From positions 62,001-126,000 of the forward strand of contig NZ_MASR01000003.1 in NCBI RefSeq assembly GCF_001758195.1: a DNA stretch of 64,000 nucleotides. Reading direction: 5' to 3'. Numbering within the stretch: the first letter of the stretch is position 1; every line of letters begins with the position of its first letter. Positions 1 to 64,000 of this stretch are shown in pieces. This DNA is from Pseudohongiella acticola. Lineage in GTDB: Bacteria > Pseudomonadota > Gammaproteobacteria > Pseudomonadales > Pseudohongiellaceae. The position numbers and the translations under genes are program-made. Below the pieces are notes generated by a model. The model had not been told where the DNA came from. It made no database searches and was given only the letters and a program-made list of their open reading frames with translations.

Positions 1-320
1 AAGAACAAGGTGGCCTGCCCGCAATGGAAACACTCAATGCGCAGAAAGCCAAACTGATCTACGATGCCATTGATAACAATGACTTCTACATTGGCTCAGC
101 GCACCCCGATCACCGTTCGGAAATGAACGTGTGCTTCAATCTGCAGGACAGCACGCTCGATAAAAAATTCCTCGACGAAGCCCAGGTCCGTGGCCTGTAT
201 GCGCTGAAAGGCCACCGACTGGTCGGCGGCATTCGCGCATCAATCTACAACGCCATGCCCATGGCAGGATGTCAGGCGCTGGTCGACTTCATGCAGGAAT
301 TCGCACAACAGAACGGATGA
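1..320 (+). CDS. serC: Phosphoserine aminotransferase, C-terminal part (5' end outside window)
   Basis: The reading frame is open from base 3 to the stop at 318-320, so the gene begins upstream of the window. The visible C-terminal ~105 residues carry the family pattern: [16 protein letters not shown], then a DKKFLDEA helix, GLYALKGHR and [12 protein letters not shown]. This is the small domain of PLP-dependent SerC, which converts 3-phosphohydroxypyruvate and glutamate to 3-phosphoserine in serine biosynthesis (also used in pyridoxine synthesis). The PLP lysine lies outside the window. Its stop overlaps the greB start as ATGA, suggesting translational coupling. The identification rests on recognition of this conserved tail. 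Confidence 0.93.
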
Positions 321-823
321 GCCGCTACCGTCCACCGGCACCACCCAAGTCCAACTACCTGACGGTCGAAGGGGAAACCCGTCTGCGTCAGGAGTTGGAC
401 TTTTTATGGCGCGACGAACGCCCCCGGGTCACACAACAGGTCAGCGAAGCAGCAGCGCTGGGAGACCGTTCGGAGAACGCGGAATATATCTACGGCAAAA
501 AGCGCCTGCGTGAAATTGATCGCCGGGTCCGGTACCTGCGCAATCGCCTGGAAGATGCGACTGTGGTCAAATCGCTCCCCTCCGACACCAACAAAATTTA
601 TTTTGGCGCCTGGGTAGAGCTGGAAGACAGCAACGGTGACATTGATTCCTATCGTATCGTCGGACCTGATGAGGTGGGAGACAAACCCGGTTACGTCAGC
701 ATGGACGCACCATTGGGACGCGCACTGCTGGGCAAACAGGTTGATGATGAAATCAGCATTGTCACGCCGGGCGGCCGCACTCGCTACTACGTTGCCGCAA
801 TCCGTTATACCATGCCGGCATGA
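317..823 (+). CDS. greB: Transcription elongation factor GreB
   Basis: A 168-residue protein of normal Gre length. Residues 1-80 form the N-terminal coiled-coil with the conserved tip [10 protein letters not shown] (acidic D50 and E53, which reach the RNA polymerase active site in the family). Residues 85-165 are the FKBP-like C-terminal domain ([16 protein letters not shown]-like region, VTPGG). Gre factors rescue backtracked RNA polymerase by stimulating transcript cleavage. The basic [17 protein letters not shown] stretch after the tip favours GreB over GreA. The ATG at 317 overlaps the serC stop; a longer frame from 269 would run far into serC and is unlikely. Its own stop overlaps the next start. 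Confidence 0.92.
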
Positions 824-1830
824 AACCGATCAGCATCCTCGCGTTGCCACAGGCACTGGCCTCCAGCATCGCCATTCCGATGGAAATGATCAGCGCTGCT
901 GATACCATTTTTCGCCTTCGCAACCGGCAGCGCAGCAACACGGTAGCCTTACACGTTGTTGCCGAAGAAATTGACAATATGATTGTTTCTGGCGGCATGG
1001 GTATAAAACCTTCCACCCGACTGGCCGACACGCCGGTCAGTGAACTCATTTTTGTGCCGGCATTGTGGGGTAATCCGCGTGCGGCGGTGGCCCAGCACAG
1101 TGAAGCCGTCGCCTGGCTGGCAAATCAGTACGCAGCCGGCGCCACCATTTGCAGCGTCGGCAGCGGCAGCTATTTTCTGGGAGCAGCCGGCTTGCTGGAT
1201 GGCAAGTCTGCCACCACACACTGGCGCTATTTCGATGATTTCGAAACACAATTCCCGAACGCAAAGCTGCAGAGAAAGCGTTTCATCACACACCAGGACC
1301 GCCTGTATTGCACCGGTAGTGTCAATGCTGTGCGCGATGTCATGCTGCACTTTGTTGAACAGCTGTTTGATGGCAGTACCGCAGATGAAGTTGCCAGGCA
1401 TTTCACTCACGAACTGAAACGCTCCTACGAGTCACTGCTGCTTGCTGTCGACCAGCAGGATACACACCATGATGAGTTGATCATCAAAGTACAGGAATGG
1501 CTGCAAAAGCATTATCACCGTGATATCCAGATGCGCGATCTGGCAAAGACGTTTGGACTAAACCCCAGGTCATTCAACAGACGTTTCCGCCAGGCCGCCA
1601 ACAGAACACCCGTCGAATACCTGCAGGAAGTCCGAATCAATCAGGCGCGTGAGCTACTCAAGCACAGCAATCTCAGCATTGCAGAAATTGCCTTTTCCGT
1701 CGGTTATCAGGACGTCAGTTATTTCACCGGACTTTTTCGACGCACACATGACGTTACACCCAATGCCTATCGCCGGCTGGTCAGAACCAAACTTTTTAAT
1801 GTGGGAAACCCGGCCCCGCCAAGATCATGA
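820..1830 (+). CDS. GlxA-type AraC family transcriptional regulator (DJ-1/PfpI-like domain plus HTH)
   Basis: A 336-residue regulator. Residues 1-200 look like the DJ-1/PfpI amidotransferase-like sensor domain of the GlxA group (AAGLLDGKSATTHW is the signature after the nucleophile elbow). Residues about 220-325 form the double helix-turn-helix AraC domain, including IAEIAFSVGYQDVSYFTGLFRR and the end TPNAYRR. At the elbow the usual cysteine is replaced (VGSGSYFL), so the domain is probably a ligand sensor without catalysis, as in many regulators of this group. It follows greB with an ATGA overlap, so it may be co-transcribed with serC and greB. Its targets cannot be told from sequence. Confidence 0.86.
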   Translation: MKPISILALPQALASSIAIPMEMISAADTIFRLRNRQRSNTVALHVVAEEIDNMIVSGGMGIKPSTRLADTPVSELIFVPALWGNPRAAVAQHSEAVAWLANQYAAGATICSVGSGSYFLGAAGLLDGKSATTHWRYFDDFETQFPNAKLQRKRFITHQDRLYCTGSVNAVRDVMLHFVEQLFDGSTADEVARHFTHELKRSYESLLLAVDQQDTHHDELIIKVQEWLQKHYHRDIQMRDLAKTFGLNPRSFNRRFRQAANRTPVEYLQEVRINQARELLKHSNLSIAEIAFSVGYQDVSYFTGLFRRTHDVTPNAYRRLVRTKLFNVGNPAPPRS

Positions 1831-1861
1831 CAAAGCCGGTTGAGTGAGCTGGTTGCAGGCA

Positions 1862-2134
1862 TCAGTCCAATGGCGACTGATACTTTTGCTTCCACTCGGC
1901 ATAGGGCATGCCGTAAATTCGTTCACGGGCCTGATCATAATCGATATTCAGATTCTGTGACTGTGCTTCAGCGGCATACCACTTCGCCAGACAGTTGCGA
2001 CAGAAGCCGGCAAGATTCATCAGGTCTATATTCTGTACCTGCTTGTTTTCGTCAAGGTGCTTCAGCAGGCGACGGAAAGCGGCTGCATCGAGTTCAAGCG
2101 ACTGCTGAGCGGACAATTGTTCATTATCGGACAT
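1862..2134 (-). CDS. DUF1244 domain protein
   Basis: A 90-residue protein with the family hallmark GFCRNCLAKWY near the middle and a C-terminal DYDQARERIYGMPYAEWK block. DUF1244 proteins are small, probably cytoplasmic and helical, and of unknown function; the CxxC-like cysteine pair is conserved in the family. The ATG at 2134 is preceded by AGGAG about 12 bases upstream. It lies 87 bases downstream of the hibernation-factor gene on the same strand, with a strong hairpin in between, so a shared transcript is possible. Confidence 0.85.
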   Translation of the reverse strand: MSDNEQLSAQQSLELDAAAFRRLLKHLDENKQVQNIDLMNLAGFCRNCLAKWYAAEAQSQNLNIDYDQARERIYGMPYAEWKQKYQSPLD

Positions 2135-2161
2135 GCGTTAGGTTAACTCCTGTTAGTCGTG

Positions 2162-2202
2162 TTGGCCTGGCAGCGGGTCATGATTCCCCGCCGCCAGGCC
2201 AA
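2162..2202 (-). promoter_or_regulatory. Long intergenic hairpin between the hibernation factor and DUF1244 genes
   Basis: The arms TTGGCCTGGC (2162-2171) and GCCAGGCCAA (2193-2202) pair perfectly. Inside them, after one A/C mismatch, GCGGG (2173-2177) pairs with CCCGC (2087-equivalent position 2187-2191). The stem is therefore about 15 base pairs. No T-tract follows on either strand, so it is not a clean intrinsic terminator. An mRNA processing or stability element, or partial attenuation before the downstream gene, is plausible. Confidence 0.6.
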
Positions 2203-2221
2203 TCAACCGTGCTGCTGCGAA

Positions 2222-2641
2222 TCAGCCGACAGCACTGTTGTATTCGGGAAGGTCGTCCTCGTCCACGATACCATCCATACCATCGTCAACAGCATCGGGA
2301 TTTTTGTGAATGGCCTGTTTGCGGTGTTTTTTGTCGACCGATTTCAACTGGCGTTCGGCTGCATTAAAGGCGTCCCGAATCGCAACATACAAATCTTCGT
2401 GAGCATGATTATCATGCTGTTCCTGAGTCACCACGACCTCTTTATTCGGCGTATGTAACTCAAGCGTGACAGAATAAACTTTACCTTTGTGGTGGTTGTT
2501 ATGAGGCGAGTCCAGCACAACACGACCTCCGATAATATCGCCATTGTATCGGCGCAATTTCTCGACTCGTTTATTGACGCTGTCGGTCAAGGCATCGGAT
2601 TGGTCAATGTTGTGAAAAACAATCTGAAATTCATTGGACAT
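2222..2641 (-). CDS. Ribosome hibernation-promoting factor, HPF/RaiA family
   Basis: A 139-residue protein whose first ~110 residues fit the HPF/RaiA fold: VFHNIDQSDALTDSVNKRVEKL, then VYSVTLELHTPNKEVVVTQ and DLYVAIRDAFNAAERQLK. Such proteins bind the 30S subunit at the mRNA/tRNA channel and keep ribosomes inactive in slow growth. The C-terminal ~30 residues are acidic (DDGMDGIVDEDDLPEY) and lack the dimerisation domain of long HPF. An AGGAG lies 10 bases before the ATG at 2641. The family call is firm; assignment to HPF versus RaiA is not attempted. Confidence 0.87.
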   Translation of the reverse strand: MSNEFQIVFHNIDQSDALTDSVNKRVEKLRRYNGDIIGGRVVLDSPHNNHHKGKVYSVTLELHTPNKEVVVTQEQHDNHAHEDLYVAIRDAFNAAERQLKSVDKKHRKQAIHKNPDAVDDGMDGIVDEDDLPEYNSAVG

Positions 2642-2792
2642 AATAAATTGTCTCCTGATTTGCTTTGCTCATCTGTCATGGGATTTTAAATTCTCGATTG
2701 GCTTGTCTATCCTCCTCGCCCTGATTGGGCTTTCTTTTGTTGAAGACCGGGCTTTCTCAAATACCGGTCTGTGTATAGCCACCAGTCTTTAT

Positions 2793-3848
2793 CTAGTAGC
2801 TGTCCGCCAGTTTTGCAACTGCGAGGGCATAATTATTGGCGCAGTTGTAGCTAAGAATGGCGCGGAAATTCGGGTAGGTCATGAAGGCGCTGCCATCTTC
2901 ACCGTCGGGAAGCACAATTGAACCTGGGAAATCTGCCTGCGGCAGATCGGCACCGTCGGCTGTACGCACACCCGCCACTTGCCAGTCGGCCAGTGAGCGC
3001 TGCACGGTATGACGACGCAACACGCTGCAGGAGAAACTGGCATCACCCTGACTCCACTGCCCTGCACGCTCGTGATAGTCGTCCGGCAATGTGACTTCAC
3101 GCCCCCAGCGCTGACCGGGCTGCCAGCCGCGCTGGCTCAGGTAATTGGCAATCGAGGCGAACACATCAGCCTCGCTGGTCCAGATATTTCGGCGCCCATC
3201 GTTATCATGGTCAACTGCGTAGTTAACGAAGCTACTGGGCATGAACTGACTCTGGCCCATGGCACCGGCCCATGATCCTTTCATGTCTGCGTGATCAATG
3301 TGTCCCTGTTGCAAAATCTGCAACGCTGCCAGTAGTTCCCGGCGAAAGTAATCGGCTCTGCGTGGATCATAGGCAAGTGTCACCAGTGCCCGCACAACAT
3401 CGGTGCCGCCAGTGAAGTTGCCGTAGTTGGTTTCGATGCCCCAGATGGCAACAATGAAACGCGCCGGCACACCATATTTCGCCGCCACATCTGCCAGCAC
3501 ATCGGCATGCTGCGCCATGCGCTCACGTCCAGTCTGAATGCGCCAGTCAGTGACGCGTTTGGCCAGGTATTCATCGAGGGTTTCGACAAATTCCGCCTGA
3601 TTGCGGTCGTTGCTGACGACCTGGGGGATTGGCGTAACAGGCACCAGCGCCTGTTCAATGATGGCTTCATCGATGCCGAGCTCACGGGCTTCTGCGATAA
3701 GCGATTGCAGCCACGGCTGGAAGTCCGGGTCTGGCGGGTTGTCAGATGACGTCTGTGCGTGTGCAATTGTGTTCAGATACAACACTGCAGCCAGCGAAAA
3801 AAAAACCAGATACTTACTTACTACTACAGCACCCAACGCCTTCATCAT
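2793..3848 (-). CDS. Lytic murein transglycosylase, MltB family
   Basis: A 351-residue exported protein. Residues 1-31 are a signal peptide (hydrophobic YLVFFSLAAVLYL, cleavage near AHAQ) with no lipobox. The SLT domain contains IWGIETNYG with the catalytic glutamate at E139 and GAMGQSQFMPSSF. The family cleaves the glycan backbone of peptidoglycan in the periplasm, forming 1,6-anhydroMurNAc ends. The C-terminus (ADFPGSIVLPDGEDGSAFMTYPNFRAILSYN) matches the usual MltB end. A GGAG lies 10 bases before the first of two adjacent ATG codons. The 210-base gap upstream holds no gene, only an 8-bp GC-rich dyad (3930-3962). Confidence 0.9.
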   Translation of the reverse strand: MMKALGAVVVSKYLVFFSLAAVLYLNTIAHAQTSSDNPPDPDFQPWLQSLIAEARELGIDEAIIEQALVPVTPIPQVVSNDRNQAEFVETLDEYLAKRVTDWRIQTGRERMAQHADVLADVAAKYGVPARFIVAIWGIETNYGNFTGGTDVVRALVTLAYDPRRADYFRRELLAALQILQQGHIDHADMKGSWAGAMGQSQFMPSSFVNYAVDHDNDGRRNIWTSEADVFASIANYLSQRGWQPGQRWGREVTLPDDYHERAGQWSQGDASFSCSVLRRHTVQRSLADWQVAGVRTADGADLPQADFPGSIVLPDGEDGSAFMTYPNFRAILSYNCANNYALAVAKLADSY

Positions 3849-4058
3849 GCAATGACAACTCCTGTTCTGACGCAGCCCACCCGTGACACCGGCGGGACTG
3901 ATACAGGCAAGTACACGTGTGCTCTGTGTCTCTCCGGAACGCTTTGGCGTCAGCCCGGAGAGGGCGGCTTATGACTTGCCTTTAACTTCAGACTACTCCT
4001 TTGCTCTGGCTTTATGCAAGAGAAATGACACGATTGTCACATTCGCCAGCGCCGATAA

Positions 4059-4616
4059 TTAGTCGCCCCGAAAGCACCAGTGCCAGGGCTCATAGGTGAT
4101 AGCCGACACACTGTCTCTAGGGTAAGACAACACAAATCCGAATTCGTCCGCATTATCGCTCAGCCAGGCGAATGCCGCAGTCAGCTCAAACGTTGTTTCC
4201 AGTGGAGGGTCGCCGGGCGTGGCAATATCCAGCGCCCTCCCGGTATGATGTTCACTGTAACCCGGAGCTGCATTGACGCGCAGAATATCCTCAAGTGTGC
4301 GACCGCCGTCCAGTTTGCGACGAATGACGTCGGCCTGATAGGCGGCGCCGCGATAGGCCGACACCAACAGGAGGGTGATGCCGTCGCTGGCGGCTCGATC
4401 TCGCATGCCCTGCCAGGCCAGCATCGTGGACGGGGTCATCTGTTGCGGTCTGTCGAACATATCCGGCCCGGCGTCAACCAGCCGCTCAGGCTCCTGCTGC
4501 AGCGGCAGGCCGATTCGGTCGTTGTAGTCGTCTGCGATACCAAGCGCTTGATGCAGAGACCTGATCTGCAAAGCGTACGCCGGATCAACAACCCCCTTTT
4601 TTGTCCTTATACCCAT
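4059..4616 (-). CDS. M15 family peptidase (VanY-like D-Ala-D-Ala carboxypeptidase)
   Basis: The zinc peptidase signature of family M15 is present: VSAYRGAAYQADVI, SEHHTGRALDIAT (zinc His and Asp) and the C-terminal EPWHWCFRG (zinc His). Such enzymes trim D-alanine from peptidoglycan stem peptides. I take the ATG at 4616 (185 residues); an in-frame TTG at 4673 would add 19 residues but has no better ribosome binding site. No convincing signal peptide is visible with either start, which is odd for a wall enzyme. The C-terminus ends right after the zinc histidine. The gene is followed by the MltB gene on the same strand, both wall-active. Confidence 0.82.
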   Translation of the reverse strand: MGIRTKKGVVDPAYALQIRSLHQALGIADDYNDRIGLPLQQEPERLVDAGPDMFDRPQQMTPSTMLAWQGMRDRAASDGITLLLVSAYRGAAYQADVIRRKLDGGRTLEDILRVNAAPGYSEHHTGRALDIATPGDPPLETTFELTAAFAWLSDNADEFGFVLSYPRDSVSAITYEPWHWCFRGD

Positions 4617-4741
4617 ATCAAATGACCATATAGCCCTATTTTTTCGCCACACTCTTTGGTTATAGTATCTCAAACGAATGCTCCGTACAGGATCCGTACG
4701 CGCAGCAGGCTCTCATCAGCAGTCAACAAGGAGATTTCGGC

Positions 4742-6670
4742 ATGGCAGGACTACCGGTTATTATCGGTTTTGGCGGCATCAATCCTGCCGGGCGCAGCTC
4801 CCTGCACCACGGTTATCGTCGGCTGGTTCTGGACCAGCTCGCCACTGCAGACGCCATGCAGACACGGGCCAGCCTTGCCGGGCTGATGGGACTGCTGCAG
4901 CACAAGAATGGAAAATGGCTAGACGCTGACGGTAACCCGATCGAGCTACACTCATATCTGCAACGTATTGACCCGGTTCTCAAGGCCGGAACGCTGATAC
5001 GAAAGCTTGAAAAAAATCTTTTTGATCCGGACCAGTTGCTATTTCACAAGCGCGCCACCTTACATGCTGACAGTGAACAACCGGTCACCTTTTTGATCAA
5101 GCGCCAGCAGTTACCTGATCAAATCCCGCTGGGGTGGCTGCTCAGTGACGCCGGCAATGGTCAGGTGCGCGTGGAAGTGCCAATCTCCCTGAATGTGCTG
5201 ACAGAGAATTTCCGGCGCTCGCCAGTCAATTCCGCTGGTCAGTTGCCCAGTGGCTTCGACCCAAAAGACCTGTATCAATCCCGCAATCACCCACGCGGAT
5301 TGCAGATGACAGTTTTCGGTGCCAGTGATGCCATCCAGTCCATGGGCATTGAGTGGCAGACCGTGCTACAGCATGTGCCGGCAGATCAGATCAGCGTCTA
5401 TGCCGGCAGCAGCATGAGCCAGCTGGATTACGAAGGCAATGGCGGCTTGCTGCAGGCCAGACTGCTGGGGAAAAAGGTGTCATCCAAACAACTGGCGTTA
5501 GGATTTGCTGAAATGCCGGCTGACTTTATCAATGCCTATGTGCTTGGCAATTTAGGGACAACCGGCACCAATGCGGCCGCTTGCGCCACCTTCCTGTATA
5601 ACCTTCGCCAGGGCATGCGCGATATTCGCAGCGGCAGTCACCGGCTGGTTATTGTCGGCACCTCGGAAGCACCGTTAACGCCTGAGGTGATGGACGGCTA
5701 CACCACCATGGGGGCGCTGGTTGATGATGCCGCCCTACTCGCTCTGGATAAACACAAGGGACTCAGTGAACCCGATCACCGGCGCGCCTGTCGGCCCTTT
5801 GGCGACAACGCAGGATTTACGCTGGGTGAATCTGCGCAATTCGTAATTTTGTGCGACGATACGCTGGCACTGGAGATGGGCGCCAATATTCACGGTGCCA
5901 TCAACGATGTGTTTGTTAATGCTGATGGCTACAAAAAATCCATTTCCAGCCCGGGAGTGGGAAACTACATCACCATGGCCAAAGCAATGGCCGCGACGCA
6001 GCAGGTCATCGGCGACAAGGGCCTGCAGCAACGCAGCTATGTGCAGGCGCATGGCACCGGCACACCTCAGAACAGAACCACCGAATCTCACATATTCAGT
6101 ACCCTGGCAAAAACCTGGGGCATCGAAAACTGGCCAGTGACGGCGCTCAAAACCTATTTCGGACATTCGCTGGCGTCAGCGTCTGCCGACCAGCTGGTCA
6201 ACAGTCTGGGGGTTTGGCGCTACGGTATCATTCCGGGCATCGCCGGCACCGAATCGATTGCTGCTGATGTGCACCAGGACAAGCTGGATTTTCTGCTGCA
6301 ACACAAGGAAGTGGGCCGAGATGGTATCGACGCGGTTCTGCTCAATGCCAAAGGGTTCGGTGGCAACAATGCCACCGCATCGGTACTGGCGCCACATGTC
6401 ACTCTGGAAATGCTAACCCGACGCCACGGCGCAGCGGCGATGAAAACCTGGCAGGATCGAAACCAGCATGTGCAGGAGCGCGCCACCAGCTACGATGAAG
6501 CTGCACGTCGCGGCGACGCGGAAATCATCTACCGTTTTGACCATAACGTTCTGGATGCTACCGGCCTCACCATCAGTCGCGACCGGATGCAGGTGAAAGG
6601 TCACCCCAACCCTATCTCACTGCAGACTGAGTCCACCTATAACGACATGCTTGATAGCGGCAGAGACTGA
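4742..6670 (+). CDS. fabY: Beta-ketoacyl-ACP synthase FabY
   Basis: A 642-residue condensing enzyme much longer than FabB/FabF and matching the FabY group known from Pseudomonas, where FabY replaces FabH and starts fatty acid synthesis from acetyl-CoA and malonyl-ACP. The N-terminus LPVIIGFGGINPAGRSSLHHGYRR is typical. The Cys-His-His triad is visible: C281 in TNAAACATF, H437 in VQAHGTGTPQN and H475 in KTYFGHSLAS. The C-terminal GFGGNNATASVLAP closes the thiolase fold; a ~100-residue tail follows. An AAGGAG precedes the ATG by 8 bases. It is convergent with the CpxP-like gene, 7 bases apart, with no terminator between. Confidence 0.9.
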   Translation: MAGLPVIIGFGGINPAGRSSLHHGYRRLVLDQLATADAMQTRASLAGLMGLLQHKNGKWLDADGNPIELHSYLQRIDPVLKAGTLIRKLEKNLFDPDQLLFHKRATLHADSEQPVTFLIKRQQLPDQIPLGWLLSDAGNGQVRVEVPISLNVLTENFRRSPVNSAGQLPSGFDPKDLYQSRNHPRGLQMTVFGASDAIQSMGIEWQTVLQHVPADQISVYAGSSMSQLDYEGNGGLLQARLLGKKVSSKQLALGFAEMPADFINAYVLGNLGTTGTNAAACATFLYNLRQGMRDIRSGSHRLVIVGTSEAPLTPEVMDGYTTMGALVDDAALLALDKHKGLSEPDHRRACRPFGDNAGFTLGESAQFVILCDDTLALEMGANIHGAINDVFVNADGYKKSISSPGVGNYITMAKAMAATQQVIGDKGLQQRSYVQAHGTGTPQNRTTESHIFSTLAKTWGIENWPVTALKTYFGHSLASASADQLVNSLGVWRYGIIPGIAGTESIAADVHQDKLDFLLQHKEVGRDGIDAVLLNAKGFGGNNATASVLAPHVTLEMLTRRHGAAAMKTWQDRNQHVQERATSYDEAARRGDAEIIYRFDHNVLDATGLTISRDRMQVKGHPNPISLQTESTYNDMLDSGRD

Positions 6671-6677
6671 CGTCTGT

Positions 6678-7190
6678 CTAGTTCGGCTCGCCGTTGCGCG
6701 CATCATCATCTCTCCGCCGGTCATCCCCCGAACGACGGCCCCCACCGTCCTCGGTCGGGTTGCGGCGCCCAGACAGGAAACGCAACACCCGGCTGCGTTG
6801 CTCCGGTGCCAGTTGCCGGAGCACCGCCAACGTCTGCTCATGCGACACCCGCTGATAACGCAGATTGATTTGCCGCAACTCCTCAAAGGCCACCTGTATC
6901 GCCTCATCATCCAACGGATCCTGGGCCAGCAATCTGTTCACCTCTCTCTGAGCACGAAACATCTGCCCCCGCATTGGCCTGATTGATTCACCGTAGCGTT
7001 GCAATTGTGGTCGCAATGAGTCCTGCATCTGTGGCTCAAGGCCTCGCAGGATCCAGCCCAGACTTGGCGGTGTAGATTCTCTGTCGCTACGATCCAACAA
7101 CCGGGCCCCGATCGTGCCAATAAAAAACAGGTTCAGTGCTATCGATACCAGCAGCACCCAGAGCATCGCCCGCTTTCTGGTCATAACCAT
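6678..7190 (-). CDS. CpxP-like periplasmic protein (heavy-metal sensor/resistance family)
   Basis: A 170-residue protein with one N-terminal membrane segment (AMLWVLLVSIALNLFFIGTIGARLL) and a helical periplasmic part rich in arginine and glutamine (RPQLQRYGESIRPMRGQMFRAQREVNRLL), the pattern of the CpxP/Spy/CnrX-like metal_resist families. The last ~25 residues are low complexity (RRNPTEDGGGRRSGDDRRRDDD). The ATG at 7190 overlaps the preceding stop as TGATG. It is the third gene of a sigma/anti-sigma operon, so a periplasmic sensing role upstream of the sigma factor is inferred. The ligand is unknown; metal sensing is only a family analogy. Confidence 0.68.
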   Translation of the reverse strand: MVMTRKRAMLWVLLVSIALNLFFIGTIGARLLDRSDRESTPPSLGWILRGLEPQMQDSLRPQLQRYGESIRPMRGQMFRAQREVNRLLAQDPLDDEAIQVAFEELRQINLRYQRVSHEQTLAVLRQLAPEQRSRVLRFLSGRRNPTEDGGGRRSGDDRRRDDDARNGEPN

Positions 7191-7660
7191 CACAATATCT
7201 CCGCGTAGTCGCTGAGCGAAATAAGATACAACTCCTGTTCTACCGTTGTTGCATACACATCCGGCGACAACTCGACCTGAAACCCGACCATCAGGCCTAT
7301 TGCCAGCGGCAGGCTGGCAGCGGCCAGCGGACGCCACAATTGCCGCACATCAAATCCCGACGCAGGCAGACACCAGCCGACCAGGCGATCAATAAAAGCG
7401 CTCGCACCGACAGGCAAAGCACGCTGCAGTATTCTCGCTTCCAGACCAGAGAAGGCCGGCACCGAAGCCTCTGATGCCCGCATCCACTGATCCAGTGGCA
7501 ATGCGTCCCGCATCATGCCCCGAGCGTTGACGTTGTTATCCATAAATGCCAACGCTGCGCTGCGTTCGGCTTCCGGCCAACGCGTTGCGTCAGCGCCGTA
7601 CGCTGCCAACAACTCGGCGAAACGTTGCTCAGTCAAGGTATTGTTGGTGTCATCGCTCAT
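7190..7660 (-). CDS. Putative anti-sigma factor, single membrane segment
   Basis: A 156-residue protein beginning at the ATG at 7660, preceded by GGAGAAAAGTC, and overlapping the sigma factor stop (ATGA). The N-terminal half is soluble and helical (FAELLAAYGADATRWPEAER), followed by a hydrophobic segment (PLAAASLPLAIGLMVGF) near residue 120 and a short C-terminal part. No zinc HxxxCxxC anti-sigma motif is seen. The call as an anti-sigma factor rests on its position directly after an ECF sigma gene and on its topology, not on a recognised domain. Confidence 0.6.
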   Translation of the reverse strand: MSDDTNNTLTEQRFAELLAAYGADATRWPEAERSAALAFMDNNVNARGMMRDALPLDQWMRASEASVPAFSGLEARILQRALPVGASAFIDRLVGWCLPASGFDVRQLWRPLAAASLPLAIGLMVGFQVELSPDVYATTVEQELYLISLSDYAEIL

Positions 7661-8316
7661 GACTTTTCTCCGGTGACGGCGGATTGCTGGCTGGCAGATT
7701 GCCAATAATTTTTCAGACTGCGCCGCGCACGGGCGAGCAAGGATTCCAGAGCATCAATGCTCACCGCCAGAATGTCTGCCACTTCCCTGTTTGACAGGCC
7801 CTGATAATGGGTCAGCAACAGTGCACTGCGTTGACGTTCCGGCAACTTTCCAAGTGCTGCCTGCAACATAATATGATCCGCCTCTGTTGCCATTGATTCC
7901 TCTGCAGTCGGTTGCGTATCGACAAGGTCCTCTTCCAATCCGGCGTCCTGGGAAATTCTGTGTTTACGCAAAAAATCGATACAGAGGTTATGAGCGATTC
8001 TGTGCAACCAGGTTGAAAGCGCAGCCTTGCCAGGCTGCCAACGCGCCGCCTGGGTCCATAAACGCAAGAATGTCTCCTGCGCAATATCTTCTGCCTCGTT
8101 CTCATTGCCCAGCATGCGGTAGGCATACAGGGCGACAGGCCGGCCATGCCGTCTGACCATGTCAGCATAGACGCGCTGATCACCGGCCACAATGGCCGCC
8201 ATGACTTCCTCGTCTGTCAGCATTCTGTGCCCATCAACCATCGCTCCTGTTTCTGCGTTGGCGCAGGACCTGTGACAGTCGGCCGCGCCATCACTTTCGA
8301 GAATCGCAGTTCGCAT
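7657..8316 (-). CDS. RNA polymerase ECF sigma factor
   Basis: Region 2 is clear (GNENEAEDIAQETFLRLWTQAARW, then STWLHRIAHNLCIDFLRKHR), and so is region 4 (LPERQRSALLLTHYQGLSNREVADILAVSIDALESLLARARRSLK). ECF factors direct RNA polymerase to envelope-stress or nutrient regulons and are held by a cognate anti-sigma factor. The ATG at 8316 gives 219 residues with a ~33-residue extension before the conserved LTDEEVMAAIVAGDQ; internal ATGs at 8241 and 8223 are alternatives, and none of the three has an ideal binding site. It is the first gene of a three-gene overlapping operon and lies just after the EF-hand gene. Confidence 0.88.
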   Translation of the reverse strand: MRTAILESDGAADCHRSCANAETGAMVDGHRMLTDEEVMAAIVAGDQRVYADMVRRHGRPVALYAYRMLGNENEAEDIAQETFLRLWTQAARWQPGKAALSTWLHRIAHNLCIDFLRKHRISQDAGLEEDLVDTQPTAEESMATEADHIMLQAALGKLPERQRSALLLTHYQGLSNREVADILAVSIDALESLLARARRSLKNYWQSASQQSAVTGEKS

Positions 8317-8333
8317 CGTTAATTACTCAAATC

Positions 8334-8374
8334 AGAATTGCGCGTGGTCACAGATAGCGTTCACGCGCAATTCT
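8334..8374. repeat. 13-bp perfect inverted repeat upstream of the sigma factor gene
   Basis: AGAATTGCGCGTG (8334-8346) and CACGCGCAATTCT (8362-8374) are perfect reverse complements with a 15-base loop. The distal arm overlaps the stop codon of the EF-hand gene, and the proximal arm ends 17 bases before the ATG at 8316. No T-run follows on the minus strand (GATTTGAGTAATT), so it is more likely an operator or an mRNA element than a standard terminator. Confidence 0.75.
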
Positions 8375-8747
8375 AATCAAGATCCTGACCACCATTTTGA
8401 GCGCGGCGTTCGCGCATCTGCTCACGCATTTCTTCACGCTGTTCCGGTGTCATGTTCTGCATGCGTTCACGCATCTGCTCGCGCTGTTCTGGCGACACCT
8501 GTCCCAACCGTTCACCGCGTGGCCTGCCCGCGCCATTAGCCGGTCCACGGCCCGGACCGCGCATCTGCTGAAATTCCGCCAGCGACAACACGCCATCCGT
8601 ATTACTGTCGAGTTGACTGAAATGTTGAGCAAGCTGCTCTTCGCGCTGCTGATTTGCGTCGCTACTGTCATCGTTCTGACTGTATGCCGCCGCAGACAGA
8701 CCGATTCCTAAAATACAGGCGCCGAGCAGGGAATTGAAAGTTGCCAT
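8373..8747 (-). CDS. Exported EF-hand protein with arginine/glutamine-rich repeats
   Basis: A 124-residue protein starting at the ATG at 8747 (GGAG nine bases upstream; an in-frame GTG lies three codons earlier). Residues 1-23 are a signal peptide (SLLGACILGIGLSAAAYS). Residues 47-58 form a canonical calcium loop: D47, N49, D51, G52, then E58. The C-terminal 50 residues repeat MREQM/EQREEM-type units. Small EF-hand proteins of this kind often sit beside ECF sigma and CpxP-like genes; a role in periplasmic calcium or metal binding is inferred. The gene ends inside the dyad preceding the sigma gene. Confidence 0.78.
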   Translation of the reverse strand: MATFNSLLGACILGIGLSAAAYSQNDDSSDANQQREEQLAQHFSQLDSNTDGVLSLAEFQQMRGPGRGPANGAGRPRGERLGQVSPEQREQMRERMQNMTPEQREEMREQMRERRAQNGGQDLD

Positions 8748-8857
8748 TTGGTACACTCCGAATTTAATTGATTCGAAGCCTTATACGGCGCCCGTGACCA
8801 TTTCCGTCGCTGGTCGCCGTAAACTATTCACTTAAAGCGCCTACAGTCAGCTGCCAG

Positions 8858-10387
8858 TTAGCTAACGGTCACCGGCTTTGCTTCGGCAATACGCGCCTGC
8901 CACTCCGCAGGCCCGGTGCGGTGCACGGACGTGCCATTAACATCAACCGCCACTGTAACCGGCATGTCCTCTACCACAAACTCGTGAATCGCCTCCATGC
9001 CCAGGTCTTCAAACGCCACAATTCTGGAATTGCGAATCGCTTTTGATACCAGATAGGCGGCGCCGCCAACGGCCATCAGATAAACCGCTTTGTGTTTCTG
9101 GATAGCATCTATGGCAACCTGCCCTCGTTCGGCCTTGCCTATCATGCCCAGCAGTCCGGTTTTTGCCAGAATGGTCTCGGTAAACTTGTCCATGCGGGTG
9201 GCAGTGGTCGGTCCGGCAGGCCCAATGACTTCATCGCGCACGGCATCCACCGGCCCCACGTAGTAAATGAACTTTCCTTTCAGGTCCACCCCGTCAGGCA
9301 GAGACTCACCTCGATTGAACATTTCCACCAGCCGCTTGTGGGCCGCATCGCGACCCGTCAGCATTTTGCCCGATAACAACAGGGTTTCACCCGGTTCCCA
9401 GCTCTCTATATCCGCCTGCGTCACGGTATCCAGATTTACCCGACGTGCGGTGGGACCGGCATCCCAGGTGATCTGTGGCCAGTCTTCCAGTCTGGGCGGT
9501 GTCAGGTGTGCTGGCCCCTCACCATTGAGTACAAAATGTGCATGCCGGGTGGCCGCGCAATTCGGGATCATGGCTACCGGCAGTGACGCTGCATGAGTTG
9601 GATAATCCTTGATCTTGATATCCAGCACAGTGGTCAGCCCCCCCAGCCCCTGCGCTCCAATACCCAGCGCATTAACCTTGTCCATGATCTCCAGCCGTAA
9701 CTCTTCCACCCGGTTCTGCGGACCTCGCGCACGCAATTCGTGAATATCGACCGGATCCATCAATGACTCTTTTGCCATCACTGCGGCTTTCTCCGCGGTG
9801 CCACCGATGCCAATACCCAGCATACCTGGCGGACACCAGCCAGCACCCATGGTGGGCACTGTTTTGAGCACCCAGTCGACAATGCTGTCACTGGGGTTGA
9901 GCATGGCCATTTTTGACTTGTTTTCGGAACCACCCCCTTTGGCAGCCACCGTCACATCAAGGGTATCGCCCGGCACCACCTCCATATGGATGACGGCAGG
10001 CGTGTTATCTTTGGTATTGCGTCGGGCCCCGGCGGGATCAGCCAGAATGGAGGCGCGCAGCACATTATCGGGATGCAAATAGGCCTGTCGTACCCCTTCG
10101 TTTATCATGTCGGCCACACTCATGGTGGCATCTCCCCACTGCACATTCATGCCGACCTTGACGAATACCGTGACAATGCCAGTGTCCTGACAAATTGGGC
10201 GCTTGCCTTCTGCGCACAAGCGGGAATTGATCAGTATCTGTGCCATGGCATCTTTGGCCGCCTGCGACTGCTCGCGCTCATAAGCCTCATTGACGGCTTT
10301 AATGAAGTCCAGGGGATGATAATAGGAGATGTACTGCAGCGCATCGGCTACACTCTGGATCAGATCGTCTTGTTTGATGACAGTCAT
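8858..10387 (-). CDS. Class I fumarate hydratase (4Fe-4S)
   Basis: A 509-residue single-chain class I fumarase (FumA/FumB-like length). Three cluster cysteines are visible: C66 in PICQDTG, C185 in GAGWCPPGM and C277 in MIPNCAATRHAHF. The C-terminal domain holds KGKFIYYVGPV, GPTTATRMDKF and GMIGKAERG. The enzyme interconverts fumarate and malate in the TCA cycle; its exposed 4Fe-4S cluster makes it oxygen and superoxide sensitive in the family. It is transcribed away from the hybrid kinase; the 162-base gap between them carries repeats. It ends 110 bases before the EF-hand gene; that gap holds a dyad (8784-8821) but no T-tract. Confidence 0.93.
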   Translation of the reverse strand: MTVIKQDDLIQSVADALQYISYYHPLDFIKAVNEAYEREQSQAAKDAMAQILINSRLCAEGKRPICQDTGIVTVFVKVGMNVQWGDATMSVADMINEGVRQAYLHPDNVLRASILADPAGARRNTKDNTPAVIHMEVVPGDTLDVTVAAKGGGSENKSKMAMLNPSDSIVDWVLKTVPTMGAGWCPPGMLGIGIGGTAEKAAVMAKESLMDPVDIHELRARGPQNRVEELRLEIMDKVNALGIGAQGLGGLTTVLDIKIKDYPTHAASLPVAMIPNCAATRHAHFVLNGEGPAHLTPPRLEDWPQITWDAGPTARRVNLDTVTQADIESWEPGETLLLSGKMLTGRDAAHKRLVEMFNRGESLPDGVDLKGKFIYYVGPVDAVRDEVIGPAGPTTATRMDKFTETILAKTGLLGMIGKAERGQVAIDAIQKHKAVYLMAVGGAAYLVSKAIRNSRIVAFEDLGMEAIHEFVVEDMPVTVAVDVNGTSVHRTGPAEWQARIAEAKPVTVS

Positions 10388-10439
10388 TGGCTGGTTCCCG
10401 ATTAACCAGTGCAGTCAGTGCACGGGTCCTAAAGGTTCA

Positions 10440-10489
10440 CGAACTCACTTTAGGTCAGAGTTCGTTTGGTCAAGGTTCGTTGGTTCAAG
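10440..10489. repeat. Tandem 15-bp repeat and inverted repeat in the fumarase/kinase divergent promoter region
   Basis: Two adjacent 15-base units, GTTCGTTTGGTCAAG (10460-10474) and GTTCGTTGGTTCAAG (10475-10489), differ at two positions. They overlap an inverted pair CGAACTC (10440-10446) and GAGTTCG (10458-10464). The block sits midway between two divergent start codons, so a regulator site serving one or both genes is likely; which regulator is unknown. Confidence 0.6.
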
Positions 10490-10548
10490 ATTAAAAACGG
10501 CGTAAATTCTACCATAAAGGCGCCCTGGTTGAGGCCCGGAAACTCCGC

Positions 10549-13500
10549 ATGTTACCCATTTATGTTGTCTTGATAGCGGCTTTTGCCTACCTGGCATTGT
10601 TGTTCACGATTGCCTCTCGTGGCGAGCGTAGCAGCAAAACCGGGCCGCGTCCCTGGCGCTATACACTGGCGCTGGGCGTCCACTGCACGACATGGGCATT
10701 CTACGGCACCGTCACTCAGGCCGCACAGTATGGCTGGTGGTTCGCACCAACCTACCTGGGCGGTATTTGCATCTTCCTGTTTGCGCATCAGTTTCAGATG
10801 AAAATGCTGAATCTGGTAAAAGAGCAGAACCTGACATCGATCGCCGACCTGATCGGTTCACGTTACGGCAAGTCTCACGGCCTGGCGGCGTTTGTGGCCA
10901 TCATCTGCCTCATCGCCCTGGTGCCTTATATCTCCCTGCAGTTGCGGGCTGTGGCAGCCAGCTTCGCCGCTGTCACCGGTCTTGAGGCCAGCGCTGCCCC
11001 CTGGTTTCTGGATCTGGCTGCGGCCGTAGGCCTGGCCATGATCGGGTTTTCCATCCTGTTTGGCGCTCGCCGCCTGAGTCTGGCCGAACAACATCCTGGG
11101 CTGATGGACGTGGTCGCTTTTGAGTCAATCGTAAAACTGGTCGCCTTCGGTATCGTCGGCATATTCGTCACATACCAGCTTTTTGACGGCATCAATGACC
11201 TGGTCCTGTCAGCCGCTGCCAGTGAACCGGCCCGCCAATTGCTGCAACCTAACGCCAATGGTGTGTACATCTACGTTACTCACATGGTACTGGGCGCATT
11301 GGCAATGTTCGTGCTACCCCGACAATTTCAGGTCAATTTTATTGAGAACACAAGTCCTGAGGAACTGAGAAAAGCCCGCTGGGCATTTCCGCTGTACCTG
11401 TTCGCCATTAATTTTTTCATTCTGCCCATCGCCCTGGCGGGCGTCATTCTGGCCCCCGAGGCCCGCATGAGTGACACGTTTCTTCTAACTCTGCCTATCC
11501 TGGCCGAACGTCCGGATATTAGTCTGATTGCCTTTATCGGCGGCCTGTCTACGTCGACAAGCATGGTCATCATGGCAACGCTGGCACTGGGCATTATGAT
11601 GTCGAACGATGTCATTACACCGTTATGGCTCCGCGCACGAAGCAGTGGCAACCTGATTTCGAATCTGACACCACAGGGCGTACTGCTGACCCGTCGCCTT
11701 ACCATGGTGGTCATTGTGGTACTCGCCTATGTCTATCACAAGTTTACCGAAAGCGGATTGCCCCTGGTGAGCAACGGTCTCATTGCCATGTCATTGTTAT
11801 CACAACTGGCACCTTCCATGTTCGGAGGCCTGTTGTGGGCCCGCGCCAACCGCGCCGGCGCCACCGCCGGCATGATACTGGGAACAGCCGTATGGGCGAC
11901 CATGCTTTTGCTGCCTTCATTAAGCCCAAGCCAGCCACTGACTGACAAAGCAATCAGTGACGGTGTGGTGTTGAGCCTGAGCACCAATATACTGATCTAT
12001 ATACTGGTGTCTCTCATCAGCCGACAGGGTCCCGCCGATAGCCAACAGGGTTTGAGATTCGTGCGTCCCGGGCACAAGTCGACGGTGATGACAACAGAAC
12101 AGGGGGTCGAGCATCGACAACAGGTGACCTGGGGCCGCCTGCGCTCAGTGTTGTCCCGTTTCATGGACCCCCAGGACGCGGCCGGGCTGAATAAACGCCT
12201 GGGTCTGAGTATTGCTGATGTCCCTGAGCAGCGACTGGTGCATCCGATGCTGCTGATCCGCCTGGAGCGCGAACTGGCCGGCGCCATCGGCAGCTCGGCC
12301 AGCCGTCTGTTGATTGGAAGCCTGGCCAGGTCATCGCCAGTGGCAGTTGACGAAGTGGTGGATTGGGCATCAGAGGCGTCACAACTTTATCGCTTTAACC
12401 GGGAGTTACTGCAATCGTCCGTGGAGAACATCCCGCAGGGAATCAGTGTCATTGATAGTGAGCTCAGACTGGTTGCCTGGAACCGGCGTTATCTGGAAAT
12501 TTTTGCCTATCCGGAAGGGTTGATCCGTGCCGGCATCGCGGTAGAAGAAATACTGCGTTTTAATGCCCGCCGGGGATTGCTGGGCCGCCCCGATGCTGAT
12601 GTGGAAAATGAAGTTAAAAAGCGTCTGGATTATTTGCGCAGCGGCAGCCGATACCGATACCAGCGTCAGCAGGCCTCCGGACAGGTTATCGAGTTACAGG
12701 GCAATCCGATGCCGGATGGTGGTTTTGTCACTACGTACACCGATATCAGTGAACTGGTCACGACTCAGAACGAGTTGCAGCAGATTAACGCTGAGCTGGA
12801 AGCGCGCGTGGAAGATCGTACCGAAGCCCTGTCAGCAGCCAAGCTGGCCGCAGAGCACGCTCATCAGAGCAAATCAAAATTCTTTGCGGCAGCCGGCCAT
12901 GACCTGATGCAGCCACTCAACGCGGCCAGCCTGTTCTGCGAAATGCTGTTAAAACGACTAAAGAGCGATGACAACAGTCTTGCCATGCAGATTCAGCAGT
13001 CCCTGCAAAACGCCGAAGAATTGCTCACCATGCTGCTGGAAATGACAAAACTTGAGTCCGGCAACCTGCAACCACACGCTAAAGATGTTCCCTTGTGGGA
13101 CATACTCGCGCCGCTAAACTCGTCGTTCACATTGCTCGCGCAGGAGAAAGGACTCGAACTGCGCATGTTGCCGACACAGGTTGTGGTCACTACCGATCAA
13201 AAAATTCTGCAACGAATTCTGCAGAACCTGCTCAGCAATGCCGTCCGGTACACCCACCAGGGCAAAATTCTGTGTGGCATCCGACGCAAGCAGGGTAACT
13301 TCATCGAACTGCAGATATGGGACACCGGGCGCGGCATACCGGCAGAAAAATTTAATGAAATTTTCATGGAGTTCAAACAACTCGATCAGCATGATCATAA
13401 CCCCGGGCTCGGCCTGGGCCTGGCGATCGTTGATCGCATGTGCCGTCTGCTCAATATTCCCATTCACCTGCAGTCACAGCTTGAACGCGGCACCTGTTTC

Positions 13501-13947
13501 AGCCTCACGCTACCTGTCAGCGCCTGGCGCAGCCCGGCTCTGACCCGAAAGCGGCCACTCAGCGACACGATGCCCTGGTCTCTACCGGAAAATACACATG
13601 TATTGCTCCTGGATGATGACCCAACCATACGCGAAGCACTGTCCTCACTGCTACGAGAATGGGGCGCCGTTGTCAGCGCCTGCAGCACAATCAGAGAAGC
13701 CCTGCAGATTGACCGGCGACCTGATTTACTGCTGATCGATTACCACCTGACAGACCAACAGGTAGGTACTGATGCCATTACCCGGATCAGATCACACTGG
13801 CATCGCGATATCCCGGCTATTCTGAGCACGGCAGATCCCAACGAAACCATTCGGGAACAGGTGGTCGAAGTGGATGCTTATTTCCTGCCCAAACCGGTGA
13901 AGCAGGCTGCGCTGAAACGCCTGCTAAAGAGTATTGGCTTCGGCTAG
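10549..13947 (+). CDS. Hybrid sensor histidine kinase with sodium:solute symporter-like N-terminus
   Basis: A 1132-residue inner-membrane protein. Residues 1 to about 500 contain roughly 13 hydrophobic segments resembling the sodium:solute symporter fold. A PAS domain follows (ENIPQGISVIDSELRLVAWN), then a coiled-coil and the HisKA H-box (AAAGHDLMQPLNAAS, H784). Next comes the ATPase domain (QNLLSNAVRYT, DTGRGIP, GLGLGLAIV) and a C-terminal receiver with the phospho-acceptor D1064 in LLIDYHLTD. This architecture is known in Pseudomonas (ErcS/NahK-like group), where such kinases work with LuxR-type regulators in control of catabolism. Whether the transporter-like part moves a solute or only senses it is unknown. 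Its end overlaps the response regulator by 24 bases. Confidence 0.9.
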   Translation: MLPIYVVLIAAFAYLALLFTIASRGERSSKTGPRPWRYTLALGVHCTTWAFYGTVTQAAQYGWWFAPTYLGGICIFLFAHQFQMKMLNLVKEQNLTSIADLIGSRYGKSHGLAAFVAIICLIALVPYISLQLRAVAASFAAVTGLEASAAPWFLDLAAAVGLAMIGFSILFGARRLSLAEQHPGLMDVVAFESIVKLVAFGIVGIFVTYQLFDGINDLVLSAAASEPARQLLQPNANGVYIYVTHMVLGALAMFVLPRQFQVNFIENTSPEELRKARWAFPLYLFAINFFILPIALAGVILAPEARMSDTFLLTLPILAERPDISLIAFIGGLSTSTSMVIMATLALGIMMSNDVITPLWLRARSSGNLISNLTPQGVLLTRRLTMVVIVVLAYVYHKFTESGLPLVSNGLIAMSLLSQLAPSMFGGLLWARANRAGATAGMILGTAVWATMLLLPSLSPSQPLTDKAISDGVVLSLSTNILIYILVSLISRQGPADSQQGLRFVRPGHKSTVMTTEQGVEHRQQVTWGRLRSVLSRFMDPQDAAGLNKRLGLSIADVPEQRLVHPMLLIRLERELAGAIGSSASRLLIGSLARSSPVAVDEVVDWASEASQLYRFNRELLQSSVENIPQGISVIDSELRLVAWNRRYLEIFAYPEGLIRAGIAVEEILRFNARRGLLGRPDADVENEVKKRLDYLRSGSRYRYQRQQASGQVIELQGNPMPDGGFVTTYTDISELVTTQNELQQINAELEARVEDRTEALSAAKLAAEHAHQSKSKFFAAAGHDLMQPLNAASLFCEMLLKRLKSDDNSLAMQIQQSLQNAEELLTMLLEMTKLESGNLQPHAKDVPLWDILAPLNSSFTLLAQEKGLELRMLPTQVVVTTDQKILQRILQNLLSNAVRYTHQGKILCGIRRKQGNFIELQIWDTGRGIPAEKFNEIFMEFKQLDQHDHNPGLGLGLAIVDRMCRLLNIPIHLQSQLERGTCFSLTLPVSAWRSPALTRKRPLSDTMPWSLPENTHVLLLDDDPTIREALSSLLREWGAVVSACSTIREALQIDRRPDLLLIDYHLTDQQVGTDAITRIRSHWHRDIPAILSTADPNETIREQVVEVDAYFLPKPVKQAALKRLLKSIGFG

Positions 13948-14661
13948 TGCGTCGTCACTGTCGGCCCGGAGCATGTCATGAAAAAGTACACCTGCCTGGG
14001 TTCTGTTGATGACGCCCAGCTTTCTGAGTATGGCAGAGACATGCTGCTTGATGGTGGTTTCCTGCACATCCAGCTCGTAGGCTATCTGTTTATTCAACAA
14101 TCCGTCGGCAATGCAGCGCAACACCTTGAACTGCTGAGGCGTCAGTTGGCTTAATTTACGGGCAAAATCCTGATGCAGGGCATTCTTCTGTTCCATCACC
14201 GTGCTCTGCAGATGTGCAGGCAGCCAGTTGTCACCGCCCAGCACTGTCTCCACGGCGCTAACGATATCCGGCATGGGCGCCGACTTGGGCACGTAGGCGC
14301 TGGCACCAAAACTCATCGCACGTTCGACCACATCCAGTTGCTCGTTAGCCGAGACAATCACGACCAGCACATCGGGGAACTGATTGCGTATGGCGGTCAG
14401 ACCCGTCAAGCCCTGGTTGCCCGGCATATTGAGGTCCAGAAAGACCAGCTCGATCTGCGGCTGCTGAACCAACAGTTGCAGCAGGCCGTCTAACGTTTCC
14501 GCTTCCAGCACCTCTCCGTTCAACGTGGTCGCCAGTGCGTGCTGCAAGGCAGCGCGAAACAGGGGGTGATCATCGGCGATAACAACATTGGCCAGCGTCG
14601 TGCTGGCAACAGGTGAGGGGCTTTGGGTCATGGCAACACCGGCGTCTGACTGAAAGAGCAT
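13924..14661 (-). CDS. LuxR/NarL-type response regulator
   Basis: A receiver domain (VVIADDHPLFRAAL, phospho-acceptor D76 in VFLDLNMPG, SANEQ, conserved lysine in VPKSA) is followed by a LuxR HTH (LTPQQFKVLRCIADGLLNKQIAYELDVQETTIKQHVSAILRKLGV), 245 residues in all. It resembles ErdR/AgmR-type regulators, which partner hybrid kinases like the adjacent one in control of ethanol or acyl metabolism in Pseudomonas; that pairing is an inference. An internal ATG at 14631 is an alternative start, since neither has a strong binding site. The last 24 bases overlap the kinase gene on the opposite strand. Confidence 0.88.
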   Translation of the reverse strand: MLFQSDAGVAMTQSPSPVASTTLANVVIADDHPLFRAALQHALATTLNGEVLEAETLDGLLQLLVQQPQIELVFLDLNMPGNQGLTGLTAIRNQFPDVLVVIVSANEQLDVVERAMSFGASAYVPKSAPMPDIVSAVETVLGGDNWLPAHLQSTVMEQKNALHQDFARKLSQLTPQQFKVLRCIADGLLNKQIAYELDVQETTIKQHVSAILRKLGVINRTQAGVLFHDMLRADSDDALAEANTL

Positions 14662-14686
14662 GGATTCTTAACCTAATACAAGCCGA

Positions 14687-14720
14687 TAAAAAATGCCACC
14701 ATCACAGCAGCGATGGTGGC
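14687..14720 (-). terminator. Intrinsic terminator after the TonB receptor gene
   Basis: GCCACCATC (14695-14703) pairs with GATGGTGGC (14712-14720) around an 8-base loop. On the minus strand the stem is followed by ATTTTTTAT. It lies 75 bases past the receptor stop, between that gene and the response regulator, and fits a rho-independent terminator of the receptor transcript. Confidence 0.85.
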
Positions 14721-14794
14721 ACAAGGTCATGGAGACGAAATTCGTCGACCCAACACCCGCCGCTGCTCGGAGAGATCGCGGCGGGGCACCCGGA

Positions 14795-17095
14795 TTATCG
14801 GCCGAAGCGATAACCCAGAGACAGGCTGACGGTACGCGGCGCACCGTAGTAACCGATCAACGTGGTATCACCACCCAGCCCCGGCGCATAGCCATTAGGC
14901 AATGACGGATCCGCCGCACCCAGGAAGGCATAGTTGCCGACCAGGAACTCCTCATCGGTCAGGTTCTTGCCATGCAGACCTAGCGACAGCTTGCCATCCG
15001 CACTGGTCCAGCTGACACCCAGATTAACGATGCCGTAACCTTCCTGCTCCAGCACGTTGCCCAGCTCAGTCAGACTGTACTCGCTTCGGTAACTGTAATT
15101 GCCGGTGAATACGATATCACCCGTTGACACTGGCATGTCATAGTTGAAGCCCAGATTGATGGTCTGTTCCGGCGTATTGGTGATGACAAAATCATCGGTA
15201 ATGTCGATCCTGTTCAGGTCAGCGTCAAAACTGAAAACATTGCTGAAATCAGCATCAATCAGACCCACATTACCAAACAGGCTCAGGTTGTCGCCGGCAA
15301 TCCAGGTGAATTCGAATTCCAGACCTTTGGCCTCGGATTGACCTACGTTACCCAAGCGTTGATTCAGCGCTGCATTATCGTCAGGGTCAGGAATCACCGA
15401 GATATATTGACGGTCTTTGTGATCCAGCATGAAGGCCGCTGCGTTAAGCCGGAACGTCGACGTCAGGTCGGTCTTGATACCTATCTCGTAGGACTCCACA
15501 TCTTCCGGATTGGCCGCTGGTTCCGCCGTGGTAGCCCGGGGATTGAAAGTCCCGGACTTGAAACCTTCACTGTAGCTGGCGTAGACCATGGTGTCGGCAG
15601 TGGCCTGATATTCAACACTGACGCGTGGCGTTACCTTCGACCAGTCGGCGCTGTCATCCAGGACCACCGGGGTGGCTGGTGCACTGCGCACATAACCGGG
15701 CAGCCAGCCTGATTCCGGATACACAGTGTCAAAGATCAGACCATTACGCACCACTGAGTCTTTCTCATCTTTGGTATAACGGATACCACCACTGATACTC
15801 CACTGGTCATTGAATCGGTAGGTACCGTCAGCATACACCGCCGTGCTTTTGCTGTTGCTGCAGCCCGATACTTCGCGCGTCAGGCCCGCTGCACCCAGCG
15901 ACTTACCCAACTCTTCCAGTATCGCATCAAACACACCACAGGACTCGGAGTCAAAATAGTACAGGCCTGACACGACATTGAAGTTGCCGGCGCGATAGCT
16001 CAGCTGCAACTCCTGGGTAAACCATTCGTCTTCGTAGATCGCCGGGACGTCAAAAATACGCAACGGTGTGTTATCAAAATCGATGTTCACTGGAGAATAG
16101 TTCTCTCGCCGTGACGTAATCGATTTCAGTGTCGTGGAATTGTTGACATCCCACTGCACTGTCAGATTCATGCCTTCCGTTTCCACTCTGTTCTCGGTTG
16201 GCAGACTGGTGTAGGAATCGTAGATACTGTCGGGCACCGGCGCCGTATTGGTCAGCAGACTGGGCAGCAAACGATAACCGCCTTTGGAATTGGAGGTATC
16301 TTCGGTTTTGTCATAGCCAAACTGGACAAACACATTGTCGGTCGGCGTGTACTCAGCCGTGATGCGGTATGCCTGCAGGTCCTTGTTGTAATTCTCCAGG
16401 TCCTGGCCGGGCAGGTCACTGATCAGAAATTTGCCAAAACCATCACGCGTCAGATTGGCATAACCAAAACCAAGATAAAAATCGTCCGTTACCGGCACCT
16501 GACCGACCAGCTTGAGGTCTCGTTGCCCGTGAGTACCGGCAGTCACCGTGGTAGCAAGTTCCGCCTCACCAGTCATGCGCTGAGTGACATATTTCAGGGC
16601 GCCGCCCACGGTGTTCTTGCCATACAGGGTGCCCTGCGGACCGCGCAGAACTTCCACACGCTGGATGTTCAGAATATCCAGTACAGCACCTTGAGGACGG
16701 GCAATATAGACATCATCAACATAGATGCCGACACCGGATTCGTAGCCCCAAAGTGGATCTTCCTGACCCACACCACGAATGAATGCGGTCAACGTCGAGT
16801 TGGTGGCACGGCTTTCCTGCAGCGTCGTGTTAGGTGAAAATTGCTGCACCTCAAGAATGGTCTCAAGACCCCGGTCCGATATATCGTCGGCACCCAGCGA
16901 AGTGACGGCCAATGGCACCTGTTGCATGTTCTCCACCGTGCGGCGAGCAGTGACTTCAATGCTTTCCAGAATGCGACCTTCCGGCTGCCGAGCGTCCGGC
17001 ATTGTGTCCTGTGCCAGTGCCGGGAATGCAAAACCGCCCATGGCCACCGACACTGCCATAGCGCAGCTTGAATATTTGAATTTGCTGTGTTTCAT
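14795..17095 (-). CDS. TonB-dependent outer-membrane receptor
   Basis: A 766-residue protein beginning at the ATG at 17095 (GGGGAG nine bases upstream). Residues 1-29 are a signal peptide ending PALAQD. A TonB box-like ESIEVTARR follows, then the plug domain (VEVLRGPQGTLYGKNTVGGALKYVT), and a large beta-barrel. The form resembles the FecA/CirA-like receptors that marine proteobacteria use for siderophores, vitamins or organic nutrients. Its neighbours (GntP permease, acyl-CoA ligase, exported esterase) point to an organic acid, ester or lipid-like substrate rather than iron, but this is an inference. The divergent promoter region contains a 14-bp palindrome. Confidence 0.92.
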   Translation of the reverse strand: MKHSKFKYSSCAMAVSVAMGGFAFPALAQDTMPDARQPEGRILESIEVTARRTVENMQQVPLAVTSLGADDISDRGLETILEVQQFSPNTTLQESRATNSTLTAFIRGVGQEDPLWGYESGVGIYVDDVYIARPQGAVLDILNIQRVEVLRGPQGTLYGKNTVGGALKYVTQRMTGEAELATTVTAGTHGQRDLKLVGQVPVTDDFYLGFGYANLTRDGFGKFLISDLPGQDLENYNKDLQAYRITAEYTPTDNVFVQFGYDKTEDTSNSKGGYRLLPSLLTNTAPVPDSIYDSYTSLPTENRVETEGMNLTVQWDVNNSTTLKSITSRRENYSPVNIDFDNTPLRIFDVPAIYEDEWFTQELQLSYRAGNFNVVSGLYYFDSESCGVFDAILEELGKSLGAAGLTREVSGCSNSKSTAVYADGTYRFNDQWSISGGIRYTKDEKDSVVRNGLIFDTVYPESGWLPGYVRSAPATPVVLDDSADWSKVTPRVSVEYQATADTMVYASYSEGFKSGTFNPRATTAEPAANPEDVESYEIGIKTDLTSTFRLNAAAFMLDHKDRQYISVIPDPDDNAALNQRLGNVGQSEAKGLEFEFTWIAGDNLSLFGNVGLIDADFSNVFSFDADLNRIDITDDFVITNTPEQTINLGFNYDMPVSTGDIVFTGNYSYRSEYSLTELGNVLEQEGYGIVNLGVSWTSADGKLSLGLHGKNLTDEEFLVGNYAFLGAADPSLPNGYAPGLGGDTTLIGYYGAPRTVSLSLGYRFGR

Positions 17096-17168
17096 TGGAC
17101 GAGCTCCCCGTGGAATTTTTATTAGTCGGCAGCCACCATACTCCAACTTCAGACGATTGTGACCTGTA

Positions 17169-17182
17169 CCATAGTACTATGG
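17169..17182. promoter_or_regulatory. Perfect 14-bp palindrome between divergent receptor and permease genes
   Basis: CCATAGTACTATGG reads the same on both strands. It sits 74 bases upstream of the receptor ATG and 62 bases upstream of the permease ATG, a place from which one regulator could control both directions. No regulator gene lies in the immediate cluster, so the binding protein is unknown. Confidence 0.65.
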
Positions 17183-17243
17183 GTTGCGCCCCGCCATTCG
17201 TGAACAATAGCCCCACCAAGAATAATGAGTCACAGAGGGCGTC

Positions 17244-18548
17244 ATGTCAGATATTGTCAGTTTAGTTGGCCTGGTTGGCGGCCTTGCATTGCTTATCGTG
17301 TTAACACTGCGTGGCTGGAACCTGTTTATCAGTGCTCCCCTTTGCGCCCTCGTGGTGGCATTGACCAGCGGCATACCAATTTTTGTCGCCGAACAGAATT
17401 TTATACAAAGCTACATGTCCGGATTCACGGGTTTTATTGCTTCCTGGTTCTTCATGTTTTTGCTGGGCTCAATCTTCGGCAAGTTCATGGAAGATACCGG
17501 TGCCGCAGACAGCGTCGCTGGCTGGATAACCGGGAAACTTGGCAAACAGCGCGCGGTACTGGCTGTGGTCATCGCCTGCGCAGTACTCACCTACGGCGGC
17601 GTCAGCCTGTTTGTTGTGGCATTTGCTGTCTACCCGATGGCGCTCAGCCTGTTCAAGGAAGCCAATCTGCCACGCCGCTTTATCCCGGCTGCACTGGCGT
17701 TCGGTTCGGTCACGTTTACTATGACGTCAGCCGGATCGCCCGAAATTCAGAACTGGATTCCCATGGAGTATCTGGGTACCACACCTTATGCCGCCTGGGA
17801 GGTCAGTCTGGTGGTTGCCATCTTCATGGCGGTATTTGGCTACTGGTGGCTGCAACGCATCATTGGCGCAGCCATTCGCCGTGGCGAGAGTTTTCAGGTC
17901 AGGGACAATGATCCCCAGCTGCTGGAGCGCCAGCTACCCCACCCTGTTACCGGCATGCTTCCCCTTATCGTCGTTCTGTCTCTTTCGTTCTTTTATCATG
18001 ATTCACTGCAACAGAACGCCCTGATTGTGGCACTGCTTGGCGGTGTGCTGACCCTGATGTTAATCAACTGGAACTATTTTACAGATATTCAGGTCGCCCT
18101 CGGGCACGCCACCACCGGCGCGCTGATCGCCATTGGCAATACTGCTGCAGTGGTAGGCTTTGGCGGCGTCGCACGCATCACGCCTGCTTTTGACATGGCA
18201 GTATTGGCAGTGACATCACTGCCCGGCAACGAACTGGTCGGTGCAGCGGTTGCCGTCAGCGCAATTGCCGGCCTGACCGGATCCGCCTCCGGCGGCCAGG
18301 TCATAGCATTGCCTGCGGTGGCGCCCCACTACCTCGATCTGGGCGTGAACCCGGAGCAAATGCATCGTGTTGTGTCGATTTCCTCAGGTGCGCTGGATTC
18401 GTTGCCCCACAATGGTTATGTGGTCACCACTATTCGTGGCATCTGTAACGAGTCACACAAAGATGCTTACTGGGCCGTCGGCGCTGTGACGGTGGTGGTG
18501 CCGCTAATGGGCCTGTCACTGGCATTGTTGCTGTTTAATTTATTTTGA
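17244..18548 (+). CDS. GntP-family organic acid permease
   Basis: A 434-residue membrane protein with about 12 hydrophobic segments. Family-like stretches include GSIFGKFMEDTGAADSVAGWITGKLGKQRA, YGGVSLFVVAFAVYPMALSLFKEANLPRRF, and near the end SGALDSLPHNGYVVTTI, which is characteristic of the gluconate/hydroxybutyrate-type GntP permeases. The family imports gluconate, other sugar acids or short hydroxy acids by proton symport. Next to an acyl-CoA ligase and enoyl-CoA hydratase, a carboxylate that is then CoA-activated is a reasonable substrate guess. It begins at ATG 17244 after AGAGGGCGTC. A 13-bp tandem duplication (18549-18573) lies between it and the ligase. Confidence 0.86.
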   Translation: MSDIVSLVGLVGGLALLIVLTLRGWNLFISAPLCALVVALTSGIPIFVAEQNFIQSYMSGFTGFIASWFFMFLLGSIFGKFMEDTGAADSVAGWITGKLGKQRAVLAVVIACAVLTYGGVSLFVVAFAVYPMALSLFKEANLPRRFIPAALAFGSVTFTMTSAGSPEIQNWIPMEYLGTTPYAAWEVSLVVAIFMAVFGYWWLQRIIGAAIRRGESFQVRDNDPQLLERQLPHPVTGMLPLIVVLSLSFFYHDSLQQNALIVALLGGVLTLMLINWNYFTDIQVALGHATTGALIAIGNTAAVVGFGGVARITPAFDMAVLAVTSLPGNELVGAAVAVSAIAGLTGSASGGQVIALPAVAPHYLDLGVNPEQMHRVVSISSGALDSLPHNGYVVTTIRGICNESHKDAYWAVGAVTVVVPLMGLSLALLLFNLF

Positions 18549-18599
18549 GTTTAATACCTGGGTTTAATACCTGAGTCTGAATTTCCGCAGGAGACGTTA

Positions 18600-20219
18600 A
18601 TGTTAGGCAACATGATGGACACACAGCTATTGATCATTGACCTGTTGCGTCACGCCTGCAAGCGTCATCCGTTGCAGGAAGTTGTGTCGCGCCGCGAAGA
18701 AGGCGATATCCATCGCTGCAATTACCAGGAGATCTGGCAGCGCAGCAGTCAACTGGCACACGCACTCGATGCACTGGGTGTGAAAGCCGGTGATTGCATC
18801 GCCACCCTGGCATGGAACACACACCGTCACATGGAGCTGTACTACGGTGTGTCAGGTATCGGCGCCGTTCTGCACACGGTGAATCCACGCCTGTTCAGCG
18901 AACAGATTGAATACATCATCAATCACGCCCAGGATCATTACGTTTTTGTCGACCTTTCTTTCGTCGAACTGCTGGCGCCGTTGCAGAACAAACTGGGCAG
19001 CGTAAAAGGGTTTATTGTCATGACAGACCGGGCGCATATGCCCGAGACCTCACTGGCACCGCTGTACTGTTTTGAAGAGCTGCTGGCACAGCACCCGGAT
19101 GAATATGACTGGCCCCGTCTCGATGAAAACAGCGCCGCCGCCCTTTGCTACACCTCAGGCACCACCGGTAACCCCAAAGGCGTTCTGTATTCACACCGCG
19201 CCATGGTTCTGCACGCCCAGGCGACCGCTTCGCGTGAGCTGCTGGACCTTACTACCGATACCGTATTGATGCCCATGGTAACGATGTACCATGCCGGTGC
19301 CTGGGGTGCGCCCTATGCCGCGCCGCTGGCCGGTTGCAAGCTGGTTCTGCCCGGTGCCGGCATGGATGGCGCCAGCATGTCAGACCTGATCAACGATGAA
19401 CGCGTAACCGTGGGGCTGGGTGTGCCCACCATCTGGCTGACCCTGCATAACTACTGGGCTGACAACAAAATCCGCGACACCACACTTGAACGTGTCTGCG
19501 TGGGTGGCGCAGCCTCGCCTCTGGGCATGGTGAAACTGTATCAGGAACGATACGGTATTTATTGGCAGCCAATCTGGGGAATGACCGAAACCGGCCCGCT
19601 GGCAACGTCCCTGCCGCCGACGCCCGGTATCATGGCCTTGCCGCTCGCCGAACGCTATCAACTGCAAACCTCAGCCGGGCGTGCCGCATTTGGCGTCGAG
19701 CTGGGCCTGTTTGCAGCCGACAATCAGCGAGTCTGCCACGACGGAACATCGCGAGGAGAACTACGCGTACGCGGACCCTGGATCAGCTCACAATATTACC
19801 GCAACGAAGACCTCAGCGCGTTCCCGGACGGCTGGCTGGGCACTGGTGACATCGCTGTCATTGATGCAGACGGCAACCTGCGTGTTGTTGACCGAAAAAA
19901 GGATGTGATAAAAAGCGGTGGCGAGTGGATCTGCTCTGTCGAAATAGAAAACATTGTCAGCCAGCACCCTGGCGTGAACGAATGCACGGTCATTGCTGCC
20001 CGGCATAAAAAATGGGACGAACGGCCCGTACTGATTATCGTACCCAACAAGAACGTCACTGTATCGCATGAGGAAATTGTGGCCTTCCTTGCTGGGAAAA
20101 TTGCACGCTGGTGGACGCCGGACCGGACTGTTATTGTTGCCGAACTGCCCAAGACCGGGACCGGAAAAGTACTTAAAAATGAATTGCGTGAGCTCTATGG
20201 CAATGTCCTCGTATCATGA
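18600..20219 (+). CDS. Acyl-CoA synthetase (AMP-forming, medium/long-chain fatty acid type)
   Basis: A 539-residue ANL-superfamily ligase. The AMP-binding P-loop YTSGTTGNPKGVLYSHR, the motif WGMTETGP, GWLGTGDIAVID, the hinge DRKKDVIKSGGEW and the catalytic C-terminal lysine in PKTGTGKVLK are all intact. It activates a carboxylic acid to its CoA thioester through an acyl-adenylate. The sequence is closest in style to AlkK-like medium-chain fatty acid ligases (VGGAASPLGM, MYHAGAWG). The ATG at 18600 follows CAGGAGACGTTA; two later ATGs are possible starts. Substrate length cannot be read from sequence. It follows the GntP permease on the same strand. Confidence 0.9.
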   Translation: MLGNMMDTQLLIIDLLRHACKRHPLQEVVSRREEGDIHRCNYQEIWQRSSQLAHALDALGVKAGDCIATLAWNTHRHMELYYGVSGIGAVLHTVNPRLFSEQIEYIINHAQDHYVFVDLSFVELLAPLQNKLGSVKGFIVMTDRAHMPETSLAPLYCFEELLAQHPDEYDWPRLDENSAAALCYTSGTTGNPKGVLYSHRAMVLHAQATASRELLDLTTDTVLMPMVTMYHAGAWGAPYAAPLAGCKLVLPGAGMDGASMSDLINDERVTVGLGVPTIWLTLHNYWADNKIRDTTLERVCVGGAASPLGMVKLYQERYGIYWQPIWGMTETGPLATSLPPTPGIMALPLAERYQLQTSAGRAAFGVELGLFAADNQRVCHDGTSRGELRVRGPWISSQYYRNEDLSAFPDGWLGTGDIAVIDADGNLRVVDRKKDVIKSGGEWICSVEIENIVSQHPGVNECTVIAARHKKWDERPVLIIVPNKNVTVSHEEIVAFLAGKIARWWTPDRTVIVAELPKTGTGKVLKNELRELYGNVLVS

Positions 20220-20305
20220 GCCCGGACCGGTCCGTTGCTGCATGCTCGATTTTAGTTGGCAGCTGACCACTTTTAATTGCAACGACTGACACAAGGAGTC
20301 CGATT

Positions 20306-21511
20306 ATGCCGGGCATTAAACACCATGCGATCCTGATGCTGCTTGCATTCATGCTGGGCACTGGTACGTCGGCAGTGATGGCGCAGGCGCCGAACGACCT
20401 GGTTGAAAAACAGATTTTCACGACTCACGATTTTGCCACCTATAATGGCCAGCAGATTGCCGAGGTCAATGTCGGCTGGGAAGCCTACGGTGAGCTCAAT
20501 GCGGCCAAAGACAACGTCATTCTGATTACGCATTTTTTTTCTGGCAACAGCCATGCGGCCGGTCGTTATACTGCCGGTGATGCGCTTCCCGGGTACTGGG
20601 ATGCGATCATCGGCCCAGGCAAAGCGATCGACACCAACCTTTATTACGTGGTCAGTTCCGACACCCTGGTTAATCAGGAACCCTACAACCCTAGGGTGAC
20701 CACAACCGGCCCGGCGACCATCAACCCGGCCACCGGCAAACCTTACGCACTGGACTTTCCCGTAGTCACCATTCGCGATTTTGTGAATGTCCAGAAAGCA
20801 CTGCTCGACAGCCTCGGCATCGAGAAGCTGCACGCCGTTGTAGGCGCGTCCATGGGTTCATTGCAGGCGCTGGACTGGGCGGCGGCCTATCCAGATTTTG
20901 TTGAGCGGGTGATTTCCGTCATTGGCGCCGGCGCTGTTGACCCCTGGACCATCGCCACTCTGCAACAGTGGGCCAACCCGATCATTGCCGACCCGAACTG
21001 GAATGAGGGCAACTATTATGACGCCGACGCACCGACAGAGGGTCTGCGCCAGGCGCTGGGCATGGTGACCCTGCAGGCCATGCACCCACAGATGTTTAAT
21101 CAGCTCTATGCCAACAGTTCAGCCCGCGAAACCGCGCCCCTGCACAACATCCGGGAGAATTTTTCTGTCGTTAATCAACTGAATGCAGCGGCAGCCGCCC
21201 GCACCGCCAATGCTGATGCCAACCACCTGCTGTATCTGGTGCGCGCCAATCAACTGTTCATGGCGGGATTTGCTGAAGACCTGGAAACCGGACTGCGACC
21301 GGTGACGGCCAGGACCCTGTTCCTGCCCGCCAGCAATGACCTGCTGCTGCAGCCTTACCTGGCGCAGGAGGCCTACAACACCCTCCGCGAACTGGGCAAA
21401 GACACCTACTACGAAGAAATCGAAGGTCCGTGGGGACATCTGGATGGCGTCTACATGCTGGAACAGAAAGCCGCGCTGATTCGTGATTTTCTGGCCACAA
21501 CAGGGCAATAA
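20306..21511 (+). CDS. Exported MetX-like alpha/beta hydrolase (E22-type putative esterase)
   Basis: A 401-residue protein built like homoserine O-acetyltransferase (GWEAYGELNAAKDNVILITHFFSGNSHAAG, GASMGSLQALDWA with nucleophile S182, C-terminal GPWGHLDG histidine) but carrying a signal peptide (residues 1-26, LMLLAFMLGTGTSAVMAQ). MetX itself is cytoplasmic, so this exported relative is more likely a hydrolase acting in the periplasm. In this cluster it could release acyl groups that the ligase then activates; that is inference. ACAAGGAG precedes the ATG. A 12-bp palindrome (20223-20234) lies in the 86-base gap before it. Confidence 0.82.
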   Translation: MPGIKHHAILMLLAFMLGTGTSAVMAQAPNDLVEKQIFTTHDFATYNGQQIAEVNVGWEAYGELNAAKDNVILITHFFSGNSHAAGRYTAGDALPGYWDAIIGPGKAIDTNLYYVVSSDTLVNQEPYNPRVTTTGPATINPATGKPYALDFPVVTIRDFVNVQKALLDSLGIEKLHAVVGASMGSLQALDWAAAYPDFVERVISVIGAGAVDPWTIATLQQWANPIIADPNWNEGNYYDADAPTEGLRQALGMVTLQAMHPQMFNQLYANSSARETAPLHNIRENFSVVNQLNAAAAARTANADANHLLYLVRANQLFMAGFAEDLETGLRPVTARTLFLPASNDLLLQPYLAQEAYNTLRELGKDTYYEEIEGPWGHLDGVYMLEQKAALIRDFLATTGQ

Positions 21512-21596
21512 CTGAAGCCATTCAGGATACCTACCCAAGAGACAGGTGTTGCTCTACAATCGGGGACAAATTCAACCACCAATACGAGCCCACGAC

Positions 21597-22364
21597 ATGA
21601 TTTCTTCATCAGACCCGCACATCAGCTACCAGAACTCCCACGGCGTTCTGGTGCTCCAGATCAACCGCCCCGACAAAAAGAATGCATTGACCCAGACCAT
21701 GTACGCAGCGCTGGCGCAAGGTATCGTTGCGGCAGACAAAGATGATGACATCAAGGTCATCCTGATTCGCGGCACTGAGGAGTGTTTTACCAGCGGGAAC
21801 GACGTTAACGATTTTGTCAAAGCCCCGGATATGGGCACCGAGCGCCCGTCAGTGCAGTTCATGAAGGCCATTGGTCATGCCCGTAAACCGGTCATTGCGG
21901 CCGTGGGCGGTCTCGCCATTGGTATTGGCACCACCATGCTGCTGCACTGTGACCTGGTGTATGCCGCGGAAGAGTCTTTCATGCAGCTGCCGTTTACCCG
22001 CCTGGGCCTCTGTCCTGAAGCCGGTTCCAGCCTGCTGTTACAGCAGATAGTCGGTCACCAGCGCGCCAGCGAGTTATTGCTGCTGGGCGAGCGTTTTTCG
22101 GCACAGAAGGCGAGAGAGTACGGTATCGTCAATGAAGTATTGCCTGCCGCCGGTTATCTGGAACACGCCATGAACAAGGCTCATGAGCTGGCGAGGTTAC
22201 CTGCTGATGCGGTGCAGACCTCCAAAGCACTGATCAAACGCAATCAGGCAAAACCGCTGGATGACATCATCACCACTGAACTGGAAGAGTTCGCCCGCTT
22301 GTTGCAGTCTCCCGATGCGCAGGCAGTCTTTCAGGCATTTCTTAACAAGAAGTCCCGCGCCTGA
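21597..22364 (+). CDS. Enoyl-CoA hydratase/isomerase family protein
   Basis: A 255-residue crotonase-fold enzyme. The oxyanion hole regions are seen in FTSGNDVNDF and AVGGLAIGIGTTMLLHCDLVYA, and ENLGLCPEAGSSLLL-like LGLCPEAGSSLLLQQIVG follows. The family hydrates or isomerises enoyl-CoA in beta-oxidation and related pathways. I take the ATG at 21597 (GAG upstream); an in-frame GTG at 21546 would add 17 residues without family support. It closes the catabolic run of permease, ligase and esterase. Its last 34 bases overlap the convergent DnaJ-type gene. Confidence 0.87.
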   Translation: MISSSDPHISYQNSHGVLVLQINRPDKKNALTQTMYAALAQGIVAADKDDDIKVILIRGTEECFTSGNDVNDFVKAPDMGTERPSVQFMKAIGHARKPVIAAVGGLAIGIGTTMLLHCDLVYAAEESFMQLPFTRLGLCPEAGSSLLLQQIVGHQRASELLLLGERFSAQKAREYGIVNEVLPAAGYLEHAMNKAHELARLPADAVQTSKALIKRNQAKPLDDIITTELEEFARLLQSPDAQAVFQAFLNKKSRA

Positions 22365-23098
22365 TTGATGCGCTGTGCCAGGTAATCCGACCCACCACGA
22401 TCCGGGTGCATCTTCTGCATCAGACGGCGGTGTGCGGCGGTGATGTCTTCACGCGAGGCATCACCGCCAAGGCCCAGTATTTCCAGTGCCAACGCTTCTG
22501 TCATCAGCGAATCATTGCCGCCTGAGCGCGAACGCCCGGAGCCCTCGGTATCGACGTCGGCCTCGGCATGCGCTCGCCAGTCAGGGAACATGCGATCCAG
22601 GTAGGCTTCCAGTAACTGGATCGAATCTGCGTCCTGCCGGCACTCGCGGGCCAGAATCAGCAGCTCATCCAGCGACATGTCTGATAAGCGCGTACCGGCG
22701 AATTGACCATCCTGCACTTCACCGTCCATGGCACCAGTACTGTGCGTCAACTCCATTGCCAGCCAGCTGGTTTTGATGGCCGAGACACCGGGGCCGGCCG
22801 AACCGCCCTGAGATGACGACTGCGATTGATACTTGGGGCGCAGCATGGGCAGGATGCGCATCAGCCAGTGGCCATTGCGCAGCAGAAAGGTCAGCAGAAA
22901 CAGAAAAGGTGCCGCCAGCGCCTGAAGCGGAAGACGCCCCATGACAATCAGTACCAGAATTATCAGCAGCGCTGCCGCCATTCCTGCCAGCCACTTGAAC
23001 TGGCGAGCCGACAGCGAGTAACGCTGACTGATGCGTCGCAGCCCCCAGTAGGCCAGCACAGCCAGTAGCAGTGGTGCCAACAAACGAATAAGAATCAA
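22331..23098 (-). CDS. Membrane-anchored J-domain protein (type III DnaJ-like)
   Basis: Residues 1-80 hold two or three hydrophobic segments (LIRLLAPLLLAVLAYWGLRR, MAAALLIILVLIVMG, APFLFLLTFLL). The C-terminal ~60 residues form a J-domain with the essential HPD (RRLMQKMHPDRGGSDYLAQRINQARDFLL). J-proteins stimulate the ATPase of an Hsp70 partner; the membrane anchor would recruit DnaK to the inner membrane. The TTG at 23098 is preferred because GAGG sits 8 bases before it; another TTG at 23131 would overlap the upstream gene by 23 bases. The pairing with the VWA gene, whose stop overlaps this ribosome binding site, suggests joint function. Confidence 0.75.
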   Translation of the reverse strand: MILIRLLAPLLLAVLAYWGLRRISQRYSLSARQFKWLAGMAAALLIILVLIVMGRLPLQALAAPFLFLLTFLLRNGHWLMRILPMLRPKYQSQSSSQGGSAGPGVSAIKTSWLAMELTHSTGAMDGEVQDGQFAGTRLSDMSLDELLILARECRQDADSIQLLEAYLDRMFPDWRAHAEADVDTEGSGRSRSGGNDSLMTEALALEILGLGGDASREDITAAHRRLMQKMHPDRGGSDYLAQRINQARDFLLRNA

Positions 23099-23108
23099 TG
23101 CATTATCC

Positions 23109-23861
23109 TCAGCGCGAGAGTTGGTGGCCAAGCAGTTTTACTGCCGGATGCGCCTTTTTACTGAAGTCCTGCAGGGCTTTGAGGCCACCGCTGGCGTAAA
23201 CCGCTACCGCCTTGAGCAGGTCTCTTAATTGCCCTGCACTGCTATTGTCGAACGGTGAGTAGGCACCGCCAGAAAGTCGGGCCATCTCAACAAAACAGCG
23301 TCGCGCCGTGGGGTCAGTACCTTCCTGAAACATGAACAAGGGCACATTGAGCAGCCCCAGCTCGCCGGCACGCTGGCACAGAAGGTCCAGGCTCTCCTCC
23401 ATGCAATCACCTATATAGACCACCGCATGCACCCTGGACTGTCGCGTTTCCGCCTTGACGTGATCCAGCAGCTGCTCAATTTTGGTCATGCCGGCATGAC
23501 AGCGAATGCCTGTCATCGTGTTCAGCAAAGGCGTGCTTTCCAGATACCATTCACTGGCATAAAAATCCGCGACTCCGCGGAAATAACAAAGCTGGACTTG
23601 CAGACCGCCCAATGCCTGCGCGCTGTTGAACATATCAGCCTGCAATTGCATGGCCTGATCCCAGGTAGCTTCACGACTTCCGGTGGCATCCAGGGCAAAC
23701 ACCAGACGTCCAGCCGCGTTGCCGGGCTGAACGGGCGGCATGGCTGCCACTTTCTGCAAAAATGCATCAATTTCCGGTCGAGCGCTCACCGCTCTGGCGT
23801 CAGAGTCAGGCTTTTCGTCGGATTTGTGTCCTGTGCGAAACAGTTTTTTGATATCTTTCAT
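23109..23861 (-). CDS. VWA domain protein
   Basis: A 250-residue, apparently cytoplasmic protein. Residues 50-220 resemble a von Willebrand A domain: LVFALDATGSREATWD gives a variant MIDAS (DxTxS), and VHAVVYIGDCMEE and GTDPTARRCFVEMARLSGGAYSPFD follow the usual strand order. VWA proteins commonly bind metal-dependent partners or serve in assembly of complexes. It is directly followed by the membrane J-domain gene and divergent from the molybdenum hydroxylase operon 167 bases away. VWA proteins help mature some molybdenum hydroxylases (CoxE-type), but this one lacks the accompanying MoxR ATPase, so any such role is speculative. Confidence 0.75.
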   Translation of the reverse strand: MKDIKKLFRTGHKSDEKPDSDARAVSARPEIDAFLQKVAAMPPVQPGNAAGRLVFALDATGSREATWDQAMQLQADMFNSAQALGGLQVQLCYFRGVADFYASEWYLESTPLLNTMTGIRCHAGMTKIEQLLDHVKAETRQSRVHAVVYIGDCMEESLDLLCQRAGELGLLNVPLFMFQEGTDPTARRCFVEMARLSGGAYSPFDNSSAGQLRDLLKAVAVYASGGLKALQDFSKKAHPAVKLLGHQLSR

Positions 23862-24028
23862 AATGACGTTGATTGTAGCTGAATCAGAACTAATTGTGAC
23901 ATTTCACTTTTTGAACTTGAACAAATGGCAAATGCGGCCTACCCTTAGCGCTTGGAAGATAACTTACGACAGTACCAACAGTACTGCTTACCTCCATCAG
24001 TCACCAATAATAAGTGGAGATCCTACCC

Positions 24029-24619
24029 GTGACCCCTAAACTCACACGCAGACGATTCATTAAAAGCGTGATATTTTTCGGAGCAGCCGCATCCAGCGGT
24101 GCCGGATTCTATCTCGCAACAGCGGCGGCCCAACGGCCGGCCGGGGGCGTGGAGCGCCTTGTGTCGCTTAACGTCAACGGGCGCACGCGCCGAGTGGACG
24201 TAACGCCACAGGAAACGCTGGCTCACACCCTGCGCTACAAACTCGGCCTGACCGGCACCAAAATTGGTTGTAACCGGGGTGAGTGCGGCGCCTGCACCGT
24301 GACCGTGGACGATGTCACCAACTATGCCTGCTCAACGCTGACACACTCAGTGAAGGGACGCCAGGTGGTTACGGTAGAAGGCCTGCGCGCCGCCGACGGC
24401 ACTTTGCACGCGGTCCAGCAAGCGTTCATCGACGAACTCAGCCCACAGTGCGGTTTCTGTACGCCCGGCCAGATCATGTCTGCCGTTGCGCTGCTGAAGA
24501 CCAACCCACAGCCTACCCGCGAAGAAGCGCGCCAGGCGCTGTCTGGCAACCTGTGTCGTTGTGGTGCTTATGATCACTATCTGAATGGCGTGATGCGCGC
24601 CTCGGGGCAATTGTCATGA
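24029..24619 (+). CDS. Molybdenum hydroxylase small subunit, (2Fe-2S) with twin-arginine signal
   Basis: A 196-residue protein. The GTG at 24029 is favoured (GGAG nine bases before it). Residues 6-35 form a twin-arginine signal (LTRRRFIKSVIFFGAAASSGAGFYLA). The plant-type ferredoxin cluster uses C81, C86, C89 and C101; the second cluster uses C141, C144, C176 and C178 (QCGFCTPGQ, LCRCGAY). It passes electrons between the molybdenum site and FAD. As with PaoA of E. coli, the signal on this subunit would carry the folded complex to the periplasm, the other two subunits having none. The stop overlaps the next start as ATGA. Confidence 0.92.
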   Translation: MTPKLTRRRFIKSVIFFGAAASSGAGFYLATAAAQRPAGGVERLVSLNVNGRTRRVDVTPQETLAHTLRYKLGLTGTKIGCNRGECGACTVTVDDVTNYACSTLTHSVKGRQVVTVEGLRAADGTLHAVQQAFIDELSPQCGFCTPGQIMSAVALLKTNPQPTREEARQALSGNLCRCGAYDHYLNGVMRASGQLS

Positions 24620-27057
24620 CATATAAACATATTGGTAAGAACTTCACGCCACCGGATATCGAAGCGAAAGTAACTGGTGCCGCCCGTTATGCGGAAGACT
24701 TCAAACGCGAAGGCATGGTGTTTGCGCGGCTGCTGACCAGCCCCCTGCCGGCCGGCCGTATTGTCAATATTGACTACTCTGAAGCGCTGGCAATGGAAGG
24801 TGTGGTCGGTATTCTGACCACAGAAGACCTGCCACAGCCTGCACCACCAGCCAATCCGTCGCTGGCATCGGACATCATTACCTACGTTGGCCAGCCTATT
24901 CTGGCCATTGCTGCGGTAACTGAAGAGATTGCCGAAAACGCTATTGAAAAAGTCCGCATTGATTTCGAGCGCCGCCCCTTTGTGGTGGATCCGCTGGATA
25001 CCCTGGTGGAAGGCGGAGCCAACCCATACCCCTCGGGCAACACGCTGGTGCGTAACGCCGGTGATGCGGCTGCGGGCACCACCGCATCAGGAACCGATGT
25101 AGGCGAAGTCAAATGGTCACGCGATGCCATGAACGCGTTCCGCGCTGGCCGTGTGCCGGAAGGCGCCAATTTCCCGGAAGAATGGGCGTTTGGTGAACTT
25201 GATGCAGAATTCGCCCAATGCACCACAATCATTGAAGAGCCGTTTGTGACCATCGGTCAGCCTCACCATGCGCTGGAGCCACGTACTGGCATGGCGTACT
25301 GGGAAAACGGTCGCTGCTTCTTCCACGGATCCCTGCAAAGCCATACCATTGCAGTGGCTCCGCTGGCCGGCATGCTGGGCATCGACCCTGCCAACCTGGT
25401 GTTTATCAATGAAAACACAGGTGGTGGTTTCGGCGGCAAGATCTTCCCGTATCCGACCATGGCCGTCACCGGTCATCTGGCGCGCAAACTGAATCGTCCG
25501 GTACAGCTGCGTATCACCCGTGAGGAAGAGTTCTACATCGGGTCTGCCCGCTCCGGCATGCAGGGCCGCATGAAACTGGGTCTGAAGCCCAACGGTGACG
25601 TCGGCGCAGTCGATGTCATCATCGTCGGTGATGCCGGCTCAGGTGGCGGCGCCAGCAACAGTTCAGCAGCCGAGCACATTTCTTTGATGCTGCAGCCGGC
25701 GGCCATGCGCTTCCGCGGTGTGACCCTGTACACGAACACGACGCCTCGTGGCGCCCAGCGTGGCCCGGGTCAAAATGAAATGGCGGCCGTATTGGCACCC
25801 ATTTTTGACAAGGCCATTCGTCAGGCTGGTCTCGACCGCATGACCGTGCGCCGTCAAAACGCACCGGTCAGCGAAGACAAAATCGGACCCCGTCGCAGCG
25901 ACCTGACCAGTGCCTACTTCCCGCAGGCCATTCAGATGGGCGCGGACATGTTCAACTGGGATGAGCGTCAGGCACGCTCCGGCCAGCGTAACGGCAACAA
26001 GGTAACCGGTATCGGTCTGGGCATGGGTTATCACTCTGCCGGCGCCAGCGGCTACGATGGTCTGTGCCGAATCGGCACCGATGGCAAGCTGTATCTGCAT
26101 ACCGGTGTTGGTAACCTGGGCACGTACTCATATGCATCGGTTGTGCGTACCGCTGCCGAAGTGTTGAAAGTGGACTGGGACAACTGCGAAATCGTTCGCG
26201 GCAACACCGATCTTCACCTGCCTTACAGCACTTATCAGGCGGGCAGCAACACCATGTTCACGGAAATACGCACTAACTTTGTTGCTGCACAGGATGCCTT
26301 GCGCAAGCTCAAAGATATTGCTGCCGCCGATCTGGGTGGTGTTGCCGACGATTACGACATCGACGGTGCACGGGTTTTCCTGACCAGCAATTCGGAACAG
26401 GGCATGACCTATGCGGAAGCCGCACAACGGGCTGTTGCCATGGGTGGTGAATACAGCGGTGAGACTTTCCCCGATGAGCTGAATGATGTTACCAAGCGCT
26501 CTGTTCAGGGCCTGGCTGGGACCGGCCTGATCGGTGTTGCCAAGGACAGCCGTCACTCGGGTACTGTGCCATCCATGACCATCGGTTTCATGGAAATCGA
26601 ACTGGACCTGGGCACCGGCAAGTATGACATTATTGATTACACCGCTGTTGCCGACTGCGGCACCATCATTCACCCGCTGGGTTTCAGCCAGAGCATGAAT
26701 GGCGGCGGTGTCTGGGGTGTGGGTCTGTCAGGTTACGAGCGTCATGTCTATGACCCTCAGAATGGTCTGTCTGCCAACGTTGGGCTGTACCAGGCGAAAG
26801 TCCCGACCTATCTGGATGTTGCACAGACCAATAATACAGCCGGTCTTAATATCGCAGATCCGCAAAGCCCGATGGGCTCACGCGGCGTCGGCGAACCCTC
26901 CCAGGGTTGCGCGGCAGCGGCACTTTCCAGCGCCATCTCCGACGCACTCGGTGGTCACTTGTTCAATCGCGCACCAGTTACATCGGACATGATCATCAAT
27001 CATGTGGCGCAACTGGACCATTTCAACACCGGCGACATGAAAACGAACACATTCTGA
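24616..27057 (+). CDS. Molybdenum hydroxylase large subunit (molybdopterin-binding, xanthine dehydrogenase family)
   Basis: An 813-residue protein. It contains the aldehyde oxidase/xanthine dehydrogenase a/b hammerhead domain (residues 10-140) and the molybdopterin-binding domains (GQPHHALEPRTGMAYW, NTGGGFGGKIFPYP, RGAQRGPGQNEMA), with the catalytic base E760 in GSRGVGEPS. The family hydroxylates aldehydes, N-heterocycles or related compounds using water as oxygen donor. A 40-residue insertion near residues 155-200 (SRDAMNAFRAGRVPEGANFPEEWAF) is also seen in several PaoC/YagR-type enzymes. It lacks its own signal. The specific substrate cannot be inferred. No XdhC/PaoD-type maturation gene is present within the window. 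Confidence 0.92.
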   Translation: MTYKHIGKNFTPPDIEAKVTGAARYAEDFKREGMVFARLLTSPLPAGRIVNIDYSEALAMEGVVGILTTEDLPQPAPPANPSLASDIITYVGQPILAIAAVTEEIAENAIEKVRIDFERRPFVVDPLDTLVEGGANPYPSGNTLVRNAGDAAAGTTASGTDVGEVKWSRDAMNAFRAGRVPEGANFPEEWAFGELDAEFAQCTTIIEEPFVTIGQPHHALEPRTGMAYWENGRCFFHGSLQSHTIAVAPLAGMLGIDPANLVFINENTGGGFGGKIFPYPTMAVTGHLARKLNRPVQLRITREEEFYIGSARSGMQGRMKLGLKPNGDVGAVDVIIVGDAGSGGGASNSSAAEHISLMLQPAAMRFRGVTLYTNTTPRGAQRGPGQNEMAAVLAPIFDKAIRQAGLDRMTVRRQNAPVSEDKIGPRRSDLTSAYFPQAIQMGADMFNWDERQARSGQRNGNKVTGIGLGMGYHSAGASGYDGLCRIGTDGKLYLHTGVGNLGTYSYASVVRTAAEVLKVDWDNCEIVRGNTDLHLPYSTYQAGSNTMFTEIRTNFVAAQDALRKLKDIAAADLGGVADDYDIDGARVFLTSNSEQGMTYAEAAQRAVAMGGEYSGETFPDELNDVTKRSVQGLAGTGLIGVAKDSRHSGTVPSMTIGFMEIELDLGTGKYDIIDYTAVADCGTIIHPLGFSQSMNGGGVWGVGLSGYERHVYDPQNGLSANVGLYQAKVPTYLDVAQTNNTAGLNIADPQSPMGSRGVGEPSQGCAAAALSSAISDALGGHLFNRAPVTSDMIINHVAQLDHFNTGDMKTNTF

Positions 27058-27067
27058 GGTATAAATT

Positions 27068-28057
27068 ATGCCAGCTTATGACAATATGCCAGCTATGGAG
27101 CTCTACCAGCCGGTACAGGTTGAAGACGCTCTATCTCTTGCCTCCCGGCTCGCGGACAGAGGATGGTTGCTCGGTGGCGGTCAGGACACCTACGGGTGGA
27201 TAAAAGACCGCGCCAAGCGTCCGGAAGCACTGATTGACCTGAACGGCATCGAATCGATGCGCGGTATTCGGGAAACCGGTGACGGTATTGAAATCGGTGC
27301 CTTGGCGACACTGACAGAAATCTCCAGTAACCCAATGATTCGCGAGCGTTACGAACTGCTGGCAAAAGCCGCTGCAGCCGTGGCAAGCCCGCAGATTCGT
27401 AACGTCGGCACCATTGCCGGCAACGTGTCGCAAGACGTGCGTTGCTGGTACTACCGACGCGGCCTGGATTGCTACCGTGCCGGTGGCAACCTGTGTTACG
27501 CCGATACACCTGAAGGCCAGAACCGCGAACATGCACTGTTCAACGCCAGCCGCTGTGTTGCGGTCACTCCAAGTGACACTGGCCCGGCGCTGGTAGCACT
27601 GGAAGCACAGATGGTCATTAATCGGGACGGCGGTCAACGCGTTGTATCCGCAGAAGACTTTTTTGTGGGTCCCGCCATCAATATCACCCGAACCACCGTG
27701 ATGGAACCGGGCGAAATACTGACCGCTGTTCGCATCCCGGCAAAATGGGCCAATGCTGAATACTTCTACGAGAAAGTGGCAGACCGCAACGTCTGGGACT
27801 TCGCTCTGGTCAGCATGGCCGCCGTCATGCGTACCGAAGGTGGCAACATCCAGGAGTCACGCCTTGTGTGTGGCGCTGTAGAATGCACACCACGTCGTCT
27901 GCACTCGGTTGAGCAGGCCATTCAGGGCCGCCCACGCAACCAGGCGACTGCCGACATGGTAGCAGGCATGGCCAGCGCCGGTGCCCAGCCGCTGACCCAC
28001 AACCATTACAAGATGCCTTTGATGGACAATCTTGTACAGCGTGTGCTGACAGCGTAA
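27068..28057 (+). CDS. Molybdenum hydroxylase FAD-binding subunit with predicted 4Fe-4S cluster
   Basis: A 329-residue subunit of the CO-dehydrogenase-type FAD-binding family (LLGGGQDTYGWIKDR, IGALATLTEI, RNVGTIAGNVSQD). An insertion carries four cysteines, C126, C135, C143 and C163 (CWYYRRGLDCYRAGGNLCYA), the pattern of PaoB, which holds an extra 4Fe-4S cluster. The order small-large-FAD differs from PaoABC (small-FAD-large). It starts at the ATG at 27068, 10 bases after the large subunit. A strong terminator follows. Electron acceptor and substrate remain open. Confidence 0.9.
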   Translation: MPAYDNMPAMELYQPVQVEDALSLASRLADRGWLLGGGQDTYGWIKDRAKRPEALIDLNGIESMRGIRETGDGIEIGALATLTEISSNPMIRERYELLAKAAAAVASPQIRNVGTIAGNVSQDVRCWYYRRGLDCYRAGGNLCYADTPEGQNREHALFNASRCVAVTPSDTGPALVALEAQMVINRDGGQRVVSAEDFFVGPAINITRTTVMEPGEILTAVRIPAKWANAEYFYEKVADRNVWDFALVSMAAVMRTEGGNIQESRLVCGAVECTPRRLHSVEQAIQGRPRNQATADMVAGMASAGAQPLTHNHYKMPLMDNLVQRVLTA

Positions 28058-28064
28058 GCGATTC

Positions 28065-28111
28065 AAAAAACCCGGTAGCTGCAATACCCTTTGCAGCTAC
28101 CGGGTTTTTTT
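28065..28111. terminator. Bidirectional intrinsic terminator between the hydroxylase operon and the DUF4153-like gene
   Basis: CCCGGTAGCTGCA (28071-28083) pairs with TGCAGCTACCGGG (28092-28104), a 13-bp stem with an 8-base loop. It is flanked by AAAAAA on the left and TTTTTTT on the right, so it can end transcripts from both sides. Confidence 0.95.
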
Positions 28112-28123
28112 GTGCCCGGCTTT

Positions 28124-29659
28124 TCAACACACCTTAAAAATCCCGACACCTTGCCGGGGAATGACGCTGGTCATGAATTCATCCAGTTGCTGGTCAAATA
28201 CCCGTCTCAGTTTATCTCTGTTCAGATCTACCTGACGCTGCGCTGCGACACGACTTGCGTTCCACTGCCGCCAGTCCGTCGCGCTCTGCTCAACAGACCA
28301 GGCCTCAGTCAAAAACCTGCCCAACTCACATTGCACCTGGTCTGGAAGGTCATCAAACATTGTCAGCACTACCGGAACCGCATCCGCCCCCAGGCGCCTC
28401 AGATAGGTCACATCAACCTGGTTATCACCGGACACCAGTGCTCGCTCCAGATTGGTTTTCGCGACCCATGCAGCCGGGTTCATGAATCCCGCAACCAGCA
28501 GCAATATCATGCCAAACACGACCGAGCCAAACGCAAAACCCTGCGGACACCCGCGCAGCACCGTCATCACAAACCCCACCAGGCTGCCCGCAAGCCACAA
28601 CATAACCCCCAGCGCCAGCAGCCGGTCCATGGTCAGCCCGAACGCGTCGACGTACAGCAACAGGCGCTGCAAGGCTGAGATCATGATGATCAACACCAGC
28701 AACACCATGATTGCAGCCAGTGGTCGATAGTAGCGTAAATCGCAACGTAATCCGGACATGGCCAGTAACAGCATCAGTGTCAGCCCCGCGACCACCAGCA
28801 TCTCAAAAAAACCACGGCGTGCGTATTCGGCCAGCGTCAGACCACTGGTCTGCTCGATTATGCTCTGCCCACCAAACAGGTAACCTGCCTGTAGCACCAC
28901 AAACACCAGAAACAGCAGTACCAGCGAACCCATGATGATCAGAGTTTCTTCGCGACCCAGGCTTAAGGTCTGGGATACCTCGACCTGACCCGGATCAGGT
29001 TTATGTAGCGCCATGGCCAACAAGCCAAAAGCCACAATTGACATCAGTGTCATGGTGATCAGGTGCTCGACCGCCATGAATGAAAACACCTGTGACACTG
29101 TGGACAGATAACCGTCGAAGCGCGCATCGGCGGAGGCAAACAGCAGAGCAAACACCAGCAGCATCGGCGCCGCCAATAGCAGACCTTTGATCACGCCGCG
29201 AACGCGACTGCGCGGCAACAGAGCCGGGTCAACATCGCCGGCCGCATACCGCAGTGACAACAGAAACAATAACGGCAAGCGAAGTGTTGTCCATGGATAA
29301 TCGAGCACGCTGATACTCCGGCTGTTGATTGCACGATGTTGCAACAGCCAGTTGACGCCACAACCCAGCAGCACCAGTAGCATCATCGGTACCAGCACTG
29401 GCGTTGCCCTGTAGCTCAGCAGGAAGGCCGCCGCCAGTGCAAACACCGACCAGTAGATTTGCCATCGCGACTCCTTTTCAGAGCGAACCAAAAAATGCAC
29501 AGAGGCCAGCAATATGACCATCCAGCACAGGAAGCCGACACCTGTCAGCCCTTGCCGAAGTATCAGCTGGTCGGCAGCAACACCCAGCCCAACGGCCAGC
29601 GGCACCGCCAGACTTGCCCGGCTGATACCGGTTGATGATTTTATGTCAGTGTCAATCAT
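28124..29659 (-). CDS. Multi-spanning membrane protein of the DUF4153/DUF4173 type
   Basis: A 511-residue protein with about ten hydrophobic segments through residue 400 and a soluble C-terminal ~100 residues. The stretch FASADARFDGYLSTV followed by LTLAEYARRGFFEMLVVAGLTL matches my memory of the DUF4153/DUF4173 families, whose function is unknown. AAGGAGG lies 9 bases before the ATG at 29659. The tail (ADAVPVVLTMFDDLPDQVQCELGRFL) contains a short helical repeat-like region. It stands downstream of a winged-helix regulator gene on the same strand with its own promoter region, in which a regulator-like motif occurs. Confidence 0.72.
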   Translation of the reverse strand: MIDTDIKSSTGISRASLAVPLAVGLGVAADQLILRQGLTGVGFLCWMVILLASVHFLVRSEKESRWQIYWSVFALAAAFLLSYRATPVLVPMMLLVLLGCGVNWLLQHRAINSRSISVLDYPWTTLRLPLLFLLSLRYAAGDVDPALLPRSRVRGVIKGLLLAAPMLLVFALLFASADARFDGYLSTVSQVFSFMAVEHLITMTLMSIVAFGLLAMALHKPDPGQVEVSQTLSLGREETLIIMGSLVLLFLVFVVLQAGYLFGGQSIIEQTSGLTLAEYARRGFFEMLVVAGLTLMLLLAMSGLRCDLRYYRPLAAIMVLLVLIIMISALQRLLLYVDAFGLTMDRLLALGVMLWLAGSLVGFVMTVLRGCPQGFAFGSVVFGMILLLVAGFMNPAAWVAKTNLERALVSGDNQVDVTYLRRLGADAVPVVLTMFDDLPDQVQCELGRFLTEAWSVEQSATDWRQWNASRVAAQRQVDLNRDKLRRVFDQQLDEFMTSVIPRQGVGIFKVC

Positions 29660-29690
29660 GCTCTATCGCCTCCTTTTTAATTATCTATAA

Positions 29691-29711
29691 AAAGTACTCT
29701 TCTATACAAAG
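29691..29711. promoter_or_regulatory. Candidate operator upstream of the DUF4153-like gene (AAAGTACT-N8-CAAAG)
   Basis: The 21-base block starts AAAGTACT and ends CAAAG. A second block with the same spacing lies at 30771-30791 ahead of the regulator operon; 16 of 21 positions agree. It lies about 30-50 bases upstream of the DUF4153-like start codon, within the likely -35 to -10 zone, so binding could repress. The likely binder is the winged-helix protein encoded just upstream. Confidence 0.6.
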
Positions 29712-29735
29712 TTAGTAAGCAAATAAAAAGCAACC

Positions 29736-30125
29736 CTATTTTTTCATGGCCGCAATCAACGCCTCCATGTGCGCGACATATTTATTTAGTGCCCTGCGAC
29801 CGGACGCGCTGAGCCGGTATTCCGTTCTCGGCATACGTCCATCAAACCCCTTGCTGCACTCGATGTAACCCGCCTCTTCCAATTTGCGTGCATGCGTGCT
29901 CAGGTTGCCATCAGATATCTGAAGCAGCGCCTTCAGCTCGGTAAAACTCATGGACTTGTGACTGGCCAGTGCACTCACCAGCCCCAACCGTGAGCGCTCA
30001 TGGATCAGCTGATCAAGGTCACCACTGCTGCGCTCCCTGGCGCCTCTGGCCGGAGCGGCGGTTTTGTTTAACACAGCGTCAGCCCGGGCCGATGCTGCCT
30101 TGCTGATTTTCCGACTAACCGCCAT
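29736..30125 (-). CDS. Winged-helix transcriptional regulator (HTH_34-like)
   Basis: I take the ATG at 30125 (GGAG upstream), giving 129 residues. A ~40-residue basic, alanine-rich N-terminus precedes a winged helix: RLGLVSALASHKSMSFTELKALLQISDGNLSTHARKLEEAGYIECSKGFDGRMPRTEYRLSASGRRAL. This is the small MarR/ArsR-like domain often annotated as a transcriptional regulator near DUF4153 genes. No extra ligand or metal-binding domain is visible. It overlaps the upstream membrane-protein gene by 11 bases, so the two are co-translated. It probably controls both its own operon and the downstream membrane gene through the shared motif. Confidence 0.82.
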   Translation of the reverse strand: MAVSRKISKAASARADAVLNKTAAPARGARERSSGDLDQLIHERSRLGLVSALASHKSMSFTELKALLQISDGNLSTHARKLEEAGYIECSKGFDGRMPRTEYRLSASGRRALNKYVAHMEALIAAMKK

Positions 30126-30726
30126 GATATCTCCATATCCAGAAACCAAACACGATGTGCAGGCCACCAAAACCCAGCGCCAGCATCAGGTTCGCTGGCA
30201 GCGCTGTCAACAATACCCCTGCGGCCAGGCCCATAAACAGTGCGCCCATGACCGGGATTGCGCGCACCGACCAGACCCCTGCCGTCATCACGGCAGCCCC
30301 GTACAAGCCAAGCCAGATACCGGGCAACAGGCCTGTGCGGCCCTGCAAAAAAAACGACAGGGTCAGCAAACCACCGACGCTCATAGTGGGCAGAAACGCC
30401 AGGAACAATTTGCGGCCACTGGCATTAAAAACCGATTTGCCCTGCTGGGCGGTCTTGCGCAGCAGCAGGCTGAACGCAATGGCGGTGGCGATTACCAGTT
30501 CCAGCATCCATACCAGAAGCCAGTAAGCATCGTTCGATTGCTGCTCCGCCAGCCATGCCGCCAGCAGCGCCGTCACGCCGGCACCCATATAACCCATCCC
30601 TGACACACCGGTAAACACACTGGCGCCTTCCATGGTGTCACGGATAAAGCGCAGATTGTCCTCTGCCCGCTGGTTCAGAGACACCGGAGAAGTCGATGCG
30701 TTTTTTTTGCTGTCGATTTGCTTCAT
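30115..30726 (-). CDS. Membrane protein of unknown function, first gene of the regulator operon
   Basis: A 203-residue protein. Residues 1-30 are polar (ending RAEDNLRFIRDTMEGASVFTGVSG). About five or six hydrophobic segments follow. I do not recognise a specific family, although the start LRFIRDTMEGASVFT...GWGG-like region resembles small membrane proteins encoded beside HTH_34 regulators in other proteobacteria. The ATG at 30726 has no clear Shine-Dalgarno sequence. A good sigma-70 promoter lies about 50 bases upstream and overlaps the candidate operator. Its role may be to signal to the regulator, by analogy with other membrane-linked pairs; this is not shown. Confidence 0.68.
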   Translation of the reverse strand: MKQIDSKKNASTSPVSLNQRAEDNLRFIRDTMEGASVFTGVSGMGYMGAGVTALLAAWLAEQQSNDAYWLLVWMLELVIATAIAFSLLLRKTAQQGKSVFNASGRKLFLAFLPTMSVGGLLTLSFFLQGRTGLLPGIWLGLYGAAVMTAGVWSVRAIPVMGALFMGLAAGVLLTALPANLMLALGFGGLHIVFGFWIWRYHGG

Positions 30727-30770
30727 CAGGTCAGGGCTTTGAGTTTACGGCCTTCAATTTAGCACAATGC

Positions 30771-30803
30771 AAAGTACTTTACCTTGCAAAGCATAATTGT
30801 CAA
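30771..30803 (-). promoter_or_regulatory. Promoter with overlapping candidate operator for the membrane protein/regulator operon
   Basis: On the minus strand TTGACA (30803-30798) is followed after 16 bases by TAAAGT (30781-30776), a plausible sigma-70 promoter. The second copy of AAAGTACT-N8-CAAAG (30771-30791) covers the -10 and most of the spacer, the arrangement expected for a repressor site. It includes the 10-bp palindrome AAAGTACTTT (30771-30780). Confidence 0.65.
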
Positions 30804-30872
30804 CAGGAAAATTCTGATAGCTGCGAAGGACCCTCGCCTGTCTCCCGCACACTTCCTGACCAGGCAACCTGC

Positions 30873-31958
30873 TCAGCGCATCAGCGCCACAGATTTGATC
30901 AGAGCAAACACACGCTGACCTGCTGCCAACGCCAGTCGTTGCGCAGACCAGGGAGTGATCTCAATCAGCAGTGTCTGTCCGTCCTGCATAAAGGTATCCA
31001 GCAGGACCCGGTTGCCCGGCAGATCATGTAATTGCCTGATTGTCACCACCAGGTGATTGCGGATGCTGATACGGGCCGGATCGTCCAGCGCAACGCTGAC
31101 ATCACGGGCCAGCACGCGCAGCCGCGTGGTACCGGTGCTGGTCTGAGTGCAGGTGTTGGCATCATCGGGTGCCTGCACCCGCAGCTGTGAGCCTTCTGGG
31201 CCAAACAGCCGCGCGCCGTGTTCGTCGGCAATCCCCAGCTCACCTTCCAGTACGGAGGATGGGCCTTCGTCAGCAAACAGAGGCGAGTCCGGTTTTGCCA
31301 TCGCCTGCTGCAACGTACACAAATCGTCAACGCGTCCATCACACATGAACATCACACGGTCTGCCAGGCGCTGTACCTCGTCCGGTGCGTGCGTAATCAA
31401 CACCATCGGAATACCGGAGGCCTGTGCCAGTCGCGACAGAAATGGCATAATTTCGCGTTTGGTCTGCGTATCCAGGGCCGCCAGCGGTTCATCAAGTAAT
31501 AGTAACTGAGGACTGCACAACAGTGCCCGCCCCAGCGCCACGCGTTGCTTCTGTCCCCCCGAGAGCGCATCAACCGGGCGCGACAATAAGGACTCCAGAC
31601 CCAGCATGGCGCTGACTTCCGGCAACTGCAGGCGCCGTAGCGTCGATGGTGTGCGTTTGTAACCATAAAGCAGGTTACCGGTCACTGACAGGTGAGGCAG
31701 CAAACTGGCTTCCTGGAATACCAGGCCCAGCCGGCGCTTTTCCACTGCTACCCATTGTGAGTCGTTCTGCCAGCACTCATCACCAAACCATACCTGTGCG
31801 CCCCTGACCCGCTCCAGACCAGCGATAATGCGCAACAAGGTGGTCTTGCCGCAACCCGACCGTCCAAACAATGCAGTGACGCCCTGCGCAGGCCACCGGG
31901 TATCGACGTCGAGTCTGAAGTCGCCGCGCTGCAGTTGTGCTTTTATCTGCAGATTCAT
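30873..31958 (-). CDS. modC: Molybdate ABC transporter ATP-binding protein
   Basis: A 361-residue ATPase. Walker A FGRSGCGKTTLLR, signature LSGGQKQRVALGRAL, Walker B LLLLDEPLAALD and the switch His (LITHAPDE) are intact. The C-terminal ~70 residues form a Mop molybdate-binding domain (TTRLRVLARDVSVALDDPARISIRNHL), which marks ModC among ABC ATPases. It powers molybdate uptake at the inner membrane. Its ATG overlaps the modB stop as ATGA. The operon order modE-modA-modB-modC lies 2.8 kb from the molybdenum hydroxylase genes that would use the cofactor. Confidence 0.94.
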   Translation of the reverse strand: MNLQIKAQLQRGDFRLDVDTRWPAQGVTALFGRSGCGKTTLLRIIAGLERVRGAQVWFGDECWQNDSQWVAVEKRRLGLVFQEASLLPHLSVTGNLLYGYKRTPSTLRRLQLPEVSAMLGLESLLSRPVDALSGGQKQRVALGRALLCSPQLLLLDEPLAALDTQTKREIMPFLSRLAQASGIPMVLITHAPDEVQRLADRVMFMCDGRVDDLCTLQQAMAKPDSPLFADEGPSSVLEGELGIADEHGARLFGPEGSQLRVQAPDDANTCTQTSTGTTRLRVLARDVSVALDDPARISIRNHLVVTIRQLHDLPGNRVLLDTFMQDGQTLLIEITPWSAQRLALAAGQRVFALIKSVALMR

Positions 31959-32647
31959 ACTTTGGCCACCTGAAACCGGCGATTGATGCTGTACACAACA
32001 AACAATACCGTAAACGAGAACACCAGCAGCAACAGCGACAGCCGGTGCGCGGCGACATAGTTCATGGCCTCCGTATGCTCATAGATCAATATCGACAACA
32101 CCTTGGTTTCACCAGGAATACTGCCGCCCAGCATCAGGATGACGCCGAATTCACCGACCGTATGGGCAAAACTCAAGGTCGCGGCAACAATAAAACCACC
32201 ACGGCACAGTGGCAGAATGACGGTGAAAAACCGGTCCAGCACGCCAGCACCCAATGATGACGCCACCTCAACATGGCGTCGGCCCAGATTGTTGAACGCC
32301 TCCAGCAGGGGTTGCACGGCAAACGGCATCGAGTACAGCACCGATGCCAGCAAAATGCCTTCAAAGCTAAAAGCCAGATGACTTAGCCCCATGCCCTCCA
32401 GGGTACTGCCGACCGGGCCACGGGGACCAAGTGCCACCAACAGATAAAAGCCTAATACTGTCGGCGGAAGCACCAACGGCAAGGCCACCACCGTCTGCAC
32501 CACCACACGCAGCGCTGATCGGCCACTGGCCAGCCACCAGGCCAATGGCGTGGCAATCGTCAGCAATATCACGGTAGTAAAAAAGCACAGGGTCAGCGTC
32601 AGCCGGATCGCCTGCCAATCGGTGGCGCTTAACTCAAGCATCAACAT
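31955..32647 (-). CDS. modB: Molybdate ABC transporter permease
   Basis: Translation from the ATG at 32647 gives 230 residues, the usual ModB length; a further ATG at 32641 is also possible, and a longer frame to 32734 would run deep into modA. There are five or six membrane segments. The permease EAA loop is seen in LLEAFNNLGRRHVEVASSLGAGVLDRFFTVILPLCRGG. The N-terminal LTLTLCFFTTVILLTIATPLAWWLA and PLVLPPTVLGFYLLV are typical of molybdate permeases. The start overlaps the modA stop by 14 bases. Confidence 0.92.
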   Translation of the reverse strand: MLMLELSATDWQAIRLTLTLCFFTTVILLTIATPLAWWLASGRSALRVVVQTVVALPLVLPPTVLGFYLLVALGPRGPVGSTLEGMGLSHLAFSFEGILLASVLYSMPFAVQPLLEAFNNLGRRHVEVASSLGAGVLDRFFTVILPLCRGGFIVAATLSFAHTVGEFGVILMLGGSIPGETKVLSILIYEHTEAMNYVAAHRLSLLLLVFSFTVLFVVYSINRRFQVAKV

Positions 32648-33389
32648 CAAATCCGTTGTCACGGAACACAGCATGAGCGGCCGGTGTCGACAGGAACCGG
32701 GCAAAAGCATCGGCCACGACATTATCGACGCCACGTTGGGTCACCACAAAACCCTGCGCCAGCGGCTGATGCAGCGCAGCGTCGATCAGGGTGTAGCCGC
32801 GCGCTGCCAGTTCCGGCTGCATCACCAGCGACAACGCAATGATACCGACGTCTGCGGCACCGGATTGCGCCATCTGCGCAACCTGGGCGATATTCTCGCC
32901 GAACACCAGCCTGTCTTCGACCTCATCCCATACCCCGGCAGCCTGCATGGCTTCGCGGGCACGTTGGCCGTAGGGCGCCACCGCGGGCTGGGCGATGGCA
33001 ATTCGACCGATTCGGTCCGCGCCCAGATCCTGCAACGTCAAAACCGAGGCATCAACGTTGGCACTCCACAACACAATCCGGCCATAGCCATAGACGCGTG
33101 GTTCGGTTGTGGCGGCGTTCTCGTCAGCAAGGCGTTGCGGAAACTCCATGTCGGCAGACATAAAAAGGTCAAAAGGCGCGCCGTTCAGGATCTGCGCAGT
33201 CAGTCGGCCCGATGCACCGTAAATAATGGAGATATTGTGTGCAGGATTATCCATACGATACGCCGCAACCAGATAATCCAGTGTGGGGCGCAATGACGAT
33301 GCCGCAGCAATCGTCATTTGCTGGGCCGCTGACACCGAACTCAACAATCCAACAACAATACTCAGCAGCGTGACCTTTACACTTTTCAC
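32634..33389 (-). CDS. modA: Molybdate-binding periplasmic protein
   Basis: A 251-residue exported protein with a signal peptide ending SVSAAQ. The conserved binding-site regions AAASSLRPTLDYLV, YGASGRLTAQILNGAPFDLFMSAD and SGAADVGIIALSLV are present. ModA captures molybdate (or tungstate) for ModBC. It begins with GTG at 33389, which overlaps the modE stop as GTGA; this tight coupling places the regulator first in its own operon. The last residues FARFLSTPAAHAVFRDNGFDV are the normal C-terminal helix. Confidence 0.93.
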   Translation of the reverse strand: MKSVKVTLLSIVVGLLSSVSAAQQMTIAAASSLRPTLDYLVAAYRMDNPAHNISIIYGASGRLTAQILNGAPFDLFMSADMEFPQRLADENAATTEPRVYGYGRIVLWSANVDASVLTLQDLGADRIGRIAIAQPAVAPYGQRAREAMQAAGVWDEVEDRLVFGENIAQVAQMAQSGAADVGIIALSLVMQPELAARGYTLIDAALHQPLAQGFVVTQRGVDNVVADAFARFLSTPAAHAVFRDNGFDVDA

Positions 33390-34198
33390 GAGGTGATCCC
33401 AAGAATGATATGTGACGCCTTGATCAGCGCACAGACCTGCGTGCCTTCAATCAGGGCAAGCTCATCCAGACTCTGCCGTGTGATAATCACCGCCAGAGTA
33501 TTGCCACCGGCCAGCGCCAGGACCACTTCGGCATTGACTTCACCAGGCACTATTCGCGTCACGCTGCCACACAGCCGATTGCGCGCGGAGGTGCGAGTCG
33601 TGTCTTCGGCCAGCGCCAGAATGATCCATGAAGCCTTGATGATGGCCTGCACTTCACTGCCGGGCGCCAGCGCCAATTCCTGGGCACTTTCACGGGTGAC
33701 AATGGCGTGCAGGCTGTCACCGCCGGACAGGCGCACGTTGACCTCGGAACTGACACCACCATCAAGCACACTGTCAACGGTGCCCCAAAGCACATTGCGG
33801 GCACTGCTTCGCATATTCAGCCTCCTCATCACGGCCAGGGACTTGTCCAGGTCGCCTTCCGTCTTCAACTGATTCATGAAACGGGCCTGCAAAACCTGCA
33901 GACGCTTCAGATCATCAATCACTTTTGTTCCGGCAGCGCTCAATTGCGCGCCACCGCCGCCGTGCCCACCATGCTGACTCTGGACGAGCACTGTGCCGGC
34001 GAGGTTATTCATGGCGTCCACGGCATCCCAGGCCGCCTTGTAGGTCATGCCAATCGCTTTGGCGGCGCCACTGATCGAGCCACACTCAGCAATCGCCTTT
34101 AACAACGCCAACCGACGAGGCGAAATCTCCCCGGCATCAGTGGCCAGTGCGAACGGCGCCCTGAACTCACCGACCGGATGGGTATCGTGCTTGTGCAT
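33386..34198 (-). CDS. modE: Molybdate-responsive regulator ModE
   Basis: A 270-residue two-part regulator. Residues 25-95 are the winged helix (ISPRRLALLKAIAECGSISGAAKAIGMTYKAAWDAVDAMNNL), with the glycine-rich wing GGHGGGGAQLSAAG. Residues ~130-197 and 202-268 are two Mop domains (SARNVLWGTVDSVLDGGVSSEVNVRL; SARNRLCGSVTRIVPGEVNAEVVL) that bind molybdate. ModE with molybdate represses mod operons in the family. Being first in the modEABC operon, it would regulate itself through the dyads just upstream. Confidence 0.93.
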   Translation of the reverse strand: MHKHDTHPVGEFRAPFALATDAGEISPRRLALLKAIAECGSISGAAKAIGMTYKAAWDAVDAMNNLAGTVLVQSQHGGHGGGGAQLSAAGTKVIDDLKRLQVLQARFMNQLKTEGDLDKSLAVMRRLNMRSSARNVLWGTVDSVLDGGVSSEVNVRLSGGDSLHAIVTRESAQELALAPGSEVQAIIKASWIILALAEDTTRTSARNRLCGSVTRIVPGEVNAEVVLALAGGNTLAVIITRQSLDELALIEGTQVCALIKASHIILGITS

Positions 34199-34232
34199 GG
34201 CAAACCTTGCTGCTGGACATTGAGTGGTCTTG

Positions 34233-34283
34233 ATATGTACTCAAGTATATTTTGAGAAATATGATATATACCTGAGTATATAT
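34233..34283. promoter_or_regulatory. Two ModE-box-like dyads upstream of modE
   Basis: Site 2 is a perfect inverted repeat, ATATATAC (34264-34271), CTGA, GTATATAT (34276-34283). Site 1, ATATGTAC (34233-34240), TCAA, GTATATTT (34245-34252), is the same with two mismatches. Their centres are 31 bases apart, about three helical turns. The TATATA-rich dyad form recalls the E. coli ModE box. The modE start codon is 35 bases beyond site 1. Confidence 0.75.
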
Positions 34284-34379
34284 TGCAAGCCCAGTTGATA
34301 GTGTTGACAGTGATTTACCACGTTGTGGGATACGGAAGAGCACAACTGCCCGCCTGTATCCCGGTGTCACTCGCTGGAT

Positions 34380-35204
34380 TTACTGCGGTTTCATGAATTT
34401 GAGTGTCATGCGATCACTCTCGCCGATGGCCTCATAGCGCTCTCGATTTTCATCACCCAGACGCAATGTCGGTGGTAATGTCCATACGCCGCGCGGATGG
34501 TCAGCGGTATCACGGGCGTTGGCATTGATTTCCGATGCCTCGACAAATTCAAAGCCAGCCGCTTCAGCCAGCTCGATGGTGTGTGCCTGCGTGACATAAC
34601 CCGTGGTTTCCATCACTTCCATGCTGCTGCCTTCTGGCGCGCGATGTTCGACCACGCCCAGCACGCCACCGGGTTTAAGTGCGGTATAGAAGGACTGGAA
34701 ATGCTCTTCCTGAGTGCCCGCCATAATCCAGTTGTGCACGTTGCGGAAGGTCAACACCAGGTCGGCAGAACCGGCGGGTGCGATCTCCGTTTCCGCAGGT
34801 GGATTCAGATGCGTCACCCTTGTCTGGTCATAAACCTCGGAATTGGCAGACAGTTTTTGACGAAAACGCTCCAGCGCCGGCGGTTGGTAGGAAAGGCTGG
34901 CATTGGCAGAGAAGTGCGCTGCATAGTAGGTACCGTTGTCACGCAAAAATGGCGCCAGTATCTCGGTATACCAGCCCGCCCCGGGCAGAACTTCCACCAC
35001 AGTCATGCCTTTTTCCAGCCCGAAGAATTGCAGCGTCTCGACCGGGTTGCGGGCATCATTGCGCTCAATGTTGGCAGCCACTCGATGATCTGCTGTGATC
35101 AGAGCCTGCAGCTCACCGGCATCATCAGCCAGCGCGGGACCTGCCGCCAGTGCCGCCAGCAACGCGATCGGGCGAGAAAATCTGTACGAAACAGTGGAAA
35201 CCAT
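34380..35204 (-). CDS. Exported class I SAM-methyltransferase-like protein
   Basis: A 274-residue protein. Residues 1-26 are a signal peptide (RPIALLAALAAGPALADD). The rest has a Rossmann methyltransferase pattern: motif I VVEVLPGAGWYTEILAPFL, LVLTFRNVHNWI, and LKPGGVLGVVEHR. This matches the predicted methyltransferases (COG4798-type) that carry signal peptides although SAM is cytoplasmic, so catalytic activity and location are both uncertain. It stands alone: 180 bases from modE and 75 bases from the CoA-transferase gene, transcribed in the same direction. Confidence 0.82.
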   Translation of the reverse strand: MVSTVSYRFSRPIALLAALAAGPALADDAGELQALITADHRVAANIERNDARNPVETLQFFGLEKGMTVVEVLPGAGWYTEILAPFLRDNGTYYAAHFSANASLSYQPPALERFRQKLSANSEVYDQTRVTHLNPPAETEIAPAGSADLVLTFRNVHNWIMAGTQEEHFQSFYTALKPGGVLGVVEHRAPEGSSMEVMETTGYVTQAHTIELAEAAGFEFVEASEINANARDTADHPRGVWTLPPTLRLGDENRERYEAIGESDRMTLKFMKPQ

Positions 35205-35279
35205 AAAAAACCTCCTGGGTCAGTGTGTAAAATTCTCGGTCGACTTATAGTTCTGCCTTTTGATTAGCCGTTCTTTAAC

Positions 35280-37301
35280 TTAATCAGTCTGTTGCGTTGC
35301 ACCGCCGCCCTGCCCCGACGTCTTGGTCAGGGCGAAGATCAACATTCGCTTTTCAATCCAGGCGTTAATGCCTTTCGGAGCCTGCAGCGACATACGCGCC
35401 AGCAACGCGTCCTGATCTGCCACACCACGGGTATTCAATACTGCTCTGAGCAAGGTTGTCAAACGGGCCGGCAACGTGGTGGTCATGCCTTGCAGCTTCT
35501 TCAAGGCCCTGGCCAGTACCATCTCGTGCGCGCTAAAGTCGTGACCAAATGGAAAGGCTGGGAACAGTCCCTCGTTCTCCGGTTGCGCCAGCAGATGTTT
35601 AATCCGGTTCGGCGTATTTTCGCGCCAGTGCTCCGGCGGGTCAAAGTCTTCAGCAATTTTCCCGGCCTCCTTCGCCTGGGCCAGCAACGCCGGTTGAAAA
35701 CGCGCATCGGCCACAGCAATCATGCGTCGATAGACCTCCTCGTCAGGCTGCCCTCTGAGGTCGGCGATACCATACTCAGTGATGACGATATCTCGCAAAT
35801 GTCTGGGAATGGTGCAGTGACCATAGCTGAAGACAATATTTGACTGAACCTTGCCGTTTTTTTCACGTGTGCTGCGCAGGGTGACGATTGAACGGGCGTC
35901 AGCCAGCTCATGCGCCATGGCAACAAAATTATATTGCCCACCCACACCACTGATAACACGGCCGTCTTCAAGACCATCAGAAATGGCCGCGCCATCCAGG
36001 GTATGCATCAGTGCAGTATTGATAAACCGGCTATGAATACGTTGAGCAACCTTCAGACGTTGATTGCCATAACGATGATCAAACAGGTCGTTTGTAAAGT
36101 TGACACTGGTCATACAGATCAGCTCACGCTGTGCCGGCGTCAATTTATGCAGCCTGTCGTAGAATGCCCGCGAGCCCAGAAAAAAGCCGCCATGCATGAC
36201 CACGCCAGGCGACCCGGCGGATAAATCCGTCAGTGCATCATTGTCGTCGCTGTTTATTGCCTCCTGAAGCGCGGCGTCCTCATAAACGTTGCGGGTCAGG
36301 ATGCCTGCCTCCATCAGATCCAGGAAACCTTCCATCATCATTTCACTGCAGCCGTAGAGGCCTTTCACGAATGGCCCCGACCCTCCACATTCGCTAACAC
36401 CCGGGCAACGTCTGTCGATGTCCAACTGATGATACAGACGCACCCAATCGGCATTGTGACTGTGTCGAAGGATAGTGCTGTGCACCAGCGCTGTTCCCAA
36501 TGAGCCGATGCCAACCTGCAGTGTGCCGCCATCCCGTAACAGCGTGCTGGCGTAAAAACCGATCAGATGATCCTGTTCGCTGACGGACGTCTGTGGTACT
36601 GAGAACAACGGGTAAGCACCGGTTGCGTCGTGCAACACCACATCAAACGTCTCTGCCGATACCGCAGCGTGATGCCCCATAAAAGGTAGCGCAGCATTGA
36701 TTTCCGCCACCAGCGCGATCGGCGTACCGTCTGCTTCGCGTTGCCGCAACAATGGGATAAGGTCGAGCGTCAGGTCCGGATTACTGCTCAGGCTGAGCAA
36801 CTCGTTATCAGCGTTATTGATTGCCTCAGGGTCAGGTGCCACCATCTGTGCTACAACATTCAGTCCCTGCGCCATCAGGTCGCGCACGGCATGAGTATAG
36901 TTGCTGCAGACATAATCACGTTGTTGCTGCGACTGGCTGACAAAACTGCCTGCCTGAAAGAAAAATTCAGACACTTTCACGTTGTCAGGCAGATTCCCAC
37001 TTGCTGCATCGCGAACATAGTCGAGCGTCGGCACATTGCCAAAAAGCCGTTGCGTGAACGGTTCCAGAAACCGTTTCTCCATCGACGAACCCGCCTTGGG
37101 CACAAGCAACGACAGCCCTGTCACAATATGCAGATTCAAGTCGGCTTGCTTGCAGGCACGCTGGTACAGCGCATTGGCAAGGCGCACGGGTTTGCCCACC
37201 CCCAATGGCAATCCCAACACAATTCGGTTACCGACCCTGTCAATGATGGCCTGTACAGCGGCGTCAACGTCTGTGACTCGCATGGGCGCTACCTCAGTCA
37301 T
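35280..37301 (-). CDS. Acetyl-CoA hydrolase/transferase family protein
   Basis: A 673-residue protein of the Cat1/ACH1-like CoA-transferase family, somewhat longer than usual (~500-630). Visible are LGLPLGVGKPVRLANALY near the N-terminus, IGSLGTALVHSTI, GVGGQYNFVAMA and DIVITEYGIADLRGQPDEE toward the C-terminus. The family moves CoA between acetyl-CoA or succinyl-CoA and carboxylates through a glutamyl-CoA intermediate. The C-terminal ~110 residues (QPENEGLFPAFPFGHDFSAHEMVLARALKKLQ) are an extension seen in a proteobacterial subgroup. The ATG at 37301 overlaps the GTPase stop as ATGA. Confidence 0.87.
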   Translation of the reverse strand: MTEVAPMRVTDVDAAVQAIIDRVGNRIVLGLPLGVGKPVRLANALYQRACKQADLNLHIVTGLSLLVPKAGSSMEKRFLEPFTQRLFGNVPTLDYVRDAASGNLPDNVKVSEFFFQAGSFVSQSQQQRDYVCSNYTHAVRDLMAQGLNVVAQMVAPDPEAINNADNELLSLSSNPDLTLDLIPLLRQREADGTPIALVAEINAALPFMGHHAAVSAETFDVVLHDATGAYPLFSVPQTSVSEQDHLIGFYASTLLRDGGTLQVGIGSLGTALVHSTILRHSHNADWVRLYHQLDIDRRCPGVSECGGSGPFVKGLYGCSEMMMEGFLDLMEAGILTRNVYEDAALQEAINSDDNDALTDLSAGSPGVVMHGGFFLGSRAFYDRLHKLTPAQRELICMTSVNFTNDLFDHRYGNQRLKVAQRIHSRFINTALMHTLDGAAISDGLEDGRVISGVGGQYNFVAMAHELADARSIVTLRSTREKNGKVQSNIVFSYGHCTIPRHLRDIVITEYGIADLRGQPDEEVYRRMIAVADARFQPALLAQAKEAGKIAEDFDPPEHWRENTPNRIKHLLAQPENEGLFPAFPFGHDFSAHEMVLARALKKLQGMTTTLPARLTTLLRAVLNTRGVADQDALLARMSLQAPKGINAWIEKRMLIFALTKTSGQGGGATQQTD

Positions 37302-38833
37302 GACCTGCTTCCTTTGCTGACCCGTCTGCCGGCCATTTTGAGGCCCTGTTTGATACCCCGGCCGCCTTTTCGCAGCTGGCTGCGCAGCCGCCCCTCACGG
37401 GCCACACCCTCAACCCGGCGTCGGTTGCGTTGCACGCGTCTTGCTTCCGGCAATTCAGCATGCAGCGTATTGCTGACCACGTCCAGATTCCAGGCGGCTG
37501 CGCCAACGCTGACCGGCACGACCTGCAGACCAGACATGTCCTTGCCAATCGCCGTTGCCGCTGCTGCAATGGTGGTCTGTTCGGCAGCCGACGGTTGCCC
37601 CTCGGTCCCGATCAGCTGGTCCATGGCGGTGGCAACGATCAATGCAACAGGTTTGCGACGTCGCGGGTGAGATTCAAACCAGGCATCAAATTTTTGTTTT
37701 AACTGCACATCCGGATCGCGCGCGGGGCGATTGGCTCGGATGACCCAGATGACCAGATCAGCCTGTGTCATTTCTTTCAGCATCTGCTCAAGGTGTTGCG
37801 AGGAGCCATCAAGGCCTTCGCTGTCCAACAAATAACAAGGCGTGCCGTCCAGCTCAGTCTGATAAGTCACCAGTCCCGGCGTAGTTGCTGCAGCATCGGT
37901 TTCTGCGTCTTCACGCGTCAACAATGCATTGATCAGCGTTGATTTGCCGGCACTGGTCTGACCCACAAACACAATACGCACCGGCAGATCAGGCAGGGCC
38001 ATGCGCTTCTGATCTGCGCGGGTGTTGGCCAGCGGGACCTGCATCAGTTCATCGTCGGTAAAGCGGAGACGGCCAGAGTAAAGCTCGATGGCAGCAAAGG
38101 CGACTTCTTCCAGCAACACGGCCTGCAGGGCACCCAGCATATTCTCGGTGACATAGTCCGAATTTCCGCCCGCCACCAATTGCTCCAGTTCCCGTAGCAC
38201 ACCGGCTGCCGGGTTGAAGGCAAAGCGCGCCATCCGGCTACCACCATGGGCGACTTTCCAGAGTATGTTGGCCCGATCGCGCTGGCGCCAAAGCCAGTAC
38301 AGGGTCGCCAGTGAAATCTGGTCAGAAAACGGTAACTTGCTCCGCAGATGGGCGCGATAACGCGACGCTGTTGACTCCAACAGCAACAAGGCCTCCGGCA
38401 GGGTAAAATTCAAGGCACTTTTGTTTTTGCCATCCAGGCCTGAGGCCACCTGGTTGACAACATCCAGTGCATGCTCCGGCAAAGACTCCCAGGGCAGTGA
38501 GGTGCGTGTGAGCGCGGAAATATGCTGACTCACGTCAGTGAAAACCGCTTTCTCGGTGGGCAGCCAGTCGGGGTCCGGCGCTACCGCCAGATCAGCAGCG
38601 ATGGCGTCTTCCTCTTCCCTGCTGTGCCAACGTTTCCGCAACAGATTGCGCAGCGTCAATACCACAATACTGATCAGCAGACTGGCGCCAAAGAACCAGA
38701 GAATGGCGTTCTGTTGCAGCAACCAGACAAAACCCAGCAACATCAGCAGGATGAAGGGCGAACCCAGCACAAACACGACCAACAGATGATCCCAACGCAG
38801 GAAGGCTCGCTTCAACTTGTCACGTCCCTTCAC
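37298..38833 (-). CDS. Membrane-anchored GTPase of unknown role
   Basis: A 511-residue protein. Two N-terminal membrane segments (residues ~17-60) are followed by a helical region and a GTPase domain. P-loop GQTSAGKS is at 291-298, DSEG (337-340) occupies the G3 position where DxxG is usual, and TAMD (402-405) replaces the NKxD specificity motif. The C-terminal ~50 residues are strongly basic (RRVQRNRRRVEGVAREGRLRSQLRKGGRG). GGAGGGCTCGCC before the GTG at 38833 supports this start. It overlaps a second GTPase gene by 14 bases and is chained to the CoA-transferase. The pair resembles YeeP/DUF697-type GTPases; the function is unknown. Confidence 0.78.
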   Translation of the reverse strand: MKGRDKLKRAFLRWDHLLVVFVLGSPFILLMLLGFVWLLQQNAILWFFGASLLISIVVLTLRNLLRKRWHSREEEDAIAADLAVAPDPDWLPTEKAVFTDVSQHISALTRTSLPWESLPEHALDVVNQVASGLDGKNKSALNFTLPEALLLLESTASRYRAHLRSKLPFSDQISLATLYWLWRQRDRANILWKVAHGGSRMARFAFNPAAGVLRELEQLVAGGNSDYVTENMLGALQAVLLEEVAFAAIELYSGRLRFTDDELMQVPLANTRADQKRMALPDLPVRIVFVGQTSAGKSTLINALLTREDAETDAAATTPGLVTYQTELDGTPCYLLDSEGLDGSSQHLEQMLKEMTQADLVIWVIRANRPARDPDVQLKQKFDAWFESHPRRRKPVALIVATAMDQLIGTEGQPSAAEQTTIAAAATAIGKDMSGLQVVPVSVGAAAWNLDVVSNTLHAELPEARRVQRNRRRVEGVAREGRLRSQLRKGGRGIKQGLKMAGRRVSKGSRS

Positions 38834-39998
38834 GGCGAGCCCTCCGTAGCGCGTCGGTGTACAGGGCCCTCAGTTCCTCCGGATCTATGGCAAGCCCAAG
38901 CTGGGTACGGTGCAAATAAAAGGCAGCGGCACGACCCAGGGCATAGGTAGCAGCAAAACTGATGGTACCGGACACGGCAGCGCCCGCCGTCTGACCATAT
39001 ACCGGGATCAGCTTGGTCAACTGGCGAACAGCGTAGCTGGCGCCAAACCGGAACGCGGCACTGGCGCCCAGCGCCAGCGTGAACTCAGTCATGCGAACGC
39101 GGGTCCAGCTCACCTCATAGATCTTGCCAAGTGTTCGCAACATGGCAGCCTGAAGGGAGGGCACCGTGACAGCACCGACCACCGGTGCAACATCCGAGGC
39201 GCCAGCAGCACTGGCATACCACAGTACCCGGGCGCGAACGTCGGCAAAGGCATTGCGCTCGGCATCACGGCGCTCCTCTCCTGCCAGCAGCAACGCCACG
39301 TCCGGCATGATGCCTGCAAGATGGGTGATTAACGAATCAACGCCGGACTCTGACGCAGGTACCTGTCCTGGTAACAGTATGGTTTCGATACTCGGCAGCG
39401 TCTGTCCGGCCGCTTTCTCGAATAACTGCTGGGTCTGGGCGCGCGCGCGAAACCGGGCCTGCTCCTGTGGCAGCAGATCGGCGCCGTTGTGCACAATAAT
39501 GATGGGAGTTCCGGATCGGCGCTTACGCACCGCAGCGATGGCCGCAGCAATCTCAGCCTGCACAGGGTCGTCCAGACGTGCGACTGCAATCAGAACATGA
39601 CTGCCCTTGTCACAGGCATGCAGGTCCTCTTCCGGATCATAACCAGTCTCACCCAGGCCCCGGGTATCAAGGAATCGCATGACCGGCAAGTCATGCGGAA
39701 AATCAAGCATACTGGCCGTGCGAGTGCAGGGTTCAAAGCCATTACCTACCCGCGCCGCGCTCAAACCAGTCAATGCCTGGATCAAGGAGGATTTGCCAGC
39801 GCCGGTTTTACCCAGCAACCAGATCACCGGCAGCGTCCGCCCTGCCCATTCTGCCGCGCTCTGCAGGCCAGGCGCCGGTCCGGCAGGGTCGTTTCCCTGC
39901 TCTTGCCCGGCGCCCCCTCTACTGCGAGTGCCCTCATCGATGCCATTGTCATCGCCCTGGGCAAGCAGCTGCCAGAGCCGTTCAAAGTATCGATTCAT
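38820..39998 (-). CDS. GTPase with C-terminal DUF697-like membrane domain
   Basis: I take the ATG at 39998 (AGGGG upstream), giving 392 residues. P-loop GKTGAGKS (63-70), DTRGLGE (from 111) and an NGAD specificity motif (VHNGADLLP) are seen. Residues ~250-370 form a DUF697-like region with alanine- and glycine-rich hydrophobic helices (VVGAVTVPSLQAAMLRTLGKIY, YGQTAGAAVSGTISFAATYALGRAAAFYL). Proteins of this kind attach to the inner membrane and are linked with envelope stress or division in some bacteria. It is the first gene of the GTPase-GTPase-CoA transferase run. A non-catalytic 45-residue low-complexity linker lies near the N-terminus. Confidence 0.8.
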   Translation of the reverse strand: MNRYFERLWQLLAQGDDNGIDEGTRSRGGAGQEQGNDPAGPAPGLQSAAEWAGRTLPVIWLLGKTGAGKSSLIQALTGLSAARVGNGFEPCTRTASMLDFPHDLPVMRFLDTRGLGETGYDPEEDLHACDKGSHVLIAVARLDDPVQAEIAAAIAAVRKRRSGTPIIIVHNGADLLPQEQARFRARAQTQQLFEKAAGQTLPSIETILLPGQVPASESGVDSLITHLAGIMPDVALLLAGEERRDAERNAFADVRARVLWYASAAGASDVAPVVGAVTVPSLQAAMLRTLGKIYEVSWTRVRMTEFTLALGASAAFRFGASYAVRQLTKLIPVYGQTAGAAVSGTISFAATYALGRAAAFYLHRTQLGLAIDPEELRALYTDALRRARREGT

Positions 39999-40111
39999 CC
40001 GTGGCCCCTGATTGCACACCATTTTGTGGCTGTGTACATGTCGTACACTGATGCCTGATGGCACCAGTATACGCAGGGATAGCGTCGTGTTTCCAGAGTT
40101 CGGGCAGGCCG

Positions 40112-41710
40112 TCAGCCAAACTGATTCATGGTGTTGTCTTTACCCGACGCTTTCAGAGCATTGCCGCCAGAGAAATACTCCTTGTGGTTGTCGCCAATGT
40201 TGGAGCCCGCCATGTCCTGGTGCTTGACGCAAGCCAGACCGCGACGAATCTCCTGGCGCTGAACTTTGCGTACGTAAGCCAGCATGCCCTGTTCACCAAA
40301 ATAGTCTTTCGCCAGGTCATCCGTTGACAGTGCAGCGGTGTGATAGGTCGGCAGTGTAATCAGGTGATGAAATACACCTGCGACCCGGGCAGCATCGCGC
40401 TGGAAACTCTGAATACGGGCGTCCGCTTCCTGTGCCAGGTCACTTTCATCATACTCAGCATTCATCAGATTGTCGCGCTGATACGGGGTCAGGTCCCGTC
40501 CTTCTTCCGTCCACGCATCGAACACCTGCTGACGGAAGCTCAGGGTCCAGTTAAACGAAGGGCTGTTGTTGTAAACCAGTTTGGCTTTGGGTTCGATCGC
40601 ACGAACACGGTCCACCATACAGGCGATCTGCTGCAAGTGCGGTTTCTCGGTTTCAATCCATAGCAGATCCGCGCCATGCTGAAGCGAGGTAACACAGTCC
40701 AGCACCACGCGATCAACGCCAGTGTCCGGTTTGAATCGCACCAGGCCATTGGCCAGACGTGTTGGCCTGATGTTGGTATCGCCACGACGTAATAACATGT
40801 CGCCCGATTCCAACTGATCCAGCGACGTTATTTCTTCGCCGTCAATGAAAGCATTGTACTGATCATTTAAATCACCCGGAGTCGATGAAACCGGGATCTT
40901 CTGGGTCAGGCTGGCGCCAAGCGAATCTGTACGCGCCACAATCACGCCATCTTCTACGCCCAGCTCCATAAAGGCATAGCGTACGGCATTGATCTTGGCA
41001 AGAAAATCTTCGTGGGGCACAGTCACCTTGCCATCCTGATGGCCACATTGTTTAGCGTCAGACACCTGATTTTCAATCTGGATACAACAGGCGCCCGCTT
41101 CGATCATTTTTTTCGACAGCAGGTAGGTCGCCTCTTCATTACCAAAGCCGGCATCGATATCTGCAATGATGGGGACTACATGAGTCTGGAAGTTGTCGAT
41201 TTTATTCAGTGCCGCCTTCTGCGCCACCTGGTCTCCGGACGCACGCGCGGCATCCAGGTCCTTGAACAGATGATTCATCTCCCGCGCGTCAGCCTGGCGC
41301 AGAAACGTATAGAGCTCTTCGATCAGTGCCGGCACCGCCGTTTTTTCATGCATGGACTGGTCTGGTAACGGGCCGAACTCGGAACGCAAAGCAGCAATCA
41401 TCCAGCCCGACAGATACAGGTAGCGCCCTTTGGTACTCTGAAAATGTTTCTTGATGGAAATCATTTTCTGTTGACCGATAAACCCGTGCCAGCAGCCCAG
41501 CGACTGAGTGTACTGAGCCGGATCACGGTCATAGGCAGCCATGTCGTCACGCATGATGCGGGCGGTGTATCGGGCAATATCAAGTCCGGTCTGAAAACGG
41601 TTCTGCAAACGCATGCGTGCGATATATTCCGCGCTAATACCGTTCCATGCCTCTCCCTGAGTCGCCAGTGTGCGAGTGGCCTGGTCCATCTGTTGCTGAT
41701 AAGTCGTCAT
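40112..41710 (-). CDS. aceA: Isocitrate lyase
   Basis: A 532-residue enzyme, the long form typical of Pseudomonas-like isocitrate lyases. It shows the active-site loop KQCGHQDGK with its catalytic cysteine, PIIADIDAGFGNEEATY, GVIVARTDSLGA and YNNSPSFNW. It splits isocitrate to glyoxylate and succinate, the first step of the glyoxylate shunt needed for growth on acetate or fatty acids. GAGGAAAATACG precedes the ATG. It lies 62 bases downstream of glcB, so one transcript is likely. This fits the acyl-CoA degradation genes elsewhere in the window. Confidence 0.96.
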   Translation of the reverse strand: MTTYQQQMDQATRTLATQGEAWNGISAEYIARMRLQNRFQTGLDIARYTARIMRDDMAAYDRDPAQYTQSLGCWHGFIGQQKMISIKKHFQSTKGRYLYLSGWMIAALRSEFGPLPDQSMHEKTAVPALIEELYTFLRQADAREMNHLFKDLDAARASGDQVAQKAALNKIDNFQTHVVPIIADIDAGFGNEEATYLLSKKMIEAGACCIQIENQVSDAKQCGHQDGKVTVPHEDFLAKINAVRYAFMELGVEDGVIVARTDSLGASLTQKIPVSSTPGDLNDQYNAFIDGEEITSLDQLESGDMLLRRGDTNIRPTRLANGLVRFKPDTGVDRVVLDCVTSLQHGADLLWIETEKPHLQQIACMVDRVRAIEPKAKLVYNNSPSFNWTLSFRQQVFDAWTEEGRDLTPYQRDNLMNAEYDESDLAQEADARIQSFQRDAARVAGVFHHLITLPTYHTAALSTDDLAKDYFGEQGMLAYVRKVQRQEIRRGLACVKHQDMAGSNIGDNHKEYFSGGNALKASGKDNTMNQFG

Positions 41711-41772
41711 CGTATTTTCCTCATTAATGTTTAGTGGTGTATGTGTTTTGTTATGTTCCGTAAACTGGTTGC

Positions 41773-43962
41773 TCAGGGCCGGGCTTTGGCCAAGCGGCGA
41801 TAGTGATGCAGGGTGCGTTCGGTGTATCCATTGGGTTGCGCCTGACCGTCAAAGATCAGCGCTTTCGCCGCAGCGAACGCCAGGCTGCCATCAAAGTTCG
41901 GACTCATGGCACGATAGCCGGGAGCACCCTGGTTCTGTTCATCCACAACGACGGCCATACGCCGCATGACACTCAGAACCTGATGTTCACTGCAGATACC
42001 GTGCAGCAACCAGTTGGCGACATGCTGGCTGGAAATGCGTAAGGTGGCACGATCTTCCATCAGACCAACCTGGTTGATGTCGGGCACCTTGGAGCAACCG
42101 ATACCCTGGTCAATCCAGCGCACGACATAACCCAGAATGCCCTGAATATTGTTTTCCAGTTCGCGGGCAATGACGTCATCGCTCAGACCATGTCGCACGG
42201 GTAAAAGCGGGATGCTCAGGATATCCGCCAGTGCGGCCCGTTCGCGCGAACGCAGGGCCTGCTGTCTCACCAGTACATTGACTTCGTGATAGTGCAACGC
42301 ATGCAGCGTGGCAGCCGTAGGTGATGGCACCCAGGCGGTAGTGGCTCCCGCGCGCGGATGGGCGATTTTGTTTGTCATCATGCCGGCCATGTCATCAGGT
42401 ATTGCCCACATACCTTTGCCAATCTGCGCCCGACCTGGAAAACCACAGGCCAGCCCGACGTCGACATTGTTGTCTTCGTAGGCGCGGATGCAGGGTTCAT
42501 CCTTGAGCCGGGTTTTGGGCAAGAACGCGCCTGCGTGCATACTGGTATGAATCTCGTCGCCGGTGCGATCAAGAAAACCAGTATTAATAAACACCACCCG
42601 TTCCCTGGCAGCCGCAATGCAGGCCTTCAGATTGACGGTGGTGCGCCTTTCCTCATCCATGATGCCCAGTTTGATGGTGTGACGGGGCAACTGCAGCAGT
42701 TCCTCCACGCGATCAAACAGAGTTACGGTAAAGGCGACCTCCTCGGGGCCGTGCAGCTTCGGTTTGACGATGTAGATGTTGCCGCAACGAGAGTTTTTCA
42801 GCGCACCCGAATCGCGAAACTGCAGCGAAGCGATCAGCGCAGTCACCACCGCATCAATGATGCCTTCCGGCACCGGCTGATGATCAGCGTCATGCATCAG
42901 CTCACTGTCCATCAACAGCCCCACATTACGAATCAGCATGAGGGCACGACCCGGTAACTGACCTTGCGTTCCATCGGCCGCAGTAAACGTTTTATCCGGG
43001 TTCAGGGAACGCTGCCGGGACTGCCCGCCCTTGCTAACCTCGGCAATGAGGTCACCGCGTATCAAGCCAAGCCAGTTGGCATACACCTCAAGTTTGTCCT
43101 CTGCATCAACAGCAGCGACTGAGTCTTCGCAATCCATGATGGTGGTGATGGCCGACTCCACCCTGATATCCTGAATACCCGCCTGTGCGTGGCCGCCGAG
43201 GCTGCCATTGCGATCAAAGACAATTTCCACGTGCAGTCGGTGATTGCATAGAATGAGTGAGTCGGGTTGCTGATGCGCCCCCGTCAGGCCTGTCCATTGC
43301 TCCGGCTGGCGCAGCCCCGTACAGACGCCATTGGTCAATTCAACAACCAGTTGTGCATCTTCAATCCGGTAAGCGGTGGCCTGCTGATGCGAGCCGTCAA
43401 TGAGCGGGAAGGCGCGATCAAGGAAATCCCTGGCAAAACGAATGACTTCGGCGCCCCGGCGTGGGTTGTAGCCATCGCCAGACGCCAGCTCTCCTGCATC
43501 AGGAATCAGGTTACTGCCATAAACAGCATCGTACAGGCTGCCCCAGCGCGCATTGGCAGCGTTGATGGCGAATCTGGCATTCTTGATCGGCACCACCAGC
43601 TGAGGACCGGCAATGTGGGCAATCTCGTCATCCACCGTTTGGGTCGCAATGGAGACAATCTCCGGTTCTGGCTGTAGATAACCAATCTCTTCCAGAAACG
43701 CGCGATAGGCCTCCGCATCATGTGTCCGACCCACGTGTTGCTGATGCCACTGATCAATCTGCAGCTGCAGATGGTCACGTTGGGCCAGCAATGCGCGGTT
43801 GCGCGGTGCCAGTTCCGCCACCAGTGCGTCAAAACCCTGCCAGAACGCTGTTGCATCCAGGCCGGTCAATGGCAGTACCTGCTCGGTGATAAACTGGTAA
43901 AAGCGCGGATCTGTGGCGCTTTGCGTTGGTAAGGCTGTTTGCAGTTGTGTCGCTGTTTGCAT
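41773..43962 (-). CDS. glcB: Malate synthase G
   Basis: The start at 43962 has GGAG seven bases before it and gives 729 residues, the usual length; the ATG at 43989 would add nine residues. Family features include IMDCEDSVAAVDAEDK, NSRCGNIYIVKPKLHGPEEVAF, MDEERRTTVNLK and TGDEIHTSMHAG. It condenses glyoxylate with acetyl-CoA to malate. With the adjacent isocitrate lyase it completes the shunt. The G isoform has an extra inserted domain compared with malate synthase A. The upstream region with three direct repeats is shared with a divergent regulator. Confidence 0.95.
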   Translation of the reverse strand: MQTATQLQTALPTQSATDPRFYQFITEQVLPLTGLDATAFWQGFDALVAELAPRNRALLAQRDHLQLQIDQWHQQHVGRTHDAEAYRAFLEEIGYLQPEPEIVSIATQTVDDEIAHIAGPQLVVPIKNARFAINAANARWGSLYDAVYGSNLIPDAGELASGDGYNPRRGAEVIRFARDFLDRAFPLIDGSHQQATAYRIEDAQLVVELTNGVCTGLRQPEQWTGLTGAHQQPDSLILCNHRLHVEIVFDRNGSLGGHAQAGIQDIRVESAITTIMDCEDSVAAVDAEDKLEVYANWLGLIRGDLIAEVSKGGQSRQRSLNPDKTFTAADGTQGQLPGRALMLIRNVGLLMDSELMHDADHQPVPEGIIDAVVTALIASLQFRDSGALKNSRCGNIYIVKPKLHGPEEVAFTVTLFDRVEELLQLPRHTIKLGIMDEERRTTVNLKACIAAARERVVFINTGFLDRTGDEIHTSMHAGAFLPKTRLKDEPCIRAYEDNNVDVGLACGFPGRAQIGKGMWAIPDDMAGMMTNKIAHPRAGATTAWVPSPTAATLHALHYHEVNVLVRQQALRSRERAALADILSIPLLPVRHGLSDDVIARELENNIQGILGYVVRWIDQGIGCSKVPDINQVGLMEDRATLRISSQHVANWLLHGICSEHQVLSVMRRMAVVVDEQNQGAPGYRAMSPNFDGSLAFAAAKALIFDGQAQPNGYTERTLHHYRRLAKARP

Positions 43963-44048
43963 GCCAATCTCCGTTTCCACCTGATCCATACCGAGGATGT
44001 TCAGGCCGTTTGCTTAAGACAGGCGTAGTGTATAGAATCGATATATAT

Positions 44049-44085
44049 AATTTCACAATAAGAATTTCACATTGTTAATTTTACA
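44049..44085. repeat. Three 9-bp direct repeats at 14-bp period in the glcB/regulator promoter region
   Basis: AATTTCACA occurs at 44049-44057 and 44063-44071, and AATTTTACA at 44077-44085, each starting exactly 14 bases after the last. The block is 87-123 bases upstream of the glcB ATG and 54-91 bases upstream of the regulator ATG. A separate dyad TGTCAT-TGCG-ATGACA (44098-44113) and an inverse GTGAAAT (44130-44136) lie nearer the regulator. These are likely binding sites of the divergent XRE-type protein. Confidence 0.72.
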
Positions 44086-44139
44086 AAATGCAGTTCCTGT
44101 CATTGCGATGACACGATTCGGCCTTAGGGGTGAAATATC

Positions 44140-45714
44140 ATGAGAAGTCATGCCAGCCTGATGCGACAGTCTCACTTTCTTGGCACCAAAATCCGCAACC
44201 TGCGCAAGCAGCATCATCTAACGCTGGAAGACCTGTCTGCCCGCTGTATCAAGGTGGACCCCGAAGCCGCACCGTCGGTGTCCTATCTTTCGATGATTGA
44301 ACGCGGCAAACGGGTCCCGGGCAAAGACATGCTGGCCATCATTGCCGAGGTGTTTCAGAAAGACAGCACCTGGTTCATGGATGATGCCCTGCCGCAGACA
44401 GCGATCACGCCAGTAAAGTCCGGTCACGGAGGCATTAGCGGCATGGCACTGGAACCTGGCTTTCTGTTCAGCGACAACATACTGCAGATCGCAATTCCGG
44501 AAATGCTGGCGCAGACCGGCACAACTGGCCGACAGTTCGCTCATCTATTGATACGCGCGCACCAGGAACATCATCGCAACCACTTCCCTGATCTGGAGCG
44601 CGCGGCGGAAAATATTGGCCTTAAACGCATGCCACTGCAGGTGGATGAAATGCTGGCTATCGTCGCCAGACTGGGTCTCACCATCAAATGGTTTACCCGG
44701 GCGCCCCAGGATGTTCTGGATGAAACCGGCAACCACTCAAAGAGCACTGTTCGTTCCTTTTTTGATCCGCCCGGCACCCTTTATCTCAATGAACTTCTGA
44801 AATCGGAACCGTCGCGGCTCAAGTACGACCTGGCGCTGCACATCGGGCACTGCACGCTGCATGACAAGGACGGATTAAAAAGTGTGTTGCTGGCGGGCAA
44901 GAACCGGAGCAATGCCGGTAGCGCAGCCGGCGCCCAATCCTTCGAACCTGATGCTCAGGACATTCTGGCAGCATGGCGGGACTTTGAATGCAGCTTTTTT
45001 GCTGGCGCCCTGCTCTGCCCAAGGATTCCGTTCCGGCAGTTGCTTGAACGCAACAGTTACGAAGTTAACGTGCACCAGCAACTGGGCGTGTCGCCTTCCG
45101 TTGTCATGCGCCGCATGACTGCCGTATCGTCCTATCCACATTGGCACTATTTTGATGCGTATCCACCCGGCACCCTCAAGGCCGTCTATCGTGGCAACGG
45201 CATTCCCCTGCCCTGGGGCAATATGCGGCTGGTGGAAGATCCGTGTCAGAACTGGGCGGTGTTCCGCATGATCAATCAAGACAACGCTGGCACCAGCGCA
45301 CAGATTTCGGTGCTGGAGAGCAGCAAGGGGCCACGGATCTACTGCTGCGAATCGGTCAACGTGGAAGATATGGCAGGCAATCCGCACGTCCTGTGTGCGG
45401 GTATTGATCTTAATCCGGTGCTTGATACTCAGGGCCGGCCCGCCAGCGAACTCGCTGCCAGCCTGAAGGAGGTCTGTGTCAGAGGAGGTGGCGATGCCGA
45501 CATACCTGCGGCCATCCGTAAGGACCTGCTCAGCGCTGCCGGCATACTCAATATTGGCTGGATACAGCGTGGCATCAACAACCCGGCACGGGTGATCTGC
45601 TCACGCGGATCAGTATGTCCACGCACGCCGACCTGTTATCCGGCGACTGATTCGCCGGACACACTGACGGTGATGGAGAGAATGCAACAGGCAATCAGGA
45701 TCGAGTGTTCGTAG
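44140..45714 (+). CDS. XRE-family regulator of the glyoxylate shunt locus (DUF3612/short-chain fatty acyl type)
   Basis: A 524-residue regulator. Residues ~14-80 form an XRE helix-turn-helix (FLGTKIRNLRKQHHLTLEDLSARC, SVSYLSMIERGKRVPGKDMLAIIAEVF). A long ligand-type domain follows, with several cysteines toward the C-terminus (ICSRGSVCPRTPTCYP). The C-terminal region is like that of RamB/PrpC-style and DUF3612 regulators, which in other bacteria adjoin and control aceA or malate synthase genes and respond to acyl-CoA-related signals. The ATG at 44140 follows TTAGGGGTGAAATATC. Divergence from glcB suggests it controls that operon and itself. The family name is from memory and only moderately sure. 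Confidence 0.75.
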   Translation: MRSHASLMRQSHFLGTKIRNLRKQHHLTLEDLSARCIKVDPEAAPSVSYLSMIERGKRVPGKDMLAIIAEVFQKDSTWFMDDALPQTAITPVKSGHGGISGMALEPGFLFSDNILQIAIPEMLAQTGTTGRQFAHLLIRAHQEHHRNHFPDLERAAENIGLKRMPLQVDEMLAIVARLGLTIKWFTRAPQDVLDETGNHSKSTVRSFFDPPGTLYLNELLKSEPSRLKYDLALHIGHCTLHDKDGLKSVLLAGKNRSNAGSAAGAQSFEPDAQDILAAWRDFECSFFAGALLCPRIPFRQLLERNSYEVNVHQQLGVSPSVVMRRMTAVSSYPHWHYFDAYPPGTLKAVYRGNGIPLPWGNMRLVEDPCQNWAVFRMINQDNAGTSAQISVLESSKGPRIYCCESVNVEDMAGNPHVLCAGIDLNPVLDTQGRPASELAASLKEVCVRGGGDADIPAAIRKDLLSAAGILNIGWIQRGINNPARVICSRGSVCPRTPTCYPATDSPDTLTVMERMQQAIRIECS

Positions 45715-45727
45715 CCCTGATTAAAGA

Positions 45728-45812
45728 TGGTGCGGACGGGGAGACTCGAACTCCCACACCTTGCGGCACTGGAACCTAAATCCAGCGTGTCTACCAATTC
45801 CACCACGTCCGC
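45728..45812 (-). tRNA. tRNA-Leu(UAG)
   Basis: An 85-nt sequence, CCA encoded. The acceptor stem GCGGACG pairs with CGTCCGC (7 of 7). The anticodon stem CTGGA/TCCAG encloses TTTAGGT, giving anticodon UAG for CUA codons. The long variable arm (GTGCCGCAAGGTGT region) and GTTCGAGTC T-loop are as expected for leucine. It lies between the regulator and a coiled-coil gene; no attachment site or integrase is seen beside it. Confidence 0.96.
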
Positions 45813-45911
45813 CTGCGATACCGGGCACTGCTTCGTCAGCCATCTGTCAGCGTCAAGAGCCCCGGTGCGAGGAGCGGCGCATTATACCCAGTAAATGGCC
45901 GCCTGTCAGGC

Positions 45912-46691
45912 TCAGTTTTCGCGAACGTCCTCAATTTGCTGCTGCAGCCTGAGTACCGTCTGATTAACCTGCAAGCGATAGGCATCAATCGCTTCAACCG
46001 CTTCTTCCACCCGCATCAGGCGATCGTTGAGGCCGCCAGAAGTGCCTTCTGCCGTGCTGATTTCCGCACGCAGATTAACCACATCCTGGGCAACACCCCG
46101 CACTTCCTGCACCGTGGTGTTCAAGGTGGTCAGGCGAGTCGCCAGCGCTTCCGATGCCTGACGCAAGTCGGCAACGCTACGGCGCGTTTCTTCAACCAGA
46201 TTGGTGGTTTGCACCAGCCGCTGGGTGGTTTCTTCAACGGCAGTGAGGTTTTCCTGAGAGCGCGTTTCGGTTACTGCGACCCGGCCGGTAAGATCCGTGA
46301 CGCTGGCGTTGGTGGCGTTTCGCGCCGCCCACAGCTTGTCAATTTCGGAAAAATTAAAATCTATGCGTTCAATGATGTTGCCCGTGGTTTCCTCAGCGGA
46401 ATCACCCACCATCGCCAATCGACGCTCCAGATCTGCCAAACGGCTGTTGGCCTGATCCAGGCGCCGCAGGTTTTCCTCATACGCCGTGTAGGCCAGACCT
46501 GCGCCCGCCGCAATCGCCAGTGTGAGCAACAGCAGCATGATCCGCACCGGCCAGGTACTGACTTTGATGGTTTCGGCATAACTGACAGGTTTCACCAAGT
46601 CCGGTTGCCGCCGGGAATGCTGACGGTCTGCTACTTCATCCCGGTCAGGTACCATTGACGGGATATCCCCCAGCTCATCGTTATTTCGCAT
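45912..46691 (-). CDS. Single-span membrane protein with long coiled coil, unknown function
   Basis: A 259-residue protein. It has a ~48-residue polar N-terminus, one membrane segment (VRIMLLLLTLAIAAGAGLAYTAY, residues ~49-71) and a long coiled-coil C-terminus of about 185 residues (heptad-like NSRLADLERRLAMVG, VEETTQRLVQTTNLVEETRR, LRLQQQIEDV). AGGAAATGAACG precedes the ATG. The layout would place the coiled coil in the periplasm. I do not recognise a family. It follows tRNA-Leu on the minus strand, with 224 gene-free bases before sodB, which hold that gene's promoter. Confidence 0.75.
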   Translation of the reverse strand: MRNNDELGDIPSMVPDRDEVADRQHSRRQPDLVKPVSYAETIKVSTWPVRIMLLLLTLAIAAGAGLAYTAYEENLRRLDQANSRLADLERRLAMVGDSAEETTGNIIERIDFNFSEIDKLWAARNATNASVTDLTGRVAVTETRSQENLTAVEETTQRLVQTTNLVEETRRSVADLRQASEALATRLTTLNTTVQEVRGVAQDVVNLRAEISTAEGTSGGLNDRLMRVEEAVEAIDAYRLQVNQTVLRLQQQIEDVREN

Positions 46692-46915
46692 CGTTCATTT
46701 CCTCAATGCCTTGCTGCACATGCATTACCAATGCCCTGTATTGTAGACGCAATGCAGTACCGGCGGCAAAGCCTGTCTGCGGCGCGGGCTACTGCCGAGC
46801 CGCTGGCAAACACAAACGTCTGTCGCAGAGCCTTGCCTTGAACTATGGTCCGGAGTGATTTATGCTAAAAAGCTGAATTTACGTGACTATCAATCAATGA
46901 TTTGTCGAGGTTTGT

Positions 46916-47503
46916 ATGAAATTAGAATTACCCGATCTGCCTTATGCTGCCAACGCTCTGGAACCGCATATGTCTGCGGAAACACTGGGCTTCCACCACG
47001 GCAAACACCACAATACATACGTGGTAAAAGGCAATGAACTCCTGGCTGATGCCGGTGTTGATGCCGACAATCTGGAAGATCTCGTGCGCGCAACCGCGAA
47101 AGTCGGCGGTCCGCTGTTCAATAACGTTGCGCAAGTGTATAACCACAACTTTTTCTGGCAAAGCATGAAACCCAGCGGTGGCGGCATGCCAAGCGGCGCC
47201 ATTGCTGACAAGATCAATGCCGATTTCGGCAGCTACGACGACTTCAAGAAAGAGTTTAGCGCGGGCGGTGTTGGTCAGTTTGGCAGCGGCTGGGTCTGGC
47301 TGGTGCTCGATGGCGGCAAACTCAAGATTGCCAAAACGCCGAATGCGGAAACGCCACTGACCACCAGTGCCAAACCCATTCTGGTGTGTGATGTCTGGGA
47401 GCACGCATATTACCTGGACTACCAGAACCGTCGGCCGGACTTCCTGGCTGCGTTTCTGGACAATCTGGTCAACTGGGATTTTGCCAACCAGAACCTGGCC
47501 TGA
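46916..47503 (+). CDS. sodB: Iron superoxide dismutase
   Basis: A 195-residue enzyme with metal ligands H27, H77, D159 and H163 visible (HHGKHHNTYV, NHNFFW, CDVWEHAYY). Gln73 in AQVYNHNFFW occupies the position typical of iron-dependent enzymes, and GQFGSGWVWLV follows. It removes superoxide in the cytoplasm. GAGGTTTGT precedes the ATG at 46916. Two hairpins follow the stop. Its protective role is apt near fumarase and other 4Fe-4S enzymes, though not in the same operon. Confidence 0.95.
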   Translation: MKLELPDLPYAANALEPHMSAETLGFHHGKHHNTYVVKGNELLADAGVDADNLEDLVRATAKVGGPLFNNVAQVYNHNFFWQSMKPSGGGMPSGAIADKINADFGSYDDFKKEFSAGGVGQFGSGWVWLVLDGGKLKIAKTPNAETPLTTSAKPILVCDVWEHAYYLDYQNRRPDFLAAFLDNLVNWDFANQNLA

Positions 47504-47527
47504 TTTTTCGGGCTCAAGCCCGAAAAA
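47504..47527. repeat. Hairpin immediately after the sodB stop
   Basis: TTTTTCGGGCT (47504-47514) and AGCCCGAAAAA (47517-47527) are perfect reverse complements. The effective loop is TCAA or CA. It begins at the sodB stop and lies just before a stronger terminator, so it may stabilise the transcript end or act as a first terminator. Confidence 0.7.
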
Positions 47528-47535
47528 CGCTTACT

Positions 47536-47574
47536 AAAAAGCCGACCTGCTGATAAACAGGTCGGCTTTTTTTT
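47536..47574. terminator. Bidirectional terminator between sodB and the outer-membrane protein gene
   Basis: AAAAAGCCGACCTG (47536-47549) pairs with CAGGTCGGCTTTTT (47558-47571), loop of 8, and is followed by TTT. The A-tract on the left makes it usable from the minus strand too, where the convergent gene ends at 47610. Confidence 0.93.
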
Positions 47575-47609
47575 ATGACATTGTTAATAGATCGCCCTGC
47601 GCGCCAGCA

Positions 47610-48194
47610 TCAGAAGTTCAGGCGCAGTCCCAGACCCATGATGTCATCGTCATCATTGCGGCTGTATGTCAGCATGCCCGACAGCGCCGGAAGAAACTGA
47701 TAGACCAGGCCAGCGTCCAGCGCCGTATCCCCATCGTCCTCACCCAGATCGGTATGTTTGGCTGCCACATACAGCTCCGCTTCGGGGCTGAGGTTCATGC
47801 GGGCACCCAGCTCAAACTGAGCACCTTCACTGTCATCGCCAAATACAAAGGCGCCAAGACGTCCACGTACATCGTATTCGATGTGACTGACGGTACCGTA
47901 GACACTGGCGGTCTCATTGCGACCGAAAATGAAACCCAGGCCGACTGACGTGATGTCACCCTCCAGGTCAGCTCCGATGCCATCGTCGTCCTGGTCAAGG
48001 TCTGTGAAACTGGCTACGGCAAGAAATCTGTCAATAAATTCCAGACTGGCTTCGACGCCAAAACCGTCGACCTCAACCTCGCTGATCTCACCCTGCAGGT
48101 AAGCGCCTTCGATATAGCTATAGTCTGACGCATCCGCCAGCGCCAACCCTGGCATCACCAGACCCGCAACCAATAACATTTTGATAATCTTCAT
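47610..48194 (-). CDS. Small outer-membrane beta-barrel protein
   Basis: I take the ATG at 48194 (GGAGAGG upstream; 194 residues). Residues 1-21 are a signal peptide (LLVAGLVMPGLALAD). The rest alternates hydrophobic and polar residues in strand-like pieces, is rich in Asp, Glu and Gly, and ends with LGLRLNF, an outer-membrane terminal aromatic signature. No further family is recognised. It is convergent with sodB. Confidence 0.75.
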   Translation of the reverse strand: MKIIKMLLVAGLVMPGLALADASDYSYIEGAYLQGEISEVEVDGFGVEASLEFIDRFLAVASFTDLDQDDDGIGADLEGDITSVGLGFIFGRNETASVYGTVSHIEYDVRGRLGAFVFGDDSEGAQFELGARMNLSPEAELYVAAKHTDLGEDDGDTALDAGLVYQFLPALSGMLTYSRNDDDDIMGLGLRLNF

Positions 48195-48318
48195 TAATCC
48201 TCTCCCTTTCATCCAGAAACACAGTTCAGTCAGCCATCGAGTCTGGCCGCGCCGAGAGTATAGCAGAGCGCCCGCCGCGGGCGTATACAGTGACGAAACC
48301 ACTTGTTGTCCTGAATTC

Positions 48319-50268
48319 CTACAGAGTTATCAGAGCCACCACCTGGTCGCCCGGAGCCAGGTCCATGGCTTTGGCCCGAACCGGGTTAAGTTGCAGACGC
48401 CTGCCGGACGCATCCGCGTTGGCGCGATAAATGCCCAATGCCGTTTCGCCCAGGGCCGCTGCCTTGACCTCGAATTCGCCGAAGCTGGCCTTTGCCTGCA
48501 GGTCATACTCACCCGGAGCATAAAACTGTATTTCAGCACCATGCGCGGTGAACAGTTCGTCATAAACCAGTCGCAGTTCCCGGCGCAGTGTCACCTGGGA
48601 CAGCATGTGACTGAGGATCATGGGACTAATGATGGTTTCGCTGCTGTTGCTGACCAACAGGTCTTCGTTTGCAGGGTCACTGAGTTCAAGCAATATCTGT
48701 GGCTGCCTGCGCTCATCCTGCAGTATCTCCTCCAGCACCAGATAACCAACAATTGCGCGGGCGTCAGCCTCTTCACCGGAGCTCAGTCGGTCACTGCTCA
48801 ACAACACGATGCTGTCGTAACGTGCCGGGTTCAGACGGCGCAGTTCACCCTCTACCATGTAGTCGGCTTCGATATGGTCGCAGCTTACACGGGCGGCAAT
48901 CTCACTGTAACGGCCTATCTCGGCAGTGCGGTTGTCCGCCGGGACGACGGATACCAGGTCTACATCAAACTCATAATTCAGATAACTCGCCAGCTCGGAA
49001 ATGATCGCAGGCACCCGTCGATTCCAGCCCAAAATCAGCAGGCGTTTACGAGTCGTCGGCAGGGTTTGTGCATCTGGCAGGGTCGCCACCCGGTTGACCC
49101 GGTGACCACTGGGCGCACGCGCTGCCGGTTCGGTTTCGTCAAACGATTGCGCCATCAACACCAGCGCGTCTGCCGATGTCAGAATCTCATCCGAAGCCAC
49201 ATTCAGGTGGGTGCGTAATTCGCCGTCAGCACCGGGACGCAGCAGACCAAACATGATGGCATAGGGACAGCGGGCTTCAATTTCCGAGATCGCCAGACCG
49301 GCATAAGGTGCTGCCGGCCTTATGTACAGTTCATTGCCGGCATGTGCTGTCAGAAGCTCTCCGTAGAACTCCGACAACCCCGGATGAATGATGTTCTGCG
49401 CCAGCAATCGACTGATGGTGGCATCGCCGGCAACAACTTCCAACGGCCCAGGGTAGGCACGGGAGGCTACCGAAAACTTGCGAACATCTTCAACTTCCAT
49501 AACCACAAATGGTAGCGGCTGCTTGCGTTCTCGCGCCTGAGAATAAATCGACAACAAGGCTTTCAGTGACTCTACATCAGACGTCACCAGACTGTCCGGG
49601 CCATGCGACTCGCTGGGAATGATGACCGCCGCCGCCTGCAGACAGGCAACACGGTGCAGTGCTTCAGGCTGCAGCGGCGAACCACTGCGCAGAATAATAT
49701 CTTTGCTGCGTTTGCCAATGCCCGGATCGGCACGTAGTAACTGAATCTGTTCCGAAGACACCTGTTCAGACAGCACAACAATCTTCAAACGTTTGATATC
49801 GCGCTCTCGCATGAAGCGGCCGAGACGTGATGTCGACATCACCAGTTCGCGCAACAATGGCACCGTGCGGTTGTTCCAGCCAAGAATGACAATGTGGTTC
49901 TTAAGCGACACCGGTGTCAAACCAAGTTCAAGGTGTTCCATGATATCGATCAACCAACGCGTCATGATCGCCACCAGAGCGCCCAGAAACACCACATAAC
50001 CACTGACCGTCAGCCAGGTCGATACGATACGGCGCCAGGTGCCTTCGTCATCACCGAGATAGCCCGGGTCGGTCAGACGCAGGAAGGCCCACCAAACTGC
50101 ATTACCCAAGTGTTCATCGTACTCCCCCAGCGGCAACACCAGCATGCCGCCAAGCAGGGAAATCAGCCCTATCACCGCCACCACAATCAATAACTGGTAA
50201 GACGCACCCTTTACAAACTGGCGCTCGACAAAAAACTTAAGCCGGTCAATGAATCGTAAACGAAACAT
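48319..50268 (-). CDS. CASTOR/POLLUX-like ion channel with RCK-type domains
   Basis: A 649-residue protein. Residues ~22-115 hold two membrane segments around a pore-like region (AVWWAFLRLTDPGYLGDDEGTW, resembling the bacterial DMI1/CASTOR-type filter region). Two Rossmann-like NAD-type domains follow (HIVILGWNNRTVPLLREL near 131 and KRLLILGWNRRVPAIISEL near 410), and a C-terminal TrkA-C-like part ends with GDQVVALITL. The plant proteins are nuclear calcium-regulated potassium-permeable channels; in bacteria the ion is not established. The gene is monocistronic with a 228-base gap before the next gene. Confidence 0.83.
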   Translation of the reverse strand: MFRLRFIDRLKFFVERQFVKGASYQLLIVVAVIGLISLLGGMLVLPLGEYDEHLGNAVWWAFLRLTDPGYLGDDEGTWRRIVSTWLTVSGYVVFLGALVAIMTRWLIDIMEHLELGLTPVSLKNHIVILGWNNRTVPLLRELVMSTSRLGRFMRERDIKRLKIVVLSEQVSSEQIQLLRADPGIGKRSKDIILRSGSPLQPEALHRVACLQAAAVIIPSESHGPDSLVTSDVESLKALLSIYSQARERKQPLPFVVMEVEDVRKFSVASRAYPGPLEVVAGDATISRLLAQNIIHPGLSEFYGELLTAHAGNELYIRPAAPYAGLAISEIEARCPYAIMFGLLRPGADGELRTHLNVASDEILTSADALVLMAQSFDETEPAARAPSGHRVNRVATLPDAQTLPTTRKRLLILGWNRRVPAIISELASYLNYEFDVDLVSVVPADNRTAEIGRYSEIAARVSCDHIEADYMVEGELRRLNPARYDSIVLLSSDRLSSGEEADARAIVGYLVLEEILQDERRQPQILLELSDPANEDLLVSNSSETIISPMILSHMLSQVTLRRELRLVYDELFTAHGAEIQFYAPGEYDLQAKASFGEFEVKAAALGETALGIYRANADASGRRLQLNPVRAKAMDLAPGDQVVALITL

Positions 50269-50496
50269 GCGGGTGGGCTCCTGATGCGGGCATTGTTGTT
50301 ATCATGATCGCCAGTATAGAAGTCCAGGCCGTCTTGGGCAATGCGCAGGATTTCCAATAAAAACCACGGCATGACAATGCATCGGGTACCGGGTCTGGAT
50401 TGACAGGCACTTGAAATTCGCTTGCCACCCCCTCATGTCAAGCGTATAAGCCATAGTGTGAGTAACCCAACTATCAAACCACATCACCCATCCCGG

Positions 50497-50910
50497 ATGC
50501 TGACTGTCAATGCTGGCCTGCGTGCTTTTGTGTTGGTGTTGTGCTGTCTGGCGGGTGCTTCCGGTTTTGCGACAGGTGATCAACGTTTTGTTGACTCGTC
50601 GCTGACAAAAGATGCCTTCCCGATGCAGGGTGCACCGGCACTGCCCGATCAGGAGCAGACAGCGGGTGCTGGCAACAATGTTAATCTGCTATCCCGGCTG
50701 TGGCGGCCACAACAGGCCAGACTGTTCACGTTCAGTTTTTCTAACGGTGACGGTAACGAAAGCACTGCTGATATTGCTGTTAACACTGCATCCCCTCATG
50801 GCGGGATTTCAAGCGTGGCGGCGCAAGGTTACGCACCAGGCACGCACACGCGTGTGCCGTCCTTCTACTCACTCACCGGCACTCCCCGCGCCCCTCCGCT
50901 GACCTCCTGA
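50497..50910 (+). CDS. Small exported protein of unknown function upstream of secDF
   Basis: From the ATG at 50497 it is 137 residues with a signal peptide-like start (AGLRAFVLVLCCLAGASGFATG). The remainder is rich in polar and small residues (LPDQEQTAGAGNNVNLLSRLWRPQQARLFTFSFSNGDGNES) and ends PRAPPLTS. The longer frame from 50422 adds 25 residues without a signal. The ribosome binding site is weak. No family is recognised. It ends 42 bases before secDF on the same strand and could be co-transcribed; it may not be a real gene. Confidence 0.45.
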   Translation: MLTVNAGLRAFVLVLCCLAGASGFATGDQRFVDSSLTKDAFPMQGAPALPDQEQTAGAGNNVNLLSRLWRPQQARLFTFSFSNGDGNESTADIAVNTASPHGGISSVAAQGYAPGTHTRVPSFYSLTGTPRAPPLTS

Positions 50911-50952
50911 GACAACAAACTTTTTCTGTTTTTAAGTTTCAGCGAGGACTTT

Positions 50953-53532
50953 ATGCGTGCTTTAACCAAACGTACCCTGTGGTACGGCTGCATTATTTTA
51001 TTGGGATTTCTCAGCGCCCTGCCTTCTTTCCTGCCTGGCGAAGACCGGCCGTATCTGCCGGACTGGTATGACAGCAATCAGTTCAGCCTGGGGCTGGACC
51101 TGCGTGGTGGCTCTCATCTGCTGCTGGCTGTGGACATGGAGGAGCTGCTGCAAAACGAGAATCAGCAAATGGCAGATGTACTCACCGACAATCTGCGTCA
51201 GGCTGATATTCGTTACCTGAAACCCAGAGTAGACCAGGGCGGCATCCACATTAGCCTGCGCGACGCCGGCGACATGGACGTACTGACCCAGGTAGCCCGT
51301 GACACCCTGGCTGAGAGCCAGAGCGGTGCCCCGGCGTATACCCTTGCTCGTGACAACAATACGCTTACGCTAAGCATGACCCAGGTACATCGCGAGGCGC
51401 TGCAGCAGGATGCGGTGACGCAAAGCCTGGATATTGTCCACCGGCGCCTGGATGAAACCGGCATGGTGGAGCCCAGCATTACCCGACAGGGCCAGGACAG
51501 CATTGTTGTGCAGTTACCGGGCGTGAGTGATCCACAACGAGTAAAAGAGCTGCTGGGAACCACCGCCCAGATGAACTTTCACTGGCTGGCGGACAGCACA
51601 TCCACCGACGTAATCGAGTTGCGAGGCCTGGAGGATCGCCCGGAGGACGGCCCAGAAACGGACCAGAGCCCAAGCCAGGTGTACCGTCTGGAGCGGAAAA
51701 TTGCCATGGAAGGGCGGCACGTACGCAATGCCAACATGGTGTTACAACAGCAGACAGGCCAGCCGGTAGTCAATTTTGTGCTCGACAAAACCGGCGGTCG
51801 CCAGTTTGGCGACATGACCCAGGCCAACATTGGGCGGGCATTGGCGGTGGTGCTTGATGACAAAGTGATTACTGCGCCGGTCATCCGCAGCGCCATCACT
51901 ACCGGTAGCGGAGAAATCAGCGGAGGCTTTAGCGCCGTAGACGCCACCGACCTGGCCATGCTGTTGCGTGCAGGGGCCCTGCCGGCGGCGCTTGATGTAA
52001 TCGAAGAGCGTAGTGTCGGGCCCAGCCTGGGCAGCGACTCCATCAACATGGGGCTGCTCGCTGGTCTTGTTGGTGCCGCGCTGGTATTGGCCTTTATGGT
52101 GACTGCGTACGGCAGTTGGGGGCTGATCGCCTGGCTCAGCCTGAGTGTCAATGTGGGGCTGATCTTTGGTGTGCTCAGTCTGCTTGGCGCCACCCTGACA
52201 CTGCCCGGTATTGCCGGCCTCATACTGGTCATGGGCATGGCAGTGGACGCCAATATCCTGATCAATGAACGCATCCGGGATGAATTGCGCCAGGGCAAAA
52301 CGCCATGGTTGTCATTGGACAATGGTTTCCGCAAAGCCTATGGCACCATTATCGATTCCAATATCACAACACTGATCGCCATCAGCCTTCTGTTTACCAT
52401 GGGTTCAGGTCCGGTGCGCGGATTTGCGGTCACCATGGGCATCGGTCTGTTGACGTCGTTGTTCACCTCGGTGGCGTTCACTCGCGTGCTGATGGAGTGG
52501 CGCATACGCCTGTCCGGCAAGAAAACGCTGTCTATAACCGGTCTGCCGTTGTTTGACCGGTTGGCTAACAAATTCAGCAGCGGCAAACAGGTCATTAATT
52601 TCATGCGTGCCAGTGCCGCCGGTCTGGTGATATCTGCGATTCTGTCAGTGGCGTCAATTGCCCTCCTGGTATATCCCGGCCTGGATTTTGGCATTGATTT
52701 CAGCGGGGGCGCCCTGGTCGAAATCAAGGCACCTGACACGTCAATCGAACAGTTACGCAGCAGCCTTGTCAATGCCGGACTGCCTGATATTTCAGTCCAG
52801 GAAACTGCCAGTGCCGGCGGCAACGCCATCGCCAGCGACACCTATCAATTGCGCCAGGCGATTCAGGAAGATGCCGACAACAGCCAGGTGATGAACAACA
52901 TGCGTGCCGCCGTGTTGCAGGCTGCGCCAGATGCCGAGTTCCAGCGTACCGACATGGTGGGCCCACGTGTCAGTGGTGATTTTGCCGACATGAGCATACT
53001 CGCAGTCCTGCTTGCCGGCGCAGGCATGCTGTTCTATTTATGGTATCGCTTCGAAAACCACTTCGCCGTGGCAGCGGTTATCACCATTGCCCTGGACCTG
53101 ACCAAAACTCTGGGTTTCTTTGCGCTTAGCGGAGTGGAATTCAACCTGACAGCAGTGGCCGCACTGCTTGCCCTGATAGGGTACTCGGTCAATGACAAAG
53201 TCGTGGTTTTTGACCGGATTCGGGAAAATCTGCATGCCAAACCCGATCAGGATCTGGCGAAACTGGTCGACCGGAGTATCAGTGCCACCTTGACCCGAAC
53301 CGTGTTCACGTCCGGCAGCACGCTTGTCGCTATCCTGCCCATGGCCGTGGCCGGGGGCAGCGCGGTGTCCAGCTTTGCCTTGCCCATGTTGTTCGGCATC
53401 ATCATCAGTACCAACTCGTCGATTTTTATCGCGGCACCCATTGTGCTGAGGCTGGGCCGACGGCGGGCCAATCGCGGACTGGGGCAGCTACATGCGCCTG
53501 TGTCGACTGACACGGTCACGACACGGCCCTGA
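50953..53532 (+). CDS. Fused protein translocase subunits SecD and SecF
   Basis: An 859-residue fusion. The SecD half has FSLGLDLRGGSHLLLAVD, the periplasmic P1 region and six membrane segments (LVGAALVLAFMVTAYG, GIAGLILVMGMAVDANILINERI). The SecF half starts near residue 560 with PGLDFGIDFSGGALVEI and ends with segments such as IGYSVNDKVVVFDRIREN. SecDF uses the proton gradient to complete export through SecYEG. Many Gammaproteobacteria keep separate yajC-secD-secF genes, so this could be a second or divergent copy. GAGGACTTT precedes the ATG. It converges with the EAL gene, 34 bases apart. Confidence 0.92.
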   Translation: MRALTKRTLWYGCIILLGFLSALPSFLPGEDRPYLPDWYDSNQFSLGLDLRGGSHLLLAVDMEELLQNENQQMADVLTDNLRQADIRYLKPRVDQGGIHISLRDAGDMDVLTQVARDTLAESQSGAPAYTLARDNNTLTLSMTQVHREALQQDAVTQSLDIVHRRLDETGMVEPSITRQGQDSIVVQLPGVSDPQRVKELLGTTAQMNFHWLADSTSTDVIELRGLEDRPEDGPETDQSPSQVYRLERKIAMEGRHVRNANMVLQQQTGQPVVNFVLDKTGGRQFGDMTQANIGRALAVVLDDKVITAPVIRSAITTGSGEISGGFSAVDATDLAMLLRAGALPAALDVIEERSVGPSLGSDSINMGLLAGLVGAALVLAFMVTAYGSWGLIAWLSLSVNVGLIFGVLSLLGATLTLPGIAGLILVMGMAVDANILINERIRDELRQGKTPWLSLDNGFRKAYGTIIDSNITTLIAISLLFTMGSGPVRGFAVTMGIGLLTSLFTSVAFTRVLMEWRIRLSGKKTLSITGLPLFDRLANKFSSGKQVINFMRASAAGLVISAILSVASIALLVYPGLDFGIDFSGGALVEIKAPDTSIEQLRSSLVNAGLPDISVQETASAGGNAIASDTYQLRQAIQEDADNSQVMNNMRAAVLQAAPDAEFQRTDMVGPRVSGDFADMSILAVLLAGAGMLFYLWYRFENHFAVAAVITIALDLTKTLGFFALSGVEFNLTAVAALLALIGYSVNDKVVVFDRIRENLHAKPDQDLAKLVDRSISATLTRTVFTSGSTLVAILPMAVAGGSAVSSFALPMLFGIIISTNSSIFIAAPIVLRLGRRRANRGLGQLHAPVSTDTVTTRP

Positions 53533-53566
53533 CTTTTCAGAGCATCCCTGATCAGACTGTTAATGC

Positions 53567-55162
53567 TCAGACAGTCAAAGGCGCCGCAGGTTTGCAGAAA
53601 TCTCTGATAAACCTGCGTGCGCGACAGGGCCTGCCGTAAAGCCAGCCCTGCGCGCGACTGACACCCTTCTCCAGCAGTTTCACCGCCTGCTCAGATTCCT
53701 CTACACCCTCCGCTATCACCTGCACATTCAACTTTTCCGCCAGTTCAATCAGGTGAAAAACAAGGTTGCTCCGAACATCATCGACACTGATCGTTTCAAC
53801 GAACAGCCGATCGAGTTTCAGGAAGTCGAATTCATAGCGCTGCAGATAGGCAAAATTTGAGAATCCGGTGCCAAAATCGTCAATCGCCACTTTAAACCCG
53901 AGACGCCTGACTTCCCGAATGAGTTCTCGTGAGTGCTCATTGTCGACGAAGCTGCTTTCGGTAACTTCCAACATAAAACGGTCGCCTGCCAGGCCAAATG
54001 CTTCCAGCATATGTCGCAGCCTCTCCGTCAACCCGGGTACGGTCAGGTCGTGACCACTCAGGTTGATGGACAGATAGAAGTCTTCGGAGTCCTGCATTAC
54101 TTTTGACATATCGCGAGCAGCCAGACGAAAAACCTCGTCAGTCAACAATGTCATTACGCCGTTACTCTCAGCCAGAGGAATAAATATGTCGGGCGCGATC
54201 ACTTCGCCATTCCTGCGCCAACGTAACAATGCTTCAGCACCAATACAGCGCTGAGTTTCAATATCCAGGATAGGTTGATAATCGAGGTAGAACTCGTGTT
54301 GCCTGATGGCCATCTGAAGGTCTTTACTGATCGAACGACGTCGTGAAAGCAGACGAGTCACCAATAAAAAAATCACCACACTACCGAATAGGGTAAACGG
54401 AAAAACCCGGAGCAATTGACCCCACAGGCCAGCGTTAACCGTATTCGCCGGGGTGACAACAATCGCACCGAGCGTGAAATCATTGAAGTCGGAATCAAAA
54501 TGACCCACCAGATCACCGGCTACAAACGCGCCCGAGGTGCGACCACTGATTTCATCGGCGAGGGCTTGATTAGGTACCAGATGGCCAAACTCCGCCAGTC
54601 GTTGTGTACCGCTTTCAACGCGCTCAAATACTACGACTCCGAACTGTGTCGGGTCGATTCCAAAAAACACTTCATCTGCGTCCAGGGCAACGCCAAATCC
54701 GGTATCCGCCTGTGCGATCAGTAATGGTTGAGCTTGCGGCGCCCACGGCAACGTGATGTCCGCCCAGGCCCGGGTGCCCTGAAGGTTGCGACCTGGTGCG
54801 CTCCCCAGAAAAAAGGGCGGATCGTGCACGTCGATGCTCGAGCACAGGACCTGACCGTCACGGATATACAGCGCACTTTGAATATAGCGATAGGACAGTG
54901 CACTGATTCGCATGGCGCGAAGTGCGTTGTCTGAGCACGGGGCATCAATGAAAGCGGACAGTTGCTCAACGACAGCTCGATGCTGTCCACCAATCTGTAA
55001 TGCTCTTGCCAGAACACTGCTGGCAGTACTCTGCAGATACTCACGCTGCTGGGAAATAGCATTATCGCGGGCATACCAGATGCCCGCGAATAATGGTGCC
55101 AGAAAGGCTATTGCACCCACTAACAGAATCAGCAGGTTTCCTGCATTATTGATTCTCGGCAC
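53567..55162 (-). CDS. CSS-motif cyclic-di-GMP phosphodiesterase (EAL domain)
   Basis: A 531-residue inner-membrane protein. Residues 11-30 are a membrane segment, and the periplasmic sensor has C76 and the C107-S-S motif (VLCSSID), typical of CSS-domain phosphodiesterases tuned by the disulfide state of the periplasm. A second membrane segment (FTLFGSVVIFLLVTRLL, ~255) precedes the EAL domain, which is intact: EALLRW, LSINLSG, LEVTESS, IDDFGTGFS, AEGVEE. The family hydrolyses c-di-GMP, which favours motility. The GTG start at 55162 has GGAG upstream. It follows the PstS-like gene by 58 bases. Confidence 0.9.
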   Translation of the reverse strand: MPRINNAGNLLILLVGAIAFLAPLFAGIWYARDNAISQQREYLQSTASSVLARALQIGGQHRAVVEQLSAFIDAPCSDNALRAMRISALSYRYIQSALYIRDGQVLCSSIDVHDPPFFLGSAPGRNLQGTRAWADITLPWAPQAQPLLIAQADTGFGVALDADEVFFGIDPTQFGVVVFERVESGTQRLAEFGHLVPNQALADEISGRTSGAFVAGDLVGHFDSDFNDFTLGAIVVTPANTVNAGLWGQLLRVFPFTLFGSVVIFLLVTRLLSRRRSISKDLQMAIRQHEFYLDYQPILDIETQRCIGAEALLRWRRNGEVIAPDIFIPLAESNGVMTLLTDEVFRLAARDMSKVMQDSEDFYLSINLSGHDLTVPGLTERLRHMLEAFGLAGDRFMLEVTESSFVDNEHSRELIREVRRLGFKVAIDDFGTGFSNFAYLQRYEFDFLKLDRLFVETISVDDVRSNLVFHLIELAEKLNVQVIAEGVEESEQAVKLLEKGVSRAQGWLYGRPCRARRFIRDFCKPAAPLTV

Positions 55163-55220
55163 TGCAATCTCCGGTTCAACAGCGCTTAGTGTAGACCACC
55201 GTGGCGCTCAGGAGAAGTAC

Positions 55221-55616
55221 TTACTGGAGTGTCAGTATCACTTTGACCGAGTCGTCAACACTGCCAGCATCGACATAACCAATGGCATCCGGATTGGATG
55301 CGACATGGCTTAGCATGGCTGCTTCGTTCGCCACCTCAGCAGGTGGCGTGCCTTTGCCAGTGAACACGAGTTTTGACCAATGCGCCTTTAACTGCGCCGA
55401 AGCCCTGCCTGCGCCTTTTTCGTCAAATTCGGAACGCATGGCAAGCCCTTCCTGCAGATTAACCGCGGTCAAGGCTGACGAGCGCCCCGTGTAGAGCCTG
55501 TTAAGCTCATCAACATCAATTTCAGCAGAGCTGGACGGATGCACAATCACAGCGATGTCAGCGTACGCAGGCCATGCCATGGTCAGACACAGCAGGACAA
55601 GAATTTTATTCAACAT
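55221..55616 (-). CDS. Small exported PstS-like protein
   Basis: A 131-residue protein. Its signal peptide is residues 1-19 (KILVLLCLTMAWPAYAD). The mature part resembles the first half of phosphate-binding PstS-like proteins (IAVIVHPSSSAEIDVDELNRLYTGRSS, then the LFTGKGTPPAEVANEAAMLSHVASNPDAIGYVD region), too short for a full two-lobed binding protein. Such short proteins often pair with a porin in marine Gammaproteobacteria. The ATG at 55616 follows GAGGAGAAGCAA; the gene begins 10 bases after the porin stop. Anion binding is plausible, not shown. Confidence 0.78.
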   Translation of the reverse strand: MLNKILVLLCLTMAWPAYADIAVIVHPSSSAEIDVDELNRLYTGRSSALTAVNLQEGLAMRSEFDEKGAGRASAQLKAHWSKLVFTGKGTPPAEVANEAAMLSHVASNPDAIGYVDAGSVDDSVKVILTLQ

Positions 55617-55626
55617 TTGCTTCTCC

Positions 55627-56778
55627 TCAGAATACCAGATCAACGCCAACAGACAGTAAAGACCTGCGATTGCCGGTCAATTGATTGTCCTGTTCCGTAT
55701 ATTGCGCCTTGAACGCAGCCGACGGATGGAAGTCATAACGGAAACCCGCATTCCAGGTTTCAGTTTCCGATTTCTGACTGTCTACCAGTGCCTTTACCGG
55801 AACAAACACTTGAGCTGGCAAAACTGTCTGGAAACCGGCATAAATGTCCGTCTGTGCTTCATTGTCATCCTTCTCGTAAGACAGGTATGGCGTGAGGCTG
55901 CCAAATCGTCGACCAACCGACAGGTAGTAGCTATCCTGTTCCGCAACGAAGCTGTTTTCGACCTCAACCCTGGTAAACTCGGACACGATAATCCAGTTGG
56001 CGCTGTCATAGGTCAAACCGAAACCAAGGAAACTGGAATCCTCTTCCTGAATATCAAGTCCGGAAACAAGGCCTGACAATCCTGCCTGGTTCAGCGCCGC
56101 AAACAGATTGCCAAACGAGAAACCGGGCGCCAGCTCAACGGGATCAGTCTGGAACGTTGTTTCGCCAACCAGATAAGCCACTCGACCGCTCAGTGAACCC
56201 TGGCTCAATGTCCATGAGGCACCGGTAATACTGTCAATCTTGGCGTCGATCTCTGTGCCAGAAAACTGGATTTCGGAATCATAATTGCCGAACACAAATT
56301 GCAGGCTCGACTCGAAGCCACCAATCTGCCCGGTACGGTACAGTGTCAGCCCTTCAATATTCTCAAAGCCCAGTCCATAGACGCTCTGCGGTGGTCGCAT
56401 CCAGTCATAAGCGTAACCAACGTCAAGGAAATCGGAGTACTGGAAAAAAGGTGTGCGCAGGCGGCCGGCACTGATACTTGTCTGGTCGTCAAAGTCATAG
56501 GTCAGGAATGCCCATTCGAAGTCGACATCAAAGTCATCAACGCCACGTCCCAGCAACTGGCCGGTGACCGACAGGTCGTCGCCCAGATCTGACTGTACCT
56601 GAATAGCAAACAGGCTTTCGTTTTTCATGTCGAAGCTGTCATCGTAGCCGTACAGACTATCGTTGCTACCCGTGGTTGCGCCTGCTTTGATTGATGCAAA
56701 GCCGTTAATGTTGACGTCTGCAAATGACGCACTCGACATCGCAGCGGCGAGTGCCGCCATACCCAAATACTTAACCAT
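55627..56778 (-). CDS. Outer-membrane porin-like protein
   Basis: A 383-residue exported protein with signal peptide (GMAALAAAMSSASFAD) and a repeated pattern of beta strands, ending VGVDLVF, the usual C-terminal phenylalanine. Stretches such as NINGFASIKAGATT and SAGRLRTPFFQYSD recall the phosphate-selective or general porin class. GAGGGGAAA precedes the ATG. It lies upstream of the PstS-like gene and downstream of the chemoreceptor gene on the same strand. A solute-uptake role is inferred from its family style and pairing. Confidence 0.82.
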   Translation of the reverse strand: MVKYLGMAALAAAMSSASFADVNINGFASIKAGATTGSNDSLYGYDDSFDMKNESLFAIQVQSDLGDDLSVTGQLLGRGVDDFDVDFEWAFLTYDFDDQTSISAGRLRTPFFQYSDFLDVGYAYDWMRPPQSVYGLGFENIEGLTLYRTGQIGGFESSLQFVFGNYDSEIQFSGTEIDAKIDSITGASWTLSQGSLSGRVAYLVGETTFQTDPVELAPGFSFGNLFAALNQAGLSGLVSGLDIQEEDSSFLGFGLTYDSANWIIVSEFTRVEVENSFVAEQDSYYLSVGRRFGSLTPYLSYEKDDNEAQTDIYAGFQTVLPAQVFVPVKALVDSQKSETETWNAGFRYDFHPSAAFKAQYTEQDNQLTGNRRSLLSVGVDLVF

Positions 56779-56838
56779 TTTCCCCTCTTCTTTCGTGTAG
56801 TCCCACCCCAGGAATTGAGGTGTTCATCATGGATAATC

Positions 56839-58450
56839 TTACGTTTCAAACTTCGAGCTGACTGATACCAGTGAATCAGACAGGCTCTTGAGCTTGTCTG
56901 AAATGTCGTACACAGATACCTGAATACTTTTTGCTTCAGTAAATGACGAGGTCATTTTGCTGGTATTGGCGACAATCTGTTCCGTTGCCATTGATTGCTG
57001 CTCCGTTGCTGCAGCAATCTGCGTATTCAACAGACTGATCTGCTCAATTTCGTTATTGATTTTCAGGATGGTATCTCCTGCATCACTGGCAAGTGCCTCT
57101 GACTCCTCCGCGACGCCGACAGCTACTCGCATCATGCCTACAGCCGATGAAACGTTGTCGTTTAACTGCTTGAGCACGTCCTGAATCAGGGTTACCGAGT
57201 TCGCTGTTTTCAGTGACAGACTTCTGACTTCGTCAGCAACGACGGAGAAGCCCCGGCCCTGTTCACCGGCTCGCGCGGCTTCAATCGCCGCATTCAATGC
57301 CAACAGATTGGTCTGGTCAGCAATGTCATTGATGCTTTTCAGGATTTCTGTGGCATCCTTGGTGCGAACGGCCAGATCCGAGATAACGTTCTGTGTCTGG
57401 CGTATCTCATTGGACAGTTTTTTGGAATAGGAAACTACCGTCGACGTTTTCTCCTGGCCAGTCTGAGACAGGTCGTGTCCACTTTCGGCATTTCTGGCAG
57501 CGTTGCTGGCCGACTGGCTGATTTCACGAACCGACAACTGCAGCTCAGACATGCTCTGGGTGACAATCTGCGAGTCCGATGTCTGTTCGGTGGTCATCTC
57601 GTCCAGACGATCCATACCACGCGTCAGATTGTGAGCGCTGGCCGTTAATGGCTCGATAATACTGGTCAGGTCATTAAAGGAAGTCTGCAACATCGCAATG
57701 AACTGATTGAACTCAGTGGCAACAACTCCCAGCTCATCGTTGCCGAAGACAGGCAGCCGACTAGCCAGGCTGCCCTTGCCGCTGGCAAGCTCGGCAAGCG
57801 ACTCGCCCAGCCCTCTGGCTGAGGCACTGATGCGGTGCGCTGTATAATGTCCGATACTGATGGTCAGCAACAACAATACGCCGCCCAGCACCAGCATAAA
57901 AACCAGGGCAAAATTCATATTCTCCGACAGGGCGTCAATCGCTTGGGAAAACTGTTCATCGGCGCGTGTTTCAAAGTCTTCAAACTGTTGACTCAACTGT
58001 TCAAACAGTTCTGTTTTGGTTGCGATATCCGATTGAATGGAGTTAAAGTCAACGATGCCGTCGATAAAATCCTGAGCGATCGCCGCGGATATTTCTGCGT
58101 ACCGTGCAGTGTCATCCTGAAGCGTTCGAAGCTGGCTTGCGTTGCGCGGATTCAGTGTGATCAGGCGATCGATGGTAGCCACGAGCGCGTCACTATTCTG
58201 CTGAGCAGTCGCCAACAGGTCAGGGTCGGACAAGGTAACAGCCTGGGTGAAAAACTCATCGGCGGCGCGAAACTCGGTTCTGACCTGAGAGGCCAGTTTT
58301 GGAGGTTTCGTACATGAAATCGCCCATTTCCTGAGTTGTCATGTTGTTTCTGGCAGTAAAAAACACACTGACGGCAACGACGGTCGTAAAGGAAATGACG
58401 GCCAGACCAAGTACGAGCCAGATTTTCAGCACGATCGATAGATTCTTCAT
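56839..58450 (-). pseudogene. Methyl-accepting chemotaxis protein with a one-base frameshift near the N-terminus
   Basis: Translation from the ATG at 58450 gives MKNLSIVLKIWLVLGLAV, a first membrane segment and ~20 further residues, then goes out of frame. At a four-base A-run (58297-58300, T-run on plus) the natural reading shifts; removing one A yields ...[18 protein letters not shown] and continues to 56839 through a second membrane segment, HAMP and the signalling hairpin ([22 protein letters not shown]). The restored protein would be 536 residues. The ORF from 58233 alone lacks the first membrane segment. The break could be a real mutation, a sequencing error or a phase-variable site. 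Confidence 0.85.
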
Positions 58451-58490
58451 AAAATTGGCTAAATATTATCTGAATATCGGTAATAGGAAG

Positions 58491-58510
58491 TGTCAGTGTG
58501 TACGCTGACA
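58491..58510. repeat. Short hairpin in the chemoreceptor/motA intergenic region
   Basis: TGTCAGTG pairs with CGCTGACA (one G-T pair) around TGTA. It lies 41 bases before the chemoreceptor start on the minus strand and 240 bases before motA. The 300-base gap holds no gene; this hairpin and the FliA promoter are what I can see in it, plus GC-rich short stems in 58526-58575. Confidence 0.5.
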
Positions 58511-58663
58511 AACAACACCTGTCAGGCCGGAAAATAAAGCCCGGCAAGGCTACTGCAGATGCCGAATGGAGGCAGATTCATCCACCCCGCTCCACTCATT
58601 ACGACCGGATCGCGGAAAACTTGAGCCATTATCAGAAAAATACTACGCAGGTCGCCAGCCAGC

Positions 58664-58690
58664 TAAAGATTGTCAGCAAACCGCCGATAG
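58664..58690 (+). promoter_or_regulatory. FliA (sigma-28) promoter of motAB
   Basis: TAAAGATT (58664-58671), 11 bases, then GCCGATAG (58683-58690). The E. coli flagellar sigma consensus is TAAAGTTT-N11-GCCGATAA; two positions differ, one in each element. It ends 60 bases before the motA ATG, a usual leader length. It implies motAB is transcribed with late flagellar genes. Confidence 0.85.
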
Positions 58691-58750
58691 TATTTGCGTT
58701 AAAGCCTTAACTTTTAGTACCAAACTCACGCCAGACATACAGGACACCGC

Positions 58751-59560
58751 ATGAATCCATCCACCATCATTGGCATGCTCGCCAGTATTGCGCTGTTGGG
58801 CAGTGTTCTGTTCTTCTCTGCGGAGTCCGAGTCCAGTTTTCTCAACCTGCCCGGTCTGGCGATTGTCATTACCGGCACCATGGCAGCCACCTTCATCAGT
58901 TACCCCCTGAAAGAGGTCGTTCGTGTTTTCGGACTGGTGGCGCTGGTTTTTCGTCGCGAAAATACCTATTCCCGCGATGACATCAAAGAGATGGTGCAGG
59001 TATCACGGCTCTGGTTTCAGGGCAATATCAAGGATGTTGACGACGCGCTGGCAAAAATCAAAAACCCATTCCTGCGCACCGGCATTCAACTGGTCATCGC
59101 CAATACCGATGAACAGGAAATTGTCGACACACTGCGCTGGCGCATCGCCCGCGTCAAGGCGCGCGAACGGGCAGAGGCACACATATTCCGCACCATGTCG
59201 ACCTACGCCGCCGCGTTCGGCATGATTGGCACACTGGTGGGTCTGGTCAATATGCTGGCAGTCATGGACTCTGGCAGTCTCGACCTGATTGGCCCACAAA
59301 TGGCGGTGGCGCTGCTGACGACCTTCTACGGCATTCTGCTGGGCAACGTTTTCCTGCAACCGATCGCGGTTAAACTTGAAAGGCGCACTGAGGAGCGACT
59401 GATCGCCATGAACATGGTACTGGAAGGCATTGCCATGATGAGCAAGCGGCGGCCGCCTTCATTCATTGAAGATACGCTAAAATCATTTGCCGCCACCTAC
59501 CAGGATGAAATACGCGACAAAGGCATGCCGCCCATGAAGGGAGCTGTGCGTGGAAAATAG
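58751..59560 (+). CDS. motA: Flagellar motor stator protein MotA
   Basis: A 269-residue protein with four membrane segments (SIALLGSVLFF, LPGLAIVITGTMAATF, AAFGMIGTLVGLVNML, LLTTFYGILLGNVFL) and the long charged cytoplasmic loop after segment 2 (SRDDIKEMVQVSRLW, FLRTGIQLVIANTDEQEI). MotA surrounds MotB to form the ion-driven stator. The ATG at 58751 follows CAGGACACCGC. Its end overlaps motB by 11 bases. The conductance ion (proton or sodium) cannot be decided from this alone. A FliA promoter lies 60 bases upstream. Confidence 0.9.
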   Translation: MNPSTIIGMLASIALLGSVLFFSAESESSFLNLPGLAIVITGTMAATFISYPLKEVVRVFGLVALVFRRENTYSRDDIKEMVQVSRLWFQGNIKDVDDALAKIKNPFLRTGIQLVIANTDEQEIVDTLRWRIARVKARERAEAHIFRTMSTYAAAFGMIGTLVGLVNMLAVMDSGSLDLIGPQMAVALLTTFYGILLGNVFLQPIAVKLERRTEERLIAMNMVLEGIAMMSKRRPPSFIEDTLKSFAATYQDEIRDKGMPPMKGAVRGK

Positions 59561-60341
59561 CCGTTATGCCGTCGACATGATCGGCGACGACTCCGGATCA
59601 TCCGACAGCACTGACAATAGCTGGATGCTCAGCTACCTGGACGTGCTGACCTTGCTGATCGCTTTTTTTGTGCTGCTGCTGGCAATGAGCGAGCCCAAGA
59701 CCGACGATGACGACACGCCTGATGCGGTATCACAGACCGGATCCGCCGGCTCGGACGCAGGGGCAACTGCACAGACGCCACTGGATGAAACCGGTGGCGT
59801 GATGCCTGGCGGCATCGGTGTACTACCCGAATACAACAGCCTGCTTCAGGGAAGATCGGGAGAGTCAGCACCGGATGCTGAGGACGAAGGTACCGATGAC
59901 GACGCTGACGAACGCTTCGGCGACCTGGAAAACAGCCTGAATTCACTGTCGCTGCAGGGCGTTGATGCCGAACCCGGACGCGAGGGCCTGACCTTGCGCA
60001 TCTCGGACAATTTATTGTTCGCCAGTGGGCAGGCAGAGCTGAGGTATGAGGGCATGGTGCTGATCAGTCAGTTGACCGGGTTTCTCAATGCCTTTGAGGG
60101 TGAGATCTCCATCGAGGGGCATACTGATAACATCCCTATCAATACGCCACAGTTTCCGTCCAACTGGGAACTGTCCAGCGATCGCGCCATTTCAGTGCTG
60201 CGTTACCTGGAGTATGACGGCATAGACGCAACCCGCATGCGCGCAGTGGGTTATGCCGATACCCGGCCACTGCAGGCCAACGACACGCCTGAAAGCCGCG
60301 CTGGCAACCGTCGTGTAGAGTTGATTCTGCGTGAGCCCTGA
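59550..60341 (+). CDS. motB: Flagellar motor stator protein MotB
   Basis: A 263-residue protein beginning with GTG at 59550 (AAGGGAG upstream) inside the motA end. One membrane segment carries the essential aspartate, D31 in SYLDVLTLLIAFF. A long acidic linker (DDDDTPDAV, EDEGTDDDADERFGDLE) precedes the OmpA-like peptidoglycan-binding domain (EGHTDNIPINT, PSNWELSSDRAISVLRYL, NRRVELIL). It anchors the stator to the wall. The linker is unusually long and acidic compared with E. coli MotB, resembling sodium-type PomB-like partners only loosely. Confidence 0.9.
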   Translation: MENSRYAVDMIGDDSGSSDSTDNSWMLSYLDVLTLLIAFFVLLLAMSEPKTDDDDTPDAVSQTGSAGSDAGATAQTPLDETGGVMPGGIGVLPEYNSLLQGRSGESAPDAEDEGTDDDADERFGDLENSLNSLSLQGVDAEPGREGLTLRISDNLLFASGQAELRYEGMVLISQLTGFLNAFEGEISIEGHTDNIPINTPQFPSNWELSSDRAISVLRYLEYDGIDATRMRAVGYADTRPLQANDTPESRAGNRRVELILREP

Positions 60342-60367
60342 CCCCCAAATCAGCAAGCAAGAGACGC

Positions 60368-61291
60368 TTACCTGGCCTGCTCTTTAATATACTCGCCGAT
60401 TTCACTCAATGCCTGATTTGCTTCCGGCAACATGGGTACAAACAATGGCCAGACATGAGGCTGGCCGCGCCAGATGCGCAGATCTACCGGTACCTCCGCC
60501 GCTGCCGCCCGCTCTGCTACACGCAAGCCATCGTCACGCAGCACCTCAGTGTCACTGACGTAAATAAGCATTGGTGGGAAGTCGGCGTATTCAGCATATA
60601 AAGGTGATGCGCGGGCGTCCAGGGCATGTGCGCCATTGAGATACGTTGCCGCCGCCCGGCGGATTGCGTCACCACTGAACATGGCACAGGTGCGTGTGTT
60701 GCTGTCCGCAGATTCTCCGGTAACGGCAAGATCAGCGTATGGAGACAGCAGCACCGCCGCTACCGGCATCGGCAGACCGAGCGCACGTATTTGCACCAGC
60801 AGCGAGAGGGACAAACCTGCACCGGCGGAATCACCTGCCAGCACGATATCGGCAGGATCATGCTCAGTTAACAGGTATCGGTATGCCGCGATAACATCAT
60901 CGGCGGCAGCCGGGAACGGATGCTCCGGCGCCAGTCGATAATCCAGTACAAATACCCTGGCATCGCAGGCCACAGCCAGCCGCGAGGTAAACGCCCGGTA
61001 AGACAGCGGTGAACCAAACAGGTAGCCGCCGCCGTGACTGTAAAGTACAACTCGTTTACTGGTGCACGCTGCTGGCAATATCCATTCGCCATTGACCGCT
61101 TCATGCTGCAGTGGCGTTATGTCTACATCACTGGCAATCGGGTTTTTACCCATATCGCGGTCCAGCATTTTGCGAAACCGGGCCGGATCGAAGTCAGGGC
61201 GTAACAGTTTTGGTTTGAAACGGCGGCGCAGGAACCAGCTCAGAAATCGGGAACGAATGGAGCGGCGTTTAACCATTGTGCGGGTCAGCAT
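60368..61291 (-). CDS. Hormone-sensitive lipase family esterase (alpha/beta hydrolase)
   Basis: A 307-residue hydrolase with the HSL oxyanion motif HGGG (86-89), the nucleophile S155 in AGDSAGAGLSLSL, the acid in ISVSDTEVLRDD-like YVSDTEVLRDD and the histidine in GQPHVWPLF. Such enzymes cut carboxylic esters of small acyl chains. The N-terminus is basic (KRRSIRSRFLSWFLRRRFKP) without a clear signal. It converges with motB. It has a possible link with the exported esterase of the catabolic cluster only through enzyme class, not location. Confidence 0.86.
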   Translation of the reverse strand: MLTRTMVKRRSIRSRFLSWFLRRRFKPKLLRPDFDPARFRKMLDRDMGKNPIASDVDITPLQHEAVNGEWILPAACTSKRVVLYSHGGGYLFGSPLSYRAFTSRLAVACDARVFVLDYRLAPEHPFPAAADDVIAAYRYLLTEHDPADIVLAGDSAGAGLSLSLLVQIRALGLPMPVAAVLLSPYADLAVTGESADSNTRTCAMFSGDAIRRAAATYLNGAHALDARASPLYAEYADFPPMLIYVSDTEVLRDDGLRVAERAAAAEVPVDLRIWRGQPHVWPLFVPMLPEANQALSEIGEYIKEQAR

Positions 61292-61338
61292 CTTGTCACC
61301 TGTGGCTTAGGTTTTGAGTGTTGTACCACAGGCGCAGA

Positions 61339-62427
61339 TTAATTGTCAGCTGCCATCAGCAGACTGATTTCATCCAGCTGGCGGTGCAGCGTATCAGAAT
61401 CGACACTACGCACAGTAGCGTGTCCGACCTTGCGGCCGTCCTTGAAGGCCTTGCCGTAGTCATGCACATGGCAGTCAGCAATGGCTGCGAGCCTGGCTAT
61501 TTCTGGCACACAGCCAATAAAGTTAACCATGGCGCTTTCACCAAGCTTCCTGGTGGAACCCAAGGGTAAACCGGTAATCGCCCGCAAGTGATTTTCGAAT
61601 TGACTGCACTCGGCCCCTTCAATTGTCCAGTGCCCGGAGTTATGTACCCTGGGCGCAATCTCATTGGCTTTGAGTCCGCCATCGACTTCAAAAAATTCGA
61701 ACGCCATCACCCCGACATAGTCCAGATGCTCAAGCACTGCCGAGGTATACTGCTCAGCCAATGCCTGCAAGGGATGCTGCTCACTGGCAATGGATAAGCG
61801 CAATATACCGTCATTATGGGTATTGTGGACCAGTGGATAGAACCGGCAGGCGCCATCGCGGCCACGCACTGCAATCAATGACACTTCGCCGCTGAATTCA
61901 ACAAAGTCTTCCAGAATACAGGGCACACTGCCCAGCTCAGCAAATGCGGCGCTGACATCAACCGGAGCACGCAGTACCTTTTGACCCTTGCCATCGTAAC
62001 CCAGCGTGCGCGTCTTCAACACAGCCGGCAGTCCGATGCTGGCGACGGCCTGTTCAAGCTCAGCCTGCGAGTCAACCGCAGCGTAAGGTGCCACCGGCAC
62101 CTGAAGATTGCGAAACAGGTTTTTCTCAAGCAGACGGTCACGGGCAATACGCAAGGATTCGGCACACGGATAGACCGGTACAAATTGCGACAGAAAGGCC
62201 ACGGTATCGGCGGGTACACTCTCGAACTCGAATGTCACCATGTCGACCTGATCGGCCAATTGCCGCAGATGCTCATGATCGTGGTAGTCCGCGTGGATAT
62301 GTTCACCCAGCATGGCGGCGCAGGCATCCTGCGCCGGATCCAGAAAAACAAATTTCATACCCAGTGGAGTGCCAGCCAACGCCAACATACGTCCCAGCTG
62401 GCCACCACCGATTACGCCAATTTTCAT
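61339..62427 (-). CDS. purK: N5-carboxyaminoimidazole ribonucleotide synthase
   Basis: A 362-residue ATP-grasp enzyme starting MKIGVIGGGQLGRMLALAG. It shows the ATP-grasp centre (PAVLKTRTLGYDGKGQ), LEDFVEFSGEVS, EIAPRVHNSGHWTIEGA and the closing HDYGKAFKDGRKVGHATV. It uses ATP and bicarbonate to carboxylate AIR in purine synthesis. The gene follows purE by 6 bases on the same strand. Bicarbonate use connects loosely with the SbtA gene upstream. Confidence 0.95.
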   Translation of the reverse strand: MKIGVIGGGQLGRMLALAGTPLGMKFVFLDPAQDACAAMLGEHIHADYHDHEHLRQLADQVDMVTFEFESVPADTVAFLSQFVPVYPCAESLRIARDRLLEKNLFRNLQVPVAPYAAVDSQAELEQAVASIGLPAVLKTRTLGYDGKGQKVLRAPVDVSAAFAELGSVPCILEDFVEFSGEVSLIAVRGRDGACRFYPLVHNTHNDGILRLSIASEQHPLQALAEQYTSAVLEHLDYVGVMAFEFFEVDGGLKANEIAPRVHNSGHWTIEGAECSQFENHLRAITGLPLGSTRKLGESAMVNFIGCVPEIARLAAIADCHVHDYGKAFKDGRKVGHATVRSVDSDTLHRQLDEISLLMAADN

Positions 62428-62433
62428 GATGGT

Positions 62434-62925
62434 TCAGGCCTGTCGTGGATCTGAATTGTCCAGCACGTTGCTGGTCTGCTTGGCACGGAACGCCTGCAGC
62501 GCCTGCTGATGCTCAGGGTACTTGTTACCCAGAATACTGGCTGCCAGTAAGGCCGCGTTCACCGCACCGGCTCGCCCGATTGCCAGCGTTGCCACGGCTA
62601 TGCCGGCAGGCATCTGGACAATGGAGAGCAATGAATCAACACCGGACAACATGGATGACTGCACCGGCACACCGAGCACTGGCAAATGCGTTTTAGCCGC
62701 ACACATACCCGGCAGATGCGCGGCACCACCGGCACCCGCGATGATCACTTCAATTCCGCGTTCGGCGGCCGTCTCTGCGTAGGAAAACAGCAAGTCAGGG
62801 GTTCTGTGAGCCGAAACCACCTTGGCCTCATGTGGTATTCCCAGCTGTTCCAGCATATCAACCGTGTGGCTCATGGTAGCCCAGTCTGATTTCGACCCCA
62901 TGATCACGCCTACCAGTGCAGACAT
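62434..62925 (-). CDS. purE: N5-carboxyaminoimidazole ribonucleotide mutase
   Basis: A 163-residue enzyme with the class I PurE signature [41 protein letters not shown] and [33 protein letters not shown]. It moves the carboxyl group within N5-CAIR to give CAIR. It is the first gene of a purEK pair; 66 bases separate it from the PII gene. The C-terminal [17 protein letters not shown] is a variable tail. Confidence 0.95.
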
Positions 62926-62991
62926 AGAAGTCGCCCCTGTGCAAGAAAAAGCGCGTAGTATACCTGAAAACGGGTCAATTCAGTAATGGTT

Positions 62992-63300
62992 TCAGAACTT
63001 GTGCGGCCTCAGCACCTCCACCGGGGTTAGAAAGCAGATCATGGCGTAATCCTGATAAAAATGCTGCTGTACATGCTCACTGAGCTTGACTGCCAGCTCC
63101 CGGGCGCAGACGACCTCCACCCGCACATTACCGTCGTTATCCCAGCCCGCAGTGCGAATGCCACGACTGCCCCGCCCGCGCGCGTCGGACACGGTCCAGC
63201 CGGGAGCGCCCAGAGACTCCAGATCGTGCAACAGGCGCGTCTCCAGCACGGCTTCGCAAATGATGGTAAGCAATGTGCGGGTACCATTGTTGTCAGCCAT
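62992..63300 (-). CDS. PII-like protein of the SbtB type
   Basis: A 102-residue protein from the ATG at 63300, chosen because GGAG lies seven bases before it and only one base before the next ATG upstream (63306). The GWTVSDARGRGSRGIRTAGW block is the T-loop region of SbtB proteins, and VRVEVVCARELAVKLSEHVQQHFYQDYAMICFLTPVEVLRPHKF is the rest of the ferredoxin-like fold. In cyanobacteria SbtB binds and regulates SbtA in response to adenine nucleotides. Here it overlaps the end of the sbtA gene by codon spacing, suggesting the same partnership. Confidence 0.88.
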   Translation of the reverse strand: MADNNGTRTLLTIICEAVLETRLLHDLESLGAPGWTVSDARGRGSRGIRTAGWDNDGNVRVEVVCARELAVKLSEHVQQHFYQDYAMICFLTPVEVLRPHKF

Positions 63301-63302
63301 AC

Positions 63303-64000
63303 TCATACTCCAGCCTGTAGCCATTGGGCGGCCTGCAGGTATAAAGGGATGCCAAAGATGATGTTAAAAGGAAAGGTTATACCAAGCGAGGCGCCCAGGG
63401 ACAGGGAGGGATTGGCCTCAGGCAGGGCCAGACGCATGGCGGCAGGAACAGCAATATAGGACGCGCTCGCGCCCAGCGTGGCCAGCATTGCTGCGCCACC
63501 GACCGAGAGCCCCATTAAGGTGGCGAACCCCAGCCCCACGGCGGCGCCCACCCAAGGCATGACCAGCGCAAAGATCGCCAGGCGCAGCCCTGACTCACGC
63601 AAACTACCCATGTGTCGCGAAGCAATCAGACCCATTTCCAGCAGAAACAGGGCCAGGACTGGCGCAAACATACTGGTGTATAAAGGTTCCAGCGGGGCAA
63701 CTGCCTCTTTGCCTGCCAGCACACCAATCAATAAGCCGCCCAGCAACAGGACAATACTTTTGCCTAGAAATATCTCGCGCCCCAATTCACTCCAGTTAGT
63801 GGTTGTGCTGAGACCGCGCGCCAGTACGATGCCGACCAGAATTGCCGGGATTTCCAGAATCGCCACAAACAAGGGCATATAACTTTCAAAGAAGACACCT
63901 TCGGCAAGCATGTAAGCCACAACGACAGCGAAGGTGCCGGCACTAACTGAGCCATAGTGGGCCGCAACACTGGCAGCATCCACTCTGCCGAAGCGTAGTG
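63303..64000 (-). CDS. SbtA-type sodium-dependent bicarbonate transporter (5' end outside window)
   Basis: The frame is open to base 64000 and continues LRFGR then VDAASVAAHYGSVSAGTF, the signature of the SbtA family; the start lies outside the window. About 230 C-terminal residues with five or six membrane segments are visible (LFVAILEIPAILVGIVLARG, SIVLLLGGLLIGVLAG, LGFATLMGLSVGGAAMLATLGASASYIAVPAAMR). The family imports bicarbonate with sodium. It precedes the SbtB-like gene with the stop two bases before that start. In a heterotroph it may feed carboxylation reactions, such as PurK or acyl-CoA carboxylase; this is inference. Confidence 0.9.
   Translation of the reverse strand, partial: LRFGRVDAASVAAHYGSVSAGTFAVVVAYMLAEGVFFESYMPLFVAILEIPAILVGIVLARGLSTTTNWSELGREIFLGKSIVLLLGGLLIGVLAGKEAVAPLEPLYTSMFAPVLALFLLEMGLIASRHMGSLRESGLRLAIFALVMPWVGAAVGLGFATLMGLSVGGAAMLATLGASASYIAVPAAMRLALPEANPSLSLGASLGITFPFNIIFGIPLYLQAAQWLQAGV

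Follow-up and report, generated by a model that had tools for sequence, protein, structure and literature searches.

A recurring porin, half-PstS and signalling protein neighbourhood in Gammaproteobacteria suggests a little-noticed route for outside cues across both membranes

Do the chemoreceptor, porin, PstS-like, phosphodiesterase and stator genes lying side by side in a 64,000-nucleotide stretch of the Pseudohongiella acticola genome (the window, meaning the whole stretch analysed) form one functional unit, and what would such a unit do? The original prediction joined all of them into a unit coupling solute uptake, a periplasmic signal and c-di-GMP breakdown to swimming. The porin, the PstS-like protein and the signalling protein were found linked in a conserved neighbourhood across the class, and that these three belong together is well supported. 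The EAL gene and motAB are not supported as conserved members.

The features of the locus, in which the cassette lies between secDF and motAB, are listed in Table 1. The predicted gene positions and the gaps of 60, 10 and 58 bases are correct according to the sequence and the open reading frame (ORF) list, and the families of the porin, EAL and motAB genes were confirmed by their Pfam domains. The porin matches Porin_4 with 47 bits (cut-off 27), and its orthologues in genomes G009 and G007 are 75-76% identical to the window copy. The EAL protein possesses a CSS-motif domain (PF12792, 56.6 bits, cut-off 23), the cysteines of which are visible in its sequence, and an EAL domain (PF00563, 216.5 bits, cut-off 31.3).

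Table 1. Features of the window locus.
Feature	Position	Strand	Remarks
Chemoreceptor, 5' part	58234..58450	-	from ATG at 58450; TM1 and sensor start; frame not continuing into the 464-codon ORF
Chemoreceptor, open part, 464 codons	56839..58233	-	remaining periplasmic sensor, TM2, HAMP, MCPsignal
A-run, frameshift site	58297..58300	- (coordinates read on +)	one-base length difference from two sister genomes
Outer-membrane porin, Porin_4 (PF13609)	55627..56778	-	Pfam; orthologues in G009 and G007
PstS-like protein, 131 aa	55221..55616	-	signal-peptide-like start (by eye); equivalent of PstS domain II, a single lobe
CSS-motif EAL c-di-GMP phosphodiesterase	53567..55162	-	local neighbour, not conserved member
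FliA (sigma-28)-like promoter of motA	58664-58690	+	pattern match, 1 mismatch
motA	58751..59560	+	MotA_ExbB; neighbour, not conserved unit member
motB	59550..60341	+	MotB_plug and OmpA; neighbour, not conserved unit member

The PstS-like protein was detected in 96 of 370 gammaproteobacterial genomes. From these, 90 best loci were fetched (omitted were the window's own and those of G070, G078, G141, G175 and G265, which had no listed place), and 87 were usable, L200, L259 and L262 being dropped because no PstS-like ORF was left after ORF selection. Signalling and porin labels were assigned by phmmer, profile matches and simple motifs, with 15 signalling proteins checked against Pfam. Counting up to two genes away along the same-strand run, a porin is present at 75 of the 87 loci, a count that leans on a PstS-like profile built mostly from porin-linked members; a signalling gene is present at 44 and both at 41. 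The other 12 loci have no labelled porin at this distance and some of them have other barrel-like proteins; the porin labels miss such barrels, as L253 encodes a Porin_O_P protein over the cut-off and seven more proteins look barrel-like (signal peptide and final F). Signalling genes make up 43 of 95 non-porin neighbours, whereas the proportion among genes five or more positions off is 4 of 149 (p = 8e-17). A weaker excess was obtained in the named set (52 of 309 neighbours, 1 of 43 distant genes, p = 0.011). Extending the distance to three genes on either strand brings the loci with a signalling gene to 61 of 87.

The first outputs at the 44 loci comprise 21 receptors, 18 GGDEF/EAL proteins and 5 kinases after Pfam relabelling (23, 17 and 4 before it), in which L217 was reassigned as a GGDEF-EAL protein carrying dCache and L238 as a kinase-receiver protein. 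The gene orders found are PSM, MPS, SPM, MSP, PSC, SPC, CPS, SCP and SPH. In the PstS tree, where 49 of 96 inner branches have support below 80, at least 27 output-label changes were counted, compared to a shuffled mean of 47.2 (none of 200 shuffles gave as few), and 8 when rows with an output were considered. PstS subtypes therefore follow outputs, although outputs do switch. In Rheinheimera nanhaiensis the pair lies between putative fdx and ndk genes without a signalling gene, and G055 possesses 14 PstS-like genes, 2 of the 11 annotated being no more than two genes from a labelled signalling gene.

The PstS-like protein appears in plasmid-record annotation mainly as a phosphate ABC transporter substrate-binding protein or as hypothetical. 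The window protein reaches 23.1 bits against TIGR02136 (positions 118-227 of 295), under the cut-off of 206.6; its PBP_like_2 match is below the family cut-off, and no Pfam family was assigned at E<=0.01. Its predicted structure (pLDDT 92.9) resembles one PstS lobe: the model aligns over about 120-134 columns with the best-matching PstS chains, which are 241-262 residues long, and the two-lobe fold of PstS is absent from the predicted structure of this 131-residue protein. The phosphate-site motif of PstS lobe II is the SGT loop. At the profile-aligned site PstS 4gd5 has GSGTRDAF and the window protein EGLAMRSEF; phosphate sensing, as the name implies, was rejected because the motif is not kept. 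The possibility that the PstS-like domain is fused to a signalling output was likewise rejected after examination of eight ORFs longer than 230 aa: four are DnaJ-like fusions (three of the four over the cut-off), the L271 ORF has an extended N-terminal stretch without a Pfam match, and those of L200, L270 and L280 appear to be over-long ORF calls. L271, one weak PstS-like match, is a PhoR-type locus.

The signalling side of the unit also shows a common element, a single periplasmic sensor type that 21 receptors share with one kinase-receiver protein. The window-type receptor sensor, represented by a sister copy with its membrane segments, is homologous to it (99.8%, E 2e-28). When this sensor was searched for in the 370 genomes, 27 of 31 matches at E<=1e-30 were no more than 5 kb from a listed PstS-like place. 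The profile had been built from 18 of the 31; of the remaining 13, window included, 9 lie within this distance by our reading. At 4 of the 31 no PstS-like gene was found in the fetched stretch, the L367 contig ending just upstream of the receptor. The sensor model, made for the G009 orthologue, is a four-helix bundle (pLDDT 92.4); a kinase sensor, Tar, MCP2201 and the LytS portion of XylFII-LytS are among its nearest folds, all with weak E-values.

Promoters were analysed in 91 units (the 87 loci with L128, L129, L131 and L137), divided into groups of 24, 17 and 45, the other five being kinase units or having fewer than 201 bases upstream. FliA-like sites were scored against an IUPAC pattern of the sigma-28/FliA consensus. 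Such a site precedes 7 of the 24 units labelled as receptor units; two of these seven come from the sister genomes, and one of the 24 (L238, without a site) is a kinase unit after relabelling. It precedes 0 of 17 c-di-GMP units and 0 of 45 output-free units, and in the named set 0 of 24 receptor units.

The core of these observations, i.e. the recurrent linkage, the predicted one-lobe fold, the common receptor sensor, the output changes and the FliA-like promoters in some receptor units, suggests a little-noticed route by which an outside cue crosses both membranes and steers swimming or c-di-GMP. Most likely, in a reading given moderate confidence, a cue let in by the porin is passed on to the receptor by the half-PstS. 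The porin, acting in its presumed role, would admit a solute into the periplasm; the secreted one-lobe protein would pick up this cue, or the porin's state, and would dock onto a signalling protein of the inner membrane at its periplasmic domain. This partner would be a chemoreceptor with a four-helix-bundle sensor here, and a GGDEF/EAL protein or histidine kinase elsewhere. Both the contact and the ligand, for which phosphate is not implied, are what we infer. As a tentative and rather unlikely generalisation, the porin could be a signalling subunit of a trans-envelope sensing kit general to Gammaproteobacteria, in which porin and half-PstS make up an outer sensor head plugging into exchangeable inner-membrane outputs (chemoreceptor, c-di-GMP enzyme or kinase).

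The porin and half-PstS may instead constitute a solute-uptake or porin-gating pair, with signalling genes that are co-regulated and detect the same solute through their own sensors. We regard this as possible, if somewhat unlikely: the pair is kept more constantly than the signalling gene (75 vs 44 of 87 loci), and at 26 of the 87 no signalling gene turns up within a distance of three genes, whereas no ABC permease occurs among nine scanned window proteins around the pair, the same sensor type recurs on receptors beside it, and the output type is tracked by PstS subtypes.

A local reading, in which the genes are chance neighbours and motAB and the EAL gene have no functional tie to the rest, is improbable for the locus as a whole. 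It fits motAB and the EAL gene, the linkage of which is not kept in the relatives examined, and not the receptor, porin and PstS-like genes, since Arsukibacterium, Alishewanella and several Rheinheimera have these again, differently ordered; the frameshift in the window receptor also agrees with it. The predicted FliA promoter of motAB is borne out, its site being retained in all 9 same-genus relatives examined, and the window has 4 pattern matches at up to 3 mismatches compared to 0.84 expected. The membership of motAB is not: among 14 relatives, none of the 9 same-genus motAB loci examined has porin, PstS-like, chemoreceptor or EAL matches alongside, and on this ground motAB was rejected as a member. 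SecDF directly abuts motA in G003 and G013, with no cassette between, and in two sister genomes the cluster consists of chemoreceptor, porin and PstS alone, on a contig different from that of motAB. The link of the cassette to flagellar motor genes is local. The idea of window motA as the sole stator gene was dropped, PF01618 being found at 7 places in the genome. A GGDEF-motif protein adjoins motB in G014 (L125, one of the 9 loci), and in G020, of the same family, a GGDEF-PstS-porin group with a porin merely 31% identical lies about 2.7 kb from motA.

Nor did the CSS-EAL gene hold as a conserved member. It is missing from the sisters' cluster, with a homologue about 15-17 kb off, and it was rejected because its N-terminal (CSS) 262 residues match no ORF of the other fetched porin-PstS loci. 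This part also matches two sister EAL proteins located outside the cluster, and Pfam detected no CSS domain in six neighbouring c-di-GMP proteins (L248, L126, L208, L133, L217 and L203). The CSS and EAL domains resemble those of PdeC-type phosphodiesterases, represented by NF007839; the window protein scores 217 bits against that model (cut-off 461) and is just a neighbour of the conserved unit. Probably the gene stands on its own beside the unit or is an additional output specific to this lineage.

The division into outer-membrane, periplasmic and inner-membrane c-di-GMP parts recalls YfiBNR, as presented in the available text of PMC4655355 and PMC4887326, where the outer part is the lipoprotein YfiB, the periplasmic part YfiR and the sole enzyme YfiN, in contrast to Porin_4, a PstS-like protein and varied outputs here. 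A sensor of that kind, with the porin itself sensed and the half-PstS held by it and released onto the inner-membrane protein on envelope change, is very improbable: c-di-GMP outputs at 18 of 44 loci (17 before the L217 check) and the sequestration of YfiR at the outer membrane by YfiB (PMC4655355, available text) agree with it, whereas the porin and PstS-like families differ by name from YfiB and YfiR, no YfiB-type outer-membrane lipoprotein was found in the unit, its outer-membrane part being Porin_4, and the commonest outputs are chemoreceptors, which fits the sensing of a solute more readily than that of envelope stress.

The relay reading has counterparts among binding-protein systems. 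The fold matches of the receptor sensor model include, with weak E-values, the LytS sensor of XylFII-LytS. Binding proteins of the XylFII, TorT and LuxP type have two lobes, compared to one lobe here, and the XylFII-LytS, TorT-TorS and LuxP-LuxQ units are not known to include an outer-membrane pore. In these units a periplasmic binding protein acts on an inner-membrane signalling protein through the sensor domain of the latter, according to the accessible part of PMC6321045. In CtpL-PstS of Pseudomonas aeruginosa, a PstS-type periplasmic protein indirectly stimulates a chemoreceptor in phosphate chemotaxis; the receptors Trg, Tar, Tap and Tsr, likewise driven by binding proteins, possess four-helix sensors 150-160 residues long (accessible sections of PMC4926252). 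The four-helix sensor described here resembles those of the latter receptors, and the CtpL sensor is described as being of a different type; CtpL-PstS employs a full-length PstS belonging to an ABC transporter, in contrast to the half-size protein here, and those sections of PMC4926252 name no porin partner, whereas a porin adjoins the half-PstS. Open-access searches requiring all terms together returned no description of a porin, PstS-like or binding protein and chemoreceptor or c-di-GMP unit, and the accessible portions of PMC5343319 and PMC2536512 describe no such unit.

The PstS-like protein is present in about a quarter of the sampled gammaproteobacterial genomes, mostly beside porins. 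If it is an adaptor between a pore and chemotaxis or c-di-GMP, many orphan chemoreceptors and GGDEF/EAL proteins would gain a partner and a route to their ligand, and a misleading phosphate-transport annotation would be corrected. Should the sensing kit be true, it would be a signalling class started by pores, not by lipoproteins or TonB receptors.

The window chemoreceptor agrees with the original prediction in its domains (MCPsignal 126.1 bits and HAMP 33.2 bits, both above cut-offs) and departs from it in its frame, which terminates 64 codons after the ATG. The G009 receptor matches the window by tblastn in two frames, with 87% and 86% identity, and two sister genomes have intact copies, from which the window differs by one base in the A-run. 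Judged from the sequence as assembled, the window copy looks broken by a frameshift, for which a mutation and an assembly error are both possible. The best FliA-like site before it has 5 mismatches, equalled in 6 of 100 shuffles; upstream of the two sister receptors a FliA-like site with 3 mismatches is present.

A porin gene and a gene for a short, one-lobe PstS-like protein (half-PstS) recur next to signalling genes, i.e. those of chemoreceptors, GGDEF/EAL proteins or kinases. A PstS-like profile (A1), built from 18 proteins, matched at E<=1e-8 in 96 of 370 evenly drawn gammaproteobacterial genomes (at least 90% complete); plasmid records gave betaproteobacterial matches too (Caballeronia, Massilia and Ideonella among the 15 listed of 20 records). 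For 90 of these 96 genomes the best listed place was fetched, along with 10 additional places, and 87 of the 90 best loci had a usable PstS-like reading frame. Within two genes in a same-strand run, a porin was present in 75 of these 87 loci, a signalling protein in 44 and both in 41. Signalling proteins made up 43/95 non-porin neighbours versus 4/149 genes at least five positions away (p 8e-17). The first outputs, labelled as 23 receptors, 17 GGDEF/EAL proteins and 4 kinases, became 21, 18 and 5 after the Pfam check. Counting either strand and up to three genes, 61/87 loci had a signalling gene and 26/87 none (68/357 neighbours versus 3/111 distant genes, p 3e-6). A named set of 78 loci, picked on PstS similarity alone and including both sister genomes of the same genus (G007 and G009), showed an adjoining porin in 76, a receptor within three genes in 40, and a weaker neighbour excess (52/309 versus 1/43, p 0.011). 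Arsukibacterium, Alishewanella and several Rheinheimera have the order porin–PstS–receptor, with receptors of the window type, the full-length ones scoring 460-675 bits against that of G009.

Among the neighbouring proteins, 21 receptors and one kinase–receiver protein have in common a roughly 150-residue periplasmic sensor, with no Pfam match in those scanned (L188, L204, L238 and L129, the last a sister receptor). Homologous to this sensor (99.8%, E 2e-28; the 204 aligned columns include the flanking membrane segments) is the window-type sensor, as represented by G009 together with 20 named-locus receptors, the two sisters among them. Other linked proteins cluster separately, each cluster with its own sensor: a dCache_3 cluster combines GGDEF(-EAL) outputs (L248 over the cut-off) with a kinase (L256, below it), and a dCache_1 cluster a receptor (L253), a GGDEF-EAL protein (L217) and a kinase (L250, by blast cluster). 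Against the 370 genomes the sensor profile gave 31 matches at E<=1e-30, 18 of which had built it; 27 lay no more than 5 kb from a listed PstS-like place, where less than 1% is expected for a random gene (estimated from genome size and copy number). Outside the training set 9/13 were linked, including the window and G075, which nearly duplicates a training row. Among the unlinked, L366 has a porin directly upstream, L367 a contig end just upstream of the receptor, and L365 and L368 neither porin nor PstS-like gene in the fetched stretch. Matches of E 1e-30 to 1e-6 were of mixed linkage.

A high-confidence model of the PstS-like protein (pLDDT 92.9) matches a single lobe of the phosphate-binding proteins 1twy, 4exl and 4gd5, the lobe to which the sequence profile also aligns. 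The SGT loop, part of the phosphate site in PstS, is not kept in the window protein, so that little can be read from the PstS name as to the ligand. For the sister receptor sensor the prediction is a bundle of four helices (pLDDT 92.4). The closest solved structures, all weak matches (E>=0.037), include a kinase sensor (4k0d), the aspartate receptor, MCP2201 and the LytS half of XylFII-LytS, a complex in which a binding protein sits on the sensor of a kinase. Most likely, by analogy with receptor systems and kinases driven by binding proteins, a solute would pass the outer membrane through the porin and meet the half-PstS protein, which would then act, presumably by contact, on the receptor's sensor or on that of another output; the porin may be a mere gate or a signalling partner. 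According to PMC4926252, enterobacterial receptors driven by binding proteins have four-helix sensors of 150-160 residues, which the four-helix sensor here fits, and in P. aeruginosa Pi-loaded PstS binds the receptor CtpL; this pair differs from the present unit in sensor type and protein size. Binding proteins also drive certain kinases, as stated in PMC6321045. Assignment to the PstS family was tested and rejected, as was YfiBNR, whose outer-membrane part does not match. No description of a unit of porin, PstS-like protein and receptor or c-di-GMP enzyme was found in targeted searches of the open-access literature, and to our knowledge none exists for porin, half-PstS and signalling genes.

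A FliA-like site with up to three mismatches precedes 7/24 receptor-labelled units, two of the seven being the sisters, and the porin is the first gene behind it in L214 (1 mismatch) and L230 (3 mismatches). Such sites precede 0/17 c-di-GMP units, 0/45 output-free units and 0/24 named receptor units; the shuffled control gave 0-1. Where the site is present, porin and PstS-like protein would be produced alongside flagella.

Genes of the window block and the adjoining motor genes
Feature	Position	Strand	Family assignment
Chemoreceptor gene	58450 to 56839	minus	Pfam/NCBIfam; frame broken as assembled
Porin	56778-55627	minus	Pfam/NCBIfam
PstS-like protein, 131 aa	55616-55221	minus	below every Pfam/NCBIfam cut-off
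CSS-EAL phosphodiesterase	55162-53567	minus	Pfam/NCBIfam
motA, motB	from 58751	opposite direction to the minus-strand block	Pfam/NCBIfam

In the window, the gaps of 60, 10 and 58 bases between the minus-strand genes agree with the sequence and the ORF list, and the gene families named in the original prediction were recovered, save for the PstS-like protein. The FliA-like site predicted upstream of motA is confirmed, with 1 mismatch relative to the pattern; nine same-genus relatives also have sites upstream of motA (2-4 mismatches to the strict consensus), equalled in at most 1/100 shuffles. The window receptor has no such site. Its gene, predicted to start at 58450, stops after 64 codons, and the remainder is open for 464 codons in another frame. 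At the A-run 58297-58300 the window differs by one base from both sisters, whose receptors are intact. The remainder is under constraint relative to G009 (dN about 0.09, dS about 2, near saturation), hence the frameshift either arose recently or is an artefact of assembly. With this frame broken as assembled, the module may not drive taxis in the window strain.

The original prediction joined these genes and motAB into one unit; receptor–porin–PstS recurs across the class, whereas motAB and the EAL gene are not kept in the neighbourhood in the relatives examined. For these two members, that outcome answers the refuting condition attached to the prediction. A search of 14 same-genus relatives found the porin gene paired with the PstS-like gene in G007 and G009 (75-85% identity) and, as a distant pair, in G008. 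Both sisters have the order receptor–porin–PstS on a contig other than that of motAB, with no EAL gene found behind it. Their best EAL homologue (54% identity) lies about 15-17 kb from the cluster beside a different receptor, which does not match the shared sensor profile; these homologues (L375, L376) are convergent to that chemoreceptor and near a GGDEF/EAL-type protein. In the window, the neighbouring EAL gene may represent a new output, or it may be a passenger. A close motA is present in 12/14 relatives, and none of the nine loci inspected has porin, PstS-like, receptor or EAL matches beside it; in G014 a GGDEF-motif protein adjoins motB. The four-gene block lies between secDF and the motA promoter in the window and is missing in G003 and G013, where secDF directly abuts motA, so that it is either an insertion in the window or a loss in those two genomes. 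SecD and SecF are fused into a single 859-aa protein (window 50953-53532). In another genus of the family (L126:4813-11700), GGDEF–PstS–porin is separated from motAB by about 2.7 kb and has a gene resembling superoxide dismutase (by eye) on its other side, which makes it a second instance of this kind of unit close to motAB.

With P for porin, S for PstS-like protein, M for receptor, C for c-di-GMP enzyme and H for kinase, the 91 same-strand units include PSM, MPS, SPM, MSP, PSC, SPC, CPS, SCP, SPH and other orders; a further 24 are PS, 9 are SP and 10 consist of S only. In a PstS tree with 99 rows, with support below 80 on 49/96 inner branches and output labels assigned by script, the output needs 27 changes versus a shuffled mean of 47.2 (as low in 0/200), and 8 among rows with an output. 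PstS subtypes thus track the type of output, although outputs switched on several occasions.

Several loci are unusual in composition. The half-PstS domain is fused behind a DnaJ domain (above the Pfam cut-off in 3/4) in L278:5989-7716, L279:5986-7674, L245:4657-6360 and L277:5995-8016, with an apparent single membrane segment, a long linker and a porin gene next. Genome G055, of the same order, has 14 PstS-like genes (L132-L134, L146-L151, L156), a porin adjoining 10 of the 11 annotated. In L324:3369-5982 and L354 the porin–PstS pair is flanked by fdx (isc operon end) and ndk, named from sequence, with no signalling genes at the pair. A distant PstS-like subtype (L254, L264, L266, L268, L269, L272) adjoins barrel-like proteins, without a Pfam porin above the cut-off in the three scanned, and kinase and mostly regulator genes are divergent. 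The genes downstream of porin–PstS in L227, L232 and L213 seem, by eye, to encode periplasmic Sel1-repeat proteins.
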